A stretch of 64,000 nt of DNA from Succinispira mobilis DSM 6222 (GTDB taxonomy: Bacteria; Bacillota; Negativicutes; Acidaminococcales; Succinispiraceae). Below the pieces are notes generated by a model. It was not told the origin of the DNA and did not search any database. It saw only the letters and a list, made by a program, of their open reading frames with translations. The stretch covers positions 1,205,351 through 1,269,350 of the forward strand of contig NZ_KB913028.1 of the NCBI RefSeq assembly GCF_000384135.1, given 5' to 3'. The position numbers and the translations under genes were made by a program. Shown in pieces: positions 1-64,000 of the stretch. How positions within the stretch are numbered: position 1 is the stretch's first letter; every line of letters starts with the position of its first letter.

Positions 1-873
1 GTTTTGAATTTTTCGGCAAACAAATTTTTATCTTTTTTTGGTATAAATTTCAAAGAACACCATGATTCAGCCCATTCAGAGGCAGAATTGCGAATAATAA
101 TGGAAGAAAGTCATAAGAGTGGTTTGATAGATAACACTGAGTTGATGTTTGTGGACAATATTTTTAATTTTTCTGAGCGCACAGCAAGAGAGATTATGAT
201 TCCGCGAACAGATATGGTCTGTCTGTATAAAAATCATTCTTTTGAAGAAAACTTAGCAATTTCTTTAAGCGAAGAACTAACTCGCTATCCAGTTTGCAAC
301 CCAGATAAGGATAATATTATTGGTTTTGTTCATATAAAAGATATGCTAGCGGTAGTTGCCAAAAATCAGCCGCGGGAAATTGAACCATTAATTAGAAAGA
401 TAATAACTGTTCCTGAAACTATGTCTGTAGCGCAGCTTTTGAAAATTCTACAAAAAAATCGTTCGCAAATTGCATTGTTAATAGATGAGTATGGTGGAAC
501 AGCAGGTTTAGTAACCTTAGAGGATATCTTGGAAGAAATAGTTGGTGAAATTCAGGATGAATTTGATGAAGAACGTCCAGAAATAGAGAAAACTGATAAA
601 GGATATTCCGTTGCAGGTTTAGTTTTAGTAGATGATATTAATGAATTATTGAATATACAAATTGACACGAATTTAGCAGACACAATAGGCGGATGGTTTT
701 ATACTACTATGGGCGTAAATCCAACAGTAGGCCAAAAAATTGAAGAAGCAGGTTATATTTTCACAGTTATAGATATTGATAATATTAGAATCAGCAGAAT
801 TAGAATTGAAAAAAAACCAGTTGAAAAGTTGACAAACTTAAGTTATGCGGATAAAATAAACGTCATGGATTAA
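1..873 (+). CDS. CBS-domain CorC/HlyC (hemolysin-type) membrane protein, 5' end outside window
   Basis: The reading frame is open from base 1, so the true start and the usual N-terminal DUF21 membrane domain lie before the window; a TTG at base 4 is not a credible start. The visible 290 residues hold the linker helix (HSEAELRIIMEESHKSG type), the first CBS motif (AREIMIPRTDM), a second CBS region ending in DEYGGTAGLVTLEDILEEIVGEI-like sequence, and a C-terminal CorC_HlyC transporter-associated domain from about residue 200. Family members sit in the inner membrane and have been linked to divalent cation (Mg/Co) export; the old name hemolysin is not a functional claim. The promoter of tyrS appears to lie inside its 3' end. 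Confidence 0.9.
   Translation, partial: VLNFSANKFLSFFGINFKEHHDSAHSEAELRIIMEESHKSGLIDNTELMFVDNIFNFSERTAREIMIPRTDMVCLYKNHSFEENLAISLSEELTRYPVCNPDKDNIIGFVHIKDMLAVVAKNQPREIEPLIRKIITVPETMSVAQLLKILQKNRSQIALLIDEYGGTAGLVTLEDILEEIVGEIQDEFDEERPEIEKTDKGYSVAGLVLVDDINELLNIQIDTNLADTIGGWFYTTMGVNPTVGQKIEEAGYIFTVIDIDNIRISRIRIEKKPVEKLTNLSYADKINVMD
829..857 (+). promoter_or_regulatory. Putative sigma-A promoter for tyrS
   Basis: TTGACA (829-834), a 17-base spacer and TAAAAT (852-857) form a near-consensus vegetative promoter inside the last codons of the upstream gene. Transcription from about 864 would place the whole T-box leader in the transcript. Confidence 0.6.
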
Positions 874-879
874 ATGTTA

Positions 880-1100
880 TAATTAAAGCTAAGATATAAG
901 ATAAGTAGTATACTTTTAAATTTTAAGAGAGTTCTTGCTTGGTGCGAAAGAATAATTTTAAGTATGCGAATACACTTATGGAGCAGTGCTTTTTAGCATC
1001 GGTTAGCACCGTTATCAGCTTTAAAGCGGCTTAGGCAAAAAAGGTGGTACCGCGGGTTAATACTCGTCCTTTCTAGATAATCTAGAAAGGACGTTTTTTT
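880..1100 (+). promoter_or_regulatory. Tyrosine T-box leader with terminator
   Basis: The conserved T-box sequence AAGGTGGTACCGCG lies at 1041-1054. A Tyr codon (TAC, 971-973) sits in the expected specifier loop after GCGAA. A strong terminator follows: GTCCTTTCTAGA (1066-1077) pairs with TCTAGAAAGGAC (1081-1092) and runs into seven Ts. Uncharged tRNA-Tyr should bind the specifier and T-box and favour the antiterminator, so tyrS is made when tyrosine is short. The 5' limit is approximate. Confidence 0.93.
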
Positions 1101-1132
1101 ATTATTAAATTATAGATAAAGGTGGTAGAAAA

Positions 1133-2353
1133 ATGTCTGTTTTTGATACTTTAACAGAAAGAGGTTTTATTAAGCAAGTTTCACATGAACAGGAAATTAA
1201 AGAGCTGTTAACCAAAGAACAAGTTACATTCTATATAGGCTTTGACCCTACAGCAGATAGTTTGCATGTAGGACACTTTGTTGGTTTAATGGTAATGGCA
1301 CATATGCAGCGTGCTGGACATCGCCCTATAGCATTATTAGGGGGAGGAACCGGTATGGTAGGAGATCCCAGCGGTAAAGATGATATGCGAAAAATGATGA
1401 CAGTTGAAACTATTAATCATAATATTGCTTGTTTTAAAAAACAAATGCAAAAATTTATTGACTTTTCCGAAGGTAAAGCATTAATGGTTAATAACGCAGA
1501 CTGGCTTTTAAGTTTAAACTATATTCAACTTCTACGTGAAGTTGGGGTTCATTTTTCGGTAAATAGAATGCTATCAGCTGAATGTTTTAAACAACGCCTG
1601 GAAAGAGGCCTATCATTTTTTGAGTTTAACTATATGATCATGCAATCATATGATTTTTGGGAGCTTTTCCAAAAGCATAATTGTGTTTTACAATTAGGCG
1701 GCGACGATCAATGGTCAAATGTTTTAGCTGGTGCTGACTTAATTAGACGCAAAGAAGGAAAACCAGCATTTTGCTTTACTTTTAAACTATTGACTACTAG
1801 TGATGGCAGAAAAATGGGCAAAACAGAGAAAGGTGCTTTATGGTTAGATCCAGATAAAACTACACCATATGAATTCTATCAGTACTGGAGAAATATAGCT
1901 GATGCAGACGTAGAAAACTGTTTAGCACTACTTACATTTTTACCAATGGAGGAAGTCCGTCGTTTAGGTTCTCTCCAAGATCAAGAAATTAATCAAGCAA
2001 AAACCATTTTAGCCTATGAAGTAACAAAATTAGTTCACGGTGAACAAGAAGCTACTGCCGCAAAATTAGCTAGCGAAGCTTTATTTGGTAGTGGGACCAA
2101 TCTTGATAATGTGCCTACATTTAATGTATCAAAAAAAGAGGTTGAAAATTTATCGCTATTAGATATTCTTTGTGCAAATAAAGTTTTTGCAAGTAAAAGT
2201 GAAGGTAGACGTATAATTACCCAAAAAGGATTATACTTAAACGATAATGTTGTGGATAACATTGATTATAAAATAACCATTGATATTCAGACAAACGAAA
2301 ATATTTTAATTCGTCGCGGAAAGAAAACCTATTATCGGATGCTATTAGTTTAA
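1133..2353 (+). CDS. tyrS: Tyrosyl-tRNA synthetase
   Basis: This 406-residue class I synthetase charges tRNA-Tyr with tyrosine in the cytoplasm. The N-terminal Rossmann domain has the HIGH-type motif HVGHF near residue 47, preceded by FDPTADSL. The GGDDQW tyrosine-binding segment and the KMSKS equivalent KMGKT (about residue 230) follow. A C-terminal S4-like RNA-binding domain (about 340-406) completes the bacterial architecture at normal length. The start has a good ribosome site (AAAGGTGG) and lies 33 bases after the T-box terminator, so the gene is under that leader. Confidence 0.97.
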
Positions 2354-2457
2354 AATTTCTTGTATAAGAAAAACATTCAGGAAAATATTTCTTGTTGCCT
2401 TATTGAACTTTTTGGATAGTTATTTTCTTAAAAAGATACTAATCTAAGAAAAAAGCA

Positions 2458-2485
2458 TTAACAAAAAATTCATTTGTTGTATAAT
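2458..2485 (+). promoter_or_regulatory. Putative promoter of the ycsG-pxp operon leader
   Basis: TTAACA (2458-2463), a 16-base spacer and TATAAT (2480-2485) make a good vegetative promoter. Transcription would begin about 2492, just before a terminator-like hairpin. Confidence 0.55.
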
Positions 2486-2508
2486 AATTTTAAGAATAAA
2501 AAGCAAGG

Positions 2509-2553
2509 AAGCTTCTATTGGCTATTATGGTCATTAGAAGCTTTTGTTTTTTT
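2509..2553 (+). terminator. Hairpin with T-run in the leader (terminator or attenuator)
   Basis: AAGCTTCTA (2509-2517) pairs perfectly with TAGAAGCTT (2535-2543), followed by TTGTTTTTTT. It lies only about 20 bases downstream of the predicted start site at 2492, so it cannot simply end tyrS transcription from that promoter. It would stop most leader transcripts unless antiterminated. Confidence 0.6.
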
Positions 2554-2573
2554 GTAAATTTATAAGACAACGG

Positions 2574-2671
2574 CGTCTTGTTATGCTAATTAATAACAAG
2601 ACGTCTTTGCTTTATTAATTAGCAAATTGAAAGGAGATAATTAGGTTTGCAAACTATATTTGTATATAGTT
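2574..2671 (+). promoter_or_regulatory. Structured leader with two mutually exclusive hairpins
   Basis: CGTCTTGTTAT (2574-2584) pairs perfectly with ATAACAAGACG (2593-2603). GCTAATTAAT (2585-2594), which is the loop of that hairpin, pairs perfectly with ATTAATTAGC (2614-2623). The two helices overlap and resemble a two-state switch, or a pseudoknot. A third small hairpin follows at 2652-2671. The rest of the 421-base gap (2354-2774) holds a 6-codon mini-ORF with ribosome site at 2711-2749 and the operon's ribosome site; no known riboswitch consensus (yybP-ykoY, M-box) was recognised. Confidence 0.4.
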
Positions 2672-2774
2672 TTTGTAATACAGTATATTTTTTGAAAAAT
2701 TCCTAAAAAAAGAGGAAGTAGATTTTTTATGCAGAATAGTACTATTTAAGAATGGTTAAGGGAGGATTTATATT

Positions 2775-3245
2775 ATGGCAGAACCGGTAATAACTAAAGG
2801 AAAGAAATCAAGTTGGTCAGTATTGTTAGGGGCGGCATTTATAATGGCAACATCAGCTATTGGACCCGGTTTTTTAACTCAAACAACAGTATTTACAGCA
2901 AAGTTTCAAGAAAATTTCGCATGGGCAATACTAGCTTCGATAATTATAGATATTGGCGCTCAACTAAACGTTTGGCGAGTGATAACTATGAGTAAAATGA
3001 GGGGGCAAGACATTGCTAACCAAGTGCTGCCAGGCTTAGGCTATGTAGTCGCCTTCTTAATAGTTTTAGGTGGATTAGCTTTTAATATCGGTAATATTGC
3101 TGGAGCAGGTTTGGGTCTAAATGTCTTAGTTGGTGTTTCGGCAGAAACTGGGGCTATAATTTCTGCATTTATTGCGATAGGAATTTTTGCATCTAAAGAA
3201 GCAGGAATGGCGATGGACAGAGTTGCCAAATATTTGGGGGGTTAA
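2775..3245 (+). CDS. NRAMP-like transporter YcsG, N-terminal half (frame broken)
   Basis: These 156 residues match the first part of the YcsG branch of the NRAMP superfamily. They contain four or so hydrophobic segments and the TM1 region reads AIGPGF where metal-carrying NRAMPs have DPGN. The frame stops at TAA 3243-3245 directly after a run of six Gs (3236-3241); the rest of the protein continues in the -1 frame from ATG 3245. Together the halves give about 403 residues, the expected length. The ribosome site GGGAGG precedes the start. In Bacillus subtilis ycsG sits beside the same pxp (kip) genes; its substrate is not established. Confidence 0.75.
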   Translation: MAEPVITKGKKSSWSVLLGAAFIMATSAIGPGFLTQTTVFTAKFQENFAWAILASIIIDIGAQLNVWRVITMSKMRGQDIANQVLPGLGYVVAFLIVLGGLAFNIGNIAGAGLGLNVLVGVSAETGAIISAFIAIGIFASKEAGMAMDRVAKYLGG

Positions 3246-3988
3246 TGATCCTCTTAACTACTTATGTTATGTTTGTATCTAACCCGCCTATCGCCAAAGC
3301 AGCAGTTGCTTCAGTTTTTCCGGCTGATTATGGATTATTAATGCTTCCAATGATTACTCTAGTAGGAGGGACAGTAGGGGGATATATTACCTTTGCTGGG
3401 GGGCATAGATTGCTGGATGCAGGGATAGTTGGTCAAGAAAATCTTGGAGAAGTTAATAAAAGTTCGATCATCGGGATTGTCATAACAGGTATTATGCGTG
3501 TAGTACTGTTTTTAGCAGTTCTAGGTGTTGCTTCATTAGGTGTTAACTTAGCGACAAGTAATCCACCCGCTACAGTATTTCAATCGGCAGCTGGTGATAT
3601 AGGTTACAAGTTTTTTGGAATTGAATTGTGGGCTTCAGCAATAACTTCAGTAGTTGGCGCTGCTTATACCAGTGTATCTTTTTTACGAAGTTTCTTCAAG
3701 GTTATAGATAAATACAATAGTTATTTTATAATGGCCTTTATTGTATTTTCTACAATGGTGTTTGTTACAATTGGGCGTCCAGTAAAAGTTCTTGTTTTAG
3801 CTGGTTCTTTAAATGGTTTAATTTTACCAGTTACTTTAGGTGCAATGTTATTAGCATCGCGAAATCCTAAAATTGTTGGAACTTATAAACACCCGATGTG
3901 GATGATAGTTTTTGGTATTTTAGCAGTACTGGTTACGGTTTATGCAGGTTCGATTTCAATACAAGGTATGTTAGCTTTGTGGAAATAA
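3245..3988 (+). CDS. NRAMP-like transporter YcsG, C-terminal half (frame broken)
   Basis: This 247-residue frame carries the remaining membrane helices of the transporter. Its ATG shares a base with the upstream stop (TAATG), and the preceding G6 run could serve as a crude ribosome site or as a slippage site. The region equivalent to TM6 has AGGHRLLDAG and lacks the MPH metal motif of true Mn/Fe NRAMPs, so a metal substrate is doubtful. The position at the head of a 5-oxoproline operon makes uptake of pyroglutamate or a related compound a reasonable guess. Whether one fused protein, two coupled halves or no functional protein is made cannot be told from sequence. Confidence 0.72.
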   Translation: MILLTTYVMFVSNPPIAKAAVASVFPADYGLLMLPMITLVGGTVGGYITFAGGHRLLDAGIVGQENLGEVNKSSIIGIVITGIMRVVLFLAVLGVASLGVNLATSNPPATVFQSAAGDIGYKFFGIELWASAITSVVGAAYTSVSFLRSFFKVIDKYNSYFIMAFIVFSTMVFVTIGRPVKVLVLAGSLNGLILPVTLGAMLLASRNPKIVGTYKHPMWMIVFGILAVLVTVYAGSISIQGMLALWK

Positions 3989-4001
3989 GGAGGGAAAGAT
4001 A

Positions 4002-4790
4002 ATGGATTTAATGAATATGCACCCCAAAGAACTACGTTCTTTAATTCGTCAAAATGAATTGATTTTACCTACTGCTGGTATGGCAAAGGGTTATACTCAA
4101 GCTAATTTAGCAATATTGCCTAAAAGTCTAGCTTATGATTTTTTGTTATTTACACAACGTAATCCCAAACCATGTCCAGTTTTAGATGTAACAGAAGTAG
4201 GTTCTGCCAAGCCAAGTTTAATAGCTCCAGATGCAGATCTGCGCTATGACATTCCCAAATATCGCATTTATAAACAAGGGGTGCTCGTTGATGAGGTTTT
4301 AAATTTAGAAAATTATTGGCGAGCAGATTTAGTTGCATTTTTACTGGGGTGCAGTTTTACCTTTGAAAGTCCTTTGTTAGATGCTAATATTCCAGTAAGA
4401 CATATTGAAGAAAAATGTAATGTACCAATGTATATAACTAATATCCAATGTAAACCAGCAGGTATTTTTCATGGACCTACGGTGGTCTCTATGCGTCCAA
4501 TGTCTGAAAAAGATGCGATTCGCGCAATTCAGATTACATCGCGTTTTCCAGCCGTGCATGGCGCTCCTTTGCATGTTGGTGATCCTGAAGTTATTGGGAT
4601 TAAAGACATTAATAAGCCTGATTTTGGCGATAGCGTTACAATTAAGCCAGGAGAAATTCCCGTATTTTGGGCTTGCGGAGTTACACCACAAGCTGTAGCT
4701 ATGGCTGTTAAACCAGAGATTATGATTACACATGCACCAGGCTATATGTTTGTTTCTGATTTAAAAGATGAAGGCTTATCGGTTTTCTAA
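4002..4790 (+). CDS. DUF1445 / YcsI-type putative hydro-lyase (D-glutamate cyclase-like family)
   Basis: This 262-residue protein spans a complete YcsI (UPF0317/DUF1445) domain. Recognisable conserved stretches are GYTQANL near the start, DIPKYRIYK in the middle, GCSFTFE, PVRHIEE, and the C-terminal FWACGVTPQ and THAPG segments. The family was named putative hydro-lyase; the related mitochondrial protein DGLUCY links it to conversion of D-glutamate to 5-oxo-D-proline. Its place between ycsG and pxpBCA fits that link. A ribosome site (AGGAGGG) precedes the start, 13 bases after the transporter. The reaction here is inferred, not shown. Confidence 0.85.
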   Translation: MDLMNMHPKELRSLIRQNELILPTAGMAKGYTQANLAILPKSLAYDFLLFTQRNPKPCPVLDVTEVGSAKPSLIAPDADLRYDIPKYRIYKQGVLVDEVLNLENYWRADLVAFLLGCSFTFESPLLDANIPVRHIEEKCNVPMYITNIQCKPAGIFHGPTVVSMRPMSEKDAIRAIQITSRFPAVHGAPLHVGDPEVIGIKDINKPDFGDSVTIKPGEIPVFWACGVTPQAVAMAVKPEIMITHAPGYMFVSDLKDEGLSVF

Positions 4791-4809
4791 AAATGAGGTG
4801 AACTGTCAA

Positions 4810-5556
4810 ATGCAAAATATTAAAATGCTAAATGCAGGCGAGCAAGGCTTAGTCATTGAATTTGGTCAAGCTATTGATGAAAAGATTAATGCTAAAGTTG
4901 TCAAATTAACTAAGCTAATCAATGAGACTAAGCTTGAAGGAATAATTGAAGTAGTTCCTACATACCGCTCGCTGTTAGTATACTTTGAGCCGTTGATTTT
5001 ATCGAGAAAAACTTTAATTGATAAAGTCAACACAATGCTTTCAGAGGTGGATAATCTAACGACTCAACAGAAAGGAAGGATTGTACACATTCCAGTGTGT
5101 TATGTGAAAAATGATTTTGCCCCAGACATAGATTTCGTGGCTAAACATAACAATCTTGATGTTGAAGAAGTCATAAATCTACATACAAAACCAGATTATT
5201 TAGTTTATATGCTAGGTTTTATGGCTGGTTTTCCCTATTTAGGTGGAATGTCGGAAAAAATAATTACTCCAAGATTAGCTACCCCGAGAACTAAAATTCC
5301 AGCTGGATCTGTGGGAATTGCCGATCGGCAAACCGGGATTTATCCCGTAGAAAGCCCAGGTGGCTGGCAACTGATTGGGCGTACACCCGTATTAGTTTAT
5401 AATCCCCAGTTAGACAATCCCTTTTTGTTCAAAGCAGGAGATTACTTGCGTTTTGAAAGTATTACCGAACGCGAATATGAACTAATTGAAAAATCAGTAC
5501 TTCAGGGAAGCTATAAACCAGTGTATAGCTTTCTAGGGGGTGAACAAGATGCTTAA
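4810..5556 (+). CDS. pxpB: 5-oxoprolinase subunit PxpB (KipI family)
   Basis: PxpB, PxpC and PxpA together hydrolyse 5-oxo-L-proline to L-glutamate using ATP. The 248-residue product has the allophanate-hydrolase subunit 1 (cyclophilin-like) fold signature: GFMAGFPYLGG, then TPRTKIPAGSVGIA and YPVESPGGWQLIGRT. An upstream in-frame ATG at 4768 lies inside the preceding gene; the ATG at 4810 follows the ribosome site AGGTGA (4795-4800) and starts with the family-like MQNIKMLNAGEQGL, so it was chosen. The end overlaps pxpC by 8 bases, pointing to translational coupling. KipI in Bacillus also inhibits the sporulation kinase KinA. Confidence 0.93.
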   Translation: MQNIKMLNAGEQGLVIEFGQAIDEKINAKVVKLTKLINETKLEGIIEVVPTYRSLLVYFEPLILSRKTLIDKVNTMLSEVDNLTTQQKGRIVHIPVCYVKNDFAPDIDFVAKHNNLDVEEVINLHTKPDYLVYMLGFMAGFPYLGGMSEKIITPRLATPRTKIPAGSVGIADRQTGIYPVESPGGWQLIGRTPVLVYNPQLDNPFLFKAGDYLRFESITEREYELIEKSVLQGSYKPVYSFLGGEQDA

Positions 5557-6592
5557 AGTACTTAATCCAGGACTACTTACTACAGTGCAAGATTTGGGGC
5601 GTTGGGGCTATCAAGCCTTTGGTATGCCTGTAGCTGGAGCAATGGATAGATTAGCCTGTAAAACAGCCAACTATCTATTAGGGAATAGACCGACAGCAGC
5701 TGTTTTGGAATTTACGATGATGGGGGGAGAGTATCAATTTTTGACAAATACTTATATTGCTTTAACTGGTGCAAATATGATGCCCATGTTAAACGGGATC
5801 CCTGTAAGTATGTGGTCAACGATAAAAATTGCAAGTGGTGATGTTTTGACTTTGACTTATGCTAAAACTGGTTGTCGTTGTTATTTAGCCGTTGCTGGTG
5901 GACTCGACTTGCCTCTGGTTTTAGGTAGTAGAGCTACTTACACTAGAGCTAAAGTTGGCGGATTAGAGGGTCGAGCTTTAAAGAAAGCTGACATAATTAA
6001 TTTTTTGCCCACTGAATTGCCTACGCAAAAGTTATTACAGTTACCCACAGAACTCCAACCAGTGCAACCTAAACAGATAATTTTGAGAGTATTACTTGGC
6101 CCTCAAGCGAATGATTTTACTGAGCAAGGCAAAAAAACTTTATTTAGTAATATTTATACTATTAGTAATGAAGCTGATCGCATGGGCTACCGCTTGGAAG
6201 GTGAAGTAATTGAACATGCAACTAAACCAGATATTGTATCCGATGCGCTTTGCCAAGGGGCTGTGCAGATTCCAGGGCATGGACGACCTATTATAATGAT
6301 GGCTGATCGACAAACTACTGGTGGTTATACAAAAATAGGCAGTGTAATTGGTTCAGATTTAAGACTACTAGCTCAAGCTAAACCTGGAGATGAGGTTTCT
6401 TTTCAAGAAGTTACCGATAGCGAAGCTGTAGTTGCCTTAGCTGAAGAACAGGAATATTATAAAAAAGTGCAAGATTTTGTTGAAAACACTGCAAACCATG
6501 CAAGTACAAAACTTAATCTGACTGTAAATGGGAAAAATTATTTTGTTGAAATTCAAGAAAAATATAGGAGTGATTCTAATGAGCTATGTTGA
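5549..6592 (+). CDS. pxpC: 5-oxoprolinase subunit PxpC (KipA family)
   Basis: This 347-residue protein is the allophanate-hydrolase subunit 2 (AHS2) partner of PxpB. It opens with the family signature LNPGLLTTVQDLGRWGYQ and carries GMPVAGAMD and, later, QIPGHGRPIIMMADRQTTGGY. ATG 5549 was preferred over GTG 5540 because GGGGGTG sits at a proper distance and the family usually starts at this methionine. The last 25 or so residues (LTVNGKNYFVEI) extend past the usual end and resemble the first strands of biotin-carrier proteins. It overlaps pxpA by 14 bases. Confidence 0.93.
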   Translation: MLKVLNPGLLTTVQDLGRWGYQAFGMPVAGAMDRLACKTANYLLGNRPTAAVLEFTMMGGEYQFLTNTYIALTGANMMPMLNGIPVSMWSTIKIASGDVLTLTYAKTGCRCYLAVAGGLDLPLVLGSRATYTRAKVGGLEGRALKKADIINFLPTELPTQKLLQLPTELQPVQPKQIILRVLLGPQANDFTEQGKKTLFSNIYTISNEADRMGYRLEGEVIEHATKPDIVSDALCQGAVQIPGHGRPIIMMADRQTTGGYTKIGSVIGSDLRLLAQAKPGDEVSFQEVTDSEAVVALAEEQEYYKKVQDFVENTANHASTKLNLTVNGKNYFVEIQEKYRSDSNELC

Positions 6593-7346
6593 TCTAAATT
6601 GTGATATGGGAGAAAGCTTTGGCACCTACAAGTTAGGATATGATGAAGAGGCGATGCCCTATGTTACCTCAATAAATGTGGCTTGTGGTTTTCATGCCTC
6701 AGATCCCTTAAATATGCTTAAAACTATTGAATTAGCTAAAAAATTTGATGTAGCTGTGGGGGCACATCCATCATATCCAGATTTAGTAGGTTTTGGTCGT
6801 AGAAATATGGACTTAACAGCAGAAGAAATAAAAGCTGATTTGTTCTATCAAATCGGAGCTTTAGATGGAATATGTAGAATTTATGGAGTTAAATTGCAGC
6901 ATGTAAAAGTTCATGGGGCTTTGTATAACACTGCTGGAAAAAATTTAAAAACAGCTATTGCTATTGCTGAAGCAATAAAAGCTTATGATCCGAATTTATT
7001 TATGCTCTGCTTGGCTAATTCAATGATGGTAGAAGCAGCAAAACAGGTGGGAACTAAATATGTCGAAGAATCTTTTGCAGATAGAGCTTATATGGTCGAT
7101 GGTTCATTAGCTCCAAGAAATCAAAAAGGTGCTGTAATTCATGATGTGTCAGAAGTTGTAGAACGTGTTTTAGTGATGGCAAGAGATAAAACTGTGAAAA
7201 CTATTGATGGACACGAAATACCTTTAGCAGCTCAAACAATCTGTGTACACGGTGATACCAATGGTGCTGTGGAAATGATAAAATCAATAAGAAAAAAACT
7301 TGAGGAAGCGGGTCTTGAGTTTAAGGCTTTTGGGAAAAATTCTTAA
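6579..7346 (+). CDS. pxpA: 5-oxoprolinase subunit PxpA (LamB/YcsF family)
   Basis: PxpA opens the 5-oxoproline ring together with PxpBC. The 255-residue protein has all LamB/YcsF hallmarks: DLNCDMGESFG at the N-terminus, NVACGFHASDP, VGAHPSYPD, the VKPHGALYN equivalent VKVHGALYN and the terminal ICVHGDT. An earlier ATG (6528) lies deep in pxpC; ATG 6579 with TAGGAGTG upstream is the likely start. It is the last gene of the operon; a hairpin terminator follows at 7379-7419. Confidence 0.95.
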   Translation: MSYVDLNCDMGESFGTYKLGYDEEAMPYVTSINVACGFHASDPLNMLKTIELAKKFDVAVGAHPSYPDLVGFGRRNMDLTAEEIKADLFYQIGALDGICRIYGVKLQHVKVHGALYNTAGKNLKTAIAIAEAIKAYDPNLFMLCLANSMMVEAAKQVGTKYVEESFADRAYMVDGSLAPRNQKGAVIHDVSEVVERVLVMARDKTVKTIDGHEIPLAAQTICVHGDTNGAVEMIKSIRKKLEEAGLEFKAFGKNS

Positions 7347-7378
7347 GCAAAGTAGCGAAGCTGAGTAAGACGAAAAAC

Positions 7379-7419
7379 AAAAGGGATTGGGTCTATTATT
7401 GTAGATCCCAATCCCTTTT
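7379..7419. terminator. Bidirectional terminator between pxpA and the acyltransferase
   Basis: AAAGGGATTGGGTCTA and TAGATCCCAATCCCTTT pair along 16 bases with one bulged T. The T-rich tail (TTTTGTTTTTCG) is on the minus strand, so it best fits the convergent acyltransferase; it can also end pxpA transcripts. Confidence 0.8.
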
Positions 7420-7467
7420 AGCTGCTTATATTATTCACACCACAACATTTGACAAAGAACCTAAAAA

Positions 7468-8544
7468 TTACCTATTTGCTATGACTTTAATACCGAAATT
7501 ATATAAAAACGAACTTATTAAAGAAAGTAAAAGCACTGCTAAATAGGTTGACAGCGCAATCGCTTCGTCAAAGATAATTTTATACTCATAAAGTTTTGTA
7601 GTTACTAAATAGAGAAATAATGGATGAATGAAGTAAACAATATTAGACGATTTTGCTAGAAATTTTAAAAATTTTTGCCACGAAACTAAAACAGTATGCT
7701 TGATTTCTAAAAAGATAAAGGTAGTAACTATAAAACTGGTTGTAAAGAAAAAACCTGGTAAGCTTAATTGTTGTAGAGTGTTTACCGTTAATTCTAGATT
7801 AGCTACTGCAATCATTAGGGAAAACTTATATATTAGTACGCTTAACGATATAGTTAAAAAAAATAAAAAAACTTTAAAATTTCTAGATAGAATTGGCACT
7901 ATATTTTTATAATTGTTTCCGAAGTATGAACCTAAAATAAAAATAAACAAATAGTGTGGTACCAAAAGATTAAGTCTAAAATTAATTAAAGTTTTTAATA
8001 GTTGATTATCAGTAACCGGGGTATAAATCAAAGCTAAGTGATTAAAAGAAATTTGAAAAGTCAATAATATAATAAATCCATAAATAGGCTGGAGATTAAT
8101 TTTACGTAAAATTATTACCCAAAAAGGCATAGTAGTGTAAAAAATAATAAGCAATAACATAAAGTATAAATGATAGCAAGCATATCCTAGCAATACAGAA
8201 TGCAAATATCCCAAAATAACAAATAATTTTCTAGTGTTTGTATCGAAGAAAAAAAGATAGTAAAAAAGAGACCATAGAAAGTACGGGACTAGTAAATTTT
8301 TTAGTTTTAGCTTTAAAAAGCGGCGGTAATTGAAATTTTCATATAGGTTAAGATTGCTAAATAAGCCAAATCCAGAAATAAAGAAAAATACAGGGATACT
8401 ATATCGAGAAAAAATTTCCAAAATAAAGAAAAGAAAAGGGGAGAAGTTTGGTGTATTTACGGTGAAAGAGCCCACATGTATTGCTAAAACACCTAACATG
8501 CCTAAAATTCTTAAGTAGTCTATGGCAATATTGCGTTTATTCAT
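7468..8544 (-). CDS. Membrane acyltransferase, acyltransferase 3 family
   Basis: The 358-residue product is almost wholly hydrophobic, with about ten predicted membrane helices. The N-terminus carries the family signature IDYLRILGMLGVLAIHV, including the conserved histidine, followed by RYSIPVFFFISGFGLF. Such proteins move acetyl or other acyl groups onto exported sugars, peptidoglycan or lipid-linked glycans at the inner membrane. The actual acceptor cannot be read here; the neighbouring surface-glycan operon at 13-17.5 kb makes a glycan plausible. It lies 12 bases downstream of the EAL gene on the same strand and is probably cotranscribed. Confidence 0.85.
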   Translation of the reverse strand: MNKRNIAIDYLRILGMLGVLAIHVGSFTVNTPNFSPFLFFILEIFSRYSIPVFFFISGFGLFSNLNLYENFNYRRFLKLKLKNLLVPYFLWSLFYYLFFFDTNTRKLFVILGYLHSVLLGYACYHLYFMLLLIIFYTTMPFWVIILRKINLQPIYGFIILLTFQISFNHLALIYTPVTDNQLLKTLINFRLNLLVPHYLFIFILGSYFGNNYKNIVPILSRNFKVFLFFLTISLSVLIYKFSLMIAVANLELTVNTLQQLSLPGFFFTTSFIVTTFIFLEIKHTVLVSWQKFLKFLAKSSNIVYFIHPLFLYLVTTKLYEYKIIFDEAIALSTYLAVLLLSLISSFLYNFGIKVIANR

Positions 8545-8556
8545 TTATTGAATCCT

Positions 8557-10059
8557 TTACAGTATGTTTTTTTTGACCTCTTGTTTATCGTATAATTTTT
8601 CAAAATCCTCAATCGTAAGTGGCTTTGAAAAATAATATCCTTGAATCATATCGCAGTTGATTTTTTGCAAAAACTCAACTTGCTCTAGAGTTTCTACTCC
8701 TTCAGCAACTACTAAAAGATTAATTTTTTGGGCTAAATCAATTATTGTTTCAATTATTTGTCGACCGTTTTTAGTATTAAAATTTTCATTAAAGAAGGTT
8801 CGATCTAGTTTTAAGACATCGATTAATACTACCCCTAACATATTTAGCGAACTGTATCCAGTGCCAAAATCATCTAAAGATATTTTAAATCCTTGTTCAT
8901 GCAATTGGTAAAACAATGTTTTCATTTTAGTTGCATTTTCAAAAAAAACAGTTTCAGTAAGTTCTAATTCAATTAAAGAAGGTTTTATATTATACTTTTG
9001 CACCGTTGAAATTAGCGAAGATAAATAATCGGCATGGTAGAGATGCAAACGCGACTGATTTACAGAGATTGGTAAAATTGGTTGATTGGCTATTCTTCTT
9101 GAGGAAAGCCAGCTACAAACCTTATTTAAAACATAATTATCTAATTGAATAATAAAGCCATTTTTTTCAAATAGCGGAATGAACTTATCTGGGGCAATTA
9201 AACCTTTGTGCGGATGTTGCCAACGTATAAGGGCTTCGGCGCCTACTATTTTCTTATTTTGCAAATCATATTTAGGTTGGAGATATACTATAAACTCACT
9301 ATTAATAAGTGATTCTTGCATAATATTTTCTAGTTCTTGATTGTAAACAATTTGTGCGCGAATAGCTTCGTTATAAACAAAATAGAATTTATTCTTAATA
9401 GATTTTGCTTTTTCTCTTGCTAACAAAGCATTATCCCCAGCAATATCTAAAGATATAGCTGGGTTTTCTAGAATATATATTCCAGCATACACATTTAAAT
9501 TGTATAATACATTTTCAGAAAATTTATATGAACGGATTTTTTGAGAAAGAATAGCCAAGCGTTGAATGAGTTGTTCTTTGCTTTCAAATTTCACTAATAA
9601 ATGAAATATATCCGCAGTAGCTCTGCAGGCTAATTCTTCTGCAGCTAATTCTTTACGGAATATATTTGCAATAAAACGCAGGAGGTTATCACCATGGGCA
9701 AATCCCCATTTATCATTTATTATTTTAAACTTATCTAAATCTAAAATTACATAGGCATAGTTATTTGTAGAATTTTCTAAAATTCTTGCAATTTGTTTTT
9801 TAAAATAAGACTTGTTAGGTAAATTTGTCAACTCATCATAATAAGCTAGTTGGGCAAGCATTTTTTTAGACCGCTGCTGCAAATAAACAACAACAATAAA
9901 AAAACATATAAAAATAAAAATAAGAGCAATGATTAAAAATAAAATATAAGTATCGATTTTAGTATCGATATGCAAAAATTGAATAATAATGAAATTCAAG
10001 AGAAATATGCAGGCACACGCGAAAAACAAAAGATTTTTCGTTATTAAAATTTTTTTCAT
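8557..10059 (-). CDS. Membrane GGDEF-EAL protein, likely c-di-GMP phosphodiesterase
   Basis: Two N-terminal membrane helices (about 7-28 and 36-60) precede a GGDEF domain (about 70-215) and an EAL domain (about 235-490). The GGDEF active-site motif is replaced by ATADIF near residue 145, so cyclase activity is unlikely. The EAL domain keeps EALIRW, ELTE, DDFGTGYSS, EGVE and QGYYFSKP, the metal and substrate residues of active phosphodiesterases. It should therefore degrade c-di-GMP, perhaps with the dead GGDEF as a GTP-sensing regulator. It heads a two-gene minus-strand unit with the acyltransferase, which may couple surface modification to c-di-GMP. Confidence 0.9.
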   Translation of the reverse strand: MKKILITKNLLFFACACIFLLNFIIIQFLHIDTKIDTYILFLIIALIFIFICFFIVVVYLQQRSKKMLAQLAYYDELTNLPNKSYFKKQIARILENSTNNYAYVILDLDKFKIINDKWGFAHGDNLLRFIANIFRKELAAEELACRATADIFHLLVKFESKEQLIQRLAILSQKIRSYKFSENVLYNLNVYAGIYILENPAISLDIAGDNALLAREKAKSIKNKFYFVYNEAIRAQIVYNQELENIMQESLINSEFIVYLQPKYDLQNKKIVGAEALIRWQHPHKGLIAPDKFIPLFEKNGFIIQLDNYVLNKVCSWLSSRRIANQPILPISVNQSRLHLYHADYLSSLISTVQKYNIKPSLIELELTETVFFENATKMKTLFYQLHEQGFKISLDDFGTGYSSLNMLGVVLIDVLKLDRTFFNENFNTKNGRQIIETIIDLAQKINLLVVAEGVETLEQVEFLQKINCDMIQGYYFSKPLTIEDFEKLYDKQEVKKNIL

Positions 10060-10171
10060 GCGTGGCTCCTTTCTAGTTTTTTAATAAAACACAATTATAT
10101 TATAGCATTAAAAGGATTATTTGCAATTTTTATAGGTATTTTAAATACGTTATAACTCTATATTTTTTTAC

Positions 10172-10212
10172 TTGTTTGTGATATGCTTAAGAATATACTA
10201 ATATAGCATATC
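10172..10212 (+). promoter_or_regulatory. Promoter with overlapping inverted repeat upstream of dat
   Basis: TTGTTT (10172-10177), 16 bases, TATACT (10194-10199). GATATGCT (10180-10187) and AGCATATC (10205-10212) form an 8-bp inverted repeat spanning the -10 and start site, a plausible repressor site. Confidence 0.4.
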
Positions 10213-10233
10213 AATTTTAGGAGGTATTATTTA

Positions 10234-11097
10234 ATGAACGTAGCTTTAATTAACGGCGAAATAGTTGATATTAATCAACCTGTGATAACACTTCAAGATC
10301 GAGGTTATAATTTTGGTGACGGAGTGTATGAAGTAACTCCTTTTTACAATAAAAGGTGCTTTACTTTAGTACCACACATGGAAAGATTATTTAATTCAAT
10401 GAAAAGTTTGCATATACCAGCAACCTATACTATGGAAGAATTGATAGAGTTTCACGAGCGTCTAATTGAAGCTAGTGGCTTAACGCAGGGTTATATTTAC
10501 TTACAAGTCACTAGAGGTGAAGCTCCAAGAGCGCATCCGTTCCCTGAACAAGTTATTCCCTGCTTAACAATGCATGTACATGAAATTAATGAAAGTCAAA
10601 TAAAATTACATCAAGAACAAGGTGTTGTATGTATAAGTCAGCCTGATTTAAGATGGCTGAGATGTGACATTAAATCCCTAAATCTTTTGGGAGCCGTATT
10701 AGCAAAACAAAAAGCGAAGGAAGCTGGCGTATTTGAATCAATTTTATACCGAGACAGCGAAATAATTACAGAAGGATCTTCATCTAATTTCATGGTTGTT
10801 AAAGATGGAATTTTGTGGACACATCCAGCGAATAATTTGGTCTTAAATGGAATTACAAGGCGGGTAATTTTAGAAAAAATTTGTCCAGAGTTAAAACTAA
10901 GTTTCGTGGAAAAGGCTTTCGATCTAAATTTCGTAAAAACGGTCGATGAAGCTTTCGTTACTGCTAGCACTATTGGTGCAACGCCAGTCATAAGAGTTGA
11001 TAAATTTAACATTGGTTCTGGAGATGTGGGCCCAATAACTAAGAATATTCAACGCTCGTTTAATGAGTTCATTAAACTTGAGTGTTTTACAAAGTAA
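10234..11097 (+). CDS. dat: D-amino-acid aminotransferase (class IV PLP enzyme)
   Basis: The enzyme exchanges amino groups between D-amino acids (D-alanine, D-glutamate) and 2-oxo acids and feeds D-glutamate or D-alanine to peptidoglycan. The 287 residues show the fold-type IV signature: DRGYNFGDGVYEV near residue 27, the PLP lysine in CDIKSLNLLGAVLAKQ (about residue 148), then ITEGSSSNFMVV and NGITRRVI. The QVTRGEAPRAHPFP segment points to D-amino acid aminotransferase rather than branched-chain aminotransferase. Length is typical. A strong ribosome site (AGGAGG) precedes the ATG. The next gene overlaps or abuts its end. Confidence 0.9.
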   Translation: MNVALINGEIVDINQPVITLQDRGYNFGDGVYEVTPFYNKRCFTLVPHMERLFNSMKSLHIPATYTMEELIEFHERLIEASGLTQGYIYLQVTRGEAPRAHPFPEQVIPCLTMHVHEINESQIKLHQEQGVVCISQPDLRWLRCDIKSLNLLGAVLAKQKAKEAGVFESILYRDSEIITEGSSSNFMVVKDGILWTHPANNLVLNGITRRVILEKICPELKLSFVEKAFDLNFVKTVDEAFVTASTIGATPVIRVDKFNIGSGDVGPITKNIQRSFNEFIKLECFTK

Positions 11098-11614
11098 AAT
11101 AGCGGTGAGTAACACTAGCAATATAACTCGTGGTGCTTTATTATTGGTGGTGGCAGTGATTATTCAGGGTATAAGACTAGTACTACCACTGCCAACTATA
11201 GTGAGCATGTTTCTAGTCGGTTCATTAGTGAATTTAGTTTTAATTATTGCAGTAGTTAAAAATAATCTCTCTACAGCTTTTATAATTGCAATTTTGTTGC
11301 CTAACATTGCTTATGTTCAAGGACAACTTCTAATACCAATGCTAATACCAGTTGTCATAACAGGTAATATAGCATATATTTGGGGCATTTATAAACTTTT
11401 TTCACACAAAAAATATCTTTTTTTAGTTCCAACGTTTAAAGCTGCATTAATGTATTTTTTTACTTTTATATTGCTACAACAAATTCCGTTAACAGATATT
11501 GTAAAAAAAACTATTAGTTTTTCTATGGGAATTGCACAATTAGTTACTGGAGTTTTAGGAATTATTTTTTGGATTTTTTTAGAAAAACGTAATTATTTTA
11601 GATCTATAAAATAA
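11063..11614 (+). CDS. Small multi-pass membrane protein of unknown function
   Basis: The product (183 residues from ATG 11063, or about 169 from GTG 11105) is mostly hydrophobic with five to six membrane helices and short loops. The segment LVLPLPTIVSMFLVGSLVN and the later YVQGQLLIPMLIPVV recall ECF-type S components and conserved uncharacterised Firmicute membrane proteins, but no family name can be assigned. ATG 11063 overlaps dat by 35 bases; GTG 11105 lies 7 bases after the dat stop; neither has a strong ribosome site, so the start is open. It is probably cotranscribed with dat and the hexapeptide protein. Confidence 0.65.
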   Translation: MSSLNLSVLQSKIAVSNTSNITRGALLLVVAVIIQGIRLVLPLPTIVSMFLVGSLVNLVLIIAVVKNNLSTAFIIAILLPNIAYVQGQLLIPMLIPVVITGNIAYIWGIYKLFSHKKYLFLVPTFKAALMYFFTFILLQQIPLTDIVKKTISFSMGIAQLVTGVLGIIFWIFLEKRNYFRSIK

Positions 11615-11634
11615 TAAATATGGAGGATAGAACA

Positions 11635-12189
11635 ATGATAAGCGAATATCAAGGAATTTTGCCAACACGTCACCAAAATACCTTTATAGCTGAAGGTGCT
11701 CAAGTAATCGGAATGGTAAAAATGGAAGAATATAGTAGCATTTGGTTTAATACTGTTGCTCGAGGCGACGTTAATAAAATTGAAATAGGTAAATATACTA
11801 ACATACAAGATAATAGTGTTATTCATGTTGCCGATGATTGCGCGGCAATTATTGGCGATTTTGTTACAGTAGGCCACGGAGCGATTATTCATGGTTGTAC
11901 AATTGAAGACCACTGCTTGATTGGTATGGGAGCAATTGTCTTGAATCATGCAATAATCGGTCGCGGAAGTATTGTAGCGGCAGGAGCTGTTGTTAAAGAA
12001 AAAATGATGGTACCTCCCAATTCTTTAGTTGCTGGAGTTCCAGCTAAAGTTGTTAAAACGTTTACAGATGCAAGTCAAATGGAAAGCATTCATGCTCAAG
12101 CCGTAAAATATAAAACTTTATGGGCTGAAAGATATGGATTGTTACCTGAAAATGATGGTGAAAAGTATAAAGGCGAAAAAATAGTATAA
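11635..12189 (+). CDS. Gamma-carbonic-anhydrase-like hexapeptide-repeat protein (YrdA/PaaY type)
   Basis: The 184-residue product is a left-handed beta-helix protein with repeated isoleucine/valine hexads (IEIGKYTNIQDNSVIHV, IIGDFVTVGHGAIIHG, CLIGMGAIVL). The three histidines that bind zinc in gamma-carbonic anhydrases are present at the NSVIH and GHGAIIH positions. A C-terminal helix (about 145-180) is normal for the YrdA/PaaY group. Members may hydrate CO2 or act as thioesterases; activity cannot be told from sequence. ATG 11635 follows GGAGG at 11622, so the ATG at 11620 is rejected. The stop codon lies in the left arm of a long inverted repeat. Confidence 0.88.
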   Translation: MISEYQGILPTRHQNTFIAEGAQVIGMVKMEEYSSIWFNTVARGDVNKIEIGKYTNIQDNSVIHVADDCAAIIGDFVTVGHGAIIHGCTIEDHCLIGMGAIVLNHAIIGRGSIVAAGAVVKEKMMVPPNSLVAGVPAKVVKTFTDASQMESIHAQAVKYKTLWAERYGLLPENDGEKYKGEKIV

Positions 12190-12250
12190 TGTAGTGCCCC
12201 CCAATCGTTAGATTTTTAGGTCTAACTTTTGGGGGGCACTACATTATACT
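12183..12250. repeat. Perfect 22-bp inverted repeat at the end of the gamma-CA gene
   Basis: Bases 12183-12204 and 12229-12250 are exact reverse complements, with C6/G6 cores. The 24-base loop itself can form GTTAGA/TCTAAC. There is no T-run on either side, so it is an unusual terminator if it is one; it separates convergent genes. Confidence 0.7.
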
Positions 12251-12268
12251 CTGCTGTGGGGGTGCTTT

Positions 12269-12844
12269 TTACTCTTTAATTACAGTTATTAACATGTCAT
12301 TTTCTGCACAACAGGCATTGCCTTCATCAGTATCAATATGAATCTCATCAGCACAAGCAGTCGACACCCTTGTAAAAACATTTTCAAATATTAAAGCTCT
12401 TTCACCAGGAAATTTTAATTTAACAATATCTTTATCTTTAATGCCGTATTTTTCAGCTGTTTCAGGAGCTAAATGCAAATGTCTCGCTGCAATTATTACT
12501 CCTTCACTAATTTCAATTTGACCTTGTGGTCCAACTATGGTTACTGGTGAACTGCCGGTTAAATCACCAGAGTTTCTTATCGGTGGATTTAGTCCGATTT
12601 TTCGAGCATCTGCAATCGCAAGTTCTACTTGTGTTTGAGGTCTTACAGGACCTATAATTCTAAGATTAGGTAAATTGCCTTTTGGGGTGATTAGAGTAAC
12701 CTTTTCTTCTGCCGCAAACTGACCAGGTTGAACTAGATATTTCATTGGTGTTAGTTGAGCTCCAGGACCAAATAAAATTTCTAAATGTTCTTGTGTCACA
12801 TGTAAATGGCGAGCAGATATTCCTAATTTAATTTGAAATTGCAT
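12269..12844 (-). CDS. pduL: PduL-type phosphate acyltransferase (phosphotransacylase)
   Basis: PduL enzymes swap CoA and phosphate on acetyl or propanoyl groups, linking acyl-CoA to acyl-phosphate and ATP production. The 191-residue protein has two tandem PduL halves, shown by the paired zinc motifs ISARHLHVT near residue 9 and AARHLHLA near residue 119, and the RVS and EIHIDTDEGNAC segments. No encapsulation peptide extension or microcompartment gene is nearby, so it probably works as a free cytoplasmic enzyme, as in other anaerobes. It is a single-gene unit; a TATAAT at about 12893-12898 on the minus strand could be its -10. Confidence 0.9.
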   Translation of the reverse strand: MQFQIKLGISARHLHVTQEHLEILFGPGAQLTPMKYLVQPGQFAAEEKVTLITPKGNLPNLRIIGPVRPQTQVELAIADARKIGLNPPIRNSGDLTGSSPVTIVGPQGQIEISEGVIIAARHLHLAPETAEKYGIKDKDIVKLKFPGERALIFENVFTRVSTACADEIHIDTDEGNACCAENDMLITVIKE

Positions 12845-13000
12845 AAAATCGCACCTCGTTTGATTTATTTTTAATTTAGGGAACTGTTTGATGTATACAT
12901 TATACTATAGGAGTGTTGAAAAATAAAGTTATTGTCTTTGCTAAATTTTATACCGAAAATACTCGATGAAATTATATCATGAAAACTGCTTAATTACAAA

Positions 13001-13065
13001 AAATACTCAGTATACACAAAAATAGCTGCTTAAAGCATTCTATTTATTTGGCATACTGAGTATTT
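13001..13065 (-). terminator. Terminator of the 13.1-17.5 kb operon
   Basis: AAATACTCAGTAT (13001-13013) and ATACTGAGTATTT (13053-13065) are exact reverse complements. Read on the minus strand, the second arm is followed by more Ts, giving a rho-independent terminator with a 39-base loop. Confidence 0.6.
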
Positions 13066-13081
13066 ACTATTTTAGATTAAA

Positions 13082-14677
13082 TTATTGTCTAGATATAACT
13101 TTGTTTTTTAGAATTAAAATATCTTGGTTATCTAAGATTATCTCTAATTTATTTTTTTCAACAGACGTAAGTCGATTATACATTAATCTTCTAATTACGA
13201 GATTATAAGATTTGTCATTACTTTTTATTAAATTAGATAACATGATGCTGTTTTTAGCATCAGTATTAAAATTTATATTTTTAGTATCAGTAACTTCTTG
13301 TCCATAAATATTCGTATAAAAAGCAAATCCTGGTCTTAGAAATTTATCTACGTATACAGGAATATTTTTATTATTAAATTGCGTAGCATAGAAATTTGCC
13401 GTACTTTTAACACTTAAAAAATTGGTCATTGCAGGCAATAATGTTTGCATAACTGTAAACATTATGATTAGACCTAAGAAAGTTTGGGTAAAGAGAATTG
13501 CTTGAAAATTATTTTTTAATAAAGAATAGATTACTAACAGTAAGGTAACACTTGTAGCCCCTACGATATAATTAGCCCCTAAAGTTAGTTCTGGCAAATA
13601 GTTAGGCCCCACAATCCAAACCGCTATAAACAGACCATAGAAAAATAAAGTGCTGAAAATTAAGCTATAATTTTTGTTATAACCATAACGATTATTTAAA
13701 TATTCAAAGTTCCAAGCAAGGATAATACTAAGTGGAGGGAAGAGTGGAAATATATAAGAAACTAACTTAGTTTTAGCAATACTGAAAAAAACAAAGATAA
13801 AAATCCACCATATTTGTAAAAATAATAAAAAAAACTTATCTTGATAATTTTTATTGTTATAAGCATTATAAATACTAGAAATAAAAAAATTTATCCAAGG
13901 GAAAAGTCCAATGATTAAAACTGGAAAATAAAAATACCACAAAACTCTGTTAGTATGTTCTGCATTAGTGAAACGGGCAATATTATGTAACCCTAAAAAT
14001 GTATCGATGAAAATTTGTCCATGAGTTTTATACATAAGAAAATACCATGGGAGAGTAAATAAACAATAAAAGAAAAAACCTAAATAAAAATTCCGAGCTT
14101 TAAACAAAGAAAAATTTCTAATAAGGCAAGCGTGGATAAAAATTATTATTCCTGGAAATATGAAGCCCACTGGTCCTTTTGTAAGCGTTGCTAGAGATGC
14201 AAAAATAAACATAATTGCATATTTTCTTTCAAAATAAGAAAGTAGAGTAGCTGTGAGAAAGAATAATAAAACCATATCAGTGACGGAGGCTTTAGCTAAA
14301 TAAAAGAAATTAATACAGGTTGACAAGATAATAGCTGAATTAAAAGCAATATTCTCATTAAAATGTTTTCTCACTTTGAAATATAAAAACAATATTGTTG
14401 AAAGAGCAAATAATGATGCTGGAAAACGAGCAGCAAACTCTGAAATTCCGAAAATTTTATAACTGGCAATTACCAGCCAATAATACATTGGGGGTTTGTC
14501 AAACCAAAAATCGCCAAAAATTCTGGGAGAAAGATAATCAGCAGCAAGAAACATTTCTTTGGCTGTTTGCGCATATGCTGGTTCATCAGGATCTAAAAGA
14601 GGGATATTCGAGATACCCCAAAAAATATTTATAGTAGCAATTAATAATAAAAAAATAAAACGATAATTTATCTGCAT
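13082..14677 (-). CDS. ArnT/PMT-type membrane glycosyltransferase (GT39/GT83 clan)
   Basis: The 531-residue GT-C protein moves a sugar from a polyprenyl-phosphate donor to an acceptor on the outer face of the inner membrane. The N-terminal signature IPLLDPDEPAYAQTAKEM contains the acidic catalytic pair, and FDKPPMYYWL follows, both typical of ArnT and its relatives. About twelve membrane helices are followed by a short extracytoplasmic C-terminal domain (about 420-531). It is the last gene of a four-gene operon with an epimerase, a flippase-like protein and a YdjC deacetylase, which suggests modification of a lipid-linked sugar. Substrate unknown. Confidence 0.85.
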   Translation of the reverse strand: MQINYRFIFLLLIATINIFWGISNIPLLDPDEPAYAQTAKEMFLAADYLSPRIFGDFWFDKPPMYYWLVIASYKIFGISEFAARFPASLFALSTILFLYFKVRKHFNENIAFNSAIILSTCINFFYLAKASVTDMVLLFFLTATLLSYFERKYAIMFIFASLATLTKGPVGFIFPGIIIFIHACLIRNFSLFKARNFYLGFFFYCLFTLPWYFLMYKTHGQIFIDTFLGLHNIARFTNAEHTNRVLWYFYFPVLIIGLFPWINFFISSIYNAYNNKNYQDKFFLLFLQIWWIFIFVFFSIAKTKLVSYIFPLFPPLSIILAWNFEYLNNRYGYNKNYSLIFSTLFFYGLFIAVWIVGPNYLPELTLGANYIVGATSVTLLLVIYSLLKNNFQAILFTQTFLGLIIMFTVMQTLLPAMTNFLSVKSTANFYATQFNNKNIPVYVDKFLRPGFAFYTNIYGQEVTDTKNINFNTDAKNSIMLSNLIKSNDKSYNLVIRRLMYNRLTSVEKNKLEIILDNQDILILKNKVISRQ

Positions 14678-14682
14678 AAGTT

Positions 14683-15621
14683 TCAGTCCTCTTTGTTAGT
14701 ATTGAAGCCATTTAGTGTCAATGTCAAACCTGATTTTAAGGAAGTAGATAATTCCAAACCAGAATTTAGCAAAAGTGAATTATCAAGAACTGATTTGTAA
14801 ATATCGCCTGTTTTAGCCGATTCAAATTTTATCTGGGGTTTAGTATTAGCTATAGTTGAAAACATTGCGATTAACTCTAAAAGGCTTGTCTGCTTATTAG
14901 TCGAAACATTATAGGTGACTAACGAATGAGGTTTATCAATGCAATGCTTAATAGCTTTAGCAACATCTGCAACATAGATAAAATCTCGTGTTTGTAATCC
15001 ATCGCCGTAAATAGTTAGAGGTTCGTTTTTAATGATTTTTTTCGCGTAAACGCTGATAACTCCACCTTCACCACTATCGCCTTGACGCGGTCCATAAACA
15101 TTCGCAAAACGTAATATAGTAGCGTTAATATTCTTTATATTGCTGTATAGAGCTAAATAATTTTCAAAAGTTAGCTTGCTGAGGCCATAAAACGAAGTTG
15201 GTTTTGCCAAAAAATTTTCAGCAATCGGTAAAGGCAGTCCATCGCCATAGACTGCTGCACTAGAGGAAAAGATAATATTTTTTACTGCATACTTAAGCAT
15301 GCAACTAAGAAGGTTAATACCACCACAAATATTTATATCGGCATCAATATCTGGATTATTAATTGAATAGCTAACCATTGTTTGTGCCGCTAAATGTATC
15401 ACAGTATTAATATTCTTAGTTTTAAAAATATCTTCTAATTTTTTTTCACGAATATCACATTTGAAAAATTCAATATTTGCGGGTAAATTTTCCAATCTAC
15501 CAGTAGATAAATTATCTACGACTATTATTTTATACTCATTTGGAAAGCTTGATAATAGTTCAACTAGATGGGAACCTATAAAACCAGCCCCGCCTGTAAT
15601 AAGTATGTTTTTGCTTTTCAT
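14683..15621 (-). CDS. NAD-dependent sugar-nucleotide epimerase/dehydratase (GalE-like)
   Basis: This 312-residue extended short-chain dehydrogenase acts on nucleotide-sugars. It has the NAD motif GGAGFIGSHL at residue 9, DNLSTGR, HLAAQTMV, a serine-rich SSSAAVYG strand and the catalytic YGLSK tyrosine-lysine pair, then RFANVYGPRQ. These features fit UDP-glucose/GlcNAc 4-epimerases. The ATG overlaps the stop of the upstream flippase-like gene by 4 bases (ATGA) and has AAGGAG in front. Exact sugar cannot be assigned. Confidence 0.88.
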   Translation of the reverse strand: MKSKNILITGGAGFIGSHLVELLSSFPNEYKIIVVDNLSTGRLENLPANIEFFKCDIREKKLEDIFKTKNINTVIHLAAQTMVSYSINNPDIDADINICGGINLLSCMLKYAVKNIIFSSSAAVYGDGLPLPIAENFLAKPTSFYGLSKLTFENYLALYSNIKNINATILRFANVYGPRQGDSGEGGVISVYAKKIIKNEPLTIYGDGLQTRDFIYVADVAKAIKHCIDKPHSLVTYNVSTNKQTSLLELIAMFSTIANTKPQIKFESAKTGDIYKSVLDNSLLLNSGLELSTSLKSGLTLTLNGFNTNKED

Positions 15622-16643
15622 ATATCTGAAACTCCTTTGTTTTTGATTTTAATAGCTTTTTTCGATATTCTAGCTACTATATCCGGGCCAAAAGTTTTTA
15701 TCGAAAAATATGCTCCAATAATAAAAGGTAGATACTCAACCATAATTCGCCAAACTATTGCCAAAATACCTACAGTTCCAATTGGTAATAGCGGTTTGAA
15801 CAGCATAACAAATCCACCTTCAGCAATACCAGCACCGCCAGGAGTTGGTGCAAAGTATAGCAACAGGTTCAAAATTATCATCCGCCCCATAGTTACGAAC
15901 ATATTTATAGTTTCATCCAAACCGTAAAATAAAATAGGCACGACTGCATATATAAATAAGAGGCTTAAGCCAGATTCTAAATAGACACGAAATATACATA
16001 GCGGTTTATTGAAAAACAAAAATGTTGCTGTTTTAATTTCTTTGTAGAAAAAATATATTTTTCTTTTCAAACTACGATTTAGTGACTTGGTAAAAAACAC
16101 TAAAAAATACTCTGGATATTTTGTTCGCATTAATAATACTGAAATAATTGCTAAAATTACTAATGTAGAAGAAAATAGATAAATTGTATTTTTGCTTAAA
16201 CTGGGGATTAGAGAGTTGTCATAGTGTAGAACAAAAGGAATTGTTGTTATTAAAAACAAGATTGATAGAATAGTTCTAACGAGAACAACTACTGTTGCTT
16301 TACCTACAGGAACTCCAGCCTTTTTTAAAAACATAACTTGGGCTATGGCTCCGCCCGTGGCCCCAGGAGTTAAAAGCGCTAAAAAATAATTACTAAATAC
16401 TACTTGCATTGCTTCTAATGGCGAAATTTGTTGGTCGGTAACTCTTACTAAATGTACAAGTCGAGTTCCATCTAAAATTAGACCGATAGTTAGACTACCT
16501 AAGGCAAAAAGTAAGTACTCCCACTTGAATATATTTATTTTTTTTATATTATCTAAATCTATGGTCAAGTAAATGACAAAGAAAGATATTAAAAATATTA
16601 CTGCTAAAATAAAGGCTAGTTTTTGTAAAAGTTTTTTATTCAT
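15618..16643 (-). CDS. UPF0104 / lysylphosphatidylglycerol-synthase-type membrane protein (flippase-like)
   Basis: About eight membrane helices fill this 341-residue protein. The conserved TPGATGGAIAQVMFLKKAG segment and the later APTPGGAGIAEGG segment define the AglD/MprF-N (UPF0104) family, whose members flip or carry glycolipids. A GTG at 16649 overlaps the YdjC stop, but ATG 16643 has a better distance to AAGGAT and was chosen. It sits between the deacetylase and the epimerase in a coupled operon, matching a role in moving the operon's glycolipid across the membrane; this is inferred. Confidence 0.82.
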   Translation of the reverse strand: MNKKLLQKLAFILAVIFLISFFVIYLTIDLDNIKKINIFKWEYLLFALGSLTIGLILDGTRLVHLVRVTDQQISPLEAMQVVFSNYFLALLTPGATGGAIAQVMFLKKAGVPVGKATVVVLVRTILSILFLITTIPFVLHYDNSLIPSLSKNTIYLFSSTLVILAIISVLLMRTKYPEYFLVFFTKSLNRSLKRKIYFFYKEIKTATFLFFNKPLCIFRVYLESGLSLLFIYAVVPILFYGLDETINMFVTMGRMIILNLLLYFAPTPGGAGIAEGGFVMLFKPLLPIGTVGILAIVWRIMVEYLPFIIGAYFSIKTFGPDIVARISKKAIKIKNKGVSDI

Positions 16644-16645
16644 AT

Positions 16646-17497
16646 TCACAAATCCTTAAAAGATATTAAGGCAATATTTTTTTCTTTTAATTTTTCTTTT
16701 ACTTGAGAGCTTAGGAGGGTTTGAAGTTCTAACTCCCAGTTATATTGCCAAGCAAATTTTCTAGTCAAATCTTTGTTGTTATTTCCAGGATGAATCATAA
16801 TTTCATTGGTCTCGGTCGTTATGTTTTCTAAAATATTTAAAAAATACTTTTCTTGTAAATTACCACCAGCCAACATTCCAAAAAAACTATTAGGTAATGT
16901 TAATTGCGCCGCTTCGAACTTTTTTTTACTTAATTTTGCAAATATAGACAAAATTGTTCTTCCTAAAAATCTAGCAAAAGTATAAGGGTAGTTTCCGGTA
17001 AAAAAGAAATTTTCATGCGGCAATCGAATTTTAGTTATTTGATTTTTTTGGGCTATTTTTGCAACCACATCATTAATTCCTGGTAAAACATGTAAGTGTT
17101 GATGACTGTCTATGTGAGTTAAAATTAAACCATGAGCACGCATAAAGTTTATTTGATTAGATAGTTCTAATTCTATTTCAGAGAGCTTAATTTGCTTTAA
17201 AAAAAATTTTTTAGTGAATATTAGGTAATTATCATAAAACCGTTTTGTCTTTGGGTCTAATAAAGAAGGAATAAGCTGCGGATTAGTAATAGGTTTTAAT
17301 CCTCCAACTAAACATAGGTGAGCACCAATAGACAGTTTAGGGTAATAACTAGCTAAACTAACTGCTGCTTGAAAATAATCGCCCGTAGCCAGAATGCTTG
17401 TACTAGTTAAGACTCCCTGGATGTGAGCATTTATTATAGCTTCGTTGATAGCTGGATGCAAAGCAAAATCATCTGCGTTTATGATTAATTTTTTCAT
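16646..17497 (-). CDS. YdjC/ChbG/HpnK-family carbohydrate deacetylase
   Basis: The 283-residue enzyme removes acetyl groups from N-acetylated sugars or sugar lipids. It carries the metal and catalytic residues of the family: INADDFALHPAIN at the N-terminus, then SIGAHLCL and HIDSHQHLHVLPG, and a late MIHPGNNN motif. The HpnK subgroup works with membrane glycosyltransferases on hopanoid or other lipid-linked sugars, and the neighbours here (ArnT-like transferase, UPF0104 protein) repeat that pattern. It is the first gene of the operon, with AAAGG before the ATG. Confidence 0.87.
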   Translation of the reverse strand: MKKLIINADDFALHPAINEAIINAHIQGVLTSTSILATGDYFQAAVSLASYYPKLSIGAHLCLVGGLKPITNPQLIPSLLDPKTKRFYDNYLIFTKKFFLKQIKLSEIELELSNQINFMRAHGLILTHIDSHQHLHVLPGINDVVAKIAQKNQITKIRLPHENFFFTGNYPYTFARFLGRTILSIFAKLSKKKFEAAQLTLPNSFFGMLAGGNLQEKYFLNILENITTETNEIMIHPGNNNKDLTRKFAWQYNWELELQTLLSSQVKEKLKEKNIALISFKDL

Positions 17498-17628
17498 TTA
17501 AATAACCTTTCTAAACAATTTCAGAAATATAAGGCTTCAATAGTTTTCGGCACATTTTAAACATAAAACATTTTAACACAATAAGCGAAAACGGGCAATT
17601 ATTTAAAGACCACGTCTGGAAGGAAAAG

Positions 17629-17657
17629 TTGCAGAACTAACAGCTATTGTGTATAAT
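17629..17657 (+). promoter_or_regulatory. Promoter of the mgsA operon
   Basis: TTGCAG (17629-17634), exactly 17 bases, then TATAAT (17652-17657), 36 bases before the mgsA start. Confidence 0.7.
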
Positions 17658-17693
17658 CAAAAGAAAAGATTTATTCTGCTAAGGAGATTTAAT

Positions 17694-18062
17694 ATGAAAG
17701 CAATAGCGCTGATTGCCCATGACCGTATGAAAGAAAAAATGTTGGATTTTGTAAAGACTAATCAAGGAATATTAAAAGATTATCAGTTAATTGCCACAGC
17801 AACGACAGGAAAGCTGATTAAAGATAATACAGCTTTGGAGGTACACTGCTTTTTATCTGGGCCTATTGGTGGCGATATGCAAATTGGAGCACAAATAGCT
17901 TCTGAACAAGTTTCTATGGTTGTATTTTTAAGAGATCCGTTGACTGCTCAACCACATGAGCCTGACATTACTGCTTTGTTAAGAGTTTGCGATGTTCACA
18001 ATATTCCAGTGGCTACTAATTTAGCGGGGGCAAATATTTTTTTGCAGGCATTGGTGAAATAA
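17694..18062 (+). CDS. mgsA: Methylglyoxal synthase
   Basis: The enzyme turns dihydroxyacetone phosphate into methylglyoxal and phosphate, a bypass of lower glycolysis that frees phosphate. The 122-residue protein begins MKAIALIAHDRMKEKM, has ATATTGKLI and LSGPIGGDMQIGA for phosphate binding, and FLRDPLTAQPHEPD with the catalytic aspartates and histidine. ATG 17694 follows AAGGAG at 17681; the ATG at 17649 falls within the promoter and is rejected. lspA begins one base after its stop. Confidence 0.95.
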   Translation: MKAIALIAHDRMKEKMLDFVKTNQGILKDYQLIATATTGKLIKDNTALEVHCFLSGPIGGDMQIGAQIASEQVSMVVFLRDPLTAQPHEPDITALLRVCDVHNIPVATNLAGANIFLQALVK

Positions 18063-18063
18063 G

Positions 18064-18479
18064 GTGAATATTTCCTTTAATGTCATCACTTTAGCGGTCA
18101 TAATTCTAGATCAGATAAGTAAGTTACTAATACAAAAACATTTTCAGTTTGAAGGGATAAGCATAGCAGTTATTCCAAATATTTTTCACATAACTTTTAT
18201 TTATAACAAAGGGGCGGCGTTCGGACTTTTAGAGAACAAACAATGGTTCTTTATTTTAGTGGCAATTGTTTTGATAGTCGCTGCTTACTATCTAAGAAAT
18301 GAAATAAAAAGATCATCTTTAAATGCTAGATATGGGGTAGCTTTTTTATTAGGTGGAGCAATTGGTAATTTGATAGATCGAATTGTATTAGGTAAGGTCG
18401 TGGATTTTTTTGATTTTATTATATGGCCAATATTTAATATCGCTGATATCGCGATTTGTATAGGAGTAGGATTAATATT

Positions 18480-18507
<28 letters not shown>
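18064..18507 (+). CDS. lspA: Lipoprotein signal peptidase II
   Basis: LspA cuts signal peptides from diacylated prolipoproteins in the inner membrane. The 147-residue product has four membrane helices and the two catalytic aspartates in GNLIDR (near residue 104) and FNIADIAI (near residue 127), plus the conserved ITFIYNKGAAFG stretch. It starts with GTG one base after mgsA and shares 28 bases with rluD, so the three genes are coupled. MetQ in this window is one of its likely substrates. Confidence 0.94.
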
Positions 18508-19990
<1,483 letters not shown>

Positions 19991-20015
19991 ATCATAATAT
20001 GTGGGAAGTGAGATA

Positions 20016-20810
20016 GTGCCGGAAATTAAATCTGAAACAGAAATTATGTATCATGTTGGGTTATCTAAAGAGATGCTAAGTGGAGCTAAATACGCTGTAC
20101 TTCCAGGGGATCCAGGCAGGGTTGAAAAAATTTGTCAAAAATTAGGGCATAAATATATTGCACTCAATTTTAATCGTGAATACAAAAGCATGCTTGTCTA
20201 TCTAAATGAAGAACCAGTTTTGGTTTGTTCTACAGGAATGGGAGGACCATCGGTAGCTATTTGCTTGGAAGAATTAACTAGTTTAGGTATAAAAAAATTT
20301 ATTAGAGTGGGTACAACTGGAGCGATTCAAGAGCGGATCAAAATGGGAGATGTTATAATCAATAATGCTGCGATTAGATTAGATGGCACATCAACCCATT
20401 ATGCGCCCTTAGAGTATCCTGCTATAGCCGATGTACACTTAACACAAGCCTTTATGAATGTGGCTCGCGAACAAGCGATAAATTTCCATGTTGGGATAAG
20501 TGTTTCATCGGATAGCTTTTGGCCAGGGCAAGAACGTTATAATAGTTTTACTGGTTATGTTTTACGCAAGTTTCAAGGTAGTTTGCAAGAATGGAAAAAC
20601 TTGGGTGCATTAAACTACGAGATGGAAACAGCGACGCTCTTCACAGTAGGGCAAGTTTTTGCTGTACAAACTATAGCAATTTGTTTAGTTGTTGCTAAAA
20701 GAGATGAAAGCGAGAGTGTGCTGTCTAAGATCCATTGGTCTAATTCAGAAAACCAAATGTATATTTTTTTAAAAAGCGCTTTATTGTACTGTCTAAAAAA
20801 TAATATTTAA
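20016..20810 (+). CDS. Nucleoside phosphorylase, uridine phosphorylase type
   Basis: The enzyme splits a nucleoside (probably uridine) with phosphate into base and ribose-1-phosphate. The protein carries LPGDPGRVEKI near the N-terminus, STGMGGPSVAICLEEL, the VGTTGAIQERIKMGDVII strand and the sugar-binding NYEMETATLF motif, all characteristic of the NP-I family. GTG 20016 is preferred because GGAAGTGAG precedes it; GTG 20001 has no ribosome site. It follows pyrR by 25 bases and probably shares its transcript. Confidence 0.88.
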   Translation: MPEIKSETEIMYHVGLSKEMLSGAKYAVLPGDPGRVEKICQKLGHKYIALNFNREYKSMLVYLNEEPVLVCSTGMGGPSVAICLEELTSLGIKKFIRVGTTGAIQERIKMGDVIINNAAIRLDGTSTHYAPLEYPAIADVHLTQAFMNVAREQAINFHVGISVSSDSFWPGQERYNSFTGYVLRKFQGSLQEWKNLGALNYEMETATLFTVGQVFAVQTIAICLVVAKRDESESVLSKIHWSNSENQMYIFLKSALLYCLKNNI

Positions 20811-20824
20811 AGGTTAAACTTAAA

Positions 20825-20851
20825 GCAGGAAAAGTGAAGATTATAGCGAAT
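20825..20851 (+). promoter_or_regulatory. Consensus-like sigma-H promoter upstream of spoVS
   Basis: GCAGGAAAA (20825-20833), 11 bases, AGCGAAT (20845-20851) followed by AT. This matches the Bacillus sigma-H pattern RnAGGAwww-N11/12-RnnGAAT at every defined position. spoVS is a known sigma-H gene in B. subtilis. Confidence 0.6.
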
Positions 20852-20909
20852 ATGTAAGATAGAGGATAGCAACATCAAATAAATCTATATCTGAAGGAGT
20901 GATAATGGT

Positions 20910-21185
20910 ATGCAAGAAGAAAAAATTGATATCCTAAAAGTTTCGTCTAAATCTAATCCTAGTTCAGTAGCTGGAGCTTTGGCCGGAGTGTTAAAGACAA
21001 AAAATTCAGTAGAAATTCAAGCTATTGGTGCAGGAGCTTTAAATCAATCTATAAAAGCAGTAGCAATTGCAAGGGGGTTTGTTGCTCCTCATGGCATAGA
21101 TTTGATTTGTGTGCCTGCTTTTGCAGAAGTGATAATTGATGGCGAAGAGCGTACTGCAATTAAATTGATTGTTGAACCTAGATAA
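20910..21185 (+). CDS. spoVS: Stage V sporulation protein S
   Basis: The 91-residue protein is a near-complete match to SpoVS: LKVSSKSNPSSVAGALAG at the start, EIQAIGAGALNQSIKA in the middle and IDLICVPAF near the end. SpoVS is a small Alba-like nucleic-acid-binding-fold protein needed for late sporulation (coat and septum effects) in Bacillus and also found in some non-sporulating bacteria. It is monocistronic, with a ribosome site AAGGAG and a terminator at 21196. Its presence suggests, but does not prove, a sporulating lineage. Confidence 0.95.
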   Translation: MQEEKIDILKVSSKSNPSSVAGALAGVLKTKNSVEIQAIGAGALNQSIKAVAIARGFVAPHGIDLICVPAFAEVIIDGEERTAIKLIVEPR

Positions 21186-21195
21186 ATAAAGCAGC

Positions 21196-21226
21196 ACCCC
21201 CCGAAAATATTTTAGGGGGGTTTTTA
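21196..21226 (+). terminator. Terminator after spoVS
   Basis: ACCCCCC (21196-21202) pairs with GGGGGGT (21215-21221), followed by Ts; the loop is AT-rich. Confidence 0.85.
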
Positions 21227-21265
21227 ATATTAAATTACTATTTTTTTATGGAGGTCAAATAAAAA

Positions 21266-22744
21266 ATGAAAATTAATTTAGCGGATAAAATTACAACACA
21301 AGACACCATCGCGGTAGGTATATGGAAAAGCATTAGTGGCGATTGCAATTATAATCAAGAGTTACCTAAAGAAATTTTAGATATTGTTAAATATACTTTG
21401 AATCATGAGTTAGAGTCTTATAAGGAAACATATCAAAAAATATTTTGCTTGAAAAAAGGGCGTGGTTTTGTAAAAATATTAGTCTGGGGTCTAGGAGAAC
21501 AGACTGAAGATATCAGTGTTTCTTTAAGAAACGCAGCAGCAAATCTAGTTAGATTTTGTATTAAAGAAAAACTTCAAAATTTAAGTTGTATTTTGCCAAA
21601 TAATGAATTACTATTTTTTGATTATAACTTTCAAGCGTTATTAGAAGGATTTTATTTAGGAAACTACTGTTTTGATCAGTATAAAAGTAAAAAAGAAATA
21701 TCTAAATTGCAAACACTCACTATCGCTGCTAAAACTGTTCCAGTTGAAAATTTTTCAACTATTAACAAAACAGCAGAAATTTTAAGTAAAAATGTTATTT
21801 TAGCTCGCGATTTGACTAATATGCCGGCAAATGAGTTAAATCCTAAAAAAATTGCTAAATTAGCTGAAAAAATGGTAAAAAAATTGCCGCTAAAAATTAA
21901 TGTTTTATCAGAAAAAGAATTACAAAAAAACAACCTTAATGCTTTGTTAGCAGTAGCAAGCGGCTCAACCAATAGCCCTTATATGATAGTTTTAAATTAT
22001 CAAGGAGCCCCTGAAAACAAAGAAGTTTTAGGATTAGTTGGTAAAGGGGTAACTTTTGATAGTGGTGGAATAAGTTTAAAGCCAGCAGAAGGAATGCAAG
22101 AAATGAAAGACGATATGGCTGGTGCAGCAACAGTTTTAGGCTCAATCCTAGCTATTGCTGAACTAGGGCTATCATGCAATGTTTTAGCAGTAATCCCTTG
22201 TGTCGAAAACATGCCATCAGGAAATGCTTATCGACCTGGCGACATAATTACAGCTATGAATGGAAAAACTATAGAAATTATTAGCACCGATGCTGAAGGT
22301 CGGTTGATTTTAGCTGATGCCCTTTGCTATGCTGAAAATTTTGGGGCTACAAAAATAATAGATGTTGCCACTTTAACTGGAGCGTGTATGGTTGCATTAG
22401 GGCAGGTATATGCAGGTAGCATTACTAATAGTATGGAATTTCATGATTTGTTATCTACGGCAAGTAAAAAAACAGATGAGAAATTATGGTTGATGCCTAA
22501 CGATCAAGAATATAAGAAATTACTTAAAAGCGAATTTGCAGATTTGAAAAATAGTGGTGGTAGATTTGCAGGTATGATTAGTGCCGGATTATTTTTGGAG
22601 GAATTTGTGAGTAAAAATTGGATTCACATTGATATTGCACCCACGGCAACTGTGCCTGAAAACAATGGCTATATAAGTAAGGGAGCAACTGGTTATGGTG
22701 TGCGCTTATTGGTACAATTAGTGCAAGAGGTTTTCAAATGCTAA
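21266..22744 (+). CDS. pepA: M17 leucyl/cytosol aminopeptidase
   Basis: This 492-residue two-metal enzyme frees N-terminal amino acids from peptides in the cytoplasm. The catalytic half (from about residue 170) shows RDLTNMPANELNP, the metal-lysine segment VGKGVTFDSGGISLKP, KDDMAGAATV, and STDAEGRLILADAL (family NTDAEGRL). The N-terminal domain is divergent, as usual. The ATG follows GGAGG. It overlaps the PHP gene by 7 bases, beginning a run of closely spaced genes (to the M42 peptidase). Confidence 0.94.
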   Translation: MKINLADKITTQDTIAVGIWKSISGDCNYNQELPKEILDIVKYTLNHELESYKETYQKIFCLKKGRGFVKILVWGLGEQTEDISVSLRNAAANLVRFCIKEKLQNLSCILPNNELLFFDYNFQALLEGFYLGNYCFDQYKSKKEISKLQTLTIAAKTVPVENFSTINKTAEILSKNVILARDLTNMPANELNPKKIAKLAEKMVKKLPLKINVLSEKELQKNNLNALLAVASGSTNSPYMIVLNYQGAPENKEVLGLVGKGVTFDSGGISLKPAEGMQEMKDDMAGAATVLGSILAIAELGLSCNVLAVIPCVENMPSGNAYRPGDIITAMNGKTIEIISTDAEGRLILADALCYAENFGATKIIDVATLTGACMVALGQVYAGSITNSMEFHDLLSTASKKTDEKLWLMPNDQEYKKLLKSEFADLKNSGGRFAGMISAGLFLEEFVSKNWIHIDIAPTATVPENNGYISKGATGYGVRLLVQLVQEVFKC

Positions 22745-23580
22745 CAGATTTACATATGCATACTAATTGTTCCGATGGTAATTTAGAGCCAGAGGAACTG
22801 GTATTGGCGGCTGTCAACAATGGTTTATCAGTTATATCCATAACAGATCATGATGTTGTAAAAGCTTACGATTTAGCCCAAAAATTTATCATGAACCAAA
22901 AATTACCTTTAAAAATAATTTCCGGGGTAGAAATTAATACTAATAGCGCTAATAGAGAAGTTCATGTTCTCGGTTATCACATTGATACAACTTCTGGAAA
23001 ACTGGCAGAAAGACTTAAAATGCTTCAAACCGAAAGAGTTTTAAGAGTCGAAAAAATTCTTCTTAAGCTTAAGCAATTAGGTTATGGACTAGATAAGGCC
23101 GATATTTTAAGCGTAACACGTGAAGTTATTTCTTTGGGACGTCCCCATATCGCCAAAGCCTTAATTAATAAAGGGTATTTCGCAAATAAAGCAGAAGTTT
23201 TTGACAAGCTATTAGCCAACGGGGCACCAGCTTATGTACCCCATGTTAAATTGGAGGTGGGTGAAGCCGTGAATCTAATAAATAACGCGGGCGGAATAGC
23301 TGTTTTAGCTCACCCAGGTTTAATAAAAGATGATATGCTAGTTGAAAACCTATTGGATAATTATAATTTTCAAGGCTTGGAAGTATATTATCCCCAACAT
23401 ACACCAATGCAAATAGCCAAATATCTAGCTTGGGCTAACATTAGGAATTTATTAGTTTCTGGAGGATCGGATTTTCATGGTGTTTCAGGTCGCTATCCCA
23501 GTAAATTGGGTGTATTTTCAATATCAAATGAAATAAACAAAGATTTGATTGCCTGGAAAACGCCTAAACTAACATCTTGA
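22738..23580 (+). CDS. PHP-domain phosphoesterase (RNase AM / YciV type)
   Basis: The 280-residue product has a full PHP metal site: DLHMHTNCSDG at the N-terminus, SITDHDVV, SGVEINT, LAHPG and GSDFHG. Family members are 3',5'-nucleotide bisphosphate phosphatases and 5'-3' exonucleases that trim short RNA, including rRNA 5' ends in Escherichia coli (RNase AM). The position between two peptidase-containing genes gives no extra clue. Translation is coupled to pepA by a 7-base overlap. Confidence 0.88.
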   Translation: MLTDLHMHTNCSDGNLEPEELVLAAVNNGLSVISITDHDVVKAYDLAQKFIMNQKLPLKIISGVEINTNSANREVHVLGYHIDTTSGKLAERLKMLQTERVLRVEKILLKLKQLGYGLDKADILSVTREVISLGRPHIAKALINKGYFANKAEVFDKLLANGAPAYVPHVKLEVGEAVNLINNAGGIAVLAHPGLIKDDMLVENLLDNYNFQGLEVYYPQHTPMQIAKYLAWANIRNLLVSGGSDFHGVSGRYPSKLGVFSISNEINKDLIAWKTPKLTS

Positions 23581-23595
23581 AATTAGGAGGGATAT

Positions 23596-24441
23596 ATGGA
23601 TGTTTATGCTTTAGTAGGTCAAAGTGGAACAGGCAAAAGTCATCGTGCATTGATGGTAGCCTACGAAAATTATGCCGATGGTATTATTGATGACGGGCTT
23701 TTGATAAAAGATACTAAAATTTTAGCAGGATATTCTGCTAAAAATGAACAAAACAAAATACAAGCAGTTAAAAGAGCTATATTTTCAGAAGAAAACCACG
23801 TACAAGAAGTAAAGTATGCTCTTGAGACAGGAAATTTTAAGCGAATATTAATTTTAGGTACTTCCATAAATATGGTAAATAGAATTGCAAATCGTTTAAA
23901 TTTACCTAAACCAAGTAAATATATATTTATAGAAGATGTTGCATCCTCGAAGGAAATAAGTAAAGCAAGACATGCTCGTCTTAAAGAAGGAAAACATATA
24001 ATTCCTGTACCAACAATGGAACTGAAACCACATTTTTCAGGGTACTTAATTGACCCGTTGATTGTGTTATTTAAAAAAAATAAACTTAATAGAAAAAAGC
24101 TAGGAGAAAAATCAATTGTACGACCTGCTTTTAGTTATTATGGGAAAATTTTAGTTGAAGATGCTGCTCTAGAAGATATAATAAAACTTGAATTAAGAGA
24201 AAATTCAGCAGTTGATACAGTTAGCAGTTTAGAAATTATGCGTTGGGACGAAAACAGTTCTTTGGCAATCAAAATTACTTTGAATATAATCTATGGTAAG
24301 TATTTACCTGCGGTTGGAAAAGAGATACAATATACGATAAAGGACAAACTTGAATATTTTACGGGCATGTATGTACATAACGTTGATATCGTTGTGGACC
24401 GTTTAATTAAAGAGTCTAATAATACAATGGAGGAAATTTAA
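23596..24441 (+). CDS. P-loop NTPase domain fused to an Asp23-like domain
   Basis: The 281-residue protein starts with a Walker A motif, GQSGTGKS (residues 8-15). The middle has conserved-looking FIEDVASSKEISKARHARL and HIIPVPTMELKPHF stretches and no obvious catalytic signature. The C-terminal 110 residues (from about 165) follow the Asp23/YloU pattern: alternating strands, EVxxxxxLEI-type turns and a final VHNVDIVVDRLI strand. Its function is not known. It is 2 bases ahead of the DUF3870 gene, so the two are certainly cotranscribed. The sequence does not show which nucleotide it uses or what it acts on. Confidence 0.7.
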   Translation: MDVYALVGQSGTGKSHRALMVAYENYADGIIDDGLLIKDTKILAGYSAKNEQNKIQAVKRAIFSEENHVQEVKYALETGNFKRILILGTSINMVNRIANRLNLPKPSKYIFIEDVASSKEISKARHARLKEGKHIIPVPTMELKPHFSGYLIDPLIVLFKKNKLNRKKLGEKSIVRPAFSYYGKILVEDAALEDIIKLELRENSAVDTVSSLEIMRWDENSSLAIKITLNIIYGKYLPAVGKEIQYTIKDKLEYFTGMYVHNVDIVVDRLIKESNNTMEEI

Positions 24442-24442
24442 A

Positions 24443-24781
24443 ATGCAAGACAAGAAAGTACTTTTTTCAGGATATGCTAAGTTGCCTACAGGAATTACAG
24501 CGAGTGAGATGTATAAAGTAATAGGCATTATAGTAGTTGTCGATATGAAAACTGGATTTATTGAAAATGCTGATTGTACACTCGCTACAAAAACAGCAAG
24601 AGATCATGTATGTAGACACATTGTGGGTTATAATCTATCTAATGGACCAGAGGGTTTACAAGAAATTTTAGAAGATGTTTATCAAGGCAGTGCAAAGAAA
24701 GCAGTAACAACTGCTATTAGAATTATTTATGACAAATATAAAAGCTATAAAAATGGTGATACACAAGAGCAATTGTCTTAG
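24443..24781 (+). CDS. DUF3870 family protein
   Basis: The 112-residue product covers the whole DUF3870 domain: a short N-terminal strand (VLFSGYAKLPTGITASEMY), the central ENADCTLATKTARDHV motif with a conserved cysteine, GYNLSNGPEGL and a C-terminal helix. No function is known. It follows the P-loop/Asp23-like gene at a 1-base gap and has GGAGGAAAT as ribosome site. The pairing of these two small genes in one operon is worth testing as a functional unit. Confidence 0.8.
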   Translation: MQDKKVLFSGYAKLPTGITASEMYKVIGIIVVVDMKTGFIENADCTLATKTARDHVCRHIVGYNLSNGPEGLQEILEDVYQGSAKKAVTTAIRIIYDKYKSYKNGDTQEQLS

Positions 24782-24800
24782 TAACAAGAAAGGTTGAAAT

Positions 24801-25877
24801 ATGAATTTACAATTAAAAAGATTAAAAGAACTATCTGAAGTTGCTGGAGTTTCTGGGAATGAACATCGTATAAAAAATTTACTGAAAGACAGATTGCTTC
24901 CAGTAAGTGAAGAAATTTTTTATGATAAATTAGGCAGTGTTATTTTTAAATCTAAAAATAATTCTGACGAGTTGAAAATAATGTTAGCCGCACATATGGA
25001 TGAAGTTGGCTTTATGGTTAAAACAATTACTGCTGAAGGGTTTTTGAGATTCACCTGCCTAGGTGGTTGGTGGGAACAAGTAATGTTAGGTCAAAGAGTC
25101 ATTGTGCATGCAAAAACTAAAGATATTACAGGCGTAATAGGTTGTAAGGCACCACATATATTAACACCTGAAGAAAGAAAGAAAATAGTTGAAAAAAAAG
25201 ATATGTATATTGATATTGGGGTAGAATCACAAAAAGAAGCTGAAGCACTAGGTATCTATCCCGGAACGTTTATAACTCCATCTGTCCAATTTGAAGTTAT
25301 GGCTGATGAAAACTACTTGCTAGGAAAAGCGTGGGATGATAGGATAGGTTGTGCTATTATGGCTGATGTAGTAGAGGCTTTGTCAGAAAAAGAACATCCA
25401 AATACTATTTATGCAACTGCTACGGTTCAAGAAGAGGTTGGTTTGCGCGGGGCTCTAACAAGTGCGAATAAAATATCTCCTGATGTAGCTATTATTATTG
25501 ATACTTGTGTTGCTGGAGGTGTGCCTGGAGTTACTAAGGAACAAGCGAGTGCAGAAATCGGCAAAGGTGTTGCCATTACAATTTACGATGCTAGCATGAT
25601 TCCTAATACAAAATTAAGAGATCTTGTTTTAGATATAGCTAAAGCAGAAAAAATAGATCATCAAATAAGTTTTTCAGAGGGAGGAGGCACAGATGCAGGG
25701 CGTATTCATATGCAAGACATAGGTGTTCCTAGTATTGTTTTAAGCATTCCAACTCGCTATATACACAGCCATCAGGGAGTTATTCATAAGCATGACTACG
25801 AAACTGCGATTCAATTAATACTAGCTGTGATTGGCAAACTAGATAACATTTGCTATAATACTATAGTACAGTACTAG
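24801..25877 (+). CDS. M42 family metallo-aminopeptidase
   Basis: The 358-residue protein belongs to the M42 glutamyl-aminopeptidase/FrvX group, dodecameric cytoplasmic peptidases. It keeps the two-metal site and catalytic residues: AAHMDEVGFMV near residue 66, GKAWDDRIGCA, VQEEVGLRGA with the Glu-Glu pair, IDTCVAGG and the final histidine in IHSHQGVIHKHDY. Older annotations call such proteins endoglucanases; that is not supported. The last part of the gene contains a promoter for ndk. Start chosen at ATG 24801 with AAAGG in front. Confidence 0.92.
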   Translation: MNLQLKRLKELSEVAGVSGNEHRIKNLLKDRLLPVSEEIFYDKLGSVIFKSKNNSDELKIMLAAHMDEVGFMVKTITAEGFLRFTCLGGWWEQVMLGQRVIVHAKTKDITGVIGCKAPHILTPEERKKIVEKKDMYIDIGVESQKEAEALGIYPGTFITPSVQFEVMADENYLLGKAWDDRIGCAIMADVVEALSEKEHPNTIYATATVQEEVGLRGALTSANKISPDVAIIIDTCVAGGVPGVTKEQASAEIGKGVAITIYDASMIPNTKLRDLVLDIAKAEKIDHQISFSEGGGTDAGRIHMQDIGVPSIVLSIPTRYIHSHQGVIHKHDYETAIQLILAVIGKLDNICYNTIVQY

Positions 25878-25884
25878 CTGTACT
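25831..25884 (+). promoter_or_regulatory. ndk promoter and 5' UTR hairpin
   Basis: TTGGCA (25831-25836), 17 bases, TATAAT (25854-25859) inside the end of the M42 gene. AGTACAG (25865-25871) and CTGTACT (25878-25884) form a hairpin at the expected transcript start, perhaps for mRNA stability. Confidence 0.6.
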
Positions 25885-25913
25885 GATATCGATAATATAG
25901 GAGGATGTATTTA

Positions 25914-26330
25914 ATGCAAAAAACTTTAGTACTTGTTAAACCTGATGGTGTAAAAAAATCTTTGATTGGCGAAGTGGTAGCACGTTTTGAACGTCGGGGT
26001 TTAAAAGTTTGTGCCTTAAAATTAATGCAATTAACTGAAGCTCAAGCTAAAGCTCATTACGCAGAGCATGCAGAAAAACCATTTTTTGGTGAATTGGTAG
26101 ATTTTATTACTTCTGGACCAGTAGCAGCGATGGTAATTGGTGGCGAAAACGCTATTAAGGCTGTACGTACTATGATGGGAACTACTAATCCGGTTGATGC
26201 TGTCCCTGGATCTATCCGTGGCGATTATGCTCTTTCTATTGCTGAAAACATAGTTCATGGATCAGATAGTGAAGAAAGTGCTGCAAAAGAAGTATCAAAC
26301 TTCTTTAAACCAGATGAGATTTTATTTTAA
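25914..26330 (+). CDS. ndk: Nucleoside diphosphate kinase
   Basis: Ndk transfers phosphate between nucleoside di- and triphosphates through a phosphohistidine. The 138-residue protein begins MQKTLVLVKPDGVKK, contains MMGTTNP, GSIRGDYAL and the catalytic histidine in ENIVHGSDSEESA, with normal length. ATG 25914 follows AGGAGG at 25900; the ATG at 25905 overlaps that ribosome site and is rejected. Confidence 0.97.
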   Translation: MQKTLVLVKPDGVKKSLIGEVVARFERRGLKVCALKLMQLTEAQAKAHYAEHAEKPFFGELVDFITSGPVAAMVIGGENAIKAVRTMMGTTNPVDAVPGSIRGDYALSIAENIVHGSDSEESAAKEVSNFFKPDEILF

Positions 26331-26351
26331 ATAAATAAAAGTGGTGATGAA

Positions 26352-26855
26352 ATGAAGGTTTATACAAAAACGGGTGATAAAGGTACGACCAGTCTATTAA
26401 GTGGTGAGCGTGTAGAAAAAGATACTTTGCGTGTTGATGCTTATGGAACTGTGGACGAACTAGATTCTGTTTTAGGTATGGCTAGAGCTTTTGTAAAACG
26501 TGAAGATGTGCGTGAAACTATTTATAGCTTACAAAAACTTTTGGGAATGCTAATGGCTGATGTTGCTAGTTTAAAGCTAGAGCAGCCATATATTACTACT
26601 GAACATGTAAATATTTTAGAACAAACCATCGATAAATTTGATGCATTACTACAGCCTCTAACGAAGTTTTTAGTGCCAGGAGATACACAAGGAGCGGCAA
26701 TGTTAGATTTAGCAAGAACTGTAACCCGCAGAGCAGAAAGACGTTTAATAACTCTTTCAAAACAAGAAGCGGTTAATCATAATGTGCTTGTTTGTCTAAA
26801 TCGCATATCTGATCTTTGCTTTATTCTTGCACGTGTAGAAGTTGAAGTAAAATAA
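26352..26855 (+). CDS. PduO-type ATP:cob(I)alamin adenosyltransferase
   Basis: The enzyme moves adenosyl from ATP to cob(I)alamin, making coenzyme B12. The 167-residue product has the N-terminal ATP loop KTGDKGTTSLL (residues 5-15), AYGTVDELDS, and the C-terminal LARTVTRRAERRL helix that define the PduO/EutT-like class, not CobA. It follows ndk by 21 bases and ends at a strong terminator. No other cobalamin gene is in the window. Confidence 0.93.
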   Translation: MKVYTKTGDKGTTSLLSGERVEKDTLRVDAYGTVDELDSVLGMARAFVKREDVRETIYSLQKLLGMLMADVASLKLEQPYITTEHVNILEQTIDKFDALLQPLTKFLVPGDTQGAAMLDLARTVTRRAERRLITLSKQEAVNHNVLVCLNRISDLCFILARVEVEVK

Positions 26856-26908
26856 AAAGGAATTGTCGTAAGAAAGCTTTTGGGCTCTCTTAATGACAAT
26901 TCCTTTTT
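26854..26908. terminator. Bidirectional terminator between the adenosyltransferase gene and htpG
   Basis: AAAAAGGAATTGTC (26854-26867) pairs exactly with GACAATTCCTTTTT (26895-26908); T-runs lie on both sides, serving both convergent genes. Confidence 0.85.
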
Positions 26909-26921
26909 TCGTTATTCTGTT

Positions 26922-28832
26922 TTACTTCATTAACTTTGCTATTAATTTAGCAAAATCTACGGGATTTTCTACCGTTAACCCTTCTAATAATGTTGCTTGT
27001 CCATAAAGTAATTTGCAATAATCTACGAATTGTTCTGATTGCGCATCAACTTCAAAGGTTCTTTTTAAAGTCTTAAATATTTCATGGTTAGGATTTAATT
27101 CTAAAATTTTTGTAGCTTTTATTTTGCTATCTTGAACATCAGCCAAAATTTGTTCCATCGAAATGCTAATACCCGAATCAGAACTAATAAGGCAAACAGG
27201 ACTTGATTTTAGACGATTGCTAATTCTAACTTCATCAACTTTTTCTGTTAGAGCATTTTTTATTGCTTCTAATAAATCTTTATTTTCATTAATAAGTTTG
27301 TCTTGACTAGCTTTATCTTGTTCTGTTTCAAATTTTGAAAGATCCAATTGACCGCGGCTTATAGACTGAAACTTTTTACCAGCATATTCAGCAAGCATGT
27401 CAATTGCAAATTCATCTACTCGATCTAAGAAATACAATATCTCTAAGCCCTTTTCTTTTAAAACTTCAATTTGTGGTAAACTGTCAATTGCTTGGCGATC
27501 TTTTCCAGTAGCATAATAGATAACATCTTGTTCTGGTTTCATATTAGCCACATATTCAGCTAAAGTGATCAACGAGTCTTCAGTGACACTTCTCGAACTA
27601 GGAAATAGAAGAAGTTCTCTTAATTTTTCGTGACTAGAATAGTCTGCATAAATTCCATGCTTAATAGCTTTGCCAAATTCTTTGAAAAATTTAAGATACT
27701 TATCCCGTGAATTTTTTAGCATGACCTCTAGATTTTTTAAAATTGTTTTTTCCAAATTTTTTCCGATTTTCTTCAAAGTCTGATTTTGTTGTAAAATTTC
27801 TCTAGAAATGTTTAATGAAACATCTGGAGTATCAATTATACCTTTTACAAAACGTAGGTATTCTGGCAAAAGTTCTCGACAATCATCCATAATAAAAACA
27901 TTCTTAGAATATAATTTTATGCCAGTAGTATGTTCTTTTTGATAAAAATCATATGGGGCATGTTCTGGAATATATAGTAAAGTTATATATTCAAAAACCC
28001 CCTCAGCCCGAGTATGAATTACATCCAAAGGATCTTGCCAATCTAAAAAAAGATGTTTATAAAGCTGGTTATACTCATCCGGTTTTATATCATTTTTATT
28101 TTTAGTCCATAAAGGTGCCATCGAATTTAGTATTTTTAATTCCTGTTTAGTTTCAACTGAATCAGATTCTTGAACAGGGATGTCAAACAACATTTTTATT
28201 GGAAAGCGAATATAATCAGAGTATTTTTTTACTAAAGTTTGCAAAGTTTGTTGATTGAGATAATTTTGTTCGTTGTTACTATCTAACGTATGTTCTTCTT
28301 TTAAATGTAAAGTGATAGTTGTTCCGCAACTCTCTTTACTAGCTGGTTCAATATTATATTTGCCATCGCCAGTTGATTCCCATTTAAAGGCTAAATCGGT
28401 TCCAGCTTTTTTAGTTAAAAGCGTAATTTTATCTGCAACCATAAATGCAGAATAAAAACCAACCCCAAATTGCCCGATTAATTCAGTCGCATTAAGATGT
28501 TCATGATTTTGCAATTTGTCAATAAATTCTTTGGTTCCCGATTTGGCTATTGTACCAATATTCGCAATTAATTCTTCTTGGGTCATTCCAATGCCGTTAT
28601 CGCTAATAGTAAGGGCTTTGTTTTTTTGATCTGGGACTAAGAATATCTCATAATTAGCATCCTCCGGAACTAAATTAGTCTCCGTTAATGCTGCAAATCT
28701 AAGCTTATCAATAGCATCGGAGGCGTTAGATATTAATTCTCTGAGGAAAATCTCACGATTGGTGTAAATAGAATTAATCATTAATTGCAACATTCTTTTT
28801 GTTTCAGCTTGAAATTCATAAGTAGTTGACAC
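26922..28832 (-). CDS. htpG: Hsp90-family chaperone HtpG
   Basis: HtpG is the bacterial Hsp90, an ATP-driven dimeric chaperone. The 636-residue protein carries the GHKL ATP site: NREIFLRELISNASDA near residue 23, DNGIGMT and IGQFGVGFYSAFM. The middle domain has the catalytic arginine region DTPDVSLNISREILQ, and the C-terminal dimer domain is present, at full length. It starts with GTG (28832) after GAGGTGAT. A CIRCE operator overlaps the start of its transcript, so HrcA control is expected, unlike in B. subtilis. Confidence 0.96.
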   Translation of the reverse strand: MSTTYEFQAETKRMLQLMINSIYTNREIFLRELISNASDAIDKLRFAALTETNLVPEDANYEIFLVPDQKNKALTISDNGIGMTQEELIANIGTIAKSGTKEFIDKLQNHEHLNATELIGQFGVGFYSAFMVADKITLLTKKAGTDLAFKWESTGDGKYNIEPASKESCGTTITLHLKEEHTLDSNNEQNYLNQQTLQTLVKKYSDYIRFPIKMLFDIPVQESDSVETKQELKILNSMAPLWTKNKNDIKPDEYNQLYKHLFLDWQDPLDVIHTRAEGVFEYITLLYIPEHAPYDFYQKEHTTGIKLYSKNVFIMDDCRELLPEYLRFVKGIIDTPDVSLNISREILQQNQTLKKIGKNLEKTILKNLEVMLKNSRDKYLKFFKEFGKAIKHGIYADYSSHEKLRELLLFPSSRSVTEDSLITLAEYVANMKPEQDVIYYATGKDRQAIDSLPQIEVLKEKGLEILYFLDRVDEFAIDMLAEYAGKKFQSISRGQLDLSKFETEQDKASQDKLINENKDLLEAIKNALTEKVDEVRISNRLKSSPVCLISSDSGISISMEQILADVQDSKIKATKILELNPNHEIFKTLKRTFEVDAQSEQFVDYCKLLYGQATLLEGLTVENPVDFAKLIAKLMK

Positions 28833-28850
28833 AGTATCACCTCAAATAAA

Positions 28851-28889
28851 ATATAACTAGCACTCTAACTCCGCGAGTGCTAGTTATAT
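28851..28889. promoter_or_regulatory. CIRCE operator of htpG
   Basis: TAGCACTC-N9-GAGTGCTA (28858-28882) matches the core of the CIRCE consensus. The arms extend perfectly to 15 bp each (28851-28865 and 28875-28889). HrcA, encoded at 58.9 kb, should bind here and repress htpG until heat stress. Confidence 0.85.
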
Positions 28890-28916
28890 GATACACACAT
28901 TAACGAAAAAGGTCAA
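28888..28916 (-). promoter_or_regulatory. Promoter of htpG
   Basis: Read on the minus strand: TTGACC (28916-28911), 17 bases, TATCAT (28893-28888), directly followed by the CIRCE element. Confidence 0.65.
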
Positions 28917-28929
28917 GAGGTAAGTTTGT

Positions 28930-29220
28930 TTATGAATCTTTAAGGCGTTCTAATACTAACTTATAACCATCTGCACCATAATTTAAACAGCGCTTAACTC
29001 TGGAAATTGTCGCTGTACTGGCGCCAGTTTGCCTTATTATTTCTTCGTAAATATAGCCTTCTTGTAGCATTTTGGCTACTTGCAAGCGTTGCGCTAGAGA
29101 TTTTAATTCTCCTACCGTACCAACATCTTCAAAAAATTTATAGCACTCTTCTACATTTTTTAAAAGTAAAATACTTTTAAAAAGCTGATCTATTAATTCA
29201 TCTTTTAATCTACTATCCAT
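28930..29220 (-). CDS. TrpR-like regulator, YerC/YecD family
   Basis: The 96-residue protein has the TrpR-superfamily helix-turn-helix: LAQRLQVAKMLQEGYIYEEI and then RQTGASTATISRVKRCLNYG, about residues 45-85. YerC/YecD proteins are conserved in Firmicutes and bind DNA; targets are poorly known. ATG 29220 is preferred over 29229 because AAAGGATGATT gives a proper ribosome site only for the former. It lies 97 bases upstream of htpG on the same strand and has its own unit. Confidence 0.88.
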   Translation of the reverse strand: MDSRLKDELIDQLFKSILLLKNVEECYKFFEDVGTVGELKSLAQRLQVAKMLQEGYIYEEIIRQTGASTATISRVKRCLNYGADGYKLVLERLKDS

Positions 29221-29334
29221 AATAATCATCCTTTATAATTTATCTAAATAAATTTTATATTAAATCCGTAATTTAAGCAATCCTTTAACTGTTTAAAATG
29301 CAAAACAATTTATAAAAAATATTTAACTTTTATA

Positions 29335-29363
29335 TTGACAAAAATAAAAAAAAACTATACAAT
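29335..29363 (+). promoter_or_regulatory. Promoter of metNIQ
   Basis: TTGACA (29335-29340), 17 bases, TACAAT (29358-29363), about 65 bases ahead of the SAM riboswitch. Confidence 0.75.
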
Positions 29364-29427
29364 AAACAACATAGCAAAATAAATGCAACGATTGTTTGTA
29401 AACATTGTAGTTGTATTTTATAAAGAA

Positions 29428-29592
29428 ATTCATCCAGAGTAGCTGAGGGAATGGCCCGATGAAGCTACGGCAACCATCCAATAAGGAACGGTGCCAATTC
29501 CAACGGAATACAGTATGTGTTTCGGCAGATGAAGATGATTAACGTAATAGTTAGCAATCTCTTCATCTGTATGAAGAGATTTTTGTTTTTTT
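29428..29592 (+). promoter_or_regulatory. SAM-I (S-box) riboswitch with terminator
   Basis: The conserved S-box core AGAGTAGCTGAGGGAATGGC and the GGCAACC strand (about 29473-29479) are present. The expression platform is clear: TCTCTTCATCTG... forms a hairpin with ATGAAGAGA (29558-29579) plus a T-run, while GCAGATGAAGA (29525-29535) can pair with TCTTCATCTG to form the antiterminator. High SAM should stop transcription of metNIQ. Confidence 0.95.
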
Positions 29593-29618
29593 AGTCAATA
29601 AAAAAAGAGGTGAGGATT

Positions 29619-30677
29619 TTGATTAAGATTAAAAATTTAAAAAAGACTTATGAAAGCAAATCAGGCAATATTTATGCTCTTAAAGATATTTCCCTGGAAA
29701 TAAAGAAAGGTGAAATATTTGGAATTATAGGTCAAAGTGGTGCGGGAAAGAGCACATTAATCAGATGCATCAACAGGTTAGAAGAACCAACATCGGGGAA
29801 TGTAGTGGTTGCTGGACAAGATATTACCCAACTCAGTGAGTTCGAATTACGCAAAGCTCGATATGAAATAGGAATGATTTTTCAGCATTTCAACTTACTA
29901 GCTTCACGAACTATCTATGAAAATGTTGCTTTCCCTTTAGAAATACAAGGTGTAAGCAAAAGAGAAATTGAAGAAAGAGTCAAGCCGCTCTTAGAACTAG
30001 TTGGTTTGGGGGAAAGGGCTAACTATTACCCTTCGCAACTCTCCGGTGGTCAAAAACAACGGGTTGGTATAGCAAGAGCTTTAGCTTCTAATCCGAAAGT
30101 TTTATTGTGTGATGAAGCTACTTCAGCATTGGATCCACAGACAACAAAATCAATTTTAGAGCTCTTAAAAGACATTAACAAGAAATTTAATTTAACCATT
30201 GTGCTAATAACTCATGAAATGCAAGTAATTAAGGAAATTTGTGATAAGGTAGCAGTGATTGAGGGAGGAACAATTATTGAACAGGGTGAAATACTTGAAG
30301 TTTTTACTAACCCACAACAACAAACTACTAAAGAATTTATTAGTGTAATTAATAATCAAGAATTACCTGCAGTTGTTAAGCATTTAAAATTATCGCCTAC
30401 ACCAATCGAAAATGGCAATTTAATTTTGCGCTTAGCTTTTATCGGCTCATCTACTGAAGAACCGATAATCTCTGGAATAATCCGTCGTTTTGATGTCAAT
30501 ACAAGTATTTTATATGGTAATATTGATTATATCAAAGACGTTCCCTATGGAACACTTGTGGTTGAACTTGCTGGTGAAGGAACTAATATACAAAAAGCCC
30601 TAATTTATTTGAAAGAACAAAACTTGAAAACGGAGGTAGTTGGTTATGCCAGAAGAACTAATACAGCTACTGCTTGA
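29619..30677 (+). CDS. metN: Methionine ABC transporter ATP-binding protein
   Basis: MetN powers import of methionine with MetI and MetQ. The 352-residue protein has Walker A GQSGAGKST near residue 38, the ABC signature LSGGQKQR, Walker B VLLCDEATSALD, the H-loop LITHEMQ, and the C-terminal NIL regulatory domain (about 265-345) typical of MetN. TTG 29619 gives the standard MIKIKNL start with GAGGTGAGG before it; the GTG at 29610 lies in that ribosome site. The gene is controlled by the S-box and overlaps metI by 32 bases. Confidence 0.96.
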   Translation: MIKIKNLKKTYESKSGNIYALKDISLEIKKGEIFGIIGQSGAGKSTLIRCINRLEEPTSGNVVVAGQDITQLSEFELRKARYEIGMIFQHFNLLASRTIYENVAFPLEIQGVSKREIEERVKPLLELVGLGERANYYPSQLSGGQKQRVGIARALASNPKVLLCDEATSALDPQTTKSILELLKDINKKFNLTIVLITHEMQVIKEICDKVAVIEGGTIIEQGEILEVFTNPQQQTTKEFISVINNQELPAVVKHLKLSPTPIENGNLILRLAFIGSSTEEPIISGIIRRFDVNTSILYGNIDYIKDVPYGTLVVELAGEGTNIQKALIYLKEQNLKTEVVGYARRTNTATA

Positions 30678-31305
30678 ATCTTTAGCAGAAACATGTTACA
30701 TGGTTGCAATATCTACATTCTTATCAACTATGTTTGGAGCACCCTTGGGAATCATTTTAACTGTTACAGATAAAGGGCATATTTTAGAAAATAAAGCATT
30801 TAATAATATTTTAGGAAATATAGTTAATGCGACTCGCTCGGTTCCTTTTATAATCTTAATGGTAGCAATTATTCCACTAACTCGAATGATAGTTGGCACT
30901 TCTATCGGAACTACAGCGGCAATAGTCCCCTTAACCATATCTGCAACGCCCTTTATTGCTAGAATAATAGAGGGCGCTTTAAAAGAGGTACAATATGGAG
31001 TTATTGAAGCAGCTCAAGCTATGGGAGCAACACCATTACAAATAATTATCAAAGTGTTAATTCCTGAAGCAATGCCGGCTATTATTTTGGGGATTACTTT
31101 AGCGATTATTAGTCTAATCGGCTACTCTGCAATGGCTGGTGCTTTAGGTGGCGGCGGTTTAGGTGACCTGGCAATAAGATACGGTTATCAACGTTTCCGT
31201 ATAGATATTATGATTATCACGGTTTTGATTTTAATTGTTCAAGTCCAATTAGTACAATCTTGTGGTGATTATTTAGCAAAAAAATTCAATAAAAATAAAT
31301 TATAA
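30646..31305 (+). CDS. metI: Methionine ABC transporter permease
   Basis: The 219-residue permease has five membrane helices and the ABC permease EAA loop (EAAQAMGATPLQIIIKVLIPEAMP) that contacts MetN. The family motif GGGGLGDLAIRYGYQRF follows. ATG 30646, after GGAGG, is chosen over the in-frame ATG 30640. It sits between metN and metQ in the S-box operon. Confidence 0.96.
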   Translation: MPEELIQLLLESLAETCYMVAISTFLSTMFGAPLGIILTVTDKGHILENKAFNNILGNIVNATRSVPFIILMVAIIPLTRMIVGTSIGTTAAIVPLTISATPFIARIIEGALKEVQYGVIEAAQAMGATPLQIIIKVLIPEAMPAIILGITLAIISLIGYSAMAGALGGGGLGDLAIRYGYQRFRIDIMIITVLILIVQVQLVQSCGDYLAKKFNKNKL

Positions 31306-31318
31306 GGGAGATATTTAA

Positions 31319-32128
31319 ATGAAAAAATATTTTATAATCTTTTTGGTTTTAGTTGCCAGCCTATCTTTAACAGCTTGCGGAAATAATTCTTCAGAAAAAA
31401 AATCCAATGCTCAGCCTTTAAAAATAGGAGTTACAGCTGGACCACATGCTGAAATCATGGAAGTTGTCAAAAAAGAAGCTGAAAAAAACGGTTTAAAAAT
31501 AACTGTAGTTGAATTCAATGACTATATCCAGCCCAATGTTGCGCTAAGTCAAGGTGATATTGATGTGAATAGTTTTCAACACAAACCATATATGGATTAT
31601 ATAGTTAAAGACCGAAAATATGATTTACACTCTGTAGCTAACACAGTTATTTTCCCGATGGGCTTGTATTCAAAAAAAATAACTGACTTAAAAAACATTC
31701 CGGAAAACGCGGTAGTTGGAATACCTAATGACCCTACTAACGGAGCGCGCGGTTTATTGCTTTTAGAAAAAATCGGCTTAATAAAACTAAAAGAAGGAAC
31801 TGGAATTAAAGCTTCTCCAGCAGATATTATAGCGAATCCCAAAAACATAAAAATTAAAGAATTAGATGCAGCAATAATTCCTCGTTCTTTAACGGACCTA
31901 GATCTTGCAGCCGTGAATACCAATTATGCAATGCCAGCTGGTTTGAATCCAGCCAAGGACGCTCTTTTTTTAGAAGACAGTAATTCACCTTATGTAAATA
32001 TTATAGCTACTAGTGGCAAAACCAAAAACGACCCAAGAGTTCAAGAATTAATAAAAGCTTATCATTCTCCGGAAGTTAAAAAATTTATTGAAACAAAATA
32101 TCAAAAATCAATTATTGCCGCTTGGTAA
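31319..32128 (+). CDS. metQ: Methionine-binding lipoprotein MetQ
   Basis: MetQ is the methionine-binding component outside the membrane. The 269-residue precursor has a lysine-start signal peptide and lipobox LTAC (cysteine at residue 20), so LspA should process it. The mature part has the NlpA family pattern KIGVTAGPHAEIME, NVALSQGDIDVNSFQHKPYMD, and ALFLEDSNSPYVNI near the end. It ends the metNIQ operon, 13 bases after metI. Confidence 0.96.
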   Translation: MKKYFIIFLVLVASLSLTACGNNSSEKKSNAQPLKIGVTAGPHAEIMEVVKKEAEKNGLKITVVEFNDYIQPNVALSQGDIDVNSFQHKPYMDYIVKDRKYDLHSVANTVIFPMGLYSKKITDLKNIPENAVVGIPNDPTNGARGLLLLEKIGLIKLKEGTGIKASPADIIANPKNIKIKELDAAIIPRSLTDLDLAAVNTNYAMPAGLNPAKDALFLEDSNSPYVNIIATSGKTKNDPRVQELIKAYHSPEVKKFIETKYQKSIIAAW

Positions 32129-32140
32129 TATCTTAATAAC

Positions 32141-32169
32141 TTGACATAAGTATCCATCTATGCTATTTT
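32141..32169 (+). promoter_or_regulatory. Promoter of the thi operon
   Basis: TTGACA (32141-32146), 17 bases, TATTTT (32164-32169), about 35 bases before the TPP riboswitch. Confidence 0.65.
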
Positions 32170-32203
32170 TAAGTTGTTTAAAAGTTTTAAAAAATTAAAT
32201 AAA

Positions 32204-32354
32204 AAGACTAGGGGATCTGGTGTACCAGCTGAGATGAAATTTAAAATTTCGAACCCTTTGAACCTGTGCTATTAGTATAGCCGTAGGAAAGTCTAAATAT
32301 TTTATGAATTGTAAAATATTAGAGAGTTGCCTACATGGCAGCTCTCTTTGTTTT
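32204..32354 (+). promoter_or_regulatory. TPP (THI-box) riboswitch with terminator
   Basis: The aptamer spans about 32204-32296: AGACTAGGGG, CAGCTGAGATG, ACCCTTTGAACCTG and GTAGGAAAGTCT are all present in order. A terminator follows (AGAGAGTTGCC 32321-32331 with GGCAGCTCTCT 32337-32347, then T-rich). Thiamine pyrophosphate should switch off thiWME. Confidence 0.95.
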
Positions 32355-32382
32355 ATATTATTTTTTAGAAAGAAGGATTTAT

Positions 32383-32877
32383 ATGAATGTACGGAAATTT
32401 ATTTTACTCTCTTTGTTAGTTGCTATTGGCTTTGTTTTATCACCGATTTTAAGAGTTCCAGGAATGGCTCCCATGCAGCATTTTATCAATGTCGTTACCG
32501 CCGTATTGCTTGGTCCGAGCTACGCTTTTTTGGGCGCTATAGCCATATCTGTTTTGCGAATGATGCTTCTAGGTATTAACATTTTGGCTCTTACTGGTTC
32601 AGTTTTCGGAGCTGTTTTAGCAGGTCTTATTTATAGACGTACAACTAAAGTTTGGGGTGCTGTTATTGGTGAAATTATTGGCACTGGAATTATTGGCGCG
32701 ATAGTTTCTTTTTATGCAGTTAGCTTTTTATATGGAAGTAAAGAAGTAGCCTTATTCACTTTTGTACCTTCTTTTATTCTAGGAACGCTTATTGGTACAA
32801 CAGTTGCCTACGTTTTTCTAGAAAAATTGTTATCTAGTGATATGCTTGAAAATATACATAAACAATTAGAAAGGTAG
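32383..32877 (+). CDS. thiW: ECF transporter S component ThiW
   Basis: The 164-residue membrane protein (five to six helices) carries the ThiW signature VPGMAPMQHFINVVTAVLLGP near residue 25. ThiW is thought to capture the thiazole precursor of thiamine for an energy-coupling-factor transporter; the shared ECF ATPases are not in this window. ATG 32383 follows AGAAGGAT and avoids the ATG at 32335, which lies in the terminator hairpin. It heads the TPP-controlled operon with thiM and thiE. Confidence 0.9.
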   Translation: MNVRKFILLSLLVAIGFVLSPILRVPGMAPMQHFINVVTAVLLGPSYAFLGAIAISVLRMMLLGINILALTGSVFGAVLAGLIYRRTTKVWGAVIGEIIGTGIIGAIVSFYAVSFLYGSKEVALFTFVPSFILGTLIGTTVAYVFLEKLLSSDMLENIHKQLER

Positions 32878-32885
32878 GGTACAAA

Positions 32886-33731
32886 ATGTTTTTGGGAAAT
32901 TCTACTTATAAATTCGCTGAAATAAAAGAGCTAGTTGATAAATCAAAACCTCTAGTCCATTGCTTGACTAACAATATTGTAATTAATGATACAGCTAATA
33001 TCATCTTAGCTGTAGGCGCTAGTCCCATTATGGCTGAAAATCCAGCAGAAGTATTCGAAATTGTTAGCCAAGCAGACTCTTTACTAATTAATATTGGTAA
33101 TATCAACGAAAGTCGTATAGAGAGCATTTTTATTGCTGGTTTAGCGGCCAAACAAAGTGGAGTTCCTATTGTTTTTGATCCAGTAGGTGTCGCTTGTAGT
33201 AAATTTCGCATTGAACTAGCAGAAAGAATCATTCATGAACTACAACCTCAGATTATTAAAGGAAATATGTCCGAAATAAAAAAATTAGCTCTAATGGAAT
33301 CGCAAAGTCGCGGCGTAGACGTTGCCTTATGCGATACTATAAATTCATCTACAATTGAAGTTAACCTACATATAGTTTCAAAACTTGCCGAAAAACATAA
33401 TTGCACTGTTGTAGCTACTGGAATGCATGATCTTATTGCTAACAGTACAGAACAATATGTTCTTTCTAATGGTTCTAAACTCTTAGAATCTGTAACAGGA
33501 ACTGGCTGCATATGTGGAGCTCTAATAAGTGTTTATGCAAGTACGCGCGAGTATACTGCGGCTAGTTTATTAGCAATATCAATACTAAATATTGCCGCTG
33601 AACTGGCAGAACATGATGTAAGGCGTGACAATTTAGGTATTGGTAGCTTTAAAATAAAACTTTTTGATTATATTTCAAAGATAACATTAGATACTATAAA
33701 TAGTAGGAGGAAAATAAATTGGATAAAATAG
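32886..33731 (+). CDS. thiM: Hydroxyethylthiazole kinase
   Basis: ThiM phosphorylates 4-methyl-5-(2-hydroxyethyl)thiazole, salvaging it for thiamine. The 281-residue protein shows VHCLTNNIVINDTANIIL, SPIMAENPAE, FDPVGVACS, IKGNMSEI and the ATP-site GTGCICGALIS motif, all typical. Beside ThiW (thiazole uptake) and ThiE, it forms a compact salvage set. Its end overlaps thiE by 13 bases. Confidence 0.96.
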   Translation: MFLGNSTYKFAEIKELVDKSKPLVHCLTNNIVINDTANIILAVGASPIMAENPAEVFEIVSQADSLLINIGNINESRIESIFIAGLAAKQSGVPIVFDPVGVACSKFRIELAERIIHELQPQIIKGNMSEIKKLALMESQSRGVDVALCDTINSSTIEVNLHIVSKLAEKHNCTVVATGMHDLIANSTEQYVLSNGSKLLESVTGTGCICGALISVYASTREYTAASLLAISILNIAAELAEHDVRRDNLGIGSFKIKLFDYISKITLDTINSRRKINWIK

Positions 33732-34360
33732 ACTATAGCTTGTACTTAGTAACAGATAGCAATCTATTTGTTGATGATACTGCTTTGCTTTTTGCAACAG
33801 AGCAAGCACTTAAATCTGGTGTAACTTTAGTACAGTTACGCGAGAAAAATTTAACAAGTATAGAATTTTATAGATTAGCTATTAAAATGCGAGATTTAAC
33901 TGCTAAATATAGCCGGCCTTTAATAATTAATGATCGCCTGGATATAGCGTTAGCAACTGCTGCAGATGGGGTTCACTTGGGACAAAGCGATTTACCGGCA
34001 GATGCAACTAGGAAAATTGTCTCTAAAGATTTTATAATTGGAGTTTCAGCAAAAACTCTAGAACAAGCATTAATAGCAGAAGCTGCCGGAGCTGATTATT
34101 TAGGAGTTGGGGCTATTTTTCCTACAACTACCAAAGTAATCACTAAACCAACGTCGATTGCTACTTTAAAAAACATTGTTCAGACTGTGAAAATTCCTGT
34201 TGTTGCAATCGGCGGAATAAATGTTGCAAATCTGGATAGTTTAATAGCGAGCGAAATTTCTGGAATTGCAGTTGTTTCAGCTATTTTGACTGCGAAAAAT
34301 ATTGGGCAAACAGTAACCCAACTGAAAAGTAAAGTAGCACTAATAAAAAACAATCTCTAA
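33719..34360 (+). CDS. thiE: Thiamine-phosphate synthase
   Basis: ThiE joins thiazole phosphate and hydroxymethylpyrimidine diphosphate to give thiamine phosphate. The 213-residue TIM barrel has LVQLREKNLT, the IINDRLDIA metal segment, GVHLGQSDLPA and VVAIGGIN. The start is TTG 33719 with TAGGAGG upstream, inside the thiM end. No ThiD or pyrimidine synthesis gene is in the window, so HMP-PP must come from elsewhere. Confidence 0.95.
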   Translation: MDKIDYSLYLVTDSNLFVDDTALLFATEQALKSGVTLVQLREKNLTSIEFYRLAIKMRDLTAKYSRPLIINDRLDIALATAADGVHLGQSDLPADATRKIVSKDFIIGVSAKTLEQALIAEAAGADYLGVGAIFPTTTKVITKPTSIATLKNIVQTVKIPVVAIGGINVANLDSLIASEISGIAVVSAILTAKNIGQTVTQLKSKVALIKNNL

Positions 34361-34365
34361 GCTTG

Positions 34366-34394
34366 TTGACACTATAATCAGGTAATGTTAAAAT
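34366..34394 (+). promoter_or_regulatory. Promoter of the 34.5 kb gene
   Basis: TTGACA (34366-34371), 17 bases, TAAAAT (34389-34394). It starts a leader that contains a stable hairpin. Confidence 0.65.
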
Positions 34395-34425
34395 TAACAA
34401 TGAATTTATTTTATTAAAATTAAAG

Positions 34426-34459
34426 TATTAGCCTTTGCGGATTGCCGTAAAGGCTAATA
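34426..34459 (+). promoter_or_regulatory. Stable 5'-leader hairpin
   Basis: TATTAGCCTTTGCGG pairs with CCGTAAAGGCTAATA (one G-T pair) around an ATTG loop. The T-run is poor, so it is not a clear terminator; it precedes the unknown gene by 35 bases. Confidence 0.5.
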
Positions 34460-34493
34460 GCATTATTAGATTATTTTAATAAGGAGTAACTTT

Positions 34494-35060
34494 ATGATTT
34501 GCACATTGAATTTGCGTTGTAGTGATTGCAAAAAGCTTTTCACAGCCAAAAAACATCTATATTATCGAAACAATTTTGCTACACAAAATTTTGCAGACAT
34601 TCAATTGATTTGCGATAGTTGTTACAACAACTGGGAATCTTTCTGGGAAATTACTAGTGCCAGTTTTAGAGAAGAAAACTGCTACTATTATGTTGATATT
34701 CTATTAGCTAATGGAGAAGAGTATGTCAATCTTGATTGTACACCATTAGATGATATTATAGTTACCAATATTGATATGCCTTTAGCGGCTAAAAAACATT
34801 TATTTGCTCTTTATCAGTTATGGCTAGATGAAAAAAGAAAGGATCTTTTAAAAGAATGTATTTTTAATGAAGAATTTATGAAAACAACATTTACTTGTAC
34901 AACTTATGGTGGAATTGAGTTTAAAGATATTGCTTTTCGATTTAATCGTAAAGGTGAATTAGAAGTTGAACGTGAAGTAGATACGAAAATATTAGAGCAA
35001 GTTGCTGAAGCCTGGCAATTATACGAAATAACTGGTAATAATCATTTTAAAAGTAAATAA
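34494..35060 (+). CDS. Unrecognised protein with paired cysteine motifs
   Basis: The 188-residue product begins with CSDC (residues 9-12) and ICDSC (cysteines near 40 and 43), a spacing that could bind zinc like a small zinc ribbon. The remainder is mixed alpha/beta with many aromatic residues and no recognised domain. It has AAGGAG before the ATG, its own promoter and a leader hairpin, and lies 16 bases before prfC. A regulatory or RNA/ribosome-related role is possible from the company it keeps, but nothing here establishes one. Confidence 0.75.
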   Translation: MICTLNLRCSDCKKLFTAKKHLYYRNNFATQNFADIQLICDSCYNNWESFWEITSASFREENCYYYVDILLANGEEYVNLDCTPLDDIIVTNIDMPLAAKKHLFALYQLWLDEKRKDLLKECIFNEEFMKTTFTCTTYGGIEFKDIAFRFNRKGELEVEREVDTKILEQVAEAWQLYEITGNNHFKSK

Positions 35061-35076
35061 AAAAGCGGAGGAATAA

Positions 35077-36681
35077 ATGACAGAACTAATAAATGAGGTA
35101 AATAGACGAAGAACTTTTGCAATTATTTCACATCCTGATGCCGGTAAAACCACCTTGACAGAAAAGCTACTTCTGTACGGAGGCGCGATTCATTTGGCTG
35201 GAACTGTAAAATCGCGAAAATCTCAAAAACATGCCGTTTCTGATTGGATGGAGATAGAAAAGCAACGTGGAATTTCAGTCACATCAAGTGTTTTGCAATT
35301 TGATTATTCTGGTTTTAGAATTAATATTCTTGACACTCCTGGACATCAAGATTTTAGTGAAGATACTTACCGTACATTAATGGCAGCAGACAGTGCTGTA
35401 ATGTTAATTGATATTGCAAAAGGTGTGGAAGAACAAACAAAAAAATTATTTTGGGTTTGTAAAAAACGTAAATTACCGATATTCACATTTGTAAACAAAA
35501 TTGATAGGTTTGGCAGAACACCATTTGATCTAATGGATGAATTGGAGAAAGTACTTACTATAAATGCCTACCCAGTTACTTGGCCAATTGGCATTGAAGG
35601 AAATTATATTGGAATATATAATCGCCTTACTAAAGAAGTTGAACTATTTGCAACTGATAATCGGCGCGGACAAAAACAATTACTTTCAACTAAAGGGTCT
35701 TTAGAAGATGTAAAGATGAAAGATTTAATTGGACCAGAGTATTATGAGAATTTGCTTGCCGAAATAGAGCTTTTAGATATGGCTGGAGACTCTTTTGATG
35801 TTGAGAAAATTAAAGCTGGAGAGCTAACCCCGATGTTTTTCGGCAGTGCAATGACTAATTTTGGTGTTCAAGCATTTTTGGATAAATTTCTCGAACTCTC
35901 ACAACCGCCATTGCCACGAGTAACAAAAAATGGTTTTATAGAACCAACTGATGAAAACTTTTCTGCATTTATTTTTAAAATCCAAGCAAATATGAATCCA
36001 GCACATCGCGATCGTATAGCCTTTATGAGAATTTGCTCAGGAAAATTTGAAAAAGGCATGAGCGTGTATCATGTCCAAAGTGGTAAAGAAATAAAACTTT
36101 CGCAACCGCAACAATTTTTAGCGCAAGAACGAACTATAGTTGAAGATGCTTATTCTGGTGATATAATTGGTGTTTTTGATCCGGGAATTTTTGGTATAGG
36201 TGATACTTTGTGCTTAAGTAAAGAAAAACTTCAATTTGAAGATTTTCCTGTTTTTCCCCCTGAACAGTTTGCACGTGTCCAACCCAAAGATACAATGAAA
36301 AGAAAACAATTTGTTAAAGGCATGATACAGCTGGCGCAGGAAGGTGCTGTTCAAGTATTTCGTCAACCTGACATAGGAATAGAGAGTTTTGTAGTTGGTA
36401 CAGTTGGCAGTCTTCAACTAGATGTGCTTGAATATCGCTTGAAAAACGAATATGGAGCAACGTTATTAATAAATAATCTTAGCTATAGTCTATCACGTTG
36501 GATTTTAGGGGAAAAGAAAGATATCGATGCGATTAAAGGTATTGATAATGGTATGCTTCTCGTAGATACAAAAGACCGTCCGGTTATTTTAGTTAATAAC
36601 GAATGGAGTCTTAATTGGCTTATCGAAAGAAACCCTAATTTAGAATTTTTAGTAGTTCCAACTGATGCAAGAAAAATATAA
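35077..36681 (+). CDS. prfC: Peptide chain release factor 3
   Basis: RF3 is a GTPase that removes RF1/RF2 from the ribosome after termination. The 534-residue protein has the G1 motif SHPDAGKTTLTEKLL (near residue 18), switch and G3 DTPGHQDFSEDT, and the NKIDRFGR G4 region. QRGISVTSS separates it from EF-G and LepA. Length and domain order are normal. RBS GCGGAGG precedes the ATG. Confidence 0.96.
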   Translation: MTELINEVNRRRTFAIISHPDAGKTTLTEKLLLYGGAIHLAGTVKSRKSQKHAVSDWMEIEKQRGISVTSSVLQFDYSGFRINILDTPGHQDFSEDTYRTLMAADSAVMLIDIAKGVEEQTKKLFWVCKKRKLPIFTFVNKIDRFGRTPFDLMDELEKVLTINAYPVTWPIGIEGNYIGIYNRLTKEVELFATDNRRGQKQLLSTKGSLEDVKMKDLIGPEYYENLLAEIELLDMAGDSFDVEKIKAGELTPMFFGSAMTNFGVQAFLDKFLELSQPPLPRVTKNGFIEPTDENFSAFIFKIQANMNPAHRDRIAFMRICSGKFEKGMSVYHVQSGKEIKLSQPQQFLAQERTIVEDAYSGDIIGVFDPGIFGIGDTLCLSKEKLQFEDFPVFPPEQFARVQPKDTMKRKQFVKGMIQLAQEGAVQVFRQPDIGIESFVVGTVGSLQLDVLEYRLKNEYGATLLINNLSYSLSRWILGEKKDIDAIKGIDNGMLLVDTKDRPVILVNNEWSLNWLIERNPNLEFLVVPTDARKI

Positions 36682-36700
36682 GATTTAGGTGTTGACAATT

Positions 36701-38305
36701 ATGCTTACACAATCACGTGGAATAAGTTTATTTAAAAGAATTACGATGTTGGTAACTTTTATGATTTTATGTTCTCTATTAGTAAGCAGCACTTTAATTA
36801 CGAAGCGTGTCCCCGATGTTTTTCAAGAAAAGCTAGGAAGCAGTGCCATGAGTGTAGCTGCAGTTGTATCTAATAACCAAAAAATTATCGAACTAATAAA
36901 TTCTACACGCATCGAAGATTATATTCTAATGGAAGAGATAGTAAATGCTACTTCTAAAGCTACTAATTCTAATATAGCTGTTTTAAATATAAATAAACAA
37001 GTTATTTTAGAAAAAACCGCAACTGCTAACAAAGCAGAGTTTAATAAACAAATAATAGAAGCATTTAAACGTGATGATTTTTATGATAATATTGTAGATA
37101 GCAAGCAACGTTTGTTTTTTGCCGATCAAGTAAAAAACACAGTATATGGACCTCATGGTGAGAAGCTTGGTTATGTTTTTGTGGCATTCCCTAAAAATGT
37201 ACTTTCGGACTTAACTAATGAAACAATTATATTGATAATAATTTCAAGTATAATTGGTTTATTTGTAGGTGTTGCTGGGGCTGTATATACTGCCAAAAGC
37301 ATTAAAGATGTATTGTTAGGGCTAGAACCAGAAACTGTTGCTCAGATAGTTCAGGAACAACGGGCTATTTTAAATTCAGTTCGCGAAGGAGTTATAGCGA
37401 GTGATCGACATGGCAGAATAACTCTTTTAAATGCTGTAGCACAAGATATATTTGCGCAAACTGGAATTAAAGAAAAAAATTATCTAGGAAAGAACATTAA
37501 TATATTTTTTAATGATAGCTCTTTTTTGGAAGTATTAAGTAAGGGGAAAAGTATTTACAATGTAGATGAAAATATCTATGGTACATTACTGATTCTAAAT
37601 ATCTTACCCGTTAAGGTTAATAATGTAGTAGTGGGTGTAGTTGCAACATTTAGAAAGAAAACTGAAATCGAAGAGTTAGCCGCACAACTTACAGGTGTTA
37701 AAACCTATGCTGAGGCATTACGCGCAAATACGCACGAGTTTATGAATAAACTACATGTAATTTTAGGCTTAATACAACTACAAGCTTATGATGATTTAAA
37801 GAACTATATAAAAGAAATTGCGGACTATCAGCATGGTGAAATAACAAGAATTAATAAACATATAAAAAATGCTATATTAAGTGGTTTTATTTTAGGCAAA
37901 AGTAATCGAGCAAAAGAATTGGGTATTGAATTTATATTAGCTGATGATAGTGAATTGCATGCAAATATTCCCCACGATTTGACCCATAAGATAATTTTAA
38001 TCCTAGGAAACCTTATAACCAATGCTTTTGATTCAATAACGCTTAATAAAACTTCGGAACAAATAGTATTTTTAACTATTAAAAACTATCAAAATGAGAT
38101 TTTTATTATGATAGAAGACTCCGGTCCAGGAATGACGGAAGAAGTCTTGCAAAAAGCTTTTGACAAAGATTTTTCAACTAAAGGCCAAGAGCGAGGCATT
38201 GGTTTATATCTTGTTAAACAAACAATTAAAGAATTAGGTGGCAATATTGAAATAGATTCTAAACTTGGACAAGGTACAATTTTCACAATAAAATTGCCTC
38301 TATAA
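36701..38305 (+). CDS. CitA/DcuS-type sensor histidine kinase
   Basis: The 534-residue kinase has TM1 (about 11-33), an extracytoplasmic sensor domain of the citrate/C4-dicarboxylate PAS type (about 34-172), TM2 (about 173-196), a cytoplasmic PAS domain (about 215-320) and a kinase core. The phospho-acceptor is H345 in ANTHEFMNKLH; the N-box ILGNLITNAFDSI and G-boxes DSGPGM and GIGLYL follow. ATG 36701 with AGGTG upstream is preferred to GTG 36689. It pairs with the response regulator 17 bases downstream. The ligand is probably a small carboxylate; no dicarboxylate transporter is adjacent. Confidence 0.93.
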   Translation: MLTQSRGISLFKRITMLVTFMILCSLLVSSTLITKRVPDVFQEKLGSSAMSVAAVVSNNQKIIELINSTRIEDYILMEEIVNATSKATNSNIAVLNINKQVILEKTATANKAEFNKQIIEAFKRDDFYDNIVDSKQRLFFADQVKNTVYGPHGEKLGYVFVAFPKNVLSDLTNETIILIIISSIIGLFVGVAGAVYTAKSIKDVLLGLEPETVAQIVQEQRAILNSVREGVIASDRHGRITLLNAVAQDIFAQTGIKEKNYLGKNINIFFNDSSFLEVLSKGKSIYNVDENIYGTLLILNILPVKVNNVVVGVVATFRKKTEIEELAAQLTGVKTYAEALRANTHEFMNKLHVILGLIQLQAYDDLKNYIKEIADYQHGEITRINKHIKNAILSGFILGKSNRAKELGIEFILADDSELHANIPHDLTHKIILILGNLITNAFDSITLNKTSEQIVFLTIKNYQNEIFIMIEDSGPGMTEEVLQKAFDKDFSTKGQERGIGLYLVKQTIKELGGNIEIDSKLGQGTIFTIKLPL

Positions 38306-38322
38306 ATAAAGGAGTGTTAAGT

Positions 38323-39027
38323 GTGATTAGAATTTTAGTAGTAGAAGACGACCCGATGGTAGGTAAATTTCACGAGCATTATATTAAGCAATTAAAAGAT
38401 TTTGAATTAATTGATACAGCAAGAACTAGTGAACAGGCACTGAAATTTTTAGAAAAACAGTCATATGACTTAGTTTTGTTAGATATTTTTATGCCTGGAA
38501 TTGATGGTCTTCAATTATTGAAAGAAATTCGTAATAAAAATTTCAATGTTGATGTAATTGTCATTTCGGCAGCTAATGAAAAAGAGCAGATTCAAACTGC
38601 TATGCGCTTTGGCGCAGTTGATTATATTATTAAGCCATTTGAGTTTGAAAGATTTAATTTAGCGCTAAATAATTATAAACTCCGAAGGACCAATTTGGAA
38701 AATTTAACTCAAGTGAAGCAAGAAGATTTAGACAAAAATTTAACAATTAAGGAAACCCCTTCCGATACAAATGTTCCTAAAGGACTAGATAAAAACACCT
38801 TAAAATTAATTTGGGAAATAATTTTAAAACAAGAAAACATGTTTACTACTGATGAAATAGCCTCTTCGGCTGGAATTTCCCGTGTTTCTATAAGAAAGTA
38901 CTTAGAATTCTTCAAATCTTTAAATGTTCTGTCTTTAGAACTACATCGAGGTTCTGTAGGCCGACCAATCTATAAATACAAGTGTTTAGATAAATCTTCT
39001 TCAATAATTAATCATTATGTAGAGTAA
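38323..39027 (+). CDS. CitB/DcuR-type response regulator
   Basis: The 234-residue protein has an N-terminal receiver with D9, D10, the phospho-site D54 (LLDIFMP) and the K of IIKPFEFERF, then a linker and a C-terminal HTH (about 165-225; TTDEIASSAGISRVSIRKYL). This layout is that of CitB/DcuR partners of CitA/DcuS kinases. GTG 38323 has AAGGAG at the right distance; the GTG at 38314 overlaps it. Its target genes are not in the window. Confidence 0.92.
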   Translation: MIRILVVEDDPMVGKFHEHYIKQLKDFELIDTARTSEQALKFLEKQSYDLVLLDIFMPGIDGLQLLKEIRNKNFNVDVIVISAANEKEQIQTAMRFGAVDYIIKPFEFERFNLALNNYKLRRTNLENLTQVKQEDLDKNLTIKETPSDTNVPKGLDKNTLKLIWEIILKQENMFTTDEIASSAGISRVSIRKYLEFFKSLNVLSLELHRGSVGRPIYKYKCLDKSSSIINHYVE

Positions 39028-39038
39028 GGAAAAAAATT

Positions 39039-39773
39039 ATGTTAGCTAAAATATTAGGTATAAGTGTTGCTTGTTATACCATGCAAGAAACTATTGATTT
39101 TTTATTAAAAAGACTTTTGAATCAGCAAAAGACTTTCGTGGTAACAGCTAATGCTGAAATTATAATGCTCGCCCAAAACAATAAAGAGTTTAATAGAATA
39201 ATAACAAAAGAAGCAGAACTAGTATTACCAGATGGGGCAGGAGTGGTCTTAGCTGCACGTTATTTAGGATATCATATGCCAGAACGTGTTGCAGGGTGTG
39301 ATTTAGTATCTGAAATTTTAAAAGTAGCCGCGGACCAAAATTTAAAAGTTTATTTTTTGGGTGCTGCACCAAAAATTGCACAAAAAGCTAGTGAATTATC
39401 CATTGAAAAAAATCCCGGTTTAAAAATTGCGGGAGTTCGCGATGGATTTTTTTCTGATGCAGATGTTCAGGATATAATAGATGCCATCAATGCTAGTGAA
39501 GCTGATATCTTGCTAGTAGCATTGGGGGTACCTAAACAAGAAATTTTTCTTAATCAGTATCGTGAACAATTAAAACCCAACTTACTGATTGGAGTTGGTG
39601 GCACATTCGATGTAATGGCTGGAAATGTAAAACGTGCACCAGTTTTTATGCAAAAAAACAATTTAGAGTGGCTATATCGTTTTTTAATGCAGCCTAGCAG
39701 ATTCTTAAGAATTTTAGCAATTCCTAAATTTATTTTTAAAGTATTTTGCAGTAAATTATTAGACAAACAATAA
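39039..39773 (+). CDS. WecG/TagA/CpsF-family glycosyltransferase (GT26)
   Basis: GT26 enzymes add ManNAc or ManNAcA to a lipid-linked sugar. The 244-residue product has VTANAEIIMLA, the LVLPDGAGVVLAAR motif with the catalytic aspartate, VRDGFFSD, and DILLVALGVPKQE. The C-terminal basic/hydrophobic stretch that anchors it to the membrane is present. It lies 12 bases after the response regulator and is followed by psd-pssA, so an envelope-building theme begins here. Exact sugar unknown. Confidence 0.9.
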   Translation: MLAKILGISVACYTMQETIDFLLKRLLNQQKTFVVTANAEIIMLAQNNKEFNRIITKEAELVLPDGAGVVLAARYLGYHMPERVAGCDLVSEILKVAADQNLKVYFLGAAPKIAQKASELSIEKNPGLKIAGVRDGFFSDADVQDIIDAINASEADILLVALGVPKQEIFLNQYREQLKPNLLIGVGGTFDVMAGNVKRAPVFMQKNNLEWLYRFLMQPSRFLRILAIPKFIFKVFCSKLLDKQ

Positions 39774-39839
39774 TATATATACTATAATAATATCTTGATA
39801 TAAATATTTTAAAAGTAATATGAAAGGTAAGGTGAGTGA

Positions 39840-40475
39840 ATGGTAAAAGCTCCCATTGTTAAAGACGGTCATTTTATTATAGCTTTTTTCTTGGTTTTAA
39901 CAACAATAACTGCTATTTTTGGCGATATATATTGGAGCATTATCCCCGGTGTATTGGTATTATTCTTTATGTTTTTCTTTAGAAACCCAAATCGAAAGGT
40001 AATTTTAGATGATAAACTATTATTGTCGCCCGCAGATGGGATGGTTATGGGTGTCGAGGATATTTATGATGAAGAATTTCTTCAAGAACCAGCTACAAAA
40101 GTAACAATATTCTTGTCTGTGTTTGATGTTCATATTAATAGAAGTCCTATGCGTGGCGAAATTAAATATCAACGTTACACTTGTGGCGGATTTCGTCCAG
40201 CATACAAAAAATCTGCTTCCTTTGAAAATGAGCGTCATGCCATTGGAATTGATAATGGAAAAATAAAAATTCTAGTAATTCAAGTAGCTGGTTTATTAGC
40301 TCGAAGAATTGTTTCTTGGGTAACTTTGGGACATAATATCGAACAAGGACAGAGATATGGGATGATCAAATTTGGTTCAAGTACAGAATTAATATTGCCT
40401 AAAAATGTTACAGTTTTAGTAAAAAAAGGAAAAAGAGTTATTGGTGGTAAAACTGTAATTGGAAGGATTGATTAA
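39840..40475 (+). CDS. psd: Phosphatidylserine decarboxylase (short archaeal-type/Psd-A)
   Basis: Psd makes phosphatidylethanolamine from phosphatidylserine and matures by self-cleavage to a pyruvoyl enzyme. The 211-residue protein has two N-terminal membrane helices, LSPADGMVMG, the IFLSVFDVHINRSP motif, and the processing site KFGSSTEL (cleavage at the first serine). Length fits the short type. It is 3 bases ahead of pssA. The pair gives phosphatidylethanolamine as a main lipid, as in Negativicutes and Gram-negatives. Confidence 0.95.
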   Translation: MVKAPIVKDGHFIIAFFLVLTTITAIFGDIYWSIIPGVLVLFFMFFFRNPNRKVILDDKLLLSPADGMVMGVEDIYDEEFLQEPATKVTIFLSVFDVHINRSPMRGEIKYQRYTCGGFRPAYKKSASFENERHAIGIDNGKIKILVIQVAGLLARRIVSWVTLGHNIEQGQRYGMIKFGSSTELILPKNVTVLVKKGKRVIGGKTVIGRID

Positions 40476-40477
40476 AT

Positions 40478-41167
40478 TTGCGAAGTGTAATTCCTAATGC
40501 GTTAACCTCATTAAATTTGATTTTCGGAGTGTTATCAATTTTATCAACTATTAAAGCTGACTATTGTTTGGCTGGTATTTATATTATTTTGGCTATGATT
40601 GCTGATGCTTTAGACGGGAGAGCTGCGCGTTACTTCGGTGTAAGTGGTGATTTTGGTAAAGAACTTGATTCACTGTGTGATTTAGGCTCTTTCGGAGTAG
40701 CACCGGCAATTTTAATTTATCAGCATTCTTTATCTACCAATGGTAATATTGCCATTGGAGTAATACTAATGTTTGCTGTTTGTGGAGCGATGCGTTTAGC
40801 ACGTTTTAATGTTAACGTTTCAACTGTACAAGGCTTTTTTATGGGGATGCCAATCCCTGCAGCAGGATGTATGATAGCTACATTTGTAATTGCAGATTTG
40901 CAAGGTCTAAGTCCTACTATAATTTTGTATTCAGTCTTAGTTTTAGGATATTTAATGGTAAGCAATATAAAATACCCTGATTTTAAGGGCAAAGGAAATC
41001 CTATTAAGCCTGTATCAACAATAATTACAACTTTTAGTATGCTTTACATTGTTTATTTGCTTGGCATAGAAAATATTTATCGAACAATTCCTTTTTTAGT
41101 GTTTCTGTCATATTCGCTATTAGGGATATTTAATAGTGTCTATTGCTTAGTATTTGCAAAGCGCTAA
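40478..41167 (+). CDS. pssA: CDP-diacylglycerol-serine O-phosphatidyltransferase
   Basis: The 229-residue membrane enzyme makes phosphatidylserine. The CDP-alcohol phosphotransferase motif DALDGRAARYFG...DFGKELDSLCD carries all four catalytic aspartates. About seven membrane helices are present. It starts with TTG (40478) after GGAAGG, 2 bases after psd, so the two are coupled. Confidence 0.95.
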   Translation: MRSVIPNALTSLNLIFGVLSILSTIKADYCLAGIYIILAMIADALDGRAARYFGVSGDFGKELDSLCDLGSFGVAPAILIYQHSLSTNGNIAIGVILMFAVCGAMRLARFNVNVSTVQGFFMGMPIPAAGCMIATFVIADLQGLSPTIILYSVLVLGYLMVSNIKYPDFKGKGNPIKPVSTIITTFSMLYIVYLLGIENIYRTIPFLVFLSYSLLGIFNSVYCLVFAKR

Positions 41168-41242
41168 ATTTTCTTTGTAAATAAAAAAAGAAAACGTATG
41201 GAATACCATAACGTTTGCCAAATTAAAGGGGAGTTTATTTTA

Positions 41243-42526
41243 ATGGTACATTTTTTTGACTTGATAATGTTGCCACTGCAGTTTTTAATTGTTTTTTTCA
41301 CTTTGTATTATTTCACAATATCTTTCTTTGGAATGTTTAAAAAACAGGAAGAAAAAATAAAAACACCTAAAACTACTTTTGCGGTTATTGTAGCTGCACA
41401 TAATGAAGAGACTGTTATTGGACAGTTGGTAGAAAATTTGCATGTGTTAAATTATCCAAATGAACTGTACGATATCTTTGTTATTGCTGATAATTGTAAA
41501 GATAATACAGCAAAAATAGCTTCAAGAGCAGGCGCTTTAGTTCATGAGCGGTTTAACGATCAAGAAAAAGGCAAGGGTTTTGCTATGGAGTGGATGTTTG
41601 ATCGATTGTTTAAAATGGAGAAAAAATATGATGCTGTAGTTGTTTTCGATGCAGATAATTTAGTTCATCCAGATTTTTTAAAGGAAATGAATAATCGTTA
41701 TCTCAAAGGTGAGAGAGTTATTCAAGGTTATTTAGATTCCAAAAATCCGAATGATACCTGGATAGCAGGGGTTTTTTCTATTTCTTTTTGGGTTGTAAAT
41801 CACGTATGGCATTTAGCAAAATATAATCTTGGCCTGACAAGTGTTTTAGGCGGTACGGGTATGTGTATTTCTACTGAAGTTCTACGTGAACACGGTTGGG
41901 GTGCAACTTGTTTAACCGAGGATATGGAGTTTACCATGAAAGCTTTGCTTAAAGGAATTCCTACAACTTGGGCACATGATGCTATTGTGTATGATGAGAA
42001 ACCTTTAACTTTTATTCAATCCTGGAAACAAAGAAAACGTTGGGCTCAAGGGCATTTTGACGTTGCGGGTCGTTACTTTTTTAAAATTTTAAAAGCGGGA
42101 CTTTTAAAAAGAGATATTGTTTTATTAGATGCTTTAGTGCATTTATTCCAGCCGTATTTTCTTTTTATCTCAACAACATTTGTTTTATGTAGTTATATAT
42201 ATAACTTTATTCCTTTTTATACAAATGTTTTATATCAAATATTACCATGGGAAGTTTGGACTATCATTGCCGTTGGACAATATATTTTCCCAATGATTAT
42301 TTTAGCTAAAATTCACGCTTCATTGCGTTCTTGGTTATATTTAGCCTTATACCCGCTATTTATTTATAGTTGGATTCCAATTACGGTATTAGGATTCATT
42401 CATCGACATGATCATGAATGGAGTCATACAGAGCATACACGTGGGATATCATATCAAGACGTGCTAATCCCCTCTTCTTCCGAAATTGGACCTAAACAAG
42501 TTGTATTTAGTAAAAAAGAAGTTTAG
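41243..42526 (+). CDS. Membrane-bound family 2 glycosyltransferase
   Basis: The 427-residue processive-type GT2 has an N-terminal membrane helix (about 8-30), the nucleotide-sugar domain with VVAAHNEE, the DXD motif VFDADN, LTEDMEF and the QRKRWAQGHF (QxxRW) motif, then three or four C-terminal helices. This resembles synthases of beta-linked polysaccharides or of glycolipids. ATG 41243 follows AGGGGAG; the upstream ATG 41198 is rejected. The partner WecG-like gene upstream suggests surface glycan assembly; the product is unknown. Confidence 0.88.
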   Translation: MVHFFDLIMLPLQFLIVFFTLYYFTISFFGMFKKQEEKIKTPKTTFAVIVAAHNEETVIGQLVENLHVLNYPNELYDIFVIADNCKDNTAKIASRAGALVHERFNDQEKGKGFAMEWMFDRLFKMEKKYDAVVVFDADNLVHPDFLKEMNNRYLKGERVIQGYLDSKNPNDTWIAGVFSISFWVVNHVWHLAKYNLGLTSVLGGTGMCISTEVLREHGWGATCLTEDMEFTMKALLKGIPTTWAHDAIVYDEKPLTFIQSWKQRKRWAQGHFDVAGRYFFKILKAGLLKRDIVLLDALVHLFQPYFLFISTTFVLCSYIYNFIPFYTNVLYQILPWEVWTIIAVGQYIFPMIILAKIHASLRSWLYLALYPLFIYSWIPITVLGFIHRHDHEWSHTEHTRGISYQDVLIPSSSEIGPKQVVFSKKEV

Positions 42527-42535
42527 CAATTTATA

Positions 42536-42590
42536 AAAAAACGAGCCTTTTTGTAAAAACACAAATTACAAAATTAAAGGCTCGTTTTTA
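42536..42590 (+). terminator. Terminator after the GT2 gene
   Basis: AAAAACGAGCCTTT pairs with AAAGGCTCGTTTTT (42576-42589) around a 25-base loop and ends in Ts. Confidence 0.82.
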
Positions 42591-42611
42591 AATTAATTTA
42601 AGGAGTTCAAA

Positions 42612-43190
42612 ATGCAAATTTATAACACTATTTTACAAACAGGAATTTTGCAAGGCTATAATTTACTTGTTATTGATTTAACGAATTGCAAATTAAGTAG
42701 AATAAAAAAACAAGATCTAAAAAATATGATAACTGCACGATTGCAATTGGAAACTTGCGCATTTTTTTTGATAAAACTAAACAAGCACAACTTAGAAGAT
42801 AAATTTTGTTGCAAAAATCTAGAAATAATCAAAGAATATAATTACCACGTAGTTATAGAAACTGTTTATACAAATGTAGTAAATTTAGCGACTATTTTGC
42901 CTTATGCACAAACTTTAATAATGAGATTAAGTATTAATAATCAGGAACATTTTCATAAGGAATATCTGGAATATCATCGGTTGCTCTTCTTGTTAGAAAC
43001 TAGAAATTCTAATTTAGAAATTGAACTCGATTTACCTTTAGAATTGCTAGAAGATAGAAGTTTTCTAACTTTTTTGGGGGAATGTCAGGAAAAAGTGTCA
43101 ACACGTGTTTATGTACCTAGCTATACGAATGCAGTACAAGTTTTAAGTCGACTTTTTTTGAGAATTAGATTTTTACTTAAAGAGTTTTGA
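42612..43190 (+). CDS. Unknown protein resembling a radical-SAM activase domain without its cluster cysteines
   Basis: The 192-residue product has no N-terminal CxxxCxxC. Residues about 73-145 follow the pattern of pyruvate-formate-lyase activating enzymes (LEIIKEYNYHVVIET, NLATILPYA, LIMRLSI...EHFHKEYLEY), but the GGEP-type SAM-binding motif is not present. If the likeness is real it is a dead paralogue. AAGGAG precedes the ATG; a terminator lies only 22 bases upstream, so transcription may depend on read-through. Its end overlaps the convergent recombinase gene by 14 bases. Family assignment is tentative. Confidence 0.55.
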   Translation: MQIYNTILQTGILQGYNLLVIDLTNCKLSRIKKQDLKNMITARLQLETCAFFLIKLNKHNLEDKFCCKNLEIIKEYNYHVVIETVYTNVVNLATILPYAQTLIMRLSINNQEHFHKEYLEYHRLLFLLETRNSNLEIELDLPLELLEDRSFLTFLGECQEKVSTRVYVPSYTNAVQVLSRLFLRIRFLLKEF

Positions 43191-44181
43191 TGGGTATATT
43201 TTGTGTATATCGCTTGCTTAAAATATCTTGGATATGGGCATATTTACTAGTAGTCTTGGGATCAACATGTCCCAATTCTTTTTGTACTACAATTAAATCA
43301 TGTGTAGCTTGATATAACAGCGCACCAGTAGTATGCCGGAGTAGGTGACAAGAACGCCCACTATGATCGCCTTTCTCTTTTATTCCGGCACAAATAAACC
43401 AATAATCAATAACATCTCTAATAGCACAACGGCTAAGCCGTTTACCAGTATTATTATTACTTAGTGATGTGAATACAGGGGTTCCTAGAGTATCTTTTGC
43501 CTCACAACTAAGTTGACGTAAATCTAAATATGTTTTTAATAGATTTAAAACATCTTCTCGTGGTGCAATATAGCGATCTCGCCCCTTACCTTTTACTAAC
43601 ACTAAGCCTTTAGAAAAATCAATATCTTCACAGCTTAGTCGATGGGTTTCAACTGTGCGCAAACCTTGCAGACCCATAAGTGCGATTAGACTTTTAGCCC
43701 GTAAAAATTCTTCTTGTTCTTTCGCGATTTCACTATGCTCTGGAATTATATGAAAAAGATTCTCCAATTGCTCGACACTAATATATTTAGCTCCCTCAAT
43801 ATTAGCGGCTTTGCGTTGTTTCGGAGCTTTAACACCCAAAACAGGATTTTCTGGAATTATTTTTCGAGATAATGCAATTTCATAAAATCTTCTTAAAGCT
43901 GATAATTTTAAAGCTATAGTAGGGATTTCTAGTTTCAAACTTACTAGATAGTTACGATATTCAATTAAAATGTTTTTATCAACATTTAAAGGTTGCAACC
44001 CTTCGATCAAACACCATTCTAAATACTGACTAATATGTGAATAATATGTAATCAAAGTATCTTCCCGAGCAGATCCATCAGCTATATAACGTTTTAAATA
44101 TGTTTTGTAGTTAGCAAGAAAATTTTCACGAACTAATAATTCTTGCTTAAAAATTTGTACTTCACGAGTTTCAATATTCAT
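43177..44181 (-). CDS. Tyrosine recombinase (XerC/D-like integrase family)
   Basis: The 334-residue enzyme has an N-terminal core-binding SAM-like domain (about 15-105) and a catalytic domain with R175 (GLQGLRTVE), K197/K199 (VLVKGKGRDR), H279 and R282 (CHLLRHTTG), H305 (LGHVD) and nucleophile Y314 (SKYAHI). All catalytic residues are present, so it should cut and rejoin DNA. Its length is near 300-residue Xer proteins, but it lies apart from a xer-type locus. It is preceded by a perfect 25-bp inverted repeat and faces a ribbon-helix-helix/coiled-coil gene. No excisionase, att repeat or IS was found. Confidence 0.9.
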   Translation of the reverse strand: MNIETREVQIFKQELLVRENFLANYKTYLKRYIADGSAREDTLITYYSHISQYLEWCLIEGLQPLNVDKNILIEYRNYLVSLKLEIPTIALKLSALRRFYEIALSRKIIPENPVLGVKAPKQRKAANIEGAKYISVEQLENLFHIIPEHSEIAKEQEEFLRAKSLIALMGLQGLRTVETHRLSCEDIDFSKGLVLVKGKGRDRYIAPREDVLNLLKTYLDLRQLSCEAKDTLGTPVFTSLSNNNTGKRLSRCAIRDVIDYWFICAGIKEKGDHSGRSCHLLRHTTGALLYQATHDLIVVQKELGHVDPKTTSKYAHIQDILSKRYTQNIPIKTL

Positions 44182-44222
44182 TTCCTTTTCTCCTTCATTT
44201 TTTCACAGGATAAAACATAAGC

Positions 44223-44239
44223 GCCTCTTTTATAGAGGC
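44223..44239. promoter_or_regulatory. Small hairpin in the recombinase leader
   Basis: GCCTCT and AGAGGC around TTTAT. With the T-run after it on the plus strand it could be a weak terminator for plus-strand read-through; on the minus strand it lies in the recombinase leader. Confidence 0.35.
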
Positions 44240-44283
44240 TTTTATAAGAGAAATTCAACTCCTTAGAATTCCCATTATGAGGA

Positions 44284-44346
44284 GTTAAATATATTATAAA
44301 ACAGAACTCGATATTTTAGCAAGTTCTGTTTTATAATATATTTAAC
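44284..44346. repeat. Perfect 25-bp inverted repeat upstream of the recombinase
   Basis: Bases 44284-44308 and 44322-44346 are exact reverse complements around a 13-base loop. Each arm contains a TATAAT. On the minus strand TTGCTA...TATAAT (18-base spacing) runs toward the recombinase gene. It also partly competes with AACTCCT/AGGAGTT (44257-44263, 44280-44286). It may be a recombination, repressor or RNA-hairpin site. Confidence 0.7.
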
Positions 44347-44418
44347 TTTAAAATTAAGTGGAATATATAATTTTTTTTGACCCGCATACACATTAGCGCT
44401 CCATATACCTGGTGTATT

Positions 44419-44489
44419 CATCGTATACGATGTGTACATAGATATTTAAAATAATTTACTTGTTTACATAACGTATACGGTGGTATACT
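44419..44489 (+). promoter_or_regulatory. Promoter and two operator-like palindromic repeats for the RHH gene
   Basis: CATCGTATACGATG (44419-44432) is a perfect 14-bp palindrome followed by TGTACA. A related copy, CGTATACGGTGGTATAC (44472-44488), covers the promoter spacer and -10: TTGTTT (44460-44465), 18 bases, TATACT (44484-44489). Copies are spaced 50 bases. This is the layout of autoregulation by the adjacent RHH protein. The rest of the 339-base gap holds the inverted repeat above. Confidence 0.5.
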
Positions 44490-44520
44490 AATGTAAAGAC
44501 GACATGTAAGGAGATTTGAA

Positions 44521-45393
44521 ATGCAAAAAAATGAAATTATAACTATCCGCACTAATAGTGATGTAAAAAAGATGGTGGAAGAAGCTAAATTAAACAGTGG
44601 CCAAACCGCAGGTGAGTGGTTAGAACAAGCTGTAATAGCTTGGGCTGAAAAGCACAATAATTCGGTTGAAGAAAAACCTCTCGACAGTATGCACATTTTG
44701 GCTGGACGAAAAGCAATTGCCGAAGTAAGTAAAGTTTTGGAAGCTTTAGAAATAGCAGGTAAACAAACCCTTGAACTTTGTAGGCAAGAAAATATTATTT
44801 GGCAAGCCAAATACCAAGAATTAGAAGAAGCGTTAGCTGCTAAAGAAATCGAAAAAGCAAATTTAATTACTGATTTGAATAACAAAGAAATCGAACAGAA
44901 AAAAGAATTTGCCGCACAAGCGAAGCTGATTACCAAACTCCAAGAAGAATTGCAAAATCAAAAAGCACAAAAAAGCGCCTTGCAAGAAGTCACCCAATGT
45001 TTGGAGCAAGAACGTTCTATAAGCCTAAGGCTACACAAAAGTAAAGAAGAGTTGGAAAAAAAATTCCAAGATATTGAGAGCAAGTATAATAAATTAGTGT
45101 TGGAAAATGAAAATCAGATAAACAATCTAGAAAAACTTCAAGAAAAAACTACTGTTCTTGAGCAAGAATTAAAAAAACTACAGCTCGATTTGAGTAATAA
45201 AGAACGCGAAAACATAACTTTAAACCTAAATAATAAATACCAGGAAAATACATTAGCACAATTACGTGCTAGTATTGATACTCAAAATTTGCAAATTAAA
45301 GATTTACAAGCAGAAAATTTTAATTTGATAACTAAAAAAAGTGAACTAATTGGCGAAATTACTAGTCTAAAAACACAATTAAATAAATCCTAA
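44521..45393 (+). CDS. Ribbon-helix-helix N-terminus with long coiled coil (KfrA-like architecture)
   Basis: Residues about 5-45 (IITIRTNSDVKKMVEEAKLNSG, then WLEQAVIAWAEKH) have the strand-helix-helix pattern of ribbon-helix-helix DNA-binding proteins. Residues 80-288 are a long, heptad-rich coiled coil with many Glu, Lys, Gln and Leu. Together this recalls plasmid KfrA proteins, which bind their own promoter and form long rods, though no sequence relation to KfrA is claimed. AAGGAG precedes the ATG. It faces the tyrosine recombinase and lies behind matching palindromes, so self-repression or a DNA-architecture role is likely. A terminator follows at 45400. Confidence 0.75.
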   Translation: MQKNEIITIRTNSDVKKMVEEAKLNSGQTAGEWLEQAVIAWAEKHNNSVEEKPLDSMHILAGRKAIAEVSKVLEALEIAGKQTLELCRQENIIWQAKYQELEEALAAKEIEKANLITDLNNKEIEQKKEFAAQAKLITKLQEELQNQKAQKSALQEVTQCLEQERSISLRLHKSKEELEKKFQDIESKYNKLVLENENQINNLEKLQEKTTVLEQELKKLQLDLSNKERENITLNLNNKYQENTLAQLRASIDTQNLQIKDLQAENFNLITKKSELIGEITSLKTQLNKS

Positions 45394-45399
45394 CTCTCG

Positions 45400-45431
45400 A
45401 AAATACCGTACAACTGTATGGTATTTTTTAT
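45400..45431 (+). terminator. Terminator after the RHH-coiled-coil gene
   Basis: AAAATACCGTAC pairs with GTATGGTATTTT (45417-45428), followed by Ts. Confidence 0.75.
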
Positions 45432-45594
45432 TTTAACTCAATTTGTCACAGTATTATATTACAGTATTTGCTGTTTATTTACAAGTTTTCATAAACTTAA
45501 AGAGAAAACTTTTCGAAAATTCAATAAGGTTTTATTTGGAAACCTACAGACTGTTAAATATTAAAGTTTTTACAGTATATATAATGTATACAAC

Positions 45595-45623
45595 TTGACC
45601 AATTATTTCTTATTAATTATAAT
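45595..45623 (+). promoter_or_regulatory. Promoter of gltBD
   Basis: TTGACC (45595-45600), 17 bases, TATAAT (45618-45623), 75 bases before gltB. Three ACAGTAT copies (45448, 45461, 45572) lie upstream in this 304-base gap; their meaning is unknown. Confidence 0.7.
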
Positions 45624-45697
45624 ATAAATGTTATATTTTCTAGAAATAGTTTCGAACGTTATCTTTGAAAAACCATTTATAATTCGGGAGGCTTATA

Positions 45698-48600
45698 ATG
45701 TATAAATTAAACAGAAGTCCAGAAAAACAAGGTCTCTATGATCCCTGGTTCGAGCATGATGCTTGTGGTTTAGGGGTTGTAGCCAACATCAAGGGTAAAA
45801 AGTCAAATAAAATTTTGAAACAAGCTCTCACAGTACTATGTAATTTAGACCATCGCGGCGGTCAAGGAGCAGATAAAAATACTGGCGATGGTGCCGGAAT
45901 CTTGTTTCAAATTCCGCATATGTTTTTCCATAAGGAATGTGCCAAACTAGAAATAGAATTACCAAAATCTGAAGAGTACGCTGTAGGTATGCTTTTTCTT
46001 CCACCTGATATAGTTGAACGCGAAAATTGCCAACGCCATTTCGAAAGAATTGTTAAAGAAAATGGGCAAATCATTTTAGGTTGGCGTCAAGTTCCAGTTA
46101 ACTCTACTGTTTTAGGTGAAAAATCGCGAGATAGTCAACCTTATATTGCCCAAGTATTCATTAAAGCAAACGACAGTATTCTAGGAAAATTGCCTATTGA
46201 CAATAATATTTTTGAAAGAAAACTATACATGATACGACGCGAAGCTGAAAATTATATAAAAAAGGGAAATCTTCGCGGGGGAAATTATTTTTATATAGCA
46301 AGTTTATCTTCAAGAACGATTGTCTATAAAGGAATGCTAACCACTCGGCAGTTAGATGAATTTTATATCGATCTATCGGATAATAGTATTTTAACAGCTA
46401 TGGCACTAGTACACTCTCGTTTCAGCACGAATACTTTTCCAAGTTGGGAGAGAGCACACCCTTATCGCTACCTAATGCATAATGGCGAAATCAACACATT
46501 ACGGGGTAATATAAATTGGATGCGGGCACGTCAAAGCTTATGTGGTAATAAACTTTGGGGTAAAAATATTAAAAAAATTATGCCCATAATCGATGAAAGC
46601 GGTAGCGACTCTGGAATGTTTGATAATTGCTTGGAATTTTTAGTTATGTCAGGCAGAAGTTTACCCCATGCAGTTATGATGATGATTCCTGAACCATGGG
46701 TAAATAATCCCCACATCGACGAAGACTTAAAGGCCTTCTTTAACTACCATGATTGTCTAATGGAACCTTGGGATGGCCCAGCAGCTATGGCTTATACTGA
46801 TGGTAAGACAATTTGCGCAGCCCTTGACCGCAATGGCTTAAGACCTTCTCGTTACTATATTACTAATGATGACATGATTATTCTTGCTTCCGAAGTAGGT
46901 GTTGTTGATATCGCTCCTGAAAACATTGTATCTAAAGAGCGACTTCAGCCTGGTAAAATGTTAGTTATCGATACAGTGTTAGGTAAAATTGTTAGCAATG
47001 AAGAAATAAAAAAACAGTTAGCAAATGAACAACCCTATAAAAAATGGATTGATGAAAATATGATTCAGCTAGAAGATATTAAGGCTGATACACAATTGCC
47101 AAAACCATGTATTGAAACTTTACGGAAAAGACAAATCGCCTTCGGATATACATTGGAAGAAATAAACAAAATTTTAAAACCTATGGCTTTAGAAGCCAAT
47201 GATCCTACAGCTTCTATGGGTAGTGATATGCCGCTTGCAGTTTTATCACCTAAACCACAACTTCTTTATGATTATTTCAAACAACTTTTTGCACAAGTAA
47301 CTAATCCACCTATCGATGCTATTCGCGAGAAAATTTACACAGATACCAGCACAACTATTGGGCCCGAAAAAAATCCAATAGATCCCAAACCAGATAGCTG
47401 TCGCCAAATAGCTGTGGAATCACCAATTCTTTGTAATGAACAAATGGCAAAATTTAAAAATATTAATGATGTCAACTTAGATGGTTTTAAGTCGATAGTT
47501 ATACCAACACTTTATAAAGTTGATGGTGGTGGTAAATCCCTAGAGACTGCTTTGCTTGAATTGTGTCAAAAAGCCGACAAATCAATCGCGCTTGGCAAAA
47601 CTATATTAATACTTTCTGATCGTGGTGTTGATGCTGAACATGCTTCCATTCCTGCTTTATTAGCGGTAGCCTGTTTACATCATCACTTGATAAATAATGC
47701 TACAAGACTTCACGCTAGTATTCTTTTAGAGTCTGCAGAACCTAGAGAAGTGCATCATTTTGCACTATTGCTCGGTTATGGAGTTAGTGGTATTAATCCT
47801 TATCTAGTATTTGAAACTTTAGACAATATGTGTCAAGCAAATATATTAAAAAATATCGAGTACGAAATAGCTGTTAAAAATTATATTAAAGCTAGTACCA
47901 AAGGAATTGCTAAAGTTTTATCAAAAATGGGTATTTCCACCATTCAAAGTTATCGCGGCGCACAAATCTTTGAAGCAATCGGCATCAGTACAAAGGTTAT
48001 CAATAAATATTTCCATGGGACTCCTTCCAGAATTGAGGGTATCGGTTTGGATGAAATAGCCAAAGAGGTTGCTTTACGTCACGAAAAAGCCTTCAAGAGC
48101 GAAGATTACCAAGATTATCTTTATGACTCTGGATCTGCCCATCAATGGCGTAACAACGGTGAAAAACATATTTTCAATCCAGAAACTATTCTTACTTTGC
48201 AAGAAGCCTGCCGCACAAATGACTATACTTTATTTAAAAAATTCTCAAGTATGATTAATGAAAGAACTAACAACACGCAGACCTTAAGAAGTTTGCTCGA
48301 GTTTTCTCCACAACGTTTACCGATCGATATTGCTGAGGTAGAAAGCATCTCTTCTATTTGCAAAAGATTTAAAAGTGGTGCGATGTCTTATGGTTCATTA
48401 AGCCAAGAAGCACATGAGTGTCTAGCACTAGCAATGAACGCTATCGGAGGCAAAAGCAACACAGGCGAAGGCGGCGAACATCCTTCACGTTATCAAAACA
48501 TTCCAGGCAACAATCGCCGTAGCGCTATTAAACAAGTAGCATCCGGACGTTTTGGAGTAACAAGCAGTTATTTAGTAAATGCCGATGAAATTCAAATAAA

Positions 48601-50293
48601 AATTGCCCAAGGCGCTAAACCTGGGGAAGGTGGTCAATTACCCGGAACAAAAGTTTATCCATGGATAGCGGAAGCTAGAGGTACAACGGCTGGGGTAGAA
48701 TTAATTTCACCACCCCCACACCACGATATTTATTCTATAGAAGATTTGGCGGAACTCATTTTCGATTTGAAAAACGCAAATCCTTCGGCCAAAATAAGCG
48801 TTAAATTAGTTTCAGAAGTTGGAATCGGCACAATAGCCGCAGGGGTTGCAAAAGCTAATGCTGATACAATTTTAATAAGCGGTTATGATGGCGGCACTGG
48901 AGCTTCGCCGCGTACTAGTATTCGTCATGCTGGTTTACCTTGGGAAATAGGTTTAGCAGAAACGCACCAAACTTTATTGTTAAATAATTTGCGCAGTCGT
49001 GTACGGCTTGAAACAGACGGAAAACTAATGACAGGCCGCGATGTAATAATTGCCAGTTTATTAGGTGCAGAAGAATTTGGGTTCGCTACCGCTCCACTGA
49101 TTGTTATGGGCTGCATAATGATGCGCGTTTGCAACTTAAACACTTGTCCGGTAGGAGTGGCCACTCAAGATCCTAAATTAAGAGCAAATTTTAAGGGAAA
49201 ACCAGAACACGTAATAACCTTTATGCATTTTATTGCCCAAGAGGTACGTGAGTATATGGCAGAACTAGGCTTTAAATCAATAGATGAAATGATTGGAAGA
49301 ACCGAAGTTTTAGAAGCCAACACCAATAAACATTGGAAAAGTAAAGGTTTAGATCTAAGTTTACTTTTGCATAAACCAGATATTGATAGACATACTATTC
49401 AATATTGTGTTTTTGAACAGGACCACGGATTAGAAAAAACTCTCGATTCTCGAGAACTTCTGAATATTTGTAATCCAGCTTTGAAAAACGGTAAAAAAAT
49501 CAACGTTACTTTGCCAATCAAAAATACTGACCGTGTAGTAGGCACAATGTTAGGTAGTGCTGTAACAAAAAAATATGGTTCTGAAGGCCTGCCCGAAGAT
49601 ACAATACAACTAAAATTCATCGGTTCTGCTGGACAAAGTTTTGGTGCATTTTTACCTAAAGGAATAACGCTTGCCTTAGAAGGAGACGCCAATGATCACG
49701 TTGGTAAAGGTCTGTCCGGTGGGAAAATAGCAATTTACCCACCTACTGATGCTAAGTTTATTGCCCGGGAAAACATTATTATCGGCAATGTTGCTTTTTA
49801 TGGTGCTACTTCAGGTAGAGCTTATATTGCTGGAATAGCTGGCGAGCGCTTTGCTATTCGCAATAGTGGTGCAACTGCAGTAGTTGAAGGAGTCGGCGAT
49901 CATGGTTGTGAATACATGACTGGCGGCACGGTTGTGATTTTAGGAAAAACAGGTAGAAATTTTGCCGCAGGCATGTCGGGCGGAGTCGCTTACATCTATG
50001 ATGAAGATAATAGTTTTTCAAATTTATGTAATACTGAGTTGGTTTTACTTGAAAAACTAGAAGATCCTACCGAAAAACTATTAGTACAAAAGCACATTTA
50101 TCGTCACCAATATTATACTTGTAGCAAAGTTGCCGATGAGCTTTTAGCAAATTGGAGCGAGTGCTCGCAAAAATTTATAAAAGTTATTCCTAAGCGTTAT
50201 AAAATTATAACAGAAAAAATCGCAACCTATATGGAGGCTGGATTAAGTGAAGAATTGGCAACTATCAGAGTTTTCGAGGAGGCTGGTAAGTAA
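45698..50293 (+). CDS. gltB: Glutamate synthase large subunit
   Basis: GltB with GltD makes two glutamates from glutamine and 2-oxoglutarate using NADPH. The 1531-residue protein has the glutaminase domain, with the likely N-terminal nucleophile C23 exposed by cleavage of a short propeptide (DACGLGVVA), the central domain and the FMN/synthase domain. The 3Fe-4S ligands are in [15 protein letters not shown] (about residues 1148-1159). The C-terminal GXGXG beta-helix is complete. GGGAGG precedes the ATG. The stop shares a base with gltD (TAATG). Confidence 0.97.
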
Positions 50294-51768
50294 TGGGTAA
50301 AGCAACAGGTTTTATAGATACCAAAAGAGAAGATTTAAACAATCGCCCTGTTAAGGAGCGAGTTAAAGATTGGCAAGAAGTCAAACAAGACCATTACAGC
50401 AAAGAAATTCTTCAAGCTCAAGCAGGTAGATGCATGGATTGTAGCATTCCTTTTTGTCATACAGGTAGCATAATCAATGATGCTTTAGTTGGTTGTCCGC
50501 TACATAATTTAACCCCAGAGTTTAATGAATTCGTCTATCAAGATATCCCAGAGTTTGCTTACATTAGACTTTGTAAAAATAATAACTTCCCTGAGTTTAC
50601 AGGAAGAGTTTGTCCTGCTCCATGTGAGAGTTCTTGTAGTGCTGGCTTAATTACTGATCCAGTTAGCATAAGAAATATTGAGTTACACATTATCGAAGAT
50701 GCTTTCAAAAGCGGTTTGGTAAAAGCAACACCGCCACAAGTTCGGACCGGTAAAAAAATTGCTGTAATCGGCTCTGGTCCAGCTGGATTAGCCTGTGCAG
50801 ATCAGCTAAACAAAAAAGGACATACAGTAACTGTATTTGAACGTGATGATCGCGCTGGCGGTTTATTAATGTACGGAATTCCAAATATGAAGTTAGATAA
50901 AAGTATAATCCAAAGACGAATTAATTTGTTAACCGACGAAGGAATAGAATTTGAATTTAATACCGAAATCGGTATTAATATTCCGACAGAAACAATATTG
51001 CGCACTTTTGATGCTGTAATAATATGTACCGGCAGTACTATTCCAAGAAAAATGGAGATCCCTGGCTGTGATGCCACAGGTGTATATTTTGCGAAAGATT
51101 ATTTACACAAAGCCACTAAAAGCTTGCTGGATAGCAATTTCACCGATGGCAACTTCATTGATGCTCGCGATAAAGACGTGATTGTCATCGGTGGTGGCGA
51201 TACTGGTACAGATTGTGTTGCAACAGCAATTCGCCAAGGTTGCAAAAGCATTAAGCAATTAGAAATCATGCCTTGCCTCCCCAACAGTAGAGCTGCCGAT
51301 AATCCATGGCCACAGTTTCCTAAAATTCATAAAATCGACTATGGACAACAAGAAGCTTTAGAACTATTCAACAATGATCCTCGAGAATATTGTGTTTTAA
51401 CTAAAGAATTTATAAAAGATGAAAAAAATATACTCGCCGGAGTAAGAGTTGCGCGAGTAAACTGGATTAAAGAGGCTTGTAAAATGAATTTACAAGAAAT
51501 AGAAGATACTGAGAAAATATTGCCCGCGCAATTAGTTTTATTGGCAATGGGTTTTATCGGTCCAGAACAAACTATTTTAGATGCCTTTAATCTTGAAAAA
51601 ACAGTAAGCGGGACTATTGCAACTAAGGAGAATTCTCATCAGACCAGTCATGATAAAATTTTTGTAGCTGGCGATGCTAAAAGAGGTCAAAGTTTAGTTG
51701 CTTGGGCAATTATCGAAGGTAGACAAGCAGCACAAGAGTGCCATGAATATCTAAAAACCATAAAATAA
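50293..51768 (+). CDS. gltD: Glutamate synthase small subunit
   Basis: GltD passes electrons from NADPH through FAD and two 4Fe-4S clusters to GltB. The 491-residue protein has N-terminal cluster cysteines (CMDCSIPFCHTG and GRVCPAPCESSC), the FAD site GSGPAGLACA near residue 160 and the NADPH site GGGDTGTDC near residue 300. FVAGDAKRGQSLVAWAI closes the FAD domain. Coupled to gltB by a one-base overlap. Confidence 0.96.
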   Translation: MGKATGFIDTKREDLNNRPVKERVKDWQEVKQDHYSKEILQAQAGRCMDCSIPFCHTGSIINDALVGCPLHNLTPEFNEFVYQDIPEFAYIRLCKNNNFPEFTGRVCPAPCESSCSAGLITDPVSIRNIELHIIEDAFKSGLVKATPPQVRTGKKIAVIGSGPAGLACADQLNKKGHTVTVFERDDRAGGLLMYGIPNMKLDKSIIQRRINLLTDEGIEFEFNTEIGINIPTETILRTFDAVIICTGSTIPRKMEIPGCDATGVYFAKDYLHKATKSLLDSNFTDGNFIDARDKDVIVIGGGDTGTDCVATAIRQGCKSIKQLEIMPCLPNSRAADNPWPQFPKIHKIDYGQQEALELFNNDPREYCVLTKEFIKDEKNILAGVRVARVNWIKEACKMNLQEIEDTEKILPAQLVLLAMGFIGPEQTILDAFNLEKTVSGTIATKENSHQTSHDKIFVAGDAKRGQSLVAWAIIEGRQAAQECHEYLKTIK

Positions 51769-51783
51769 TTTAAAAAATAATAG

Positions 51784-51822
51784 AAAAAGCAACAAAGTAA
51801 AATTATCTTTGTTGCTTTTTTT
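51784..51822. terminator. Bidirectional terminator between gltD and the HIT gene
   Basis: AAAAAGCAACAAAG (51784-51797) pairs with CTTTGTTGCTTTTT; T-runs occur on both strands. Confidence 0.83.
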
Positions 51823-51848
51823 ATGCTCAAAATGTAAGTAGCTTAATT

Positions 51849-52178
51849 TCAACCAGCTGGCCAAAGTAGTTCTCTTCCTGCTAATAGGTGTATATGCAAA
51901 TGCTCTACTGTTTGTCCACCATCTTTCCCTGTGTTAATAACTATTCTAAAACCATTTTCTTCAATGTTAAATTTTTTCGCTATTTCCCTTATTTTAGAAA
52001 AAATATTTCCTGCTAACTCGGGAGATATCTCCATAATATTATCTAAATGCAATTTTGGTATTAATAATAAATGCACTGGCGCTTCTGGATTAATATCTGG
52101 AATAACGATAATGTTTTCATCCTCATACAACACATTACTCGGAATTTCCCCTGCTACAATTTTACAAAAAACACACAT
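51849..52178 (-). CDS. HIT-family nucleotide hydrolase (HinT type)
   Basis: The 109-residue protein has the catalytic HLHIHLL motif (near residue 95), an N-terminal CVFC pair that may bind zinc, and IPSNVLYED. HinT-type enzymes split nucleoside phosphoramidates. The C-terminus ends in the usual GRELLWPAG. It is the last gene of the prmA-rsmE-mtaB group, 22 bases after mtaB. Confidence 0.93.
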   Translation of the reverse strand: MCVFCKIVAGEIPSNVLYEDENIIVIPDINPEAPVHLLLIPKLHLDNIMEISPELAGNIFSKIREIAKKFNIEENGFRIVINTGKDGGQTVEHLHIHLLAGRELLWPAG

Positions 52179-52200
52179 TTAAATCACCTCACAAAATATT

Positions 52201-53502
52201 TTATTTTAAAACAGCCATTAACCCATCTTTAAAAACATCTTGAGTTATAACTGAATACAACTTGTTTTCTAAATTAACAGAGTCCGAATTTACATATACT
52301 CTAATGTAGTTAGAAGTATAACCAGTAAAATATCCATACTTCTGTTGTTCAAACAACACAAATTCCTCTTTATTCTTATTCATGTTTAAAAAACTTTCAT
52401 GAGACTTTTGGTCTAAAAAAGTTAATTGCTTAACTCTTTGCTGTTTGATTTCTTTAAGAACCTGTTGCGGGTATTTTTCAGCAGGTGTATTTTTACGCCT
52501 AGAGAAAGGGAAAATATGAGTCTTAGAAAACTGAAGCTCTTCCATAAATTTATAAGTTTCTTGAAATAAATTTTCTGTTTCCCCTGGAAATCCCGCTATT
52601 ACATCAGTCGTAATTGCAATTTCTGGCACTTTTTTTCTGATTTTTTCTATTAATATTCGATATTCATCGACTGTATAGGGGCGATTCATTTTTCTCAAAA
52701 TGCTATCACTGCCAGATTGCAAAGGTAGATGTAAATGTTTGGCTAAACGGCTTTCTGTAGCTAATAGTTCTAACATTTCATCTTCAATTTCTATGCATTC
52801 TAATGAACCAAGACGTAGTCTTTCTAGTCCAGGTACAGCTAAAGCAGTTTTCACAGCGTTGACAAGACTTATTTTTTCGCTAAAATCTTTTCCATAGGCC
52901 CCTAGATGAATTCCCAATAATACAACTTCTTTATAACCACTAGCTACTAAATTTTCTATTTCTTTTTTTATACTAGTTAGGCTACGAGAGCGTAGTCGTC
53001 CCCGCGCATAGGGAATAATACAATAGGTACAAAATTGATTACAACCTTCTTGAATTTTTAAAAATGCTCTAGTTTTTTCCGAATGCATTCCTGTTGGAAT
53101 ATCCTCAAAATTGTGAATCATATTTATGTCACTTACTATATTTAAGGGTTCCGTAGAATTTTCTTGCTGATATTCAACTATAAGCTCAGCTATTTTATGT
53201 CTATCCTTATTACCAATAATAAGTGCCACACCAGGAATTCCCTCGACCTCACCAATTGCAGTTTGAGGATAACAACCTGTTACAATTATCATTGCGTTAG
53301 GATTTTCACGAATAAATTTTCTAATAGTTTGTCGCGATTTTTGTTGCCCAACATTAGTTACGACACAGGTATTAATAATATAAATATCTGCGCCAGCTTC
53401 GGGAGCCACAAACTCATAGCCAGCTTTAATTAAAATTTCCTGCATACTTTGGCTATCCGCTTGATTGACTTTACATCCTAAAGTATAAATTGCAAATTTC
53501 AA
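52201..53502 (-). CDS. mtaB: tRNA t6A37 methylthiotransferase MtaB
   Basis: MtaB adds a methylthio group to N6-threonylcarbamoyladenosine at tRNA position 37. The 433-residue radical-SAM enzyme has the N-terminal UPF0004 domain with TLGCKVNQADS, NTCVVTNVG and VTGCYPQ cysteines, the SAM cluster CNQFCTYCIIPYARG (near residue 148) and a C-terminal TRAM domain. The NQADS variant and place after rsmE fit MtaB rather than MiaB. Confidence 0.95.
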   Translation of the reverse strand: MKFAIYTLGCKVNQADSQSMQEILIKAGYEFVAPEAGADIYIINTCVVTNVGQQKSRQTIRKFIRENPNAMIIVTGCYPQTAIGEVEGIPGVALIIGNKDRHKIAELIVEYQQENSTEPLNIVSDINMIHNFEDIPTGMHSEKTRAFLKIQEGCNQFCTYCIIPYARGRLRSRSLTSIKKEIENLVASGYKEVVLLGIHLGAYGKDFSEKISLVNAVKTALAVPGLERLRLGSLECIEIEDEMLELLATESRLAKHLHLPLQSGSDSILRKMNRPYTVDEYRILIEKIRKKVPEIAITTDVIAGFPGETENLFQETYKFMEELQFSKTHIFPFSRRKNTPAEKYPQQVLKEIKQQRVKQLTFLDQKSHESFLNMNKNKEEFVLFEQQKYGYFTGYTSNYIRVYVNSDSVNLENKLYSVITQDVFKDGLMAVLK

Positions 53503-53514
53503 AATATCTACCTC

Positions 53515-54240
53515 TTAAAATTCTTTTTCGTATTTCAATGCTGCAAGCAACATCAATGGCGCTGTTTCCGTGCGTAATATTTGCTTGCCCAGTGTTACAC
53601 ATTTAAACCCTTGAGCAACCGCCTGTTCAACCTCTTTGGGTGCAAAACCGCCTTCGGCACCTACCAAAAAAGTTATATCTTGATTTAAAGCATTACTTTG
53701 CAAACAAGCCTTTAAAGAATAACTTTGTTCTTCCTCATACGCCAAAATATCCAAGTTATTTACTGTGTGCTCTGTTAAGAATTCTGACAAACTTTTAATC
53801 TCGTGTACTCGCGGAACAACCTCGTGTTTACTTTGTTTAGCAGCCTCATAAGCAATTCTCTGCCAGCGTTCGACTTTTTTAATCGCTTTATCTAAATCAT
53901 AATCAACGATACAGCGTGATAATTTAAGTAAATAAATATCCGTCACACCAAGTTCAACAGCTTTTTGAACCACGTAATCCATTTTATCACCTTTGATTAA
54001 ACCTTGTGCTAAAACGACTCTATTTAGCTTAACAAACTTATCTAATATTTCCAGCGATTTTAATTCTATAATACCTGCCTTGATGCTACTAATTTCAGCT
54101 AAGGCTAAATATCTGTCGCTCGTAACTATCTGCATCTTTTCACCAGTCTGCATTCTAAGAACATTGGCAATATGATAGGCGTCAGTACCCTGTAAAAATA
54201 TTTTTTCACTATATTCTTGTTGGCTGAAAAATCTATACAA
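53515..54240 (-). CDS. rsmE: 16S rRNA m3U1498 methyltransferase RsmE
   Basis: RsmE methylates U1498 of 16S rRNA. The 241-residue SPOUT protein has AQGLIKGDKMDYVVQKAVELGV, then VGAEGGFAPKEVE and LGKQILRTETAPLMLL, the knotted SAM-binding C-terminus. It starts one base after prmA and is part of the dnaK-region set conserved in Firmicutes. Confidence 0.95.
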   Translation of the reverse strand: MYRFFSQQEYSEKIFLQGTDAYHIANVLRMQTGEKMQIVTSDRYLALAEISSIKAGIIELKSLEILDKFVKLNRVVLAQGLIKGDKMDYVVQKAVELGVTDIYLLKLSRCIVDYDLDKAIKKVERWQRIAYEAAKQSKHEVVPRVHEIKSLSEFLTEHTVNNLDILAYEEEQSYSLKACLQSNALNQDITFLVGAEGGFAPKEVEQAVAQGFKCVTLGKQILRTETAPLMLLAALKYEKEF

Positions 54241-54241
54241 A

Positions 54242-55180
54242 CTAATCTTCCTTCCTGGACATTTCTACTACCGCCCATCCCGATTGTTCGATAATTCGAT
54301 GGATGTTAAAGCCCAAATTTGTTGCTTTAGTAGTTACGTCTTCTAATCTCTCTATTATTATACCACTAGCTAAGAATTTTCCTGCTGGTTTTAGCTTTAA
54401 TAGAATATCGGGTAAAACCATAATAATTATATCGGCGATAATATTAGCTACAATAACATCTGCTTGCCCCTGAACATTATTTAATAAATCACCCTCAACA
54501 ACTTCAACAATATCAGCAACATTATTTAAGGCGACATTCTCTTTTGCAACCCTAACAGCCGTCGAATCAATATCTACCGCTATAACTTTAGCTGCACCAA
54601 GTTTAGCTGAAACCACTGCTAATATTCCGGAACCTGTGCCGACATCAAATACCGTATCATTGGGTTGTAAAACATCTTCTAATGCTTTTATGCACAAACA
54701 AGTTGTGTGATGAGTTCCAGTACCAAAAGCCATTCCCGGATCCAGTTCAATTATTAAATCCTTATCTAGAGCTTCATAATCTTCCCAGGTTGGTTTTATT
54801 ATTATCTGTTGCCCAACTCTTATTGGATGAAAATACTGTTTCCACGCATTAGCCCAATCTTCTTCACAAATTTCTCTAAAACAAGTATTACCTCTTTTAC
54901 AATTGCAAAAATGTGTTTCAATTTCGTGCAAAGCAATTTCTAACTGTTTCATTTTTTCAAAGAAATTTTCATCAGCTGGTAAGTAAGCCTTTATTGTTAC
55001 TGTTTCAATATCTTCTTGTTCTGGAATATCACATAATTCCCATGATGTTGACTTTCTTAGATTATTAATTAAAACGGGGTCTTCTACAACTACACCACCA
55101 ACACGCATTTCATGAAAAATATTAGCAACCGCTTCGCTTGCTTCATGCGTAGTTAAAACACTTATTTCCATCCAATTCAT
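54242..55180 (-). CDS. prmA: Ribosomal protein L11 methyltransferase
   Basis: PrmA trimethylates ribosomal protein L11. The 312-residue enzyme has an N-terminal L11-binding domain and a class I methyltransferase domain with DPGMAFGTGTHHTT, the SAM loop DVGTGSGILAV (near residue 180), VIVANIIADII. A weak promoter and a dnaJ terminator precede it, so it can be expressed both with and apart from the heat-shock operon. Confidence 0.95.
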   Translation of the reverse strand: MNWMEISVLTTHEASEAVANIFHEMRVGGVVVEDPVLINNLRKSTSWELCDIPEQEDIETVTIKAYLPADENFFEKMKQLEIALHEIETHFCNCKRGNTCFREICEEDWANAWKQYFHPIRVGQQIIIKPTWEDYEALDKDLIIELDPGMAFGTGTHHTTCLCIKALEDVLQPNDTVFDVGTGSGILAVVSAKLGAAKVIAVDIDSTAVRVAKENVALNNVADIVEVVEGDLLNNVQGQADVIVANIIADIIIMVLPDILLKLKPAGKFLASGIIIERLEDVTTKATNLGFNIHRIIEQSGWAVVEMSRKED

Positions 55181-55214
55181 TTACATCCACCAGCCTTATT
55201 AATTATGTAGGGTT

Positions 55215-55242
55215 ATTATATCACAGTTTATATCTTGGTAAA
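55215..55242 (-). promoter_or_regulatory. Possible promoter for prmA-rsmE-mtaB
   Basis: Minus strand: TTTACC (55242-55237), 16 bases, TATAAT (55220-55215), 35 bases before prmA. Confidence 0.4.
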
Positions 55243-55247
55243 AATAG

Positions 55248-55290
55248 AAAGGGCTGCAAGAAAATAGTAGTTTTCTTATACAGCCCCTTT
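55248..55290 (-). terminator. Terminator-like hairpin after dnaJ
   Basis: AAAGGGCTG (55248-55256) pairs with CAGCCCCTTT (55281-55290) and the inner AAGAAAA/TTTTCTT extends it. The T-rich tail is moderate, allowing read-through to prmA. Confidence 0.55.
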
Positions 55291-55291
55291 A

Positions 55292-56425
55292 TTAATCTAG
55301 TAAATCTTTAATTTTTTTCCAAAAACCTTTTTCCTCTGGATTTAAAGCTTCACCATCACTAGCAGCAAACTCATTTAATAGTTTTTTCTGTTTATCAGAT
55401 AGCCCTTTAGGAACAATTACTTTAATTCTTACCATTTGATCACCACGATTTCCACCACGCCTCAAGCTCGGAATACCTTTTCCTTTTATTCTTAATACCG
55501 AATCAGGTTGTGTGCCTTCAGGAATTTTTAAGGTTACTTTGCCATCCAAGGTTGGAACCGTTATTTCAGCACCTAAACTAGCTTGAACAATATTGATCGG
55601 TACTTCACACCAAACATTTTGCTCTTCACGTTTGAAAAATTTATGGGCTTTAACAAATAAGTAAACGTATAGATCACCACTTGCTGCACCACGTTCTCCG
55701 GCTTCGCCTTCACCAGAAACTCTCAAACGGGTCCCTGTATCTACCCCAGCAGGAATTTTAACTGTAATATCTTTCCCTTTACGTAATCTTCCTTTACCTT
55801 GACATCTTTTACAAGGATCTTTAATTGTTTTTCCTTCACCGCGACATTTTGGGCAAGTTGTAACAGTAGCCATTCTTCCAAAAAGTGTATTTTGCATTAC
55901 CTTAACTTGACCAGTCCCATTACACTCACTACAAGTCTCTACCTTGCTATTTTCATTGGCACCAGTACCATTGCAAGAATCACATTTTTCTTGTTTGTTT
56001 ACAGAAATTTTCTTTTCTACCCCAAAAGCTGCTTCTTCAAATGTTATTTCCAAATCATAACGCAGATCTGCTCCTGGTTCTGGGCCGCGATGGCGCGAAC
56101 GCCCTCCACCGCCACCAAAGAAATTTTCGAAAATATCTTCAAATCCCCCGCCAAAACCACTGAAATCAAAACCCTCTGCACCAGAGAATCCTGAACCACC
56201 CTCAAAAGCTGCGTGACCCATTTGATCATAACGGCTCTTTTTTTCAGGATCAGACAATATGGCATATGCTTCAGATAGTTCTTTAAATTTTTCTGCAGCT
56301 TCAGGATTATCTTTGTTTACATCAGGATGATATTGTCTAGCCAATTTTCTGTAGGCTTTCTTTAATTCATCATCAGAAGCACCCTTGTTTAAACCAAGGA
56401 CTTCATAGTAATCTCTTTTACTCAC
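55292..56425 (-). CDS. dnaJ: Chaperone DnaJ
   Basis: DnaJ stimulates DnaK ATP hydrolysis and delivers unfolded proteins. The 377-residue protein has the J domain with HPD (QYHPDVNKD), a Gly/Phe-rich linker (GFDFSGFGG), and four CxxCxGxG zinc repeats ([32 protein letters not shown]), then the substrate-binding C-terminus. Full length. It follows dnaK by 25 bases. Confidence 0.97.
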
Positions 56426-56450
56426 AACTACACCATCCTAAATTTAAAAG

Positions 56451-58301
<1,851 letters not shown>

Positions 58302-58325
58302 CTAAATACTCATAAATAAAATTTT

Positions 58326-58877
58326 TTAACCTACTACTTTAACTTTAGAATGACGCACTACTTTATTTTTATAGCGATAGCCTTCTTCGAAAACCATTTC
58401 AATACTTCCTTCTTCTAAATCTGGATTATCACCTCGCATCATAGCTTCATGAAGTTCTGGATCAAATTTTCCCTCAGTAACAATTTTCTCAACACCAATA
58501 TTGGTAAATGCTTGCTCAAATTGCTTCAAAATCATATCCAAACCGGTTTTGATATTTTCATCAACAGTATTTGGTAAACTATCTTGAGCTCTCTTAAAAC
58601 TGTCTAAAACTGGTAAGATTTTACTAATTACATCAGCAGTAACAAAAGTGGCTAATTGCTCTCTTTCTTCCTGTGTTCTTCTCTTATAATTATCAAAATC
58701 TGCTTTTAGGCGCATAATACTATTTTGTAATTCTTCGACTTTAGAATTATCTTCATCTAGAGCAAAACTTAAATTTTGTTCTTCTGTAGTGGTTTCATTC
58801 ATTTCTGAATCAGCTATAATTTCTTCTGAAATTTCAGTATTAGCAATGTTTTCTTTGATATCATTTTTTTCTTGCAT
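58326..58877 (-). CDS. grpE: Nucleotide exchange factor GrpE
   Basis: GrpE releases ADP from DnaK. The 183-residue protein has an acidic, unstructured N-terminus, a coiled-coil helix (about 45-110) and the C-terminal GrpE beta domain with PVLDSFKRA, GVEKI, FDPELHEAM and VVRHSKVKV. Located between hrcA and dnaK as in other Firmicutes. Confidence 0.96.
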   Translation of the reverse strand: MQEKNDIKENIANTEISEEIIADSEMNETTTEEQNLSFALDEDNSKVEELQNSIMRLKADFDNYKRRTQEEREQLATFVTADVISKILPVLDSFKRAQDSLPNTVDENIKTGLDMILKQFEQAFTNIGVEKIVTEGKFDPELHEAMMRGDNPDLEEGSIEMVFEEGYRYKNKVVRHSKVKVVG

Positions 58878-58899
58878 ATCTTCACCCTTAACTTTTTAT

Positions 58900-59919
58900 T
58901 TATCGTAAAATTTTCCGTAGATAATTTTCCAGAAAATTCATCACTGCAATTATCTTCGCGTATTCCATCCTCGTCGGGCCTAATACTGCTAATGTACCGG
59001 CAAATTGTCCATTTATATTGTAAGTTGCACGAACTACACTACAGTCTTGTATTCCAGAAAATTTATTTTCTGCACCGATGCTAATTTGAATACCAAAGTT
59101 TTCGTTAGATGAATTTAAAATATCCTTTAAAAGTCTACGCTCTTCTACGATTTGCAACAACTCACGCACTCGATTAACACTATTAAATTCTGGGTTTTTC
59201 AGCATTTGTGTTGTTCCACCAAGATAAACTTTTCCCTCATGGCGTTGCTCATGAATTTGTTTCACCAAATCCAAAAGCCCCTGATGCAAACCTTCATCAA
59301 AGACTATATCACGGTATGTCTCTCGAATTGACTGTTGTTGAATGTCTTGCAATGGAATACCTGCAAGCTTAGTAGTAATACGTTGTGCAACACTATCAAG
59401 ATCACTAAAAGCTACACCTTCAGGCAATTTTACAATACTATTTTCAACTACACCATCTTCTGTTACTAAAAGTAAAATCGCTCGTTGCGAATCTAATGGT
59501 AGAAATTTTATGTAGTTAAATTTTATATGATTTTCCTGATATGCGGTGACCACGGACAAATTATTCGTCATTCTAGAAAGTATTTTAGCCGTCAATTGAA
59601 AAATTTCATCCATTTGCAGTAATCTTGACTTATACCATTGCTCAATAAGAATTTGTTCATTTTCATTAATTAAGTCTGGTTCCCCTAGTGAATCTACATA
59701 TAAACGATAACCTTTTGAGGAAGGTATTCTTCCCGCAGATGTATGAGGTTGTTCTAAATATCCCAGGGCTTCCAAATCAGACATTTCATTTCTTATTGTA
59801 GCAGGACTAATGCCTAGGGCAAAATTACGTGCAATAGTTCGTGAACCAACAGGTTCTGCAGTAGCTACATAATAATCTACAATCATCTGTAAGATTCTTT
59901 TTTTTCTTTCTGTAAGCAT
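58900..59919 (-). CDS. hrcA: Heat-inducible transcription repressor HrcA
   Basis: HrcA represses class I heat-shock genes by binding CIRCE; GroEL helps it fold. The 339-residue protein has the N-terminal winged-helix (RKKRILQMIVDYYVATAEPVGSR, then SPATIRNEMSDLEALGYLEQPHTSAGRIPS) and the GAF-like C-terminal part. It is first in its operon, behind a perfect CIRCE, so it controls itself, grpE-dnaK-dnaJ and probably htpG. Confidence 0.96.
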   Translation of the reverse strand: MLTERKKRILQMIVDYYVATAEPVGSRTIARNFALGISPATIRNEMSDLEALGYLEQPHTSAGRIPSSKGYRLYVDSLGEPDLINENEQILIEQWYKSRLLQMDEIFQLTAKILSRMTNNLSVVTAYQENHIKFNYIKFLPLDSQRAILLLVTEDGVVENSIVKLPEGVAFSDLDSVAQRITTKLAGIPLQDIQQQSIRETYRDIVFDEGLHQGLLDLVKQIHEQRHEGKVYLGGTTQMLKNPEFNSVNRVRELLQIVEERRLLKDILNSSNENFGIQISIGAENKFSGIQDCSVVRATYNINGQFAGTLAVLGPTRMEYAKIIAVMNFLENYLRKILR

Positions 59920-59940
59920 CGCATAACACCTCTTACTTTG

Positions 59941-59967
59941 TTAGCACTCATTTTGTTAGAGTGCTAA
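59941..59967. promoter_or_regulatory. CIRCE operator of the hrcA operon
   Basis: TTAGCACTC (59941-59949), N9, GAGTGCTAA (59959-59967): exact consensus, placed just downstream of the promoter. Confidence 0.97.
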
Positions 59968-59978
59968 CACCTGTGTAT

Positions 59979-60007
59979 AAAATAACATTGTTAAATAAAA
60001 TTGTCAA
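59979..60007 (-). promoter_or_regulatory. Promoter of the hrcA operon
   Basis: Minus strand: TTGACA (60007-60002), 17 bases, TATTTT (59984-59979), immediately upstream of CIRCE. Confidence 0.75.
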
Positions 60008-60020
60008 GAGCAAATTTTAT

Positions 60021-61148
60021 TTAATTAATAAAATCTCTAAAAACTAAATTACTATATTTAAAACCGCGCTCTGTCAGAGCTAAAATGTTTTTTTCAGGAA
60101 AAAACAAGAGGCCTGCTTTAAGATGCCTTTCAATTATTTCAGCGTATCTTACTAGTATATCTTCTGAGAACTTGTTGGCATAAGTAATACAGTTTAAGCC
60201 TTCAACTAGACGTAAATTCATAAAAATATATTCACTTTGGTAATCGGCAGCAGTTATATTTTCTACTTCACGAATAGTATTGTGAAGATTTGTTTTCAAC
60301 ATAAGATATTCTTCCAATACAAAGGTATTAGTTGCTCTTTTGTGCCCATAAAAAGAGCAAGCACCTAAACCAAACGCAAAGTAATTTCGATAATGCCAGT
60401 ATACCTTATTGTGCCGGCATTCATAATTTGGTTTAGCAAAATTAGAAATTTCGTATCTTTTAAATCCATTATTCTCTAAAACTCTAGGAATTAAATCATA
60501 CATTCGCTCTTGGATTAGATCATTTGGCTGGAAATTATCATCTCCAGCCGCTAATTTATAGAAAATAGTGTTTTCTTCTATTTTTAGAGCATAAGCGGAA
60601 ACATGGGTTGGTTCTAGTTCAATTGCTAGCAGTAAATCTTCATATACATCATAAATACTTTGTTTGGGCAGAGAATTCATTAGATCAATATTAATATTCT
60701 TAAAACCTGCTTCTTGTGCCCACAAAATTGCCTGAATAGCTTCCTCTCTGTTATGAATTCTGCCTATATTTCGCAAAAGTTTATTATTAAAACTTTGAAC
60801 TCCAAAACTAAGACGATTTATGCCTATCTCTTTAAAACCACGTAATTTATCTTTTGAAACAGTACCAGGATTTGCTTCTAAACTAACTTCGCTAAAAGAC
60901 CACCCGTTGTTTAATAAAGCGCTAAAAATGCTTTCTAGTTGTGTGAGCGACAATAAAGAAGGTGTGCCACCTCCAAAATACAAAGTGGCACCCTCCTCTA
61001 AATTTATTTTCGTACTATTTATTTCACAGATAAGACTTTGAACGTATTGCTCAATCAGTTCTTCCTCTTTGTATGTAAAAGATGGAAAATCACAGTAAAA
61101 ACATTTTTTTAAACAAAAAGGAATATGAATATATATTGCTTGAATCAT
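60021..61148 (-). CDS. hemW: HemW-type radical-SAM protein (coproporphyrinogen-oxidase-like)
   Basis: HemW binds heme and is thought to deliver it; it is not the actual oxygen-independent oxidase. The 375-residue protein has IHIPFCLKKCFYCDF with the three cluster cysteines (C-x3-C-x2-C), LYFGGGTPSLL, EANPGT and NRLSFGVQSF. It lacks the fourth N-terminal cysteine signature of HemN. It starts one base after lepA on the same strand. Confidence 0.93.
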   Translation of the reverse strand: MIQAIYIHIPFCLKKCFYCDFPSFTYKEEELIEQYVQSLICEINSTKINLEEGATLYFGGGTPSLLSLTQLESIFSALLNNGWSFSEVSLEANPGTVSKDKLRGFKEIGINRLSFGVQSFNNKLLRNIGRIHNREEAIQAILWAQEAGFKNINIDLMNSLPKQSIYDVYEDLLLAIELEPTHVSAYALKIEENTIFYKLAAGDDNFQPNDLIQERMYDLIPRVLENNGFKRYEISNFAKPNYECRHNKVYWHYRNYFAFGLGACSFYGHKRATNTFVLEEYLMLKTNLHNTIREVENITAADYQSEYIFMNLRLVEGLNCITYANKFSEDILVRYAEIIERHLKAGLLFFPEKNILALTERGFKYSNLVFRDFIN

Positions 61149-61149
61149 A

Positions 61150-62946
61150 TTAATCCATTTTTAAAATTGCCATAAAAGCTTCTTGTGGTAGTTCTACACT
61201 TCCCACTTGCTTCATGCGTTTTTTCCCTTCTTTTTGTTTTTCTAATAATTTGCGTTTACGACTAATATCGCCACCATAACATTTTGCTAAAACATCTTTG
61301 CGCATTGCCTTTACAGTTTCACGAGCAATTACCTTATTGCCAATTGCAGCTTGAATTGGAATTTCAAACATTTGGCGTGGAATTAAAGCTCTAAGTTTTT
61401 CAGCTAATTGTCGTCCACGATACTGCGCACTATCACGATGTACAATTGCGGACAAAGCATCCACCGGTTCACCGTTTAATAAAATATCAAGTTTTGCTAA
61501 TGCTGAAGGCTTGTAGCCAGTTAATTCATAATCTAAAGATGCATAGCCTCTAGTAGCCGATTTCATTCTATCAAAATAATCATAAATAATTTCGCTTAAA
61601 GGCAGTAGGTAATGTAACATTACTCTGGCTGTATCAACATAAGTCATATTTTGATATTCCCCACGTTTTTCCTGTGACAACTCCATTACTGCACCTACGT
61701 ATTCTGAGGGCACAATTATTGTTGCATTTACATAAGGTTCTTCAATGCGATCTATAACTGTAGGGTCAGGCATTTTAGATGGATTATCAATTACCTCCAT
61801 CTCACCATTAGTTCGATAAACATTATAGATAACGTTTGGTGCTGTTGTTATTAAGCTTAAATTATATTCGCGCTCTAACCGTTCTTTAATAACATCCATA
61901 TGCAATAACCCCAAAAATCCGCAACGGAAACCAAAACCTAAGGCAATAGAAGTTTCTGGTTCAAAAGATAGGGATGCATCGTTTAATTGTAGTTTTTCTA
62001 AAGCGTCTCGTAATGAATCATACTCAGAATTTTCTACAGGATATAGGCCACAAAACACCATTGAGGTGGCTTTTTTATATCCTGGAAGCATTTGAGGTGC
62101 GGGGTTATTATTGTCTGTAACAGTATCCCCAACACGGGCATCTTTGACATTTTTTATGCTAGCAGCAAAAAATCCTACTTGACCAACACTTAATTTTTCA
62201 ACATTAACTAAATTAGGCTTAAACACCCCAACTTCAGTTACTTCAAAAACTTTTTCTGTTGCCATCATTTTGATCTGCATACCTTTTTTTATTTCACCAT
62301 CCATGACTCTAACATAAAGAATTACTCCTTTATATGCGTCAAAATGTGAATCAAAAACAAGAGCCGTAAGTGGCTGCTGCAAATTCCCTTTGGGTGGCGG
62401 TACTCTTTTTACTATAGCTTCAAGAACATCTGCTGTACCCATTCCAGTTTTAGCACTAACTAAAATTGCTTCACTTGCATCAATTCCAATAACTTCTTCA
62501 ATTTCTTTTTTAACGCGCTCGGGGTCTGCACTTGGCAAATCTATCTTGTTTATTACAGGAATTATTTCCAAGTCATGTTCTAAAGCTAAATATACATTCG
62601 CTAAGGTTTGCGCTTCTATCCCTTGTGTTGCATCAACAACTAGCAAAGCTCCTTCACAGGCAGCTAAAGCCCTAGAAACTTCATAGGTGAAATCAACATG
62701 CCCAGGAGTGTCTATTAAGTTCAACATATATTCTTGATTATCATTTGCTTTATAGTTAATTCGAACAGCTTGCGCTTTAATGGTAATACCTCTTTCGCGT
62801 TCTAAGTCTAGCTTATCTAAAACCTGCGATTCCATCTCTCTACTAGATAGTGTACCAGTACTCTCAATAAGGCGATCCGCTAAAGTTGATTTCCCATGAT
62901 CAATATGGGCGATAATAGAGAAATTACGAATTTGTTCTTGTTGCAT
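61150..62946 (-). CDS. lepA: Elongation factor 4 (LepA)
   Basis: LepA is a ribosome-bound GTPase that helps with stalled or mistranslocated ribosomes and assembly. The 598-residue protein has [15 protein letters not shown] near residue 14, [17 protein letters not shown]-like domains and the LepA-specific C-terminus ([14 protein letters not shown], then [28 protein letters not shown]). Confidence 0.97.
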
Positions 62947-63037
62947 TAAATTTATCCTCTCCTATGTTATAAGACAATATATCATTTCCATTATATATCC
63001 TTATATTATATCATTTTTTAACTGTTTTAGCCAATAT

Positions 63038-64000
63038 TTAGCGATTACAGAATTTTATTAGTATAAATTGAAAATCAAGATACTCTTTAAATCCGCTCCG
63101 CAAGGAAAATAAAAATTCTACCATTTCATTATGTAGCTCTTTAAGTTCTTCAATACTTAAATAAACACTTTCTGTTATTAATTTATTCACTATATAGCTA
63201 GAAAGTTTATATTCCTTAGCAAAATCGTTAAGGTTCATTCCGTTTTCCTGAGCCCTTTTTAAATGAATAATTTTTTTTATTTGAGCCGCTAAAGGCGATA
63301 TTATAGCTTCAATAGGAAAATTTTCCCTAGCGAGTTCATGCCAAATTCCCAAGACATTATTAGTCTCTTTTTTTTGCAAATACTCTACTAATCTATATAC
63401 CGAAACTTGCATACTTAGCTGTGATATTTCTAGAAGTTTTTTACGAGTTATTGTTTCTGTCGGATTTGTATACAAGGCAATTTTGTCAAATTCATTATCT
63501 AAAATACTCAAAGCTATATTATCTGTATAGTTGCAATATTGCCAAATACTTTCATATGCTTCTTTTGTAAAATTTAACTTTCTTCGTTTTATTTCTTGTG
63601 TTAACCAACCCTTTATTTCATAATATCTAGGTTTAATACAGCTAAAGCAAGTAGCTCGCTGTTCCAAATCCTTATATACTTTATTTTTTTGATAGTCTTT
63701 AAAATTTTTTAAACCTTTTTCTAAGTTATCGATTATAAAAATAACATAGCAATCTTCCGGAATATCATTTATTATAACTAAAAATTTTTCGAGCAACTCT
63801 TCAGAATGTTTTTTAACTGTAAAGATACTACTATCTCTGATAATAAATAATCTTACTTCAGAAAAAAACCCACCTGAATACAAATTTTCTTTAAAGTGTT
63901 CTAGGTTTTCAGCATTAATTTTTTCATAATGGTAGATGTTAGATTCTTGGTTGGAATTTAATGTTTCTCTAAATAAAAGCTCCTTGTACAGTTTCAATAC
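63038..64000 (-). CDS. holA: DNA polymerase III delta subunit (HolA), 5' end outside window
   Basis: HolA opens and loads the beta clamp. The visible 320 or so residues have the delta-family layout: an N-terminal AAA-like domain, FIIDNLEKGL, CIKPRYYEIKGWLTQEIKRR, and a C-terminal helical domain (PLAAQIKKIIHLKRAQENGMNLNDFAKE, then VNKLITESVYLSIEEL). The usual first 15-20 residues (with YLLYG-like strand) are missing; the frame is open to the window edge, so the start lies beyond 64000. A TTG near 63997 is not the real start. Confidence 0.9.
   Translation of the reverse strand, partial: VLKLYKELLFRETLNSNQESNIYHYEKINAENLEHFKENLYSGGFFSEVRLFIIRDSSIFTVKKHSEELLEKFLVIINDIPEDCYVIFIIDNLEKGLKNFKDYQKNKVYKDLEQRATCFSCIKPRYYEIKGWLTQEIKRRKLNFTKEAYESIWQYCNYTDNIALSILDNEFDKIALYTNPTETITRKKLLEISQLSMQVSVYRLVEYLQKKETNNVLGIWHELARENFPIEAIISPLAAQIKKIIHLKRAQENGMNLNDFAKEYKLSSYIVNKLITESVYLSIEELKELHNEMVEFLFSLRSGFKEYLDFQFILIKFCNR

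Follow-up and report, generated by a model that had tools for sequence, protein, structure and literature searches.

In most bacteria, fused chromosomes are separated by a pair of enzymes, XerC and XerD. Several lineages instead carry a single Xer recombinase, such as XerS in streptococci and lactococci, XerH in epsilon-proteobacteria, XerA in archaea, or XerL in Legionellales, and in the case of XerS and XerH the dif site adjoins the recombinase gene, with difSL having a long centre of 11 bp (PMC5357621, PMC9765430). Accessory factors have also been described in Xer recombination, as ArgR and PepA act in this way at cer (PMC5357621). Among DNA-binding proteins with coiled coils, KfrA of plasmid RA3 (IncU) possesses a small N-terminal DNA-binding head and an alpha-helical tail (residues 54-355), and represses its own gene through an operator of five 9-bp repeats overlapping the -35 and -10 elements (PMC7783346). 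MatP, in turn, combines a central ribbon-helix-helix (RHH) with a C-terminal coiled coil, and its site matS is repeated more than 20 times (PMC12756933).

The locus described here lies in a 64-kb window (the whole stretch of DNA that was analysed) and comprises two divergent genes, encoding a tyrosine recombinase (P0002) and a coiled-coil protein (P0001), with their intergenic region (Table 1). We consider it likely that the locus is the replication terminus with its dimer-resolution site, P0002 acting on dif and P0001 being an autorepressing coiled-coil DNA-binder. In terms of described systems, it is probably a single-recombinase dif/Xer system with an adjoining, lineage-specific KfrA-like gene.

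Table 1. Features of the P0002-P0001 locus, with positions counted in the window.
Feature	Position	Strand	Remarks
P0002, 334-aa tyrosine recombinase	43177..44181	-	Only Xer-type enzyme of the genome
dif candidate, AACTCCTTA-GAATTCCCATTA-TGAGGAGTT (9-12-9)	44257..44286	none	75 bp upstream of the P0002 start codon
26-bp perfect inverted repeat, 13-nt loop	44283..44347	none	Overlaps the end of the dif candidate by 4 nt; rival dif candidate
Putative P0002 promoter, TTGCTA-18-TATAAT	44322-44293	-	Inside the 26-bp inverted repeat
Putative operator site 1	44414..44437	none	GTATTC/GTATAC/GTGTAC at 44414, 44423, 44432; includes CATCGTATACGATG
Putative operator site 2	44462..44488	none	GTTTAC/GTATAC/GTATAC at 44462, 44473, 44483; on the -35/-10 region
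Putative extended -10 of P0001, TGGTATACT	44481..44489	+	By sequence; -35-like TTTACA at 44463, 15-bp spacing
Shine-Dalgarno AAGGAG of P0001	44508..44513	+	
P0001, 290-aa coiled-coil protein	44521..45393	+	Predicted RHH-like N-terminus (~residues 5-46), linker, ~235-residue coiled coil; orphan
Intrinsic terminator-like hairpin 3' of P0001	45399..45428	+	

Recombinase P0002 and its Candidate dif Site

The active-site residues of P0002 (R175, H279, R282, and Y314) are invariant with those of XerC and XerD among 28 aligned proteins; one XerC sequence (L138), probably in the wrong frame and with a branch length of 10, is meaningless in the tree and was excluded from the residue comparison. P0002 falls below the NCBIfam cut-offs for XerC (124.8 bits against 335), XerD (122.5 against 330), and XerS (75.9 against 267), in a comparison whose results included no XerH model, and in the tree its family branches apart from both XerC and XerD. 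A scan of this genome with the XerD model found neither XerC nor XerD. P0002 itself was the only Xer-type match (122 bits), and the other matches were two fragments and an integrase whose frame spans 403 aa. Relatives of P0002 at E <1e-24 are present in 80 of the 379 other genomes of the class, and a scan of the genome collection returned no close relative. At its 3' end, the recombinase gene is overlapped tail to tail, at the terminus, by a 192-aa ORF (42612-43190) with no Pfam match.

The distribution of Xer proteins varied among 18 genomes. No XerD-model match above 150 bits was detected in 11 of them (this one, G042, G135, G136, G140, G141, G142, G144, G130, G134, and G122), while G065, G066, and G081 (loci L082, L080, and L083) encode an XerD of ~393 bits and a P0002 relative with no XerC-level match. 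XerC, XerD, and a P0002 relative are all present in G091 and G093, and G001 and G006 possess XerC and XerD with no close P0002 relative. From these sequences, the P0002 family seems to have taken the place of the XerC/XerD pair in part of its class, and G065, G066, and G081 may represent an intermediate in which one Xer partner has been replaced.

The 9-12-9 repeat upstream of the recombinase gene is most likely dif, judging from sequence conservation. Its arms share 17 of 18 positions, and the 12-bp spacing, with those beside the closest relatives of P0002, in G065 and G066, and it is the sole match to these arms at up to 3 mismatches in the window (0.05 expected). In ten other genomes, the P0002 relative likewise has a dif-like site upstream. 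Such sites have the form AACTCCTTA-TAAGTATAATTA-TAAGGAGTT and a 12-bp centre in G065 and G066, AACGTCCTA-N12-TAGGACGTT in G042, AACTTCCTA-N12-TAGGAAGTT in G135, and TAAGTCCTA-N12-TAGGACTTA in G140, G141, G142, and G144. In G093 and G091 (L084 and L085), an XerCD-type dif-like ACGTCCGATAATATCTATTATGTTAAGT was seen by eye there instead, ~500 bp or less upstream of the P0002 relative. Among four species of one genus, a single one (L091, compared with L088-L090) has the asymmetric centre of the dif-like site inverted relative to the recombinase gene.

A different site of recombination is conceivable though improbable, namely the 26-13-26 perfect inverted repeat, which probably corresponds to the 25-bp repeat of the original prediction, with the 9-12-9 repeat being incidental. 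This sequence folds far better than its shuffles (z -9.7) and contains TATAAT on both strands, and the dif-like sites of G081, G144, and G042 each lie in the middle of a perfect inverted repeat of considerable length. However, it is the weaker dif candidate because it does not carry the arm sequence of the family, and its centre is 13 nt rather than the 12 of the relatives, whereas the 9-12-9 site has both features.

The placement of the locus at the terminus rests on the skew within the 64-kb window and the position of dnaA. Third-codon GC skew was positive for the genes at 41198-43190 (+0.28 and +0.25) and negative for gltB and gltD at 45698-51768 (-0.20 and -0.28), all four being coded on the plus strand. 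Since the skew changes sign there, the replichore switch lies between ~43.2 and ~45.7 kb, at the locus. On the single 2.09-Mb contig that carries it, the locus (~1,249,700 of 2,085,243 bases) is 47.5% of the chromosome away from dnaA (257,548). Similar distances between the recombinase gene and dnaA were obtained for G135 (50.1%), G136 (47.5%), G066 (49.5%), and G244 (45.5%), as fractions calculated by hand from the listed positions in genomes of one or two contigs. In four genomes of genus g47 (L093-L096), by contrast, the distance of the single Xer gene from dnaA is only 8-13%, away from the terminus, and its surroundings showed no dif. Considering the absence of XerCD, the position of the gene, and the conserved site, we infer that P0002 would substitute for XerC/XerD in this genome, acting as a single Xer-type recombinase on the dif-like repeat upstream of its own gene.

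The Coiled-Coil Protein P0001 and its Putative Operator

The ORF encoding P0001 looks like a real gene, given its ribosome-binding site, the extended -10 TGGTATACT (which a strict promoter scan did not pick up), and its terminator. The large hydrophobic residues of positions 85-290 recur with a period of 3.5, exceeding all 2000 shuffles, residues 56-290 contain no proline and three glycines, and AlphaFold2 run without an alignment predicted one helix spanning residues 56-289, mostly with pLDDT >90. These features bear out the coiled coil of about 200 residues that had originally been proposed. In the prediction of the whole protein, the N-terminus was modelled with low confidence as a pair of short helices (12-26 and 30-46), while the first 65 residues alone gave a strand (6-10) followed by two helices (13-21 and 30-44) with a mean pLDDT of 59. 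The RHH head of the original prediction agrees with this strand-helix-helix order and with the sequence pattern, but searches against Pfam, PDB sequences, and Foldseek returned no support for it, and Pfam and NCBIfam gave no match to any DNA-binding head, so that the assignment remains a low-confidence prediction. The RHH fold requires a dimer, and P0001 would probably be dimeric with such a head.

No relatives of P0001 were detected in the 380 genomes of the class, in a collection of 84,980 genomes (pattern scan), or among 72,556 plasmids, 50,697 phages, and viral contigs. Weak matches in G169 and G144 were traced to an ABC transporter and to a chemotaxis receptor.

A palindrome and a related second copy 50 bases away had been reported over the P0001 promoter, and both are present. 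The perfect 14-bp palindrome CATCGTATACGATG occupies 44419-44432, extending imperfectly to 26 bp (44413-44438, 11 of 13 pairs), and copies of CGTATACG start at 44422, inside CATCGTATACGATG, and at 44472 (core 44472-44479), the only two in the window. A lone perfect 14-bp palindrome is unremarkable because the window contains twelve; the layout of the operator, in contrast, is not due to chance, since two copies of CGTATACG did not arise in any of 2000 dinucleotide shuffles of the surrounding 100 bp. Six GTATAC-like boxes with at most one mismatch were found in total, arranged as two groups of three with neighbours 9-11 bp apart, a number that only 4 of 2000 shuffled versions of the intergenic region (339 bp) reached. 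Further GTATAC-type sites, for which the original prediction had proposed a genome-wide search, did not emerge: exact CGTATACGNTG occurs at this locus alone, and the palindrome pattern showed no genome-wide enrichment over the reversed-pattern control and no field of sites around the terminus. An additional CGTATACG palindrome (C1:1102531-1102544) is probably due to chance, as it lies inside a nadD-like coding frame.

As suggested by the layout of repeats over the -35 and -10 elements, P0001 dimers would bind the boxes on their own promoter and repress their own synthesis, as KfrA does on plasmids. The product of the gene is probably a rod-shaped DNA-binding protein that represses itself. Autorepression is the role of P0001 that the data support, because no further copies of the operator were found around the terminus. 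The coiled coil may, in addition, join P0001 dimers bound to the two groups of boxes. As the only clear putative sites of P0001 lie ~130-200 bp from the dif candidate (~140-220 bp from its centre), the bound protein would assemble with this DNA into a nucleoprotein complex confined to the terminus.

Association with the Recombinase and Alternative Roles

A P0001-like gene was not found beside the recombinase at any of the 18 other loci whose flanks were read, and CGTATACG was absent from the recombinase loci of relatives (0 of 12). These results suggest that P0001 and P0002 may be mere neighbours, and a functional link of P0001 with the recombinase is one that we only infer. Relatives in which the two genes lie apart would, by the terms of the original prediction, speak against it, and this is partly the case: the recombinase is widespread with no P0001 adjoining, and P0001 itself has no detectable relatives. 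A coiled-coil tail convergent with the recombinase in G042 (L044, at the end of contig C10) was rejected as a partner gene; it is uninformative on P0001 because the contig end truncates it, contig 15 carries a paralogous end, and no relatives turned up in the order.

There is a small chance that P0001 assists the recombinase as an accessory factor, binding beside dif and building or policing the synapse as ArgR and PepA do at cer. The distance from its boxes to the dif centre is comparable to that of the cer accessory sequences, ~180 bp (PMC5357621), and the genome possesses no other exact site of this kind. However, relatives of the recombinase manage with no such gene or boxes beside dif, and the boxes here sit exactly on the P0001 promoter, where autoregulation already explains them. 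An accessory role agrees with the distances but is at odds with the comparison among genomes, as the relatives were read with neither gene nor boxes beside the recombinase. We hold it similarly doubtful that a dedicated, autoregulated coiled-coil protein and a single-recombinase dif/Xer system together form a new module of terminus segregation, arisen where XerC/XerD were lost. Of the segregation, resolution, or switching module put forward earlier, what stands is a recombinase tied to DNA resolution; DNA switching found no support. It is also possible that P0001 alone is cargo inserted beside dif, but no second dif copy flanks it; a AAGTTTTC...GAAAACTT repeat at ~45481-45513 was rejected as such a copy, its arms being unlike those of the family.

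It is rather unlikely that P0001 is a terminus organiser like MatP, in which an RHH dimer and its coiled coil would bridge terminus DNA or tether it to the division machinery. The predicted RHH and coiled coil and the location of the gene at the replichore switch agree with this role, but the palindrome is restricted to one promoter, compared with more than 20 MatP sites in Ter, and P0001 does not contain an N-terminal four-helix bundle. Least probable is the plasmid origin that the original prediction had entertained, in which an integrated plasmid, or another mobile element, left the locus behind and P0001 and P0002 served it as KfrA-type stability protein and resolvase: the KfrA-like layout, the lineage-restricted orphan P0001, and a recombinase with inverted repeats nearby fit such an origin, but P0001 has no plasmid, phage, or viral relative, P0002 belongs to a class-wide chromosomal family, the locus occupies the replichore switch, and the neighbours are housekeeping genes (phosphatidylserine decarboxylase, CDP-alcohol phosphatidyltransferase, glycosyltransferases, gltBD, and a HIT protein), with no plasmid replication, partition, or mobilisation genes identified by Pfam among ten of them.

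Comparison with Known Systems

The preferred reading, a terminus with a single-recombinase dif/Xer system and an autorepressing neighbour, would add one more lineage of bacteria to those where a single recombinase appears to have taken over from XerC and XerD. The route of this replacement can be tested, as present-day genomes display what look like its intermediates: XerC and XerD alone, both with the new enzyme, XerD with the new enzyme, and the new enzyme alone. P0001 is, in addition, a candidate for a terminus-bound coiled-coil protein; to our knowledge, none is known in its lineage.

With KfrA, P0001 shares a small N-terminal head, a long coiled-coil tail, and repeats over its own -35 and -10, and the KfrA likeness originally noted is in agreement with both tail and operator layout. 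However, the head of KfrA is a helix-turn-helix, whereas that of P0001 is predicted as strand-helix-helix and RHH-like, and KfrA works with the plasmid partners KfrC, KorB, and IncC, while P0001 is chromosomal and has no sequence relative on plasmids. MatP resembles P0001 in its RHH (only predicted in P0001), its coiled coil, and its link to the terminus; the differences are that P0001 has no array of sites across Ter, no N-terminal bundle, and no sequence relation by Pfam. Because the genome does not contain a field of such sites, P0001 is not MatP-like in behaviour.

Similar to XerS/difSL, XerH/difH, and XerL/dif, the locus combines one Xer recombinase, in a genome with no XerC/XerD, with a dif-like repeat at the terminus. 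The likeness to XerS and XerH extends to the candidate dif adjoining the recombinase gene, and the centre of difSL is 11 bp compared with 12 here. P0002 scores higher with the XerC/XerD models (123-125 bits) than with that of XerS (76), and it differs from XerS, XerH, and XerL in the nearly symmetric arms of its dif, like AACTCCTTA or AACTTCCTA, and in forming its own family within the class. No literature linking Negativicutes or Selenomonas with a single-recombinase Xer system was found in a search that did not extend to subscription journals. What is new here is thus the recombinase with its dif, as a variant of the known single-recombinase Xer systems, and P0001, as an orphan of a known type of architecture.
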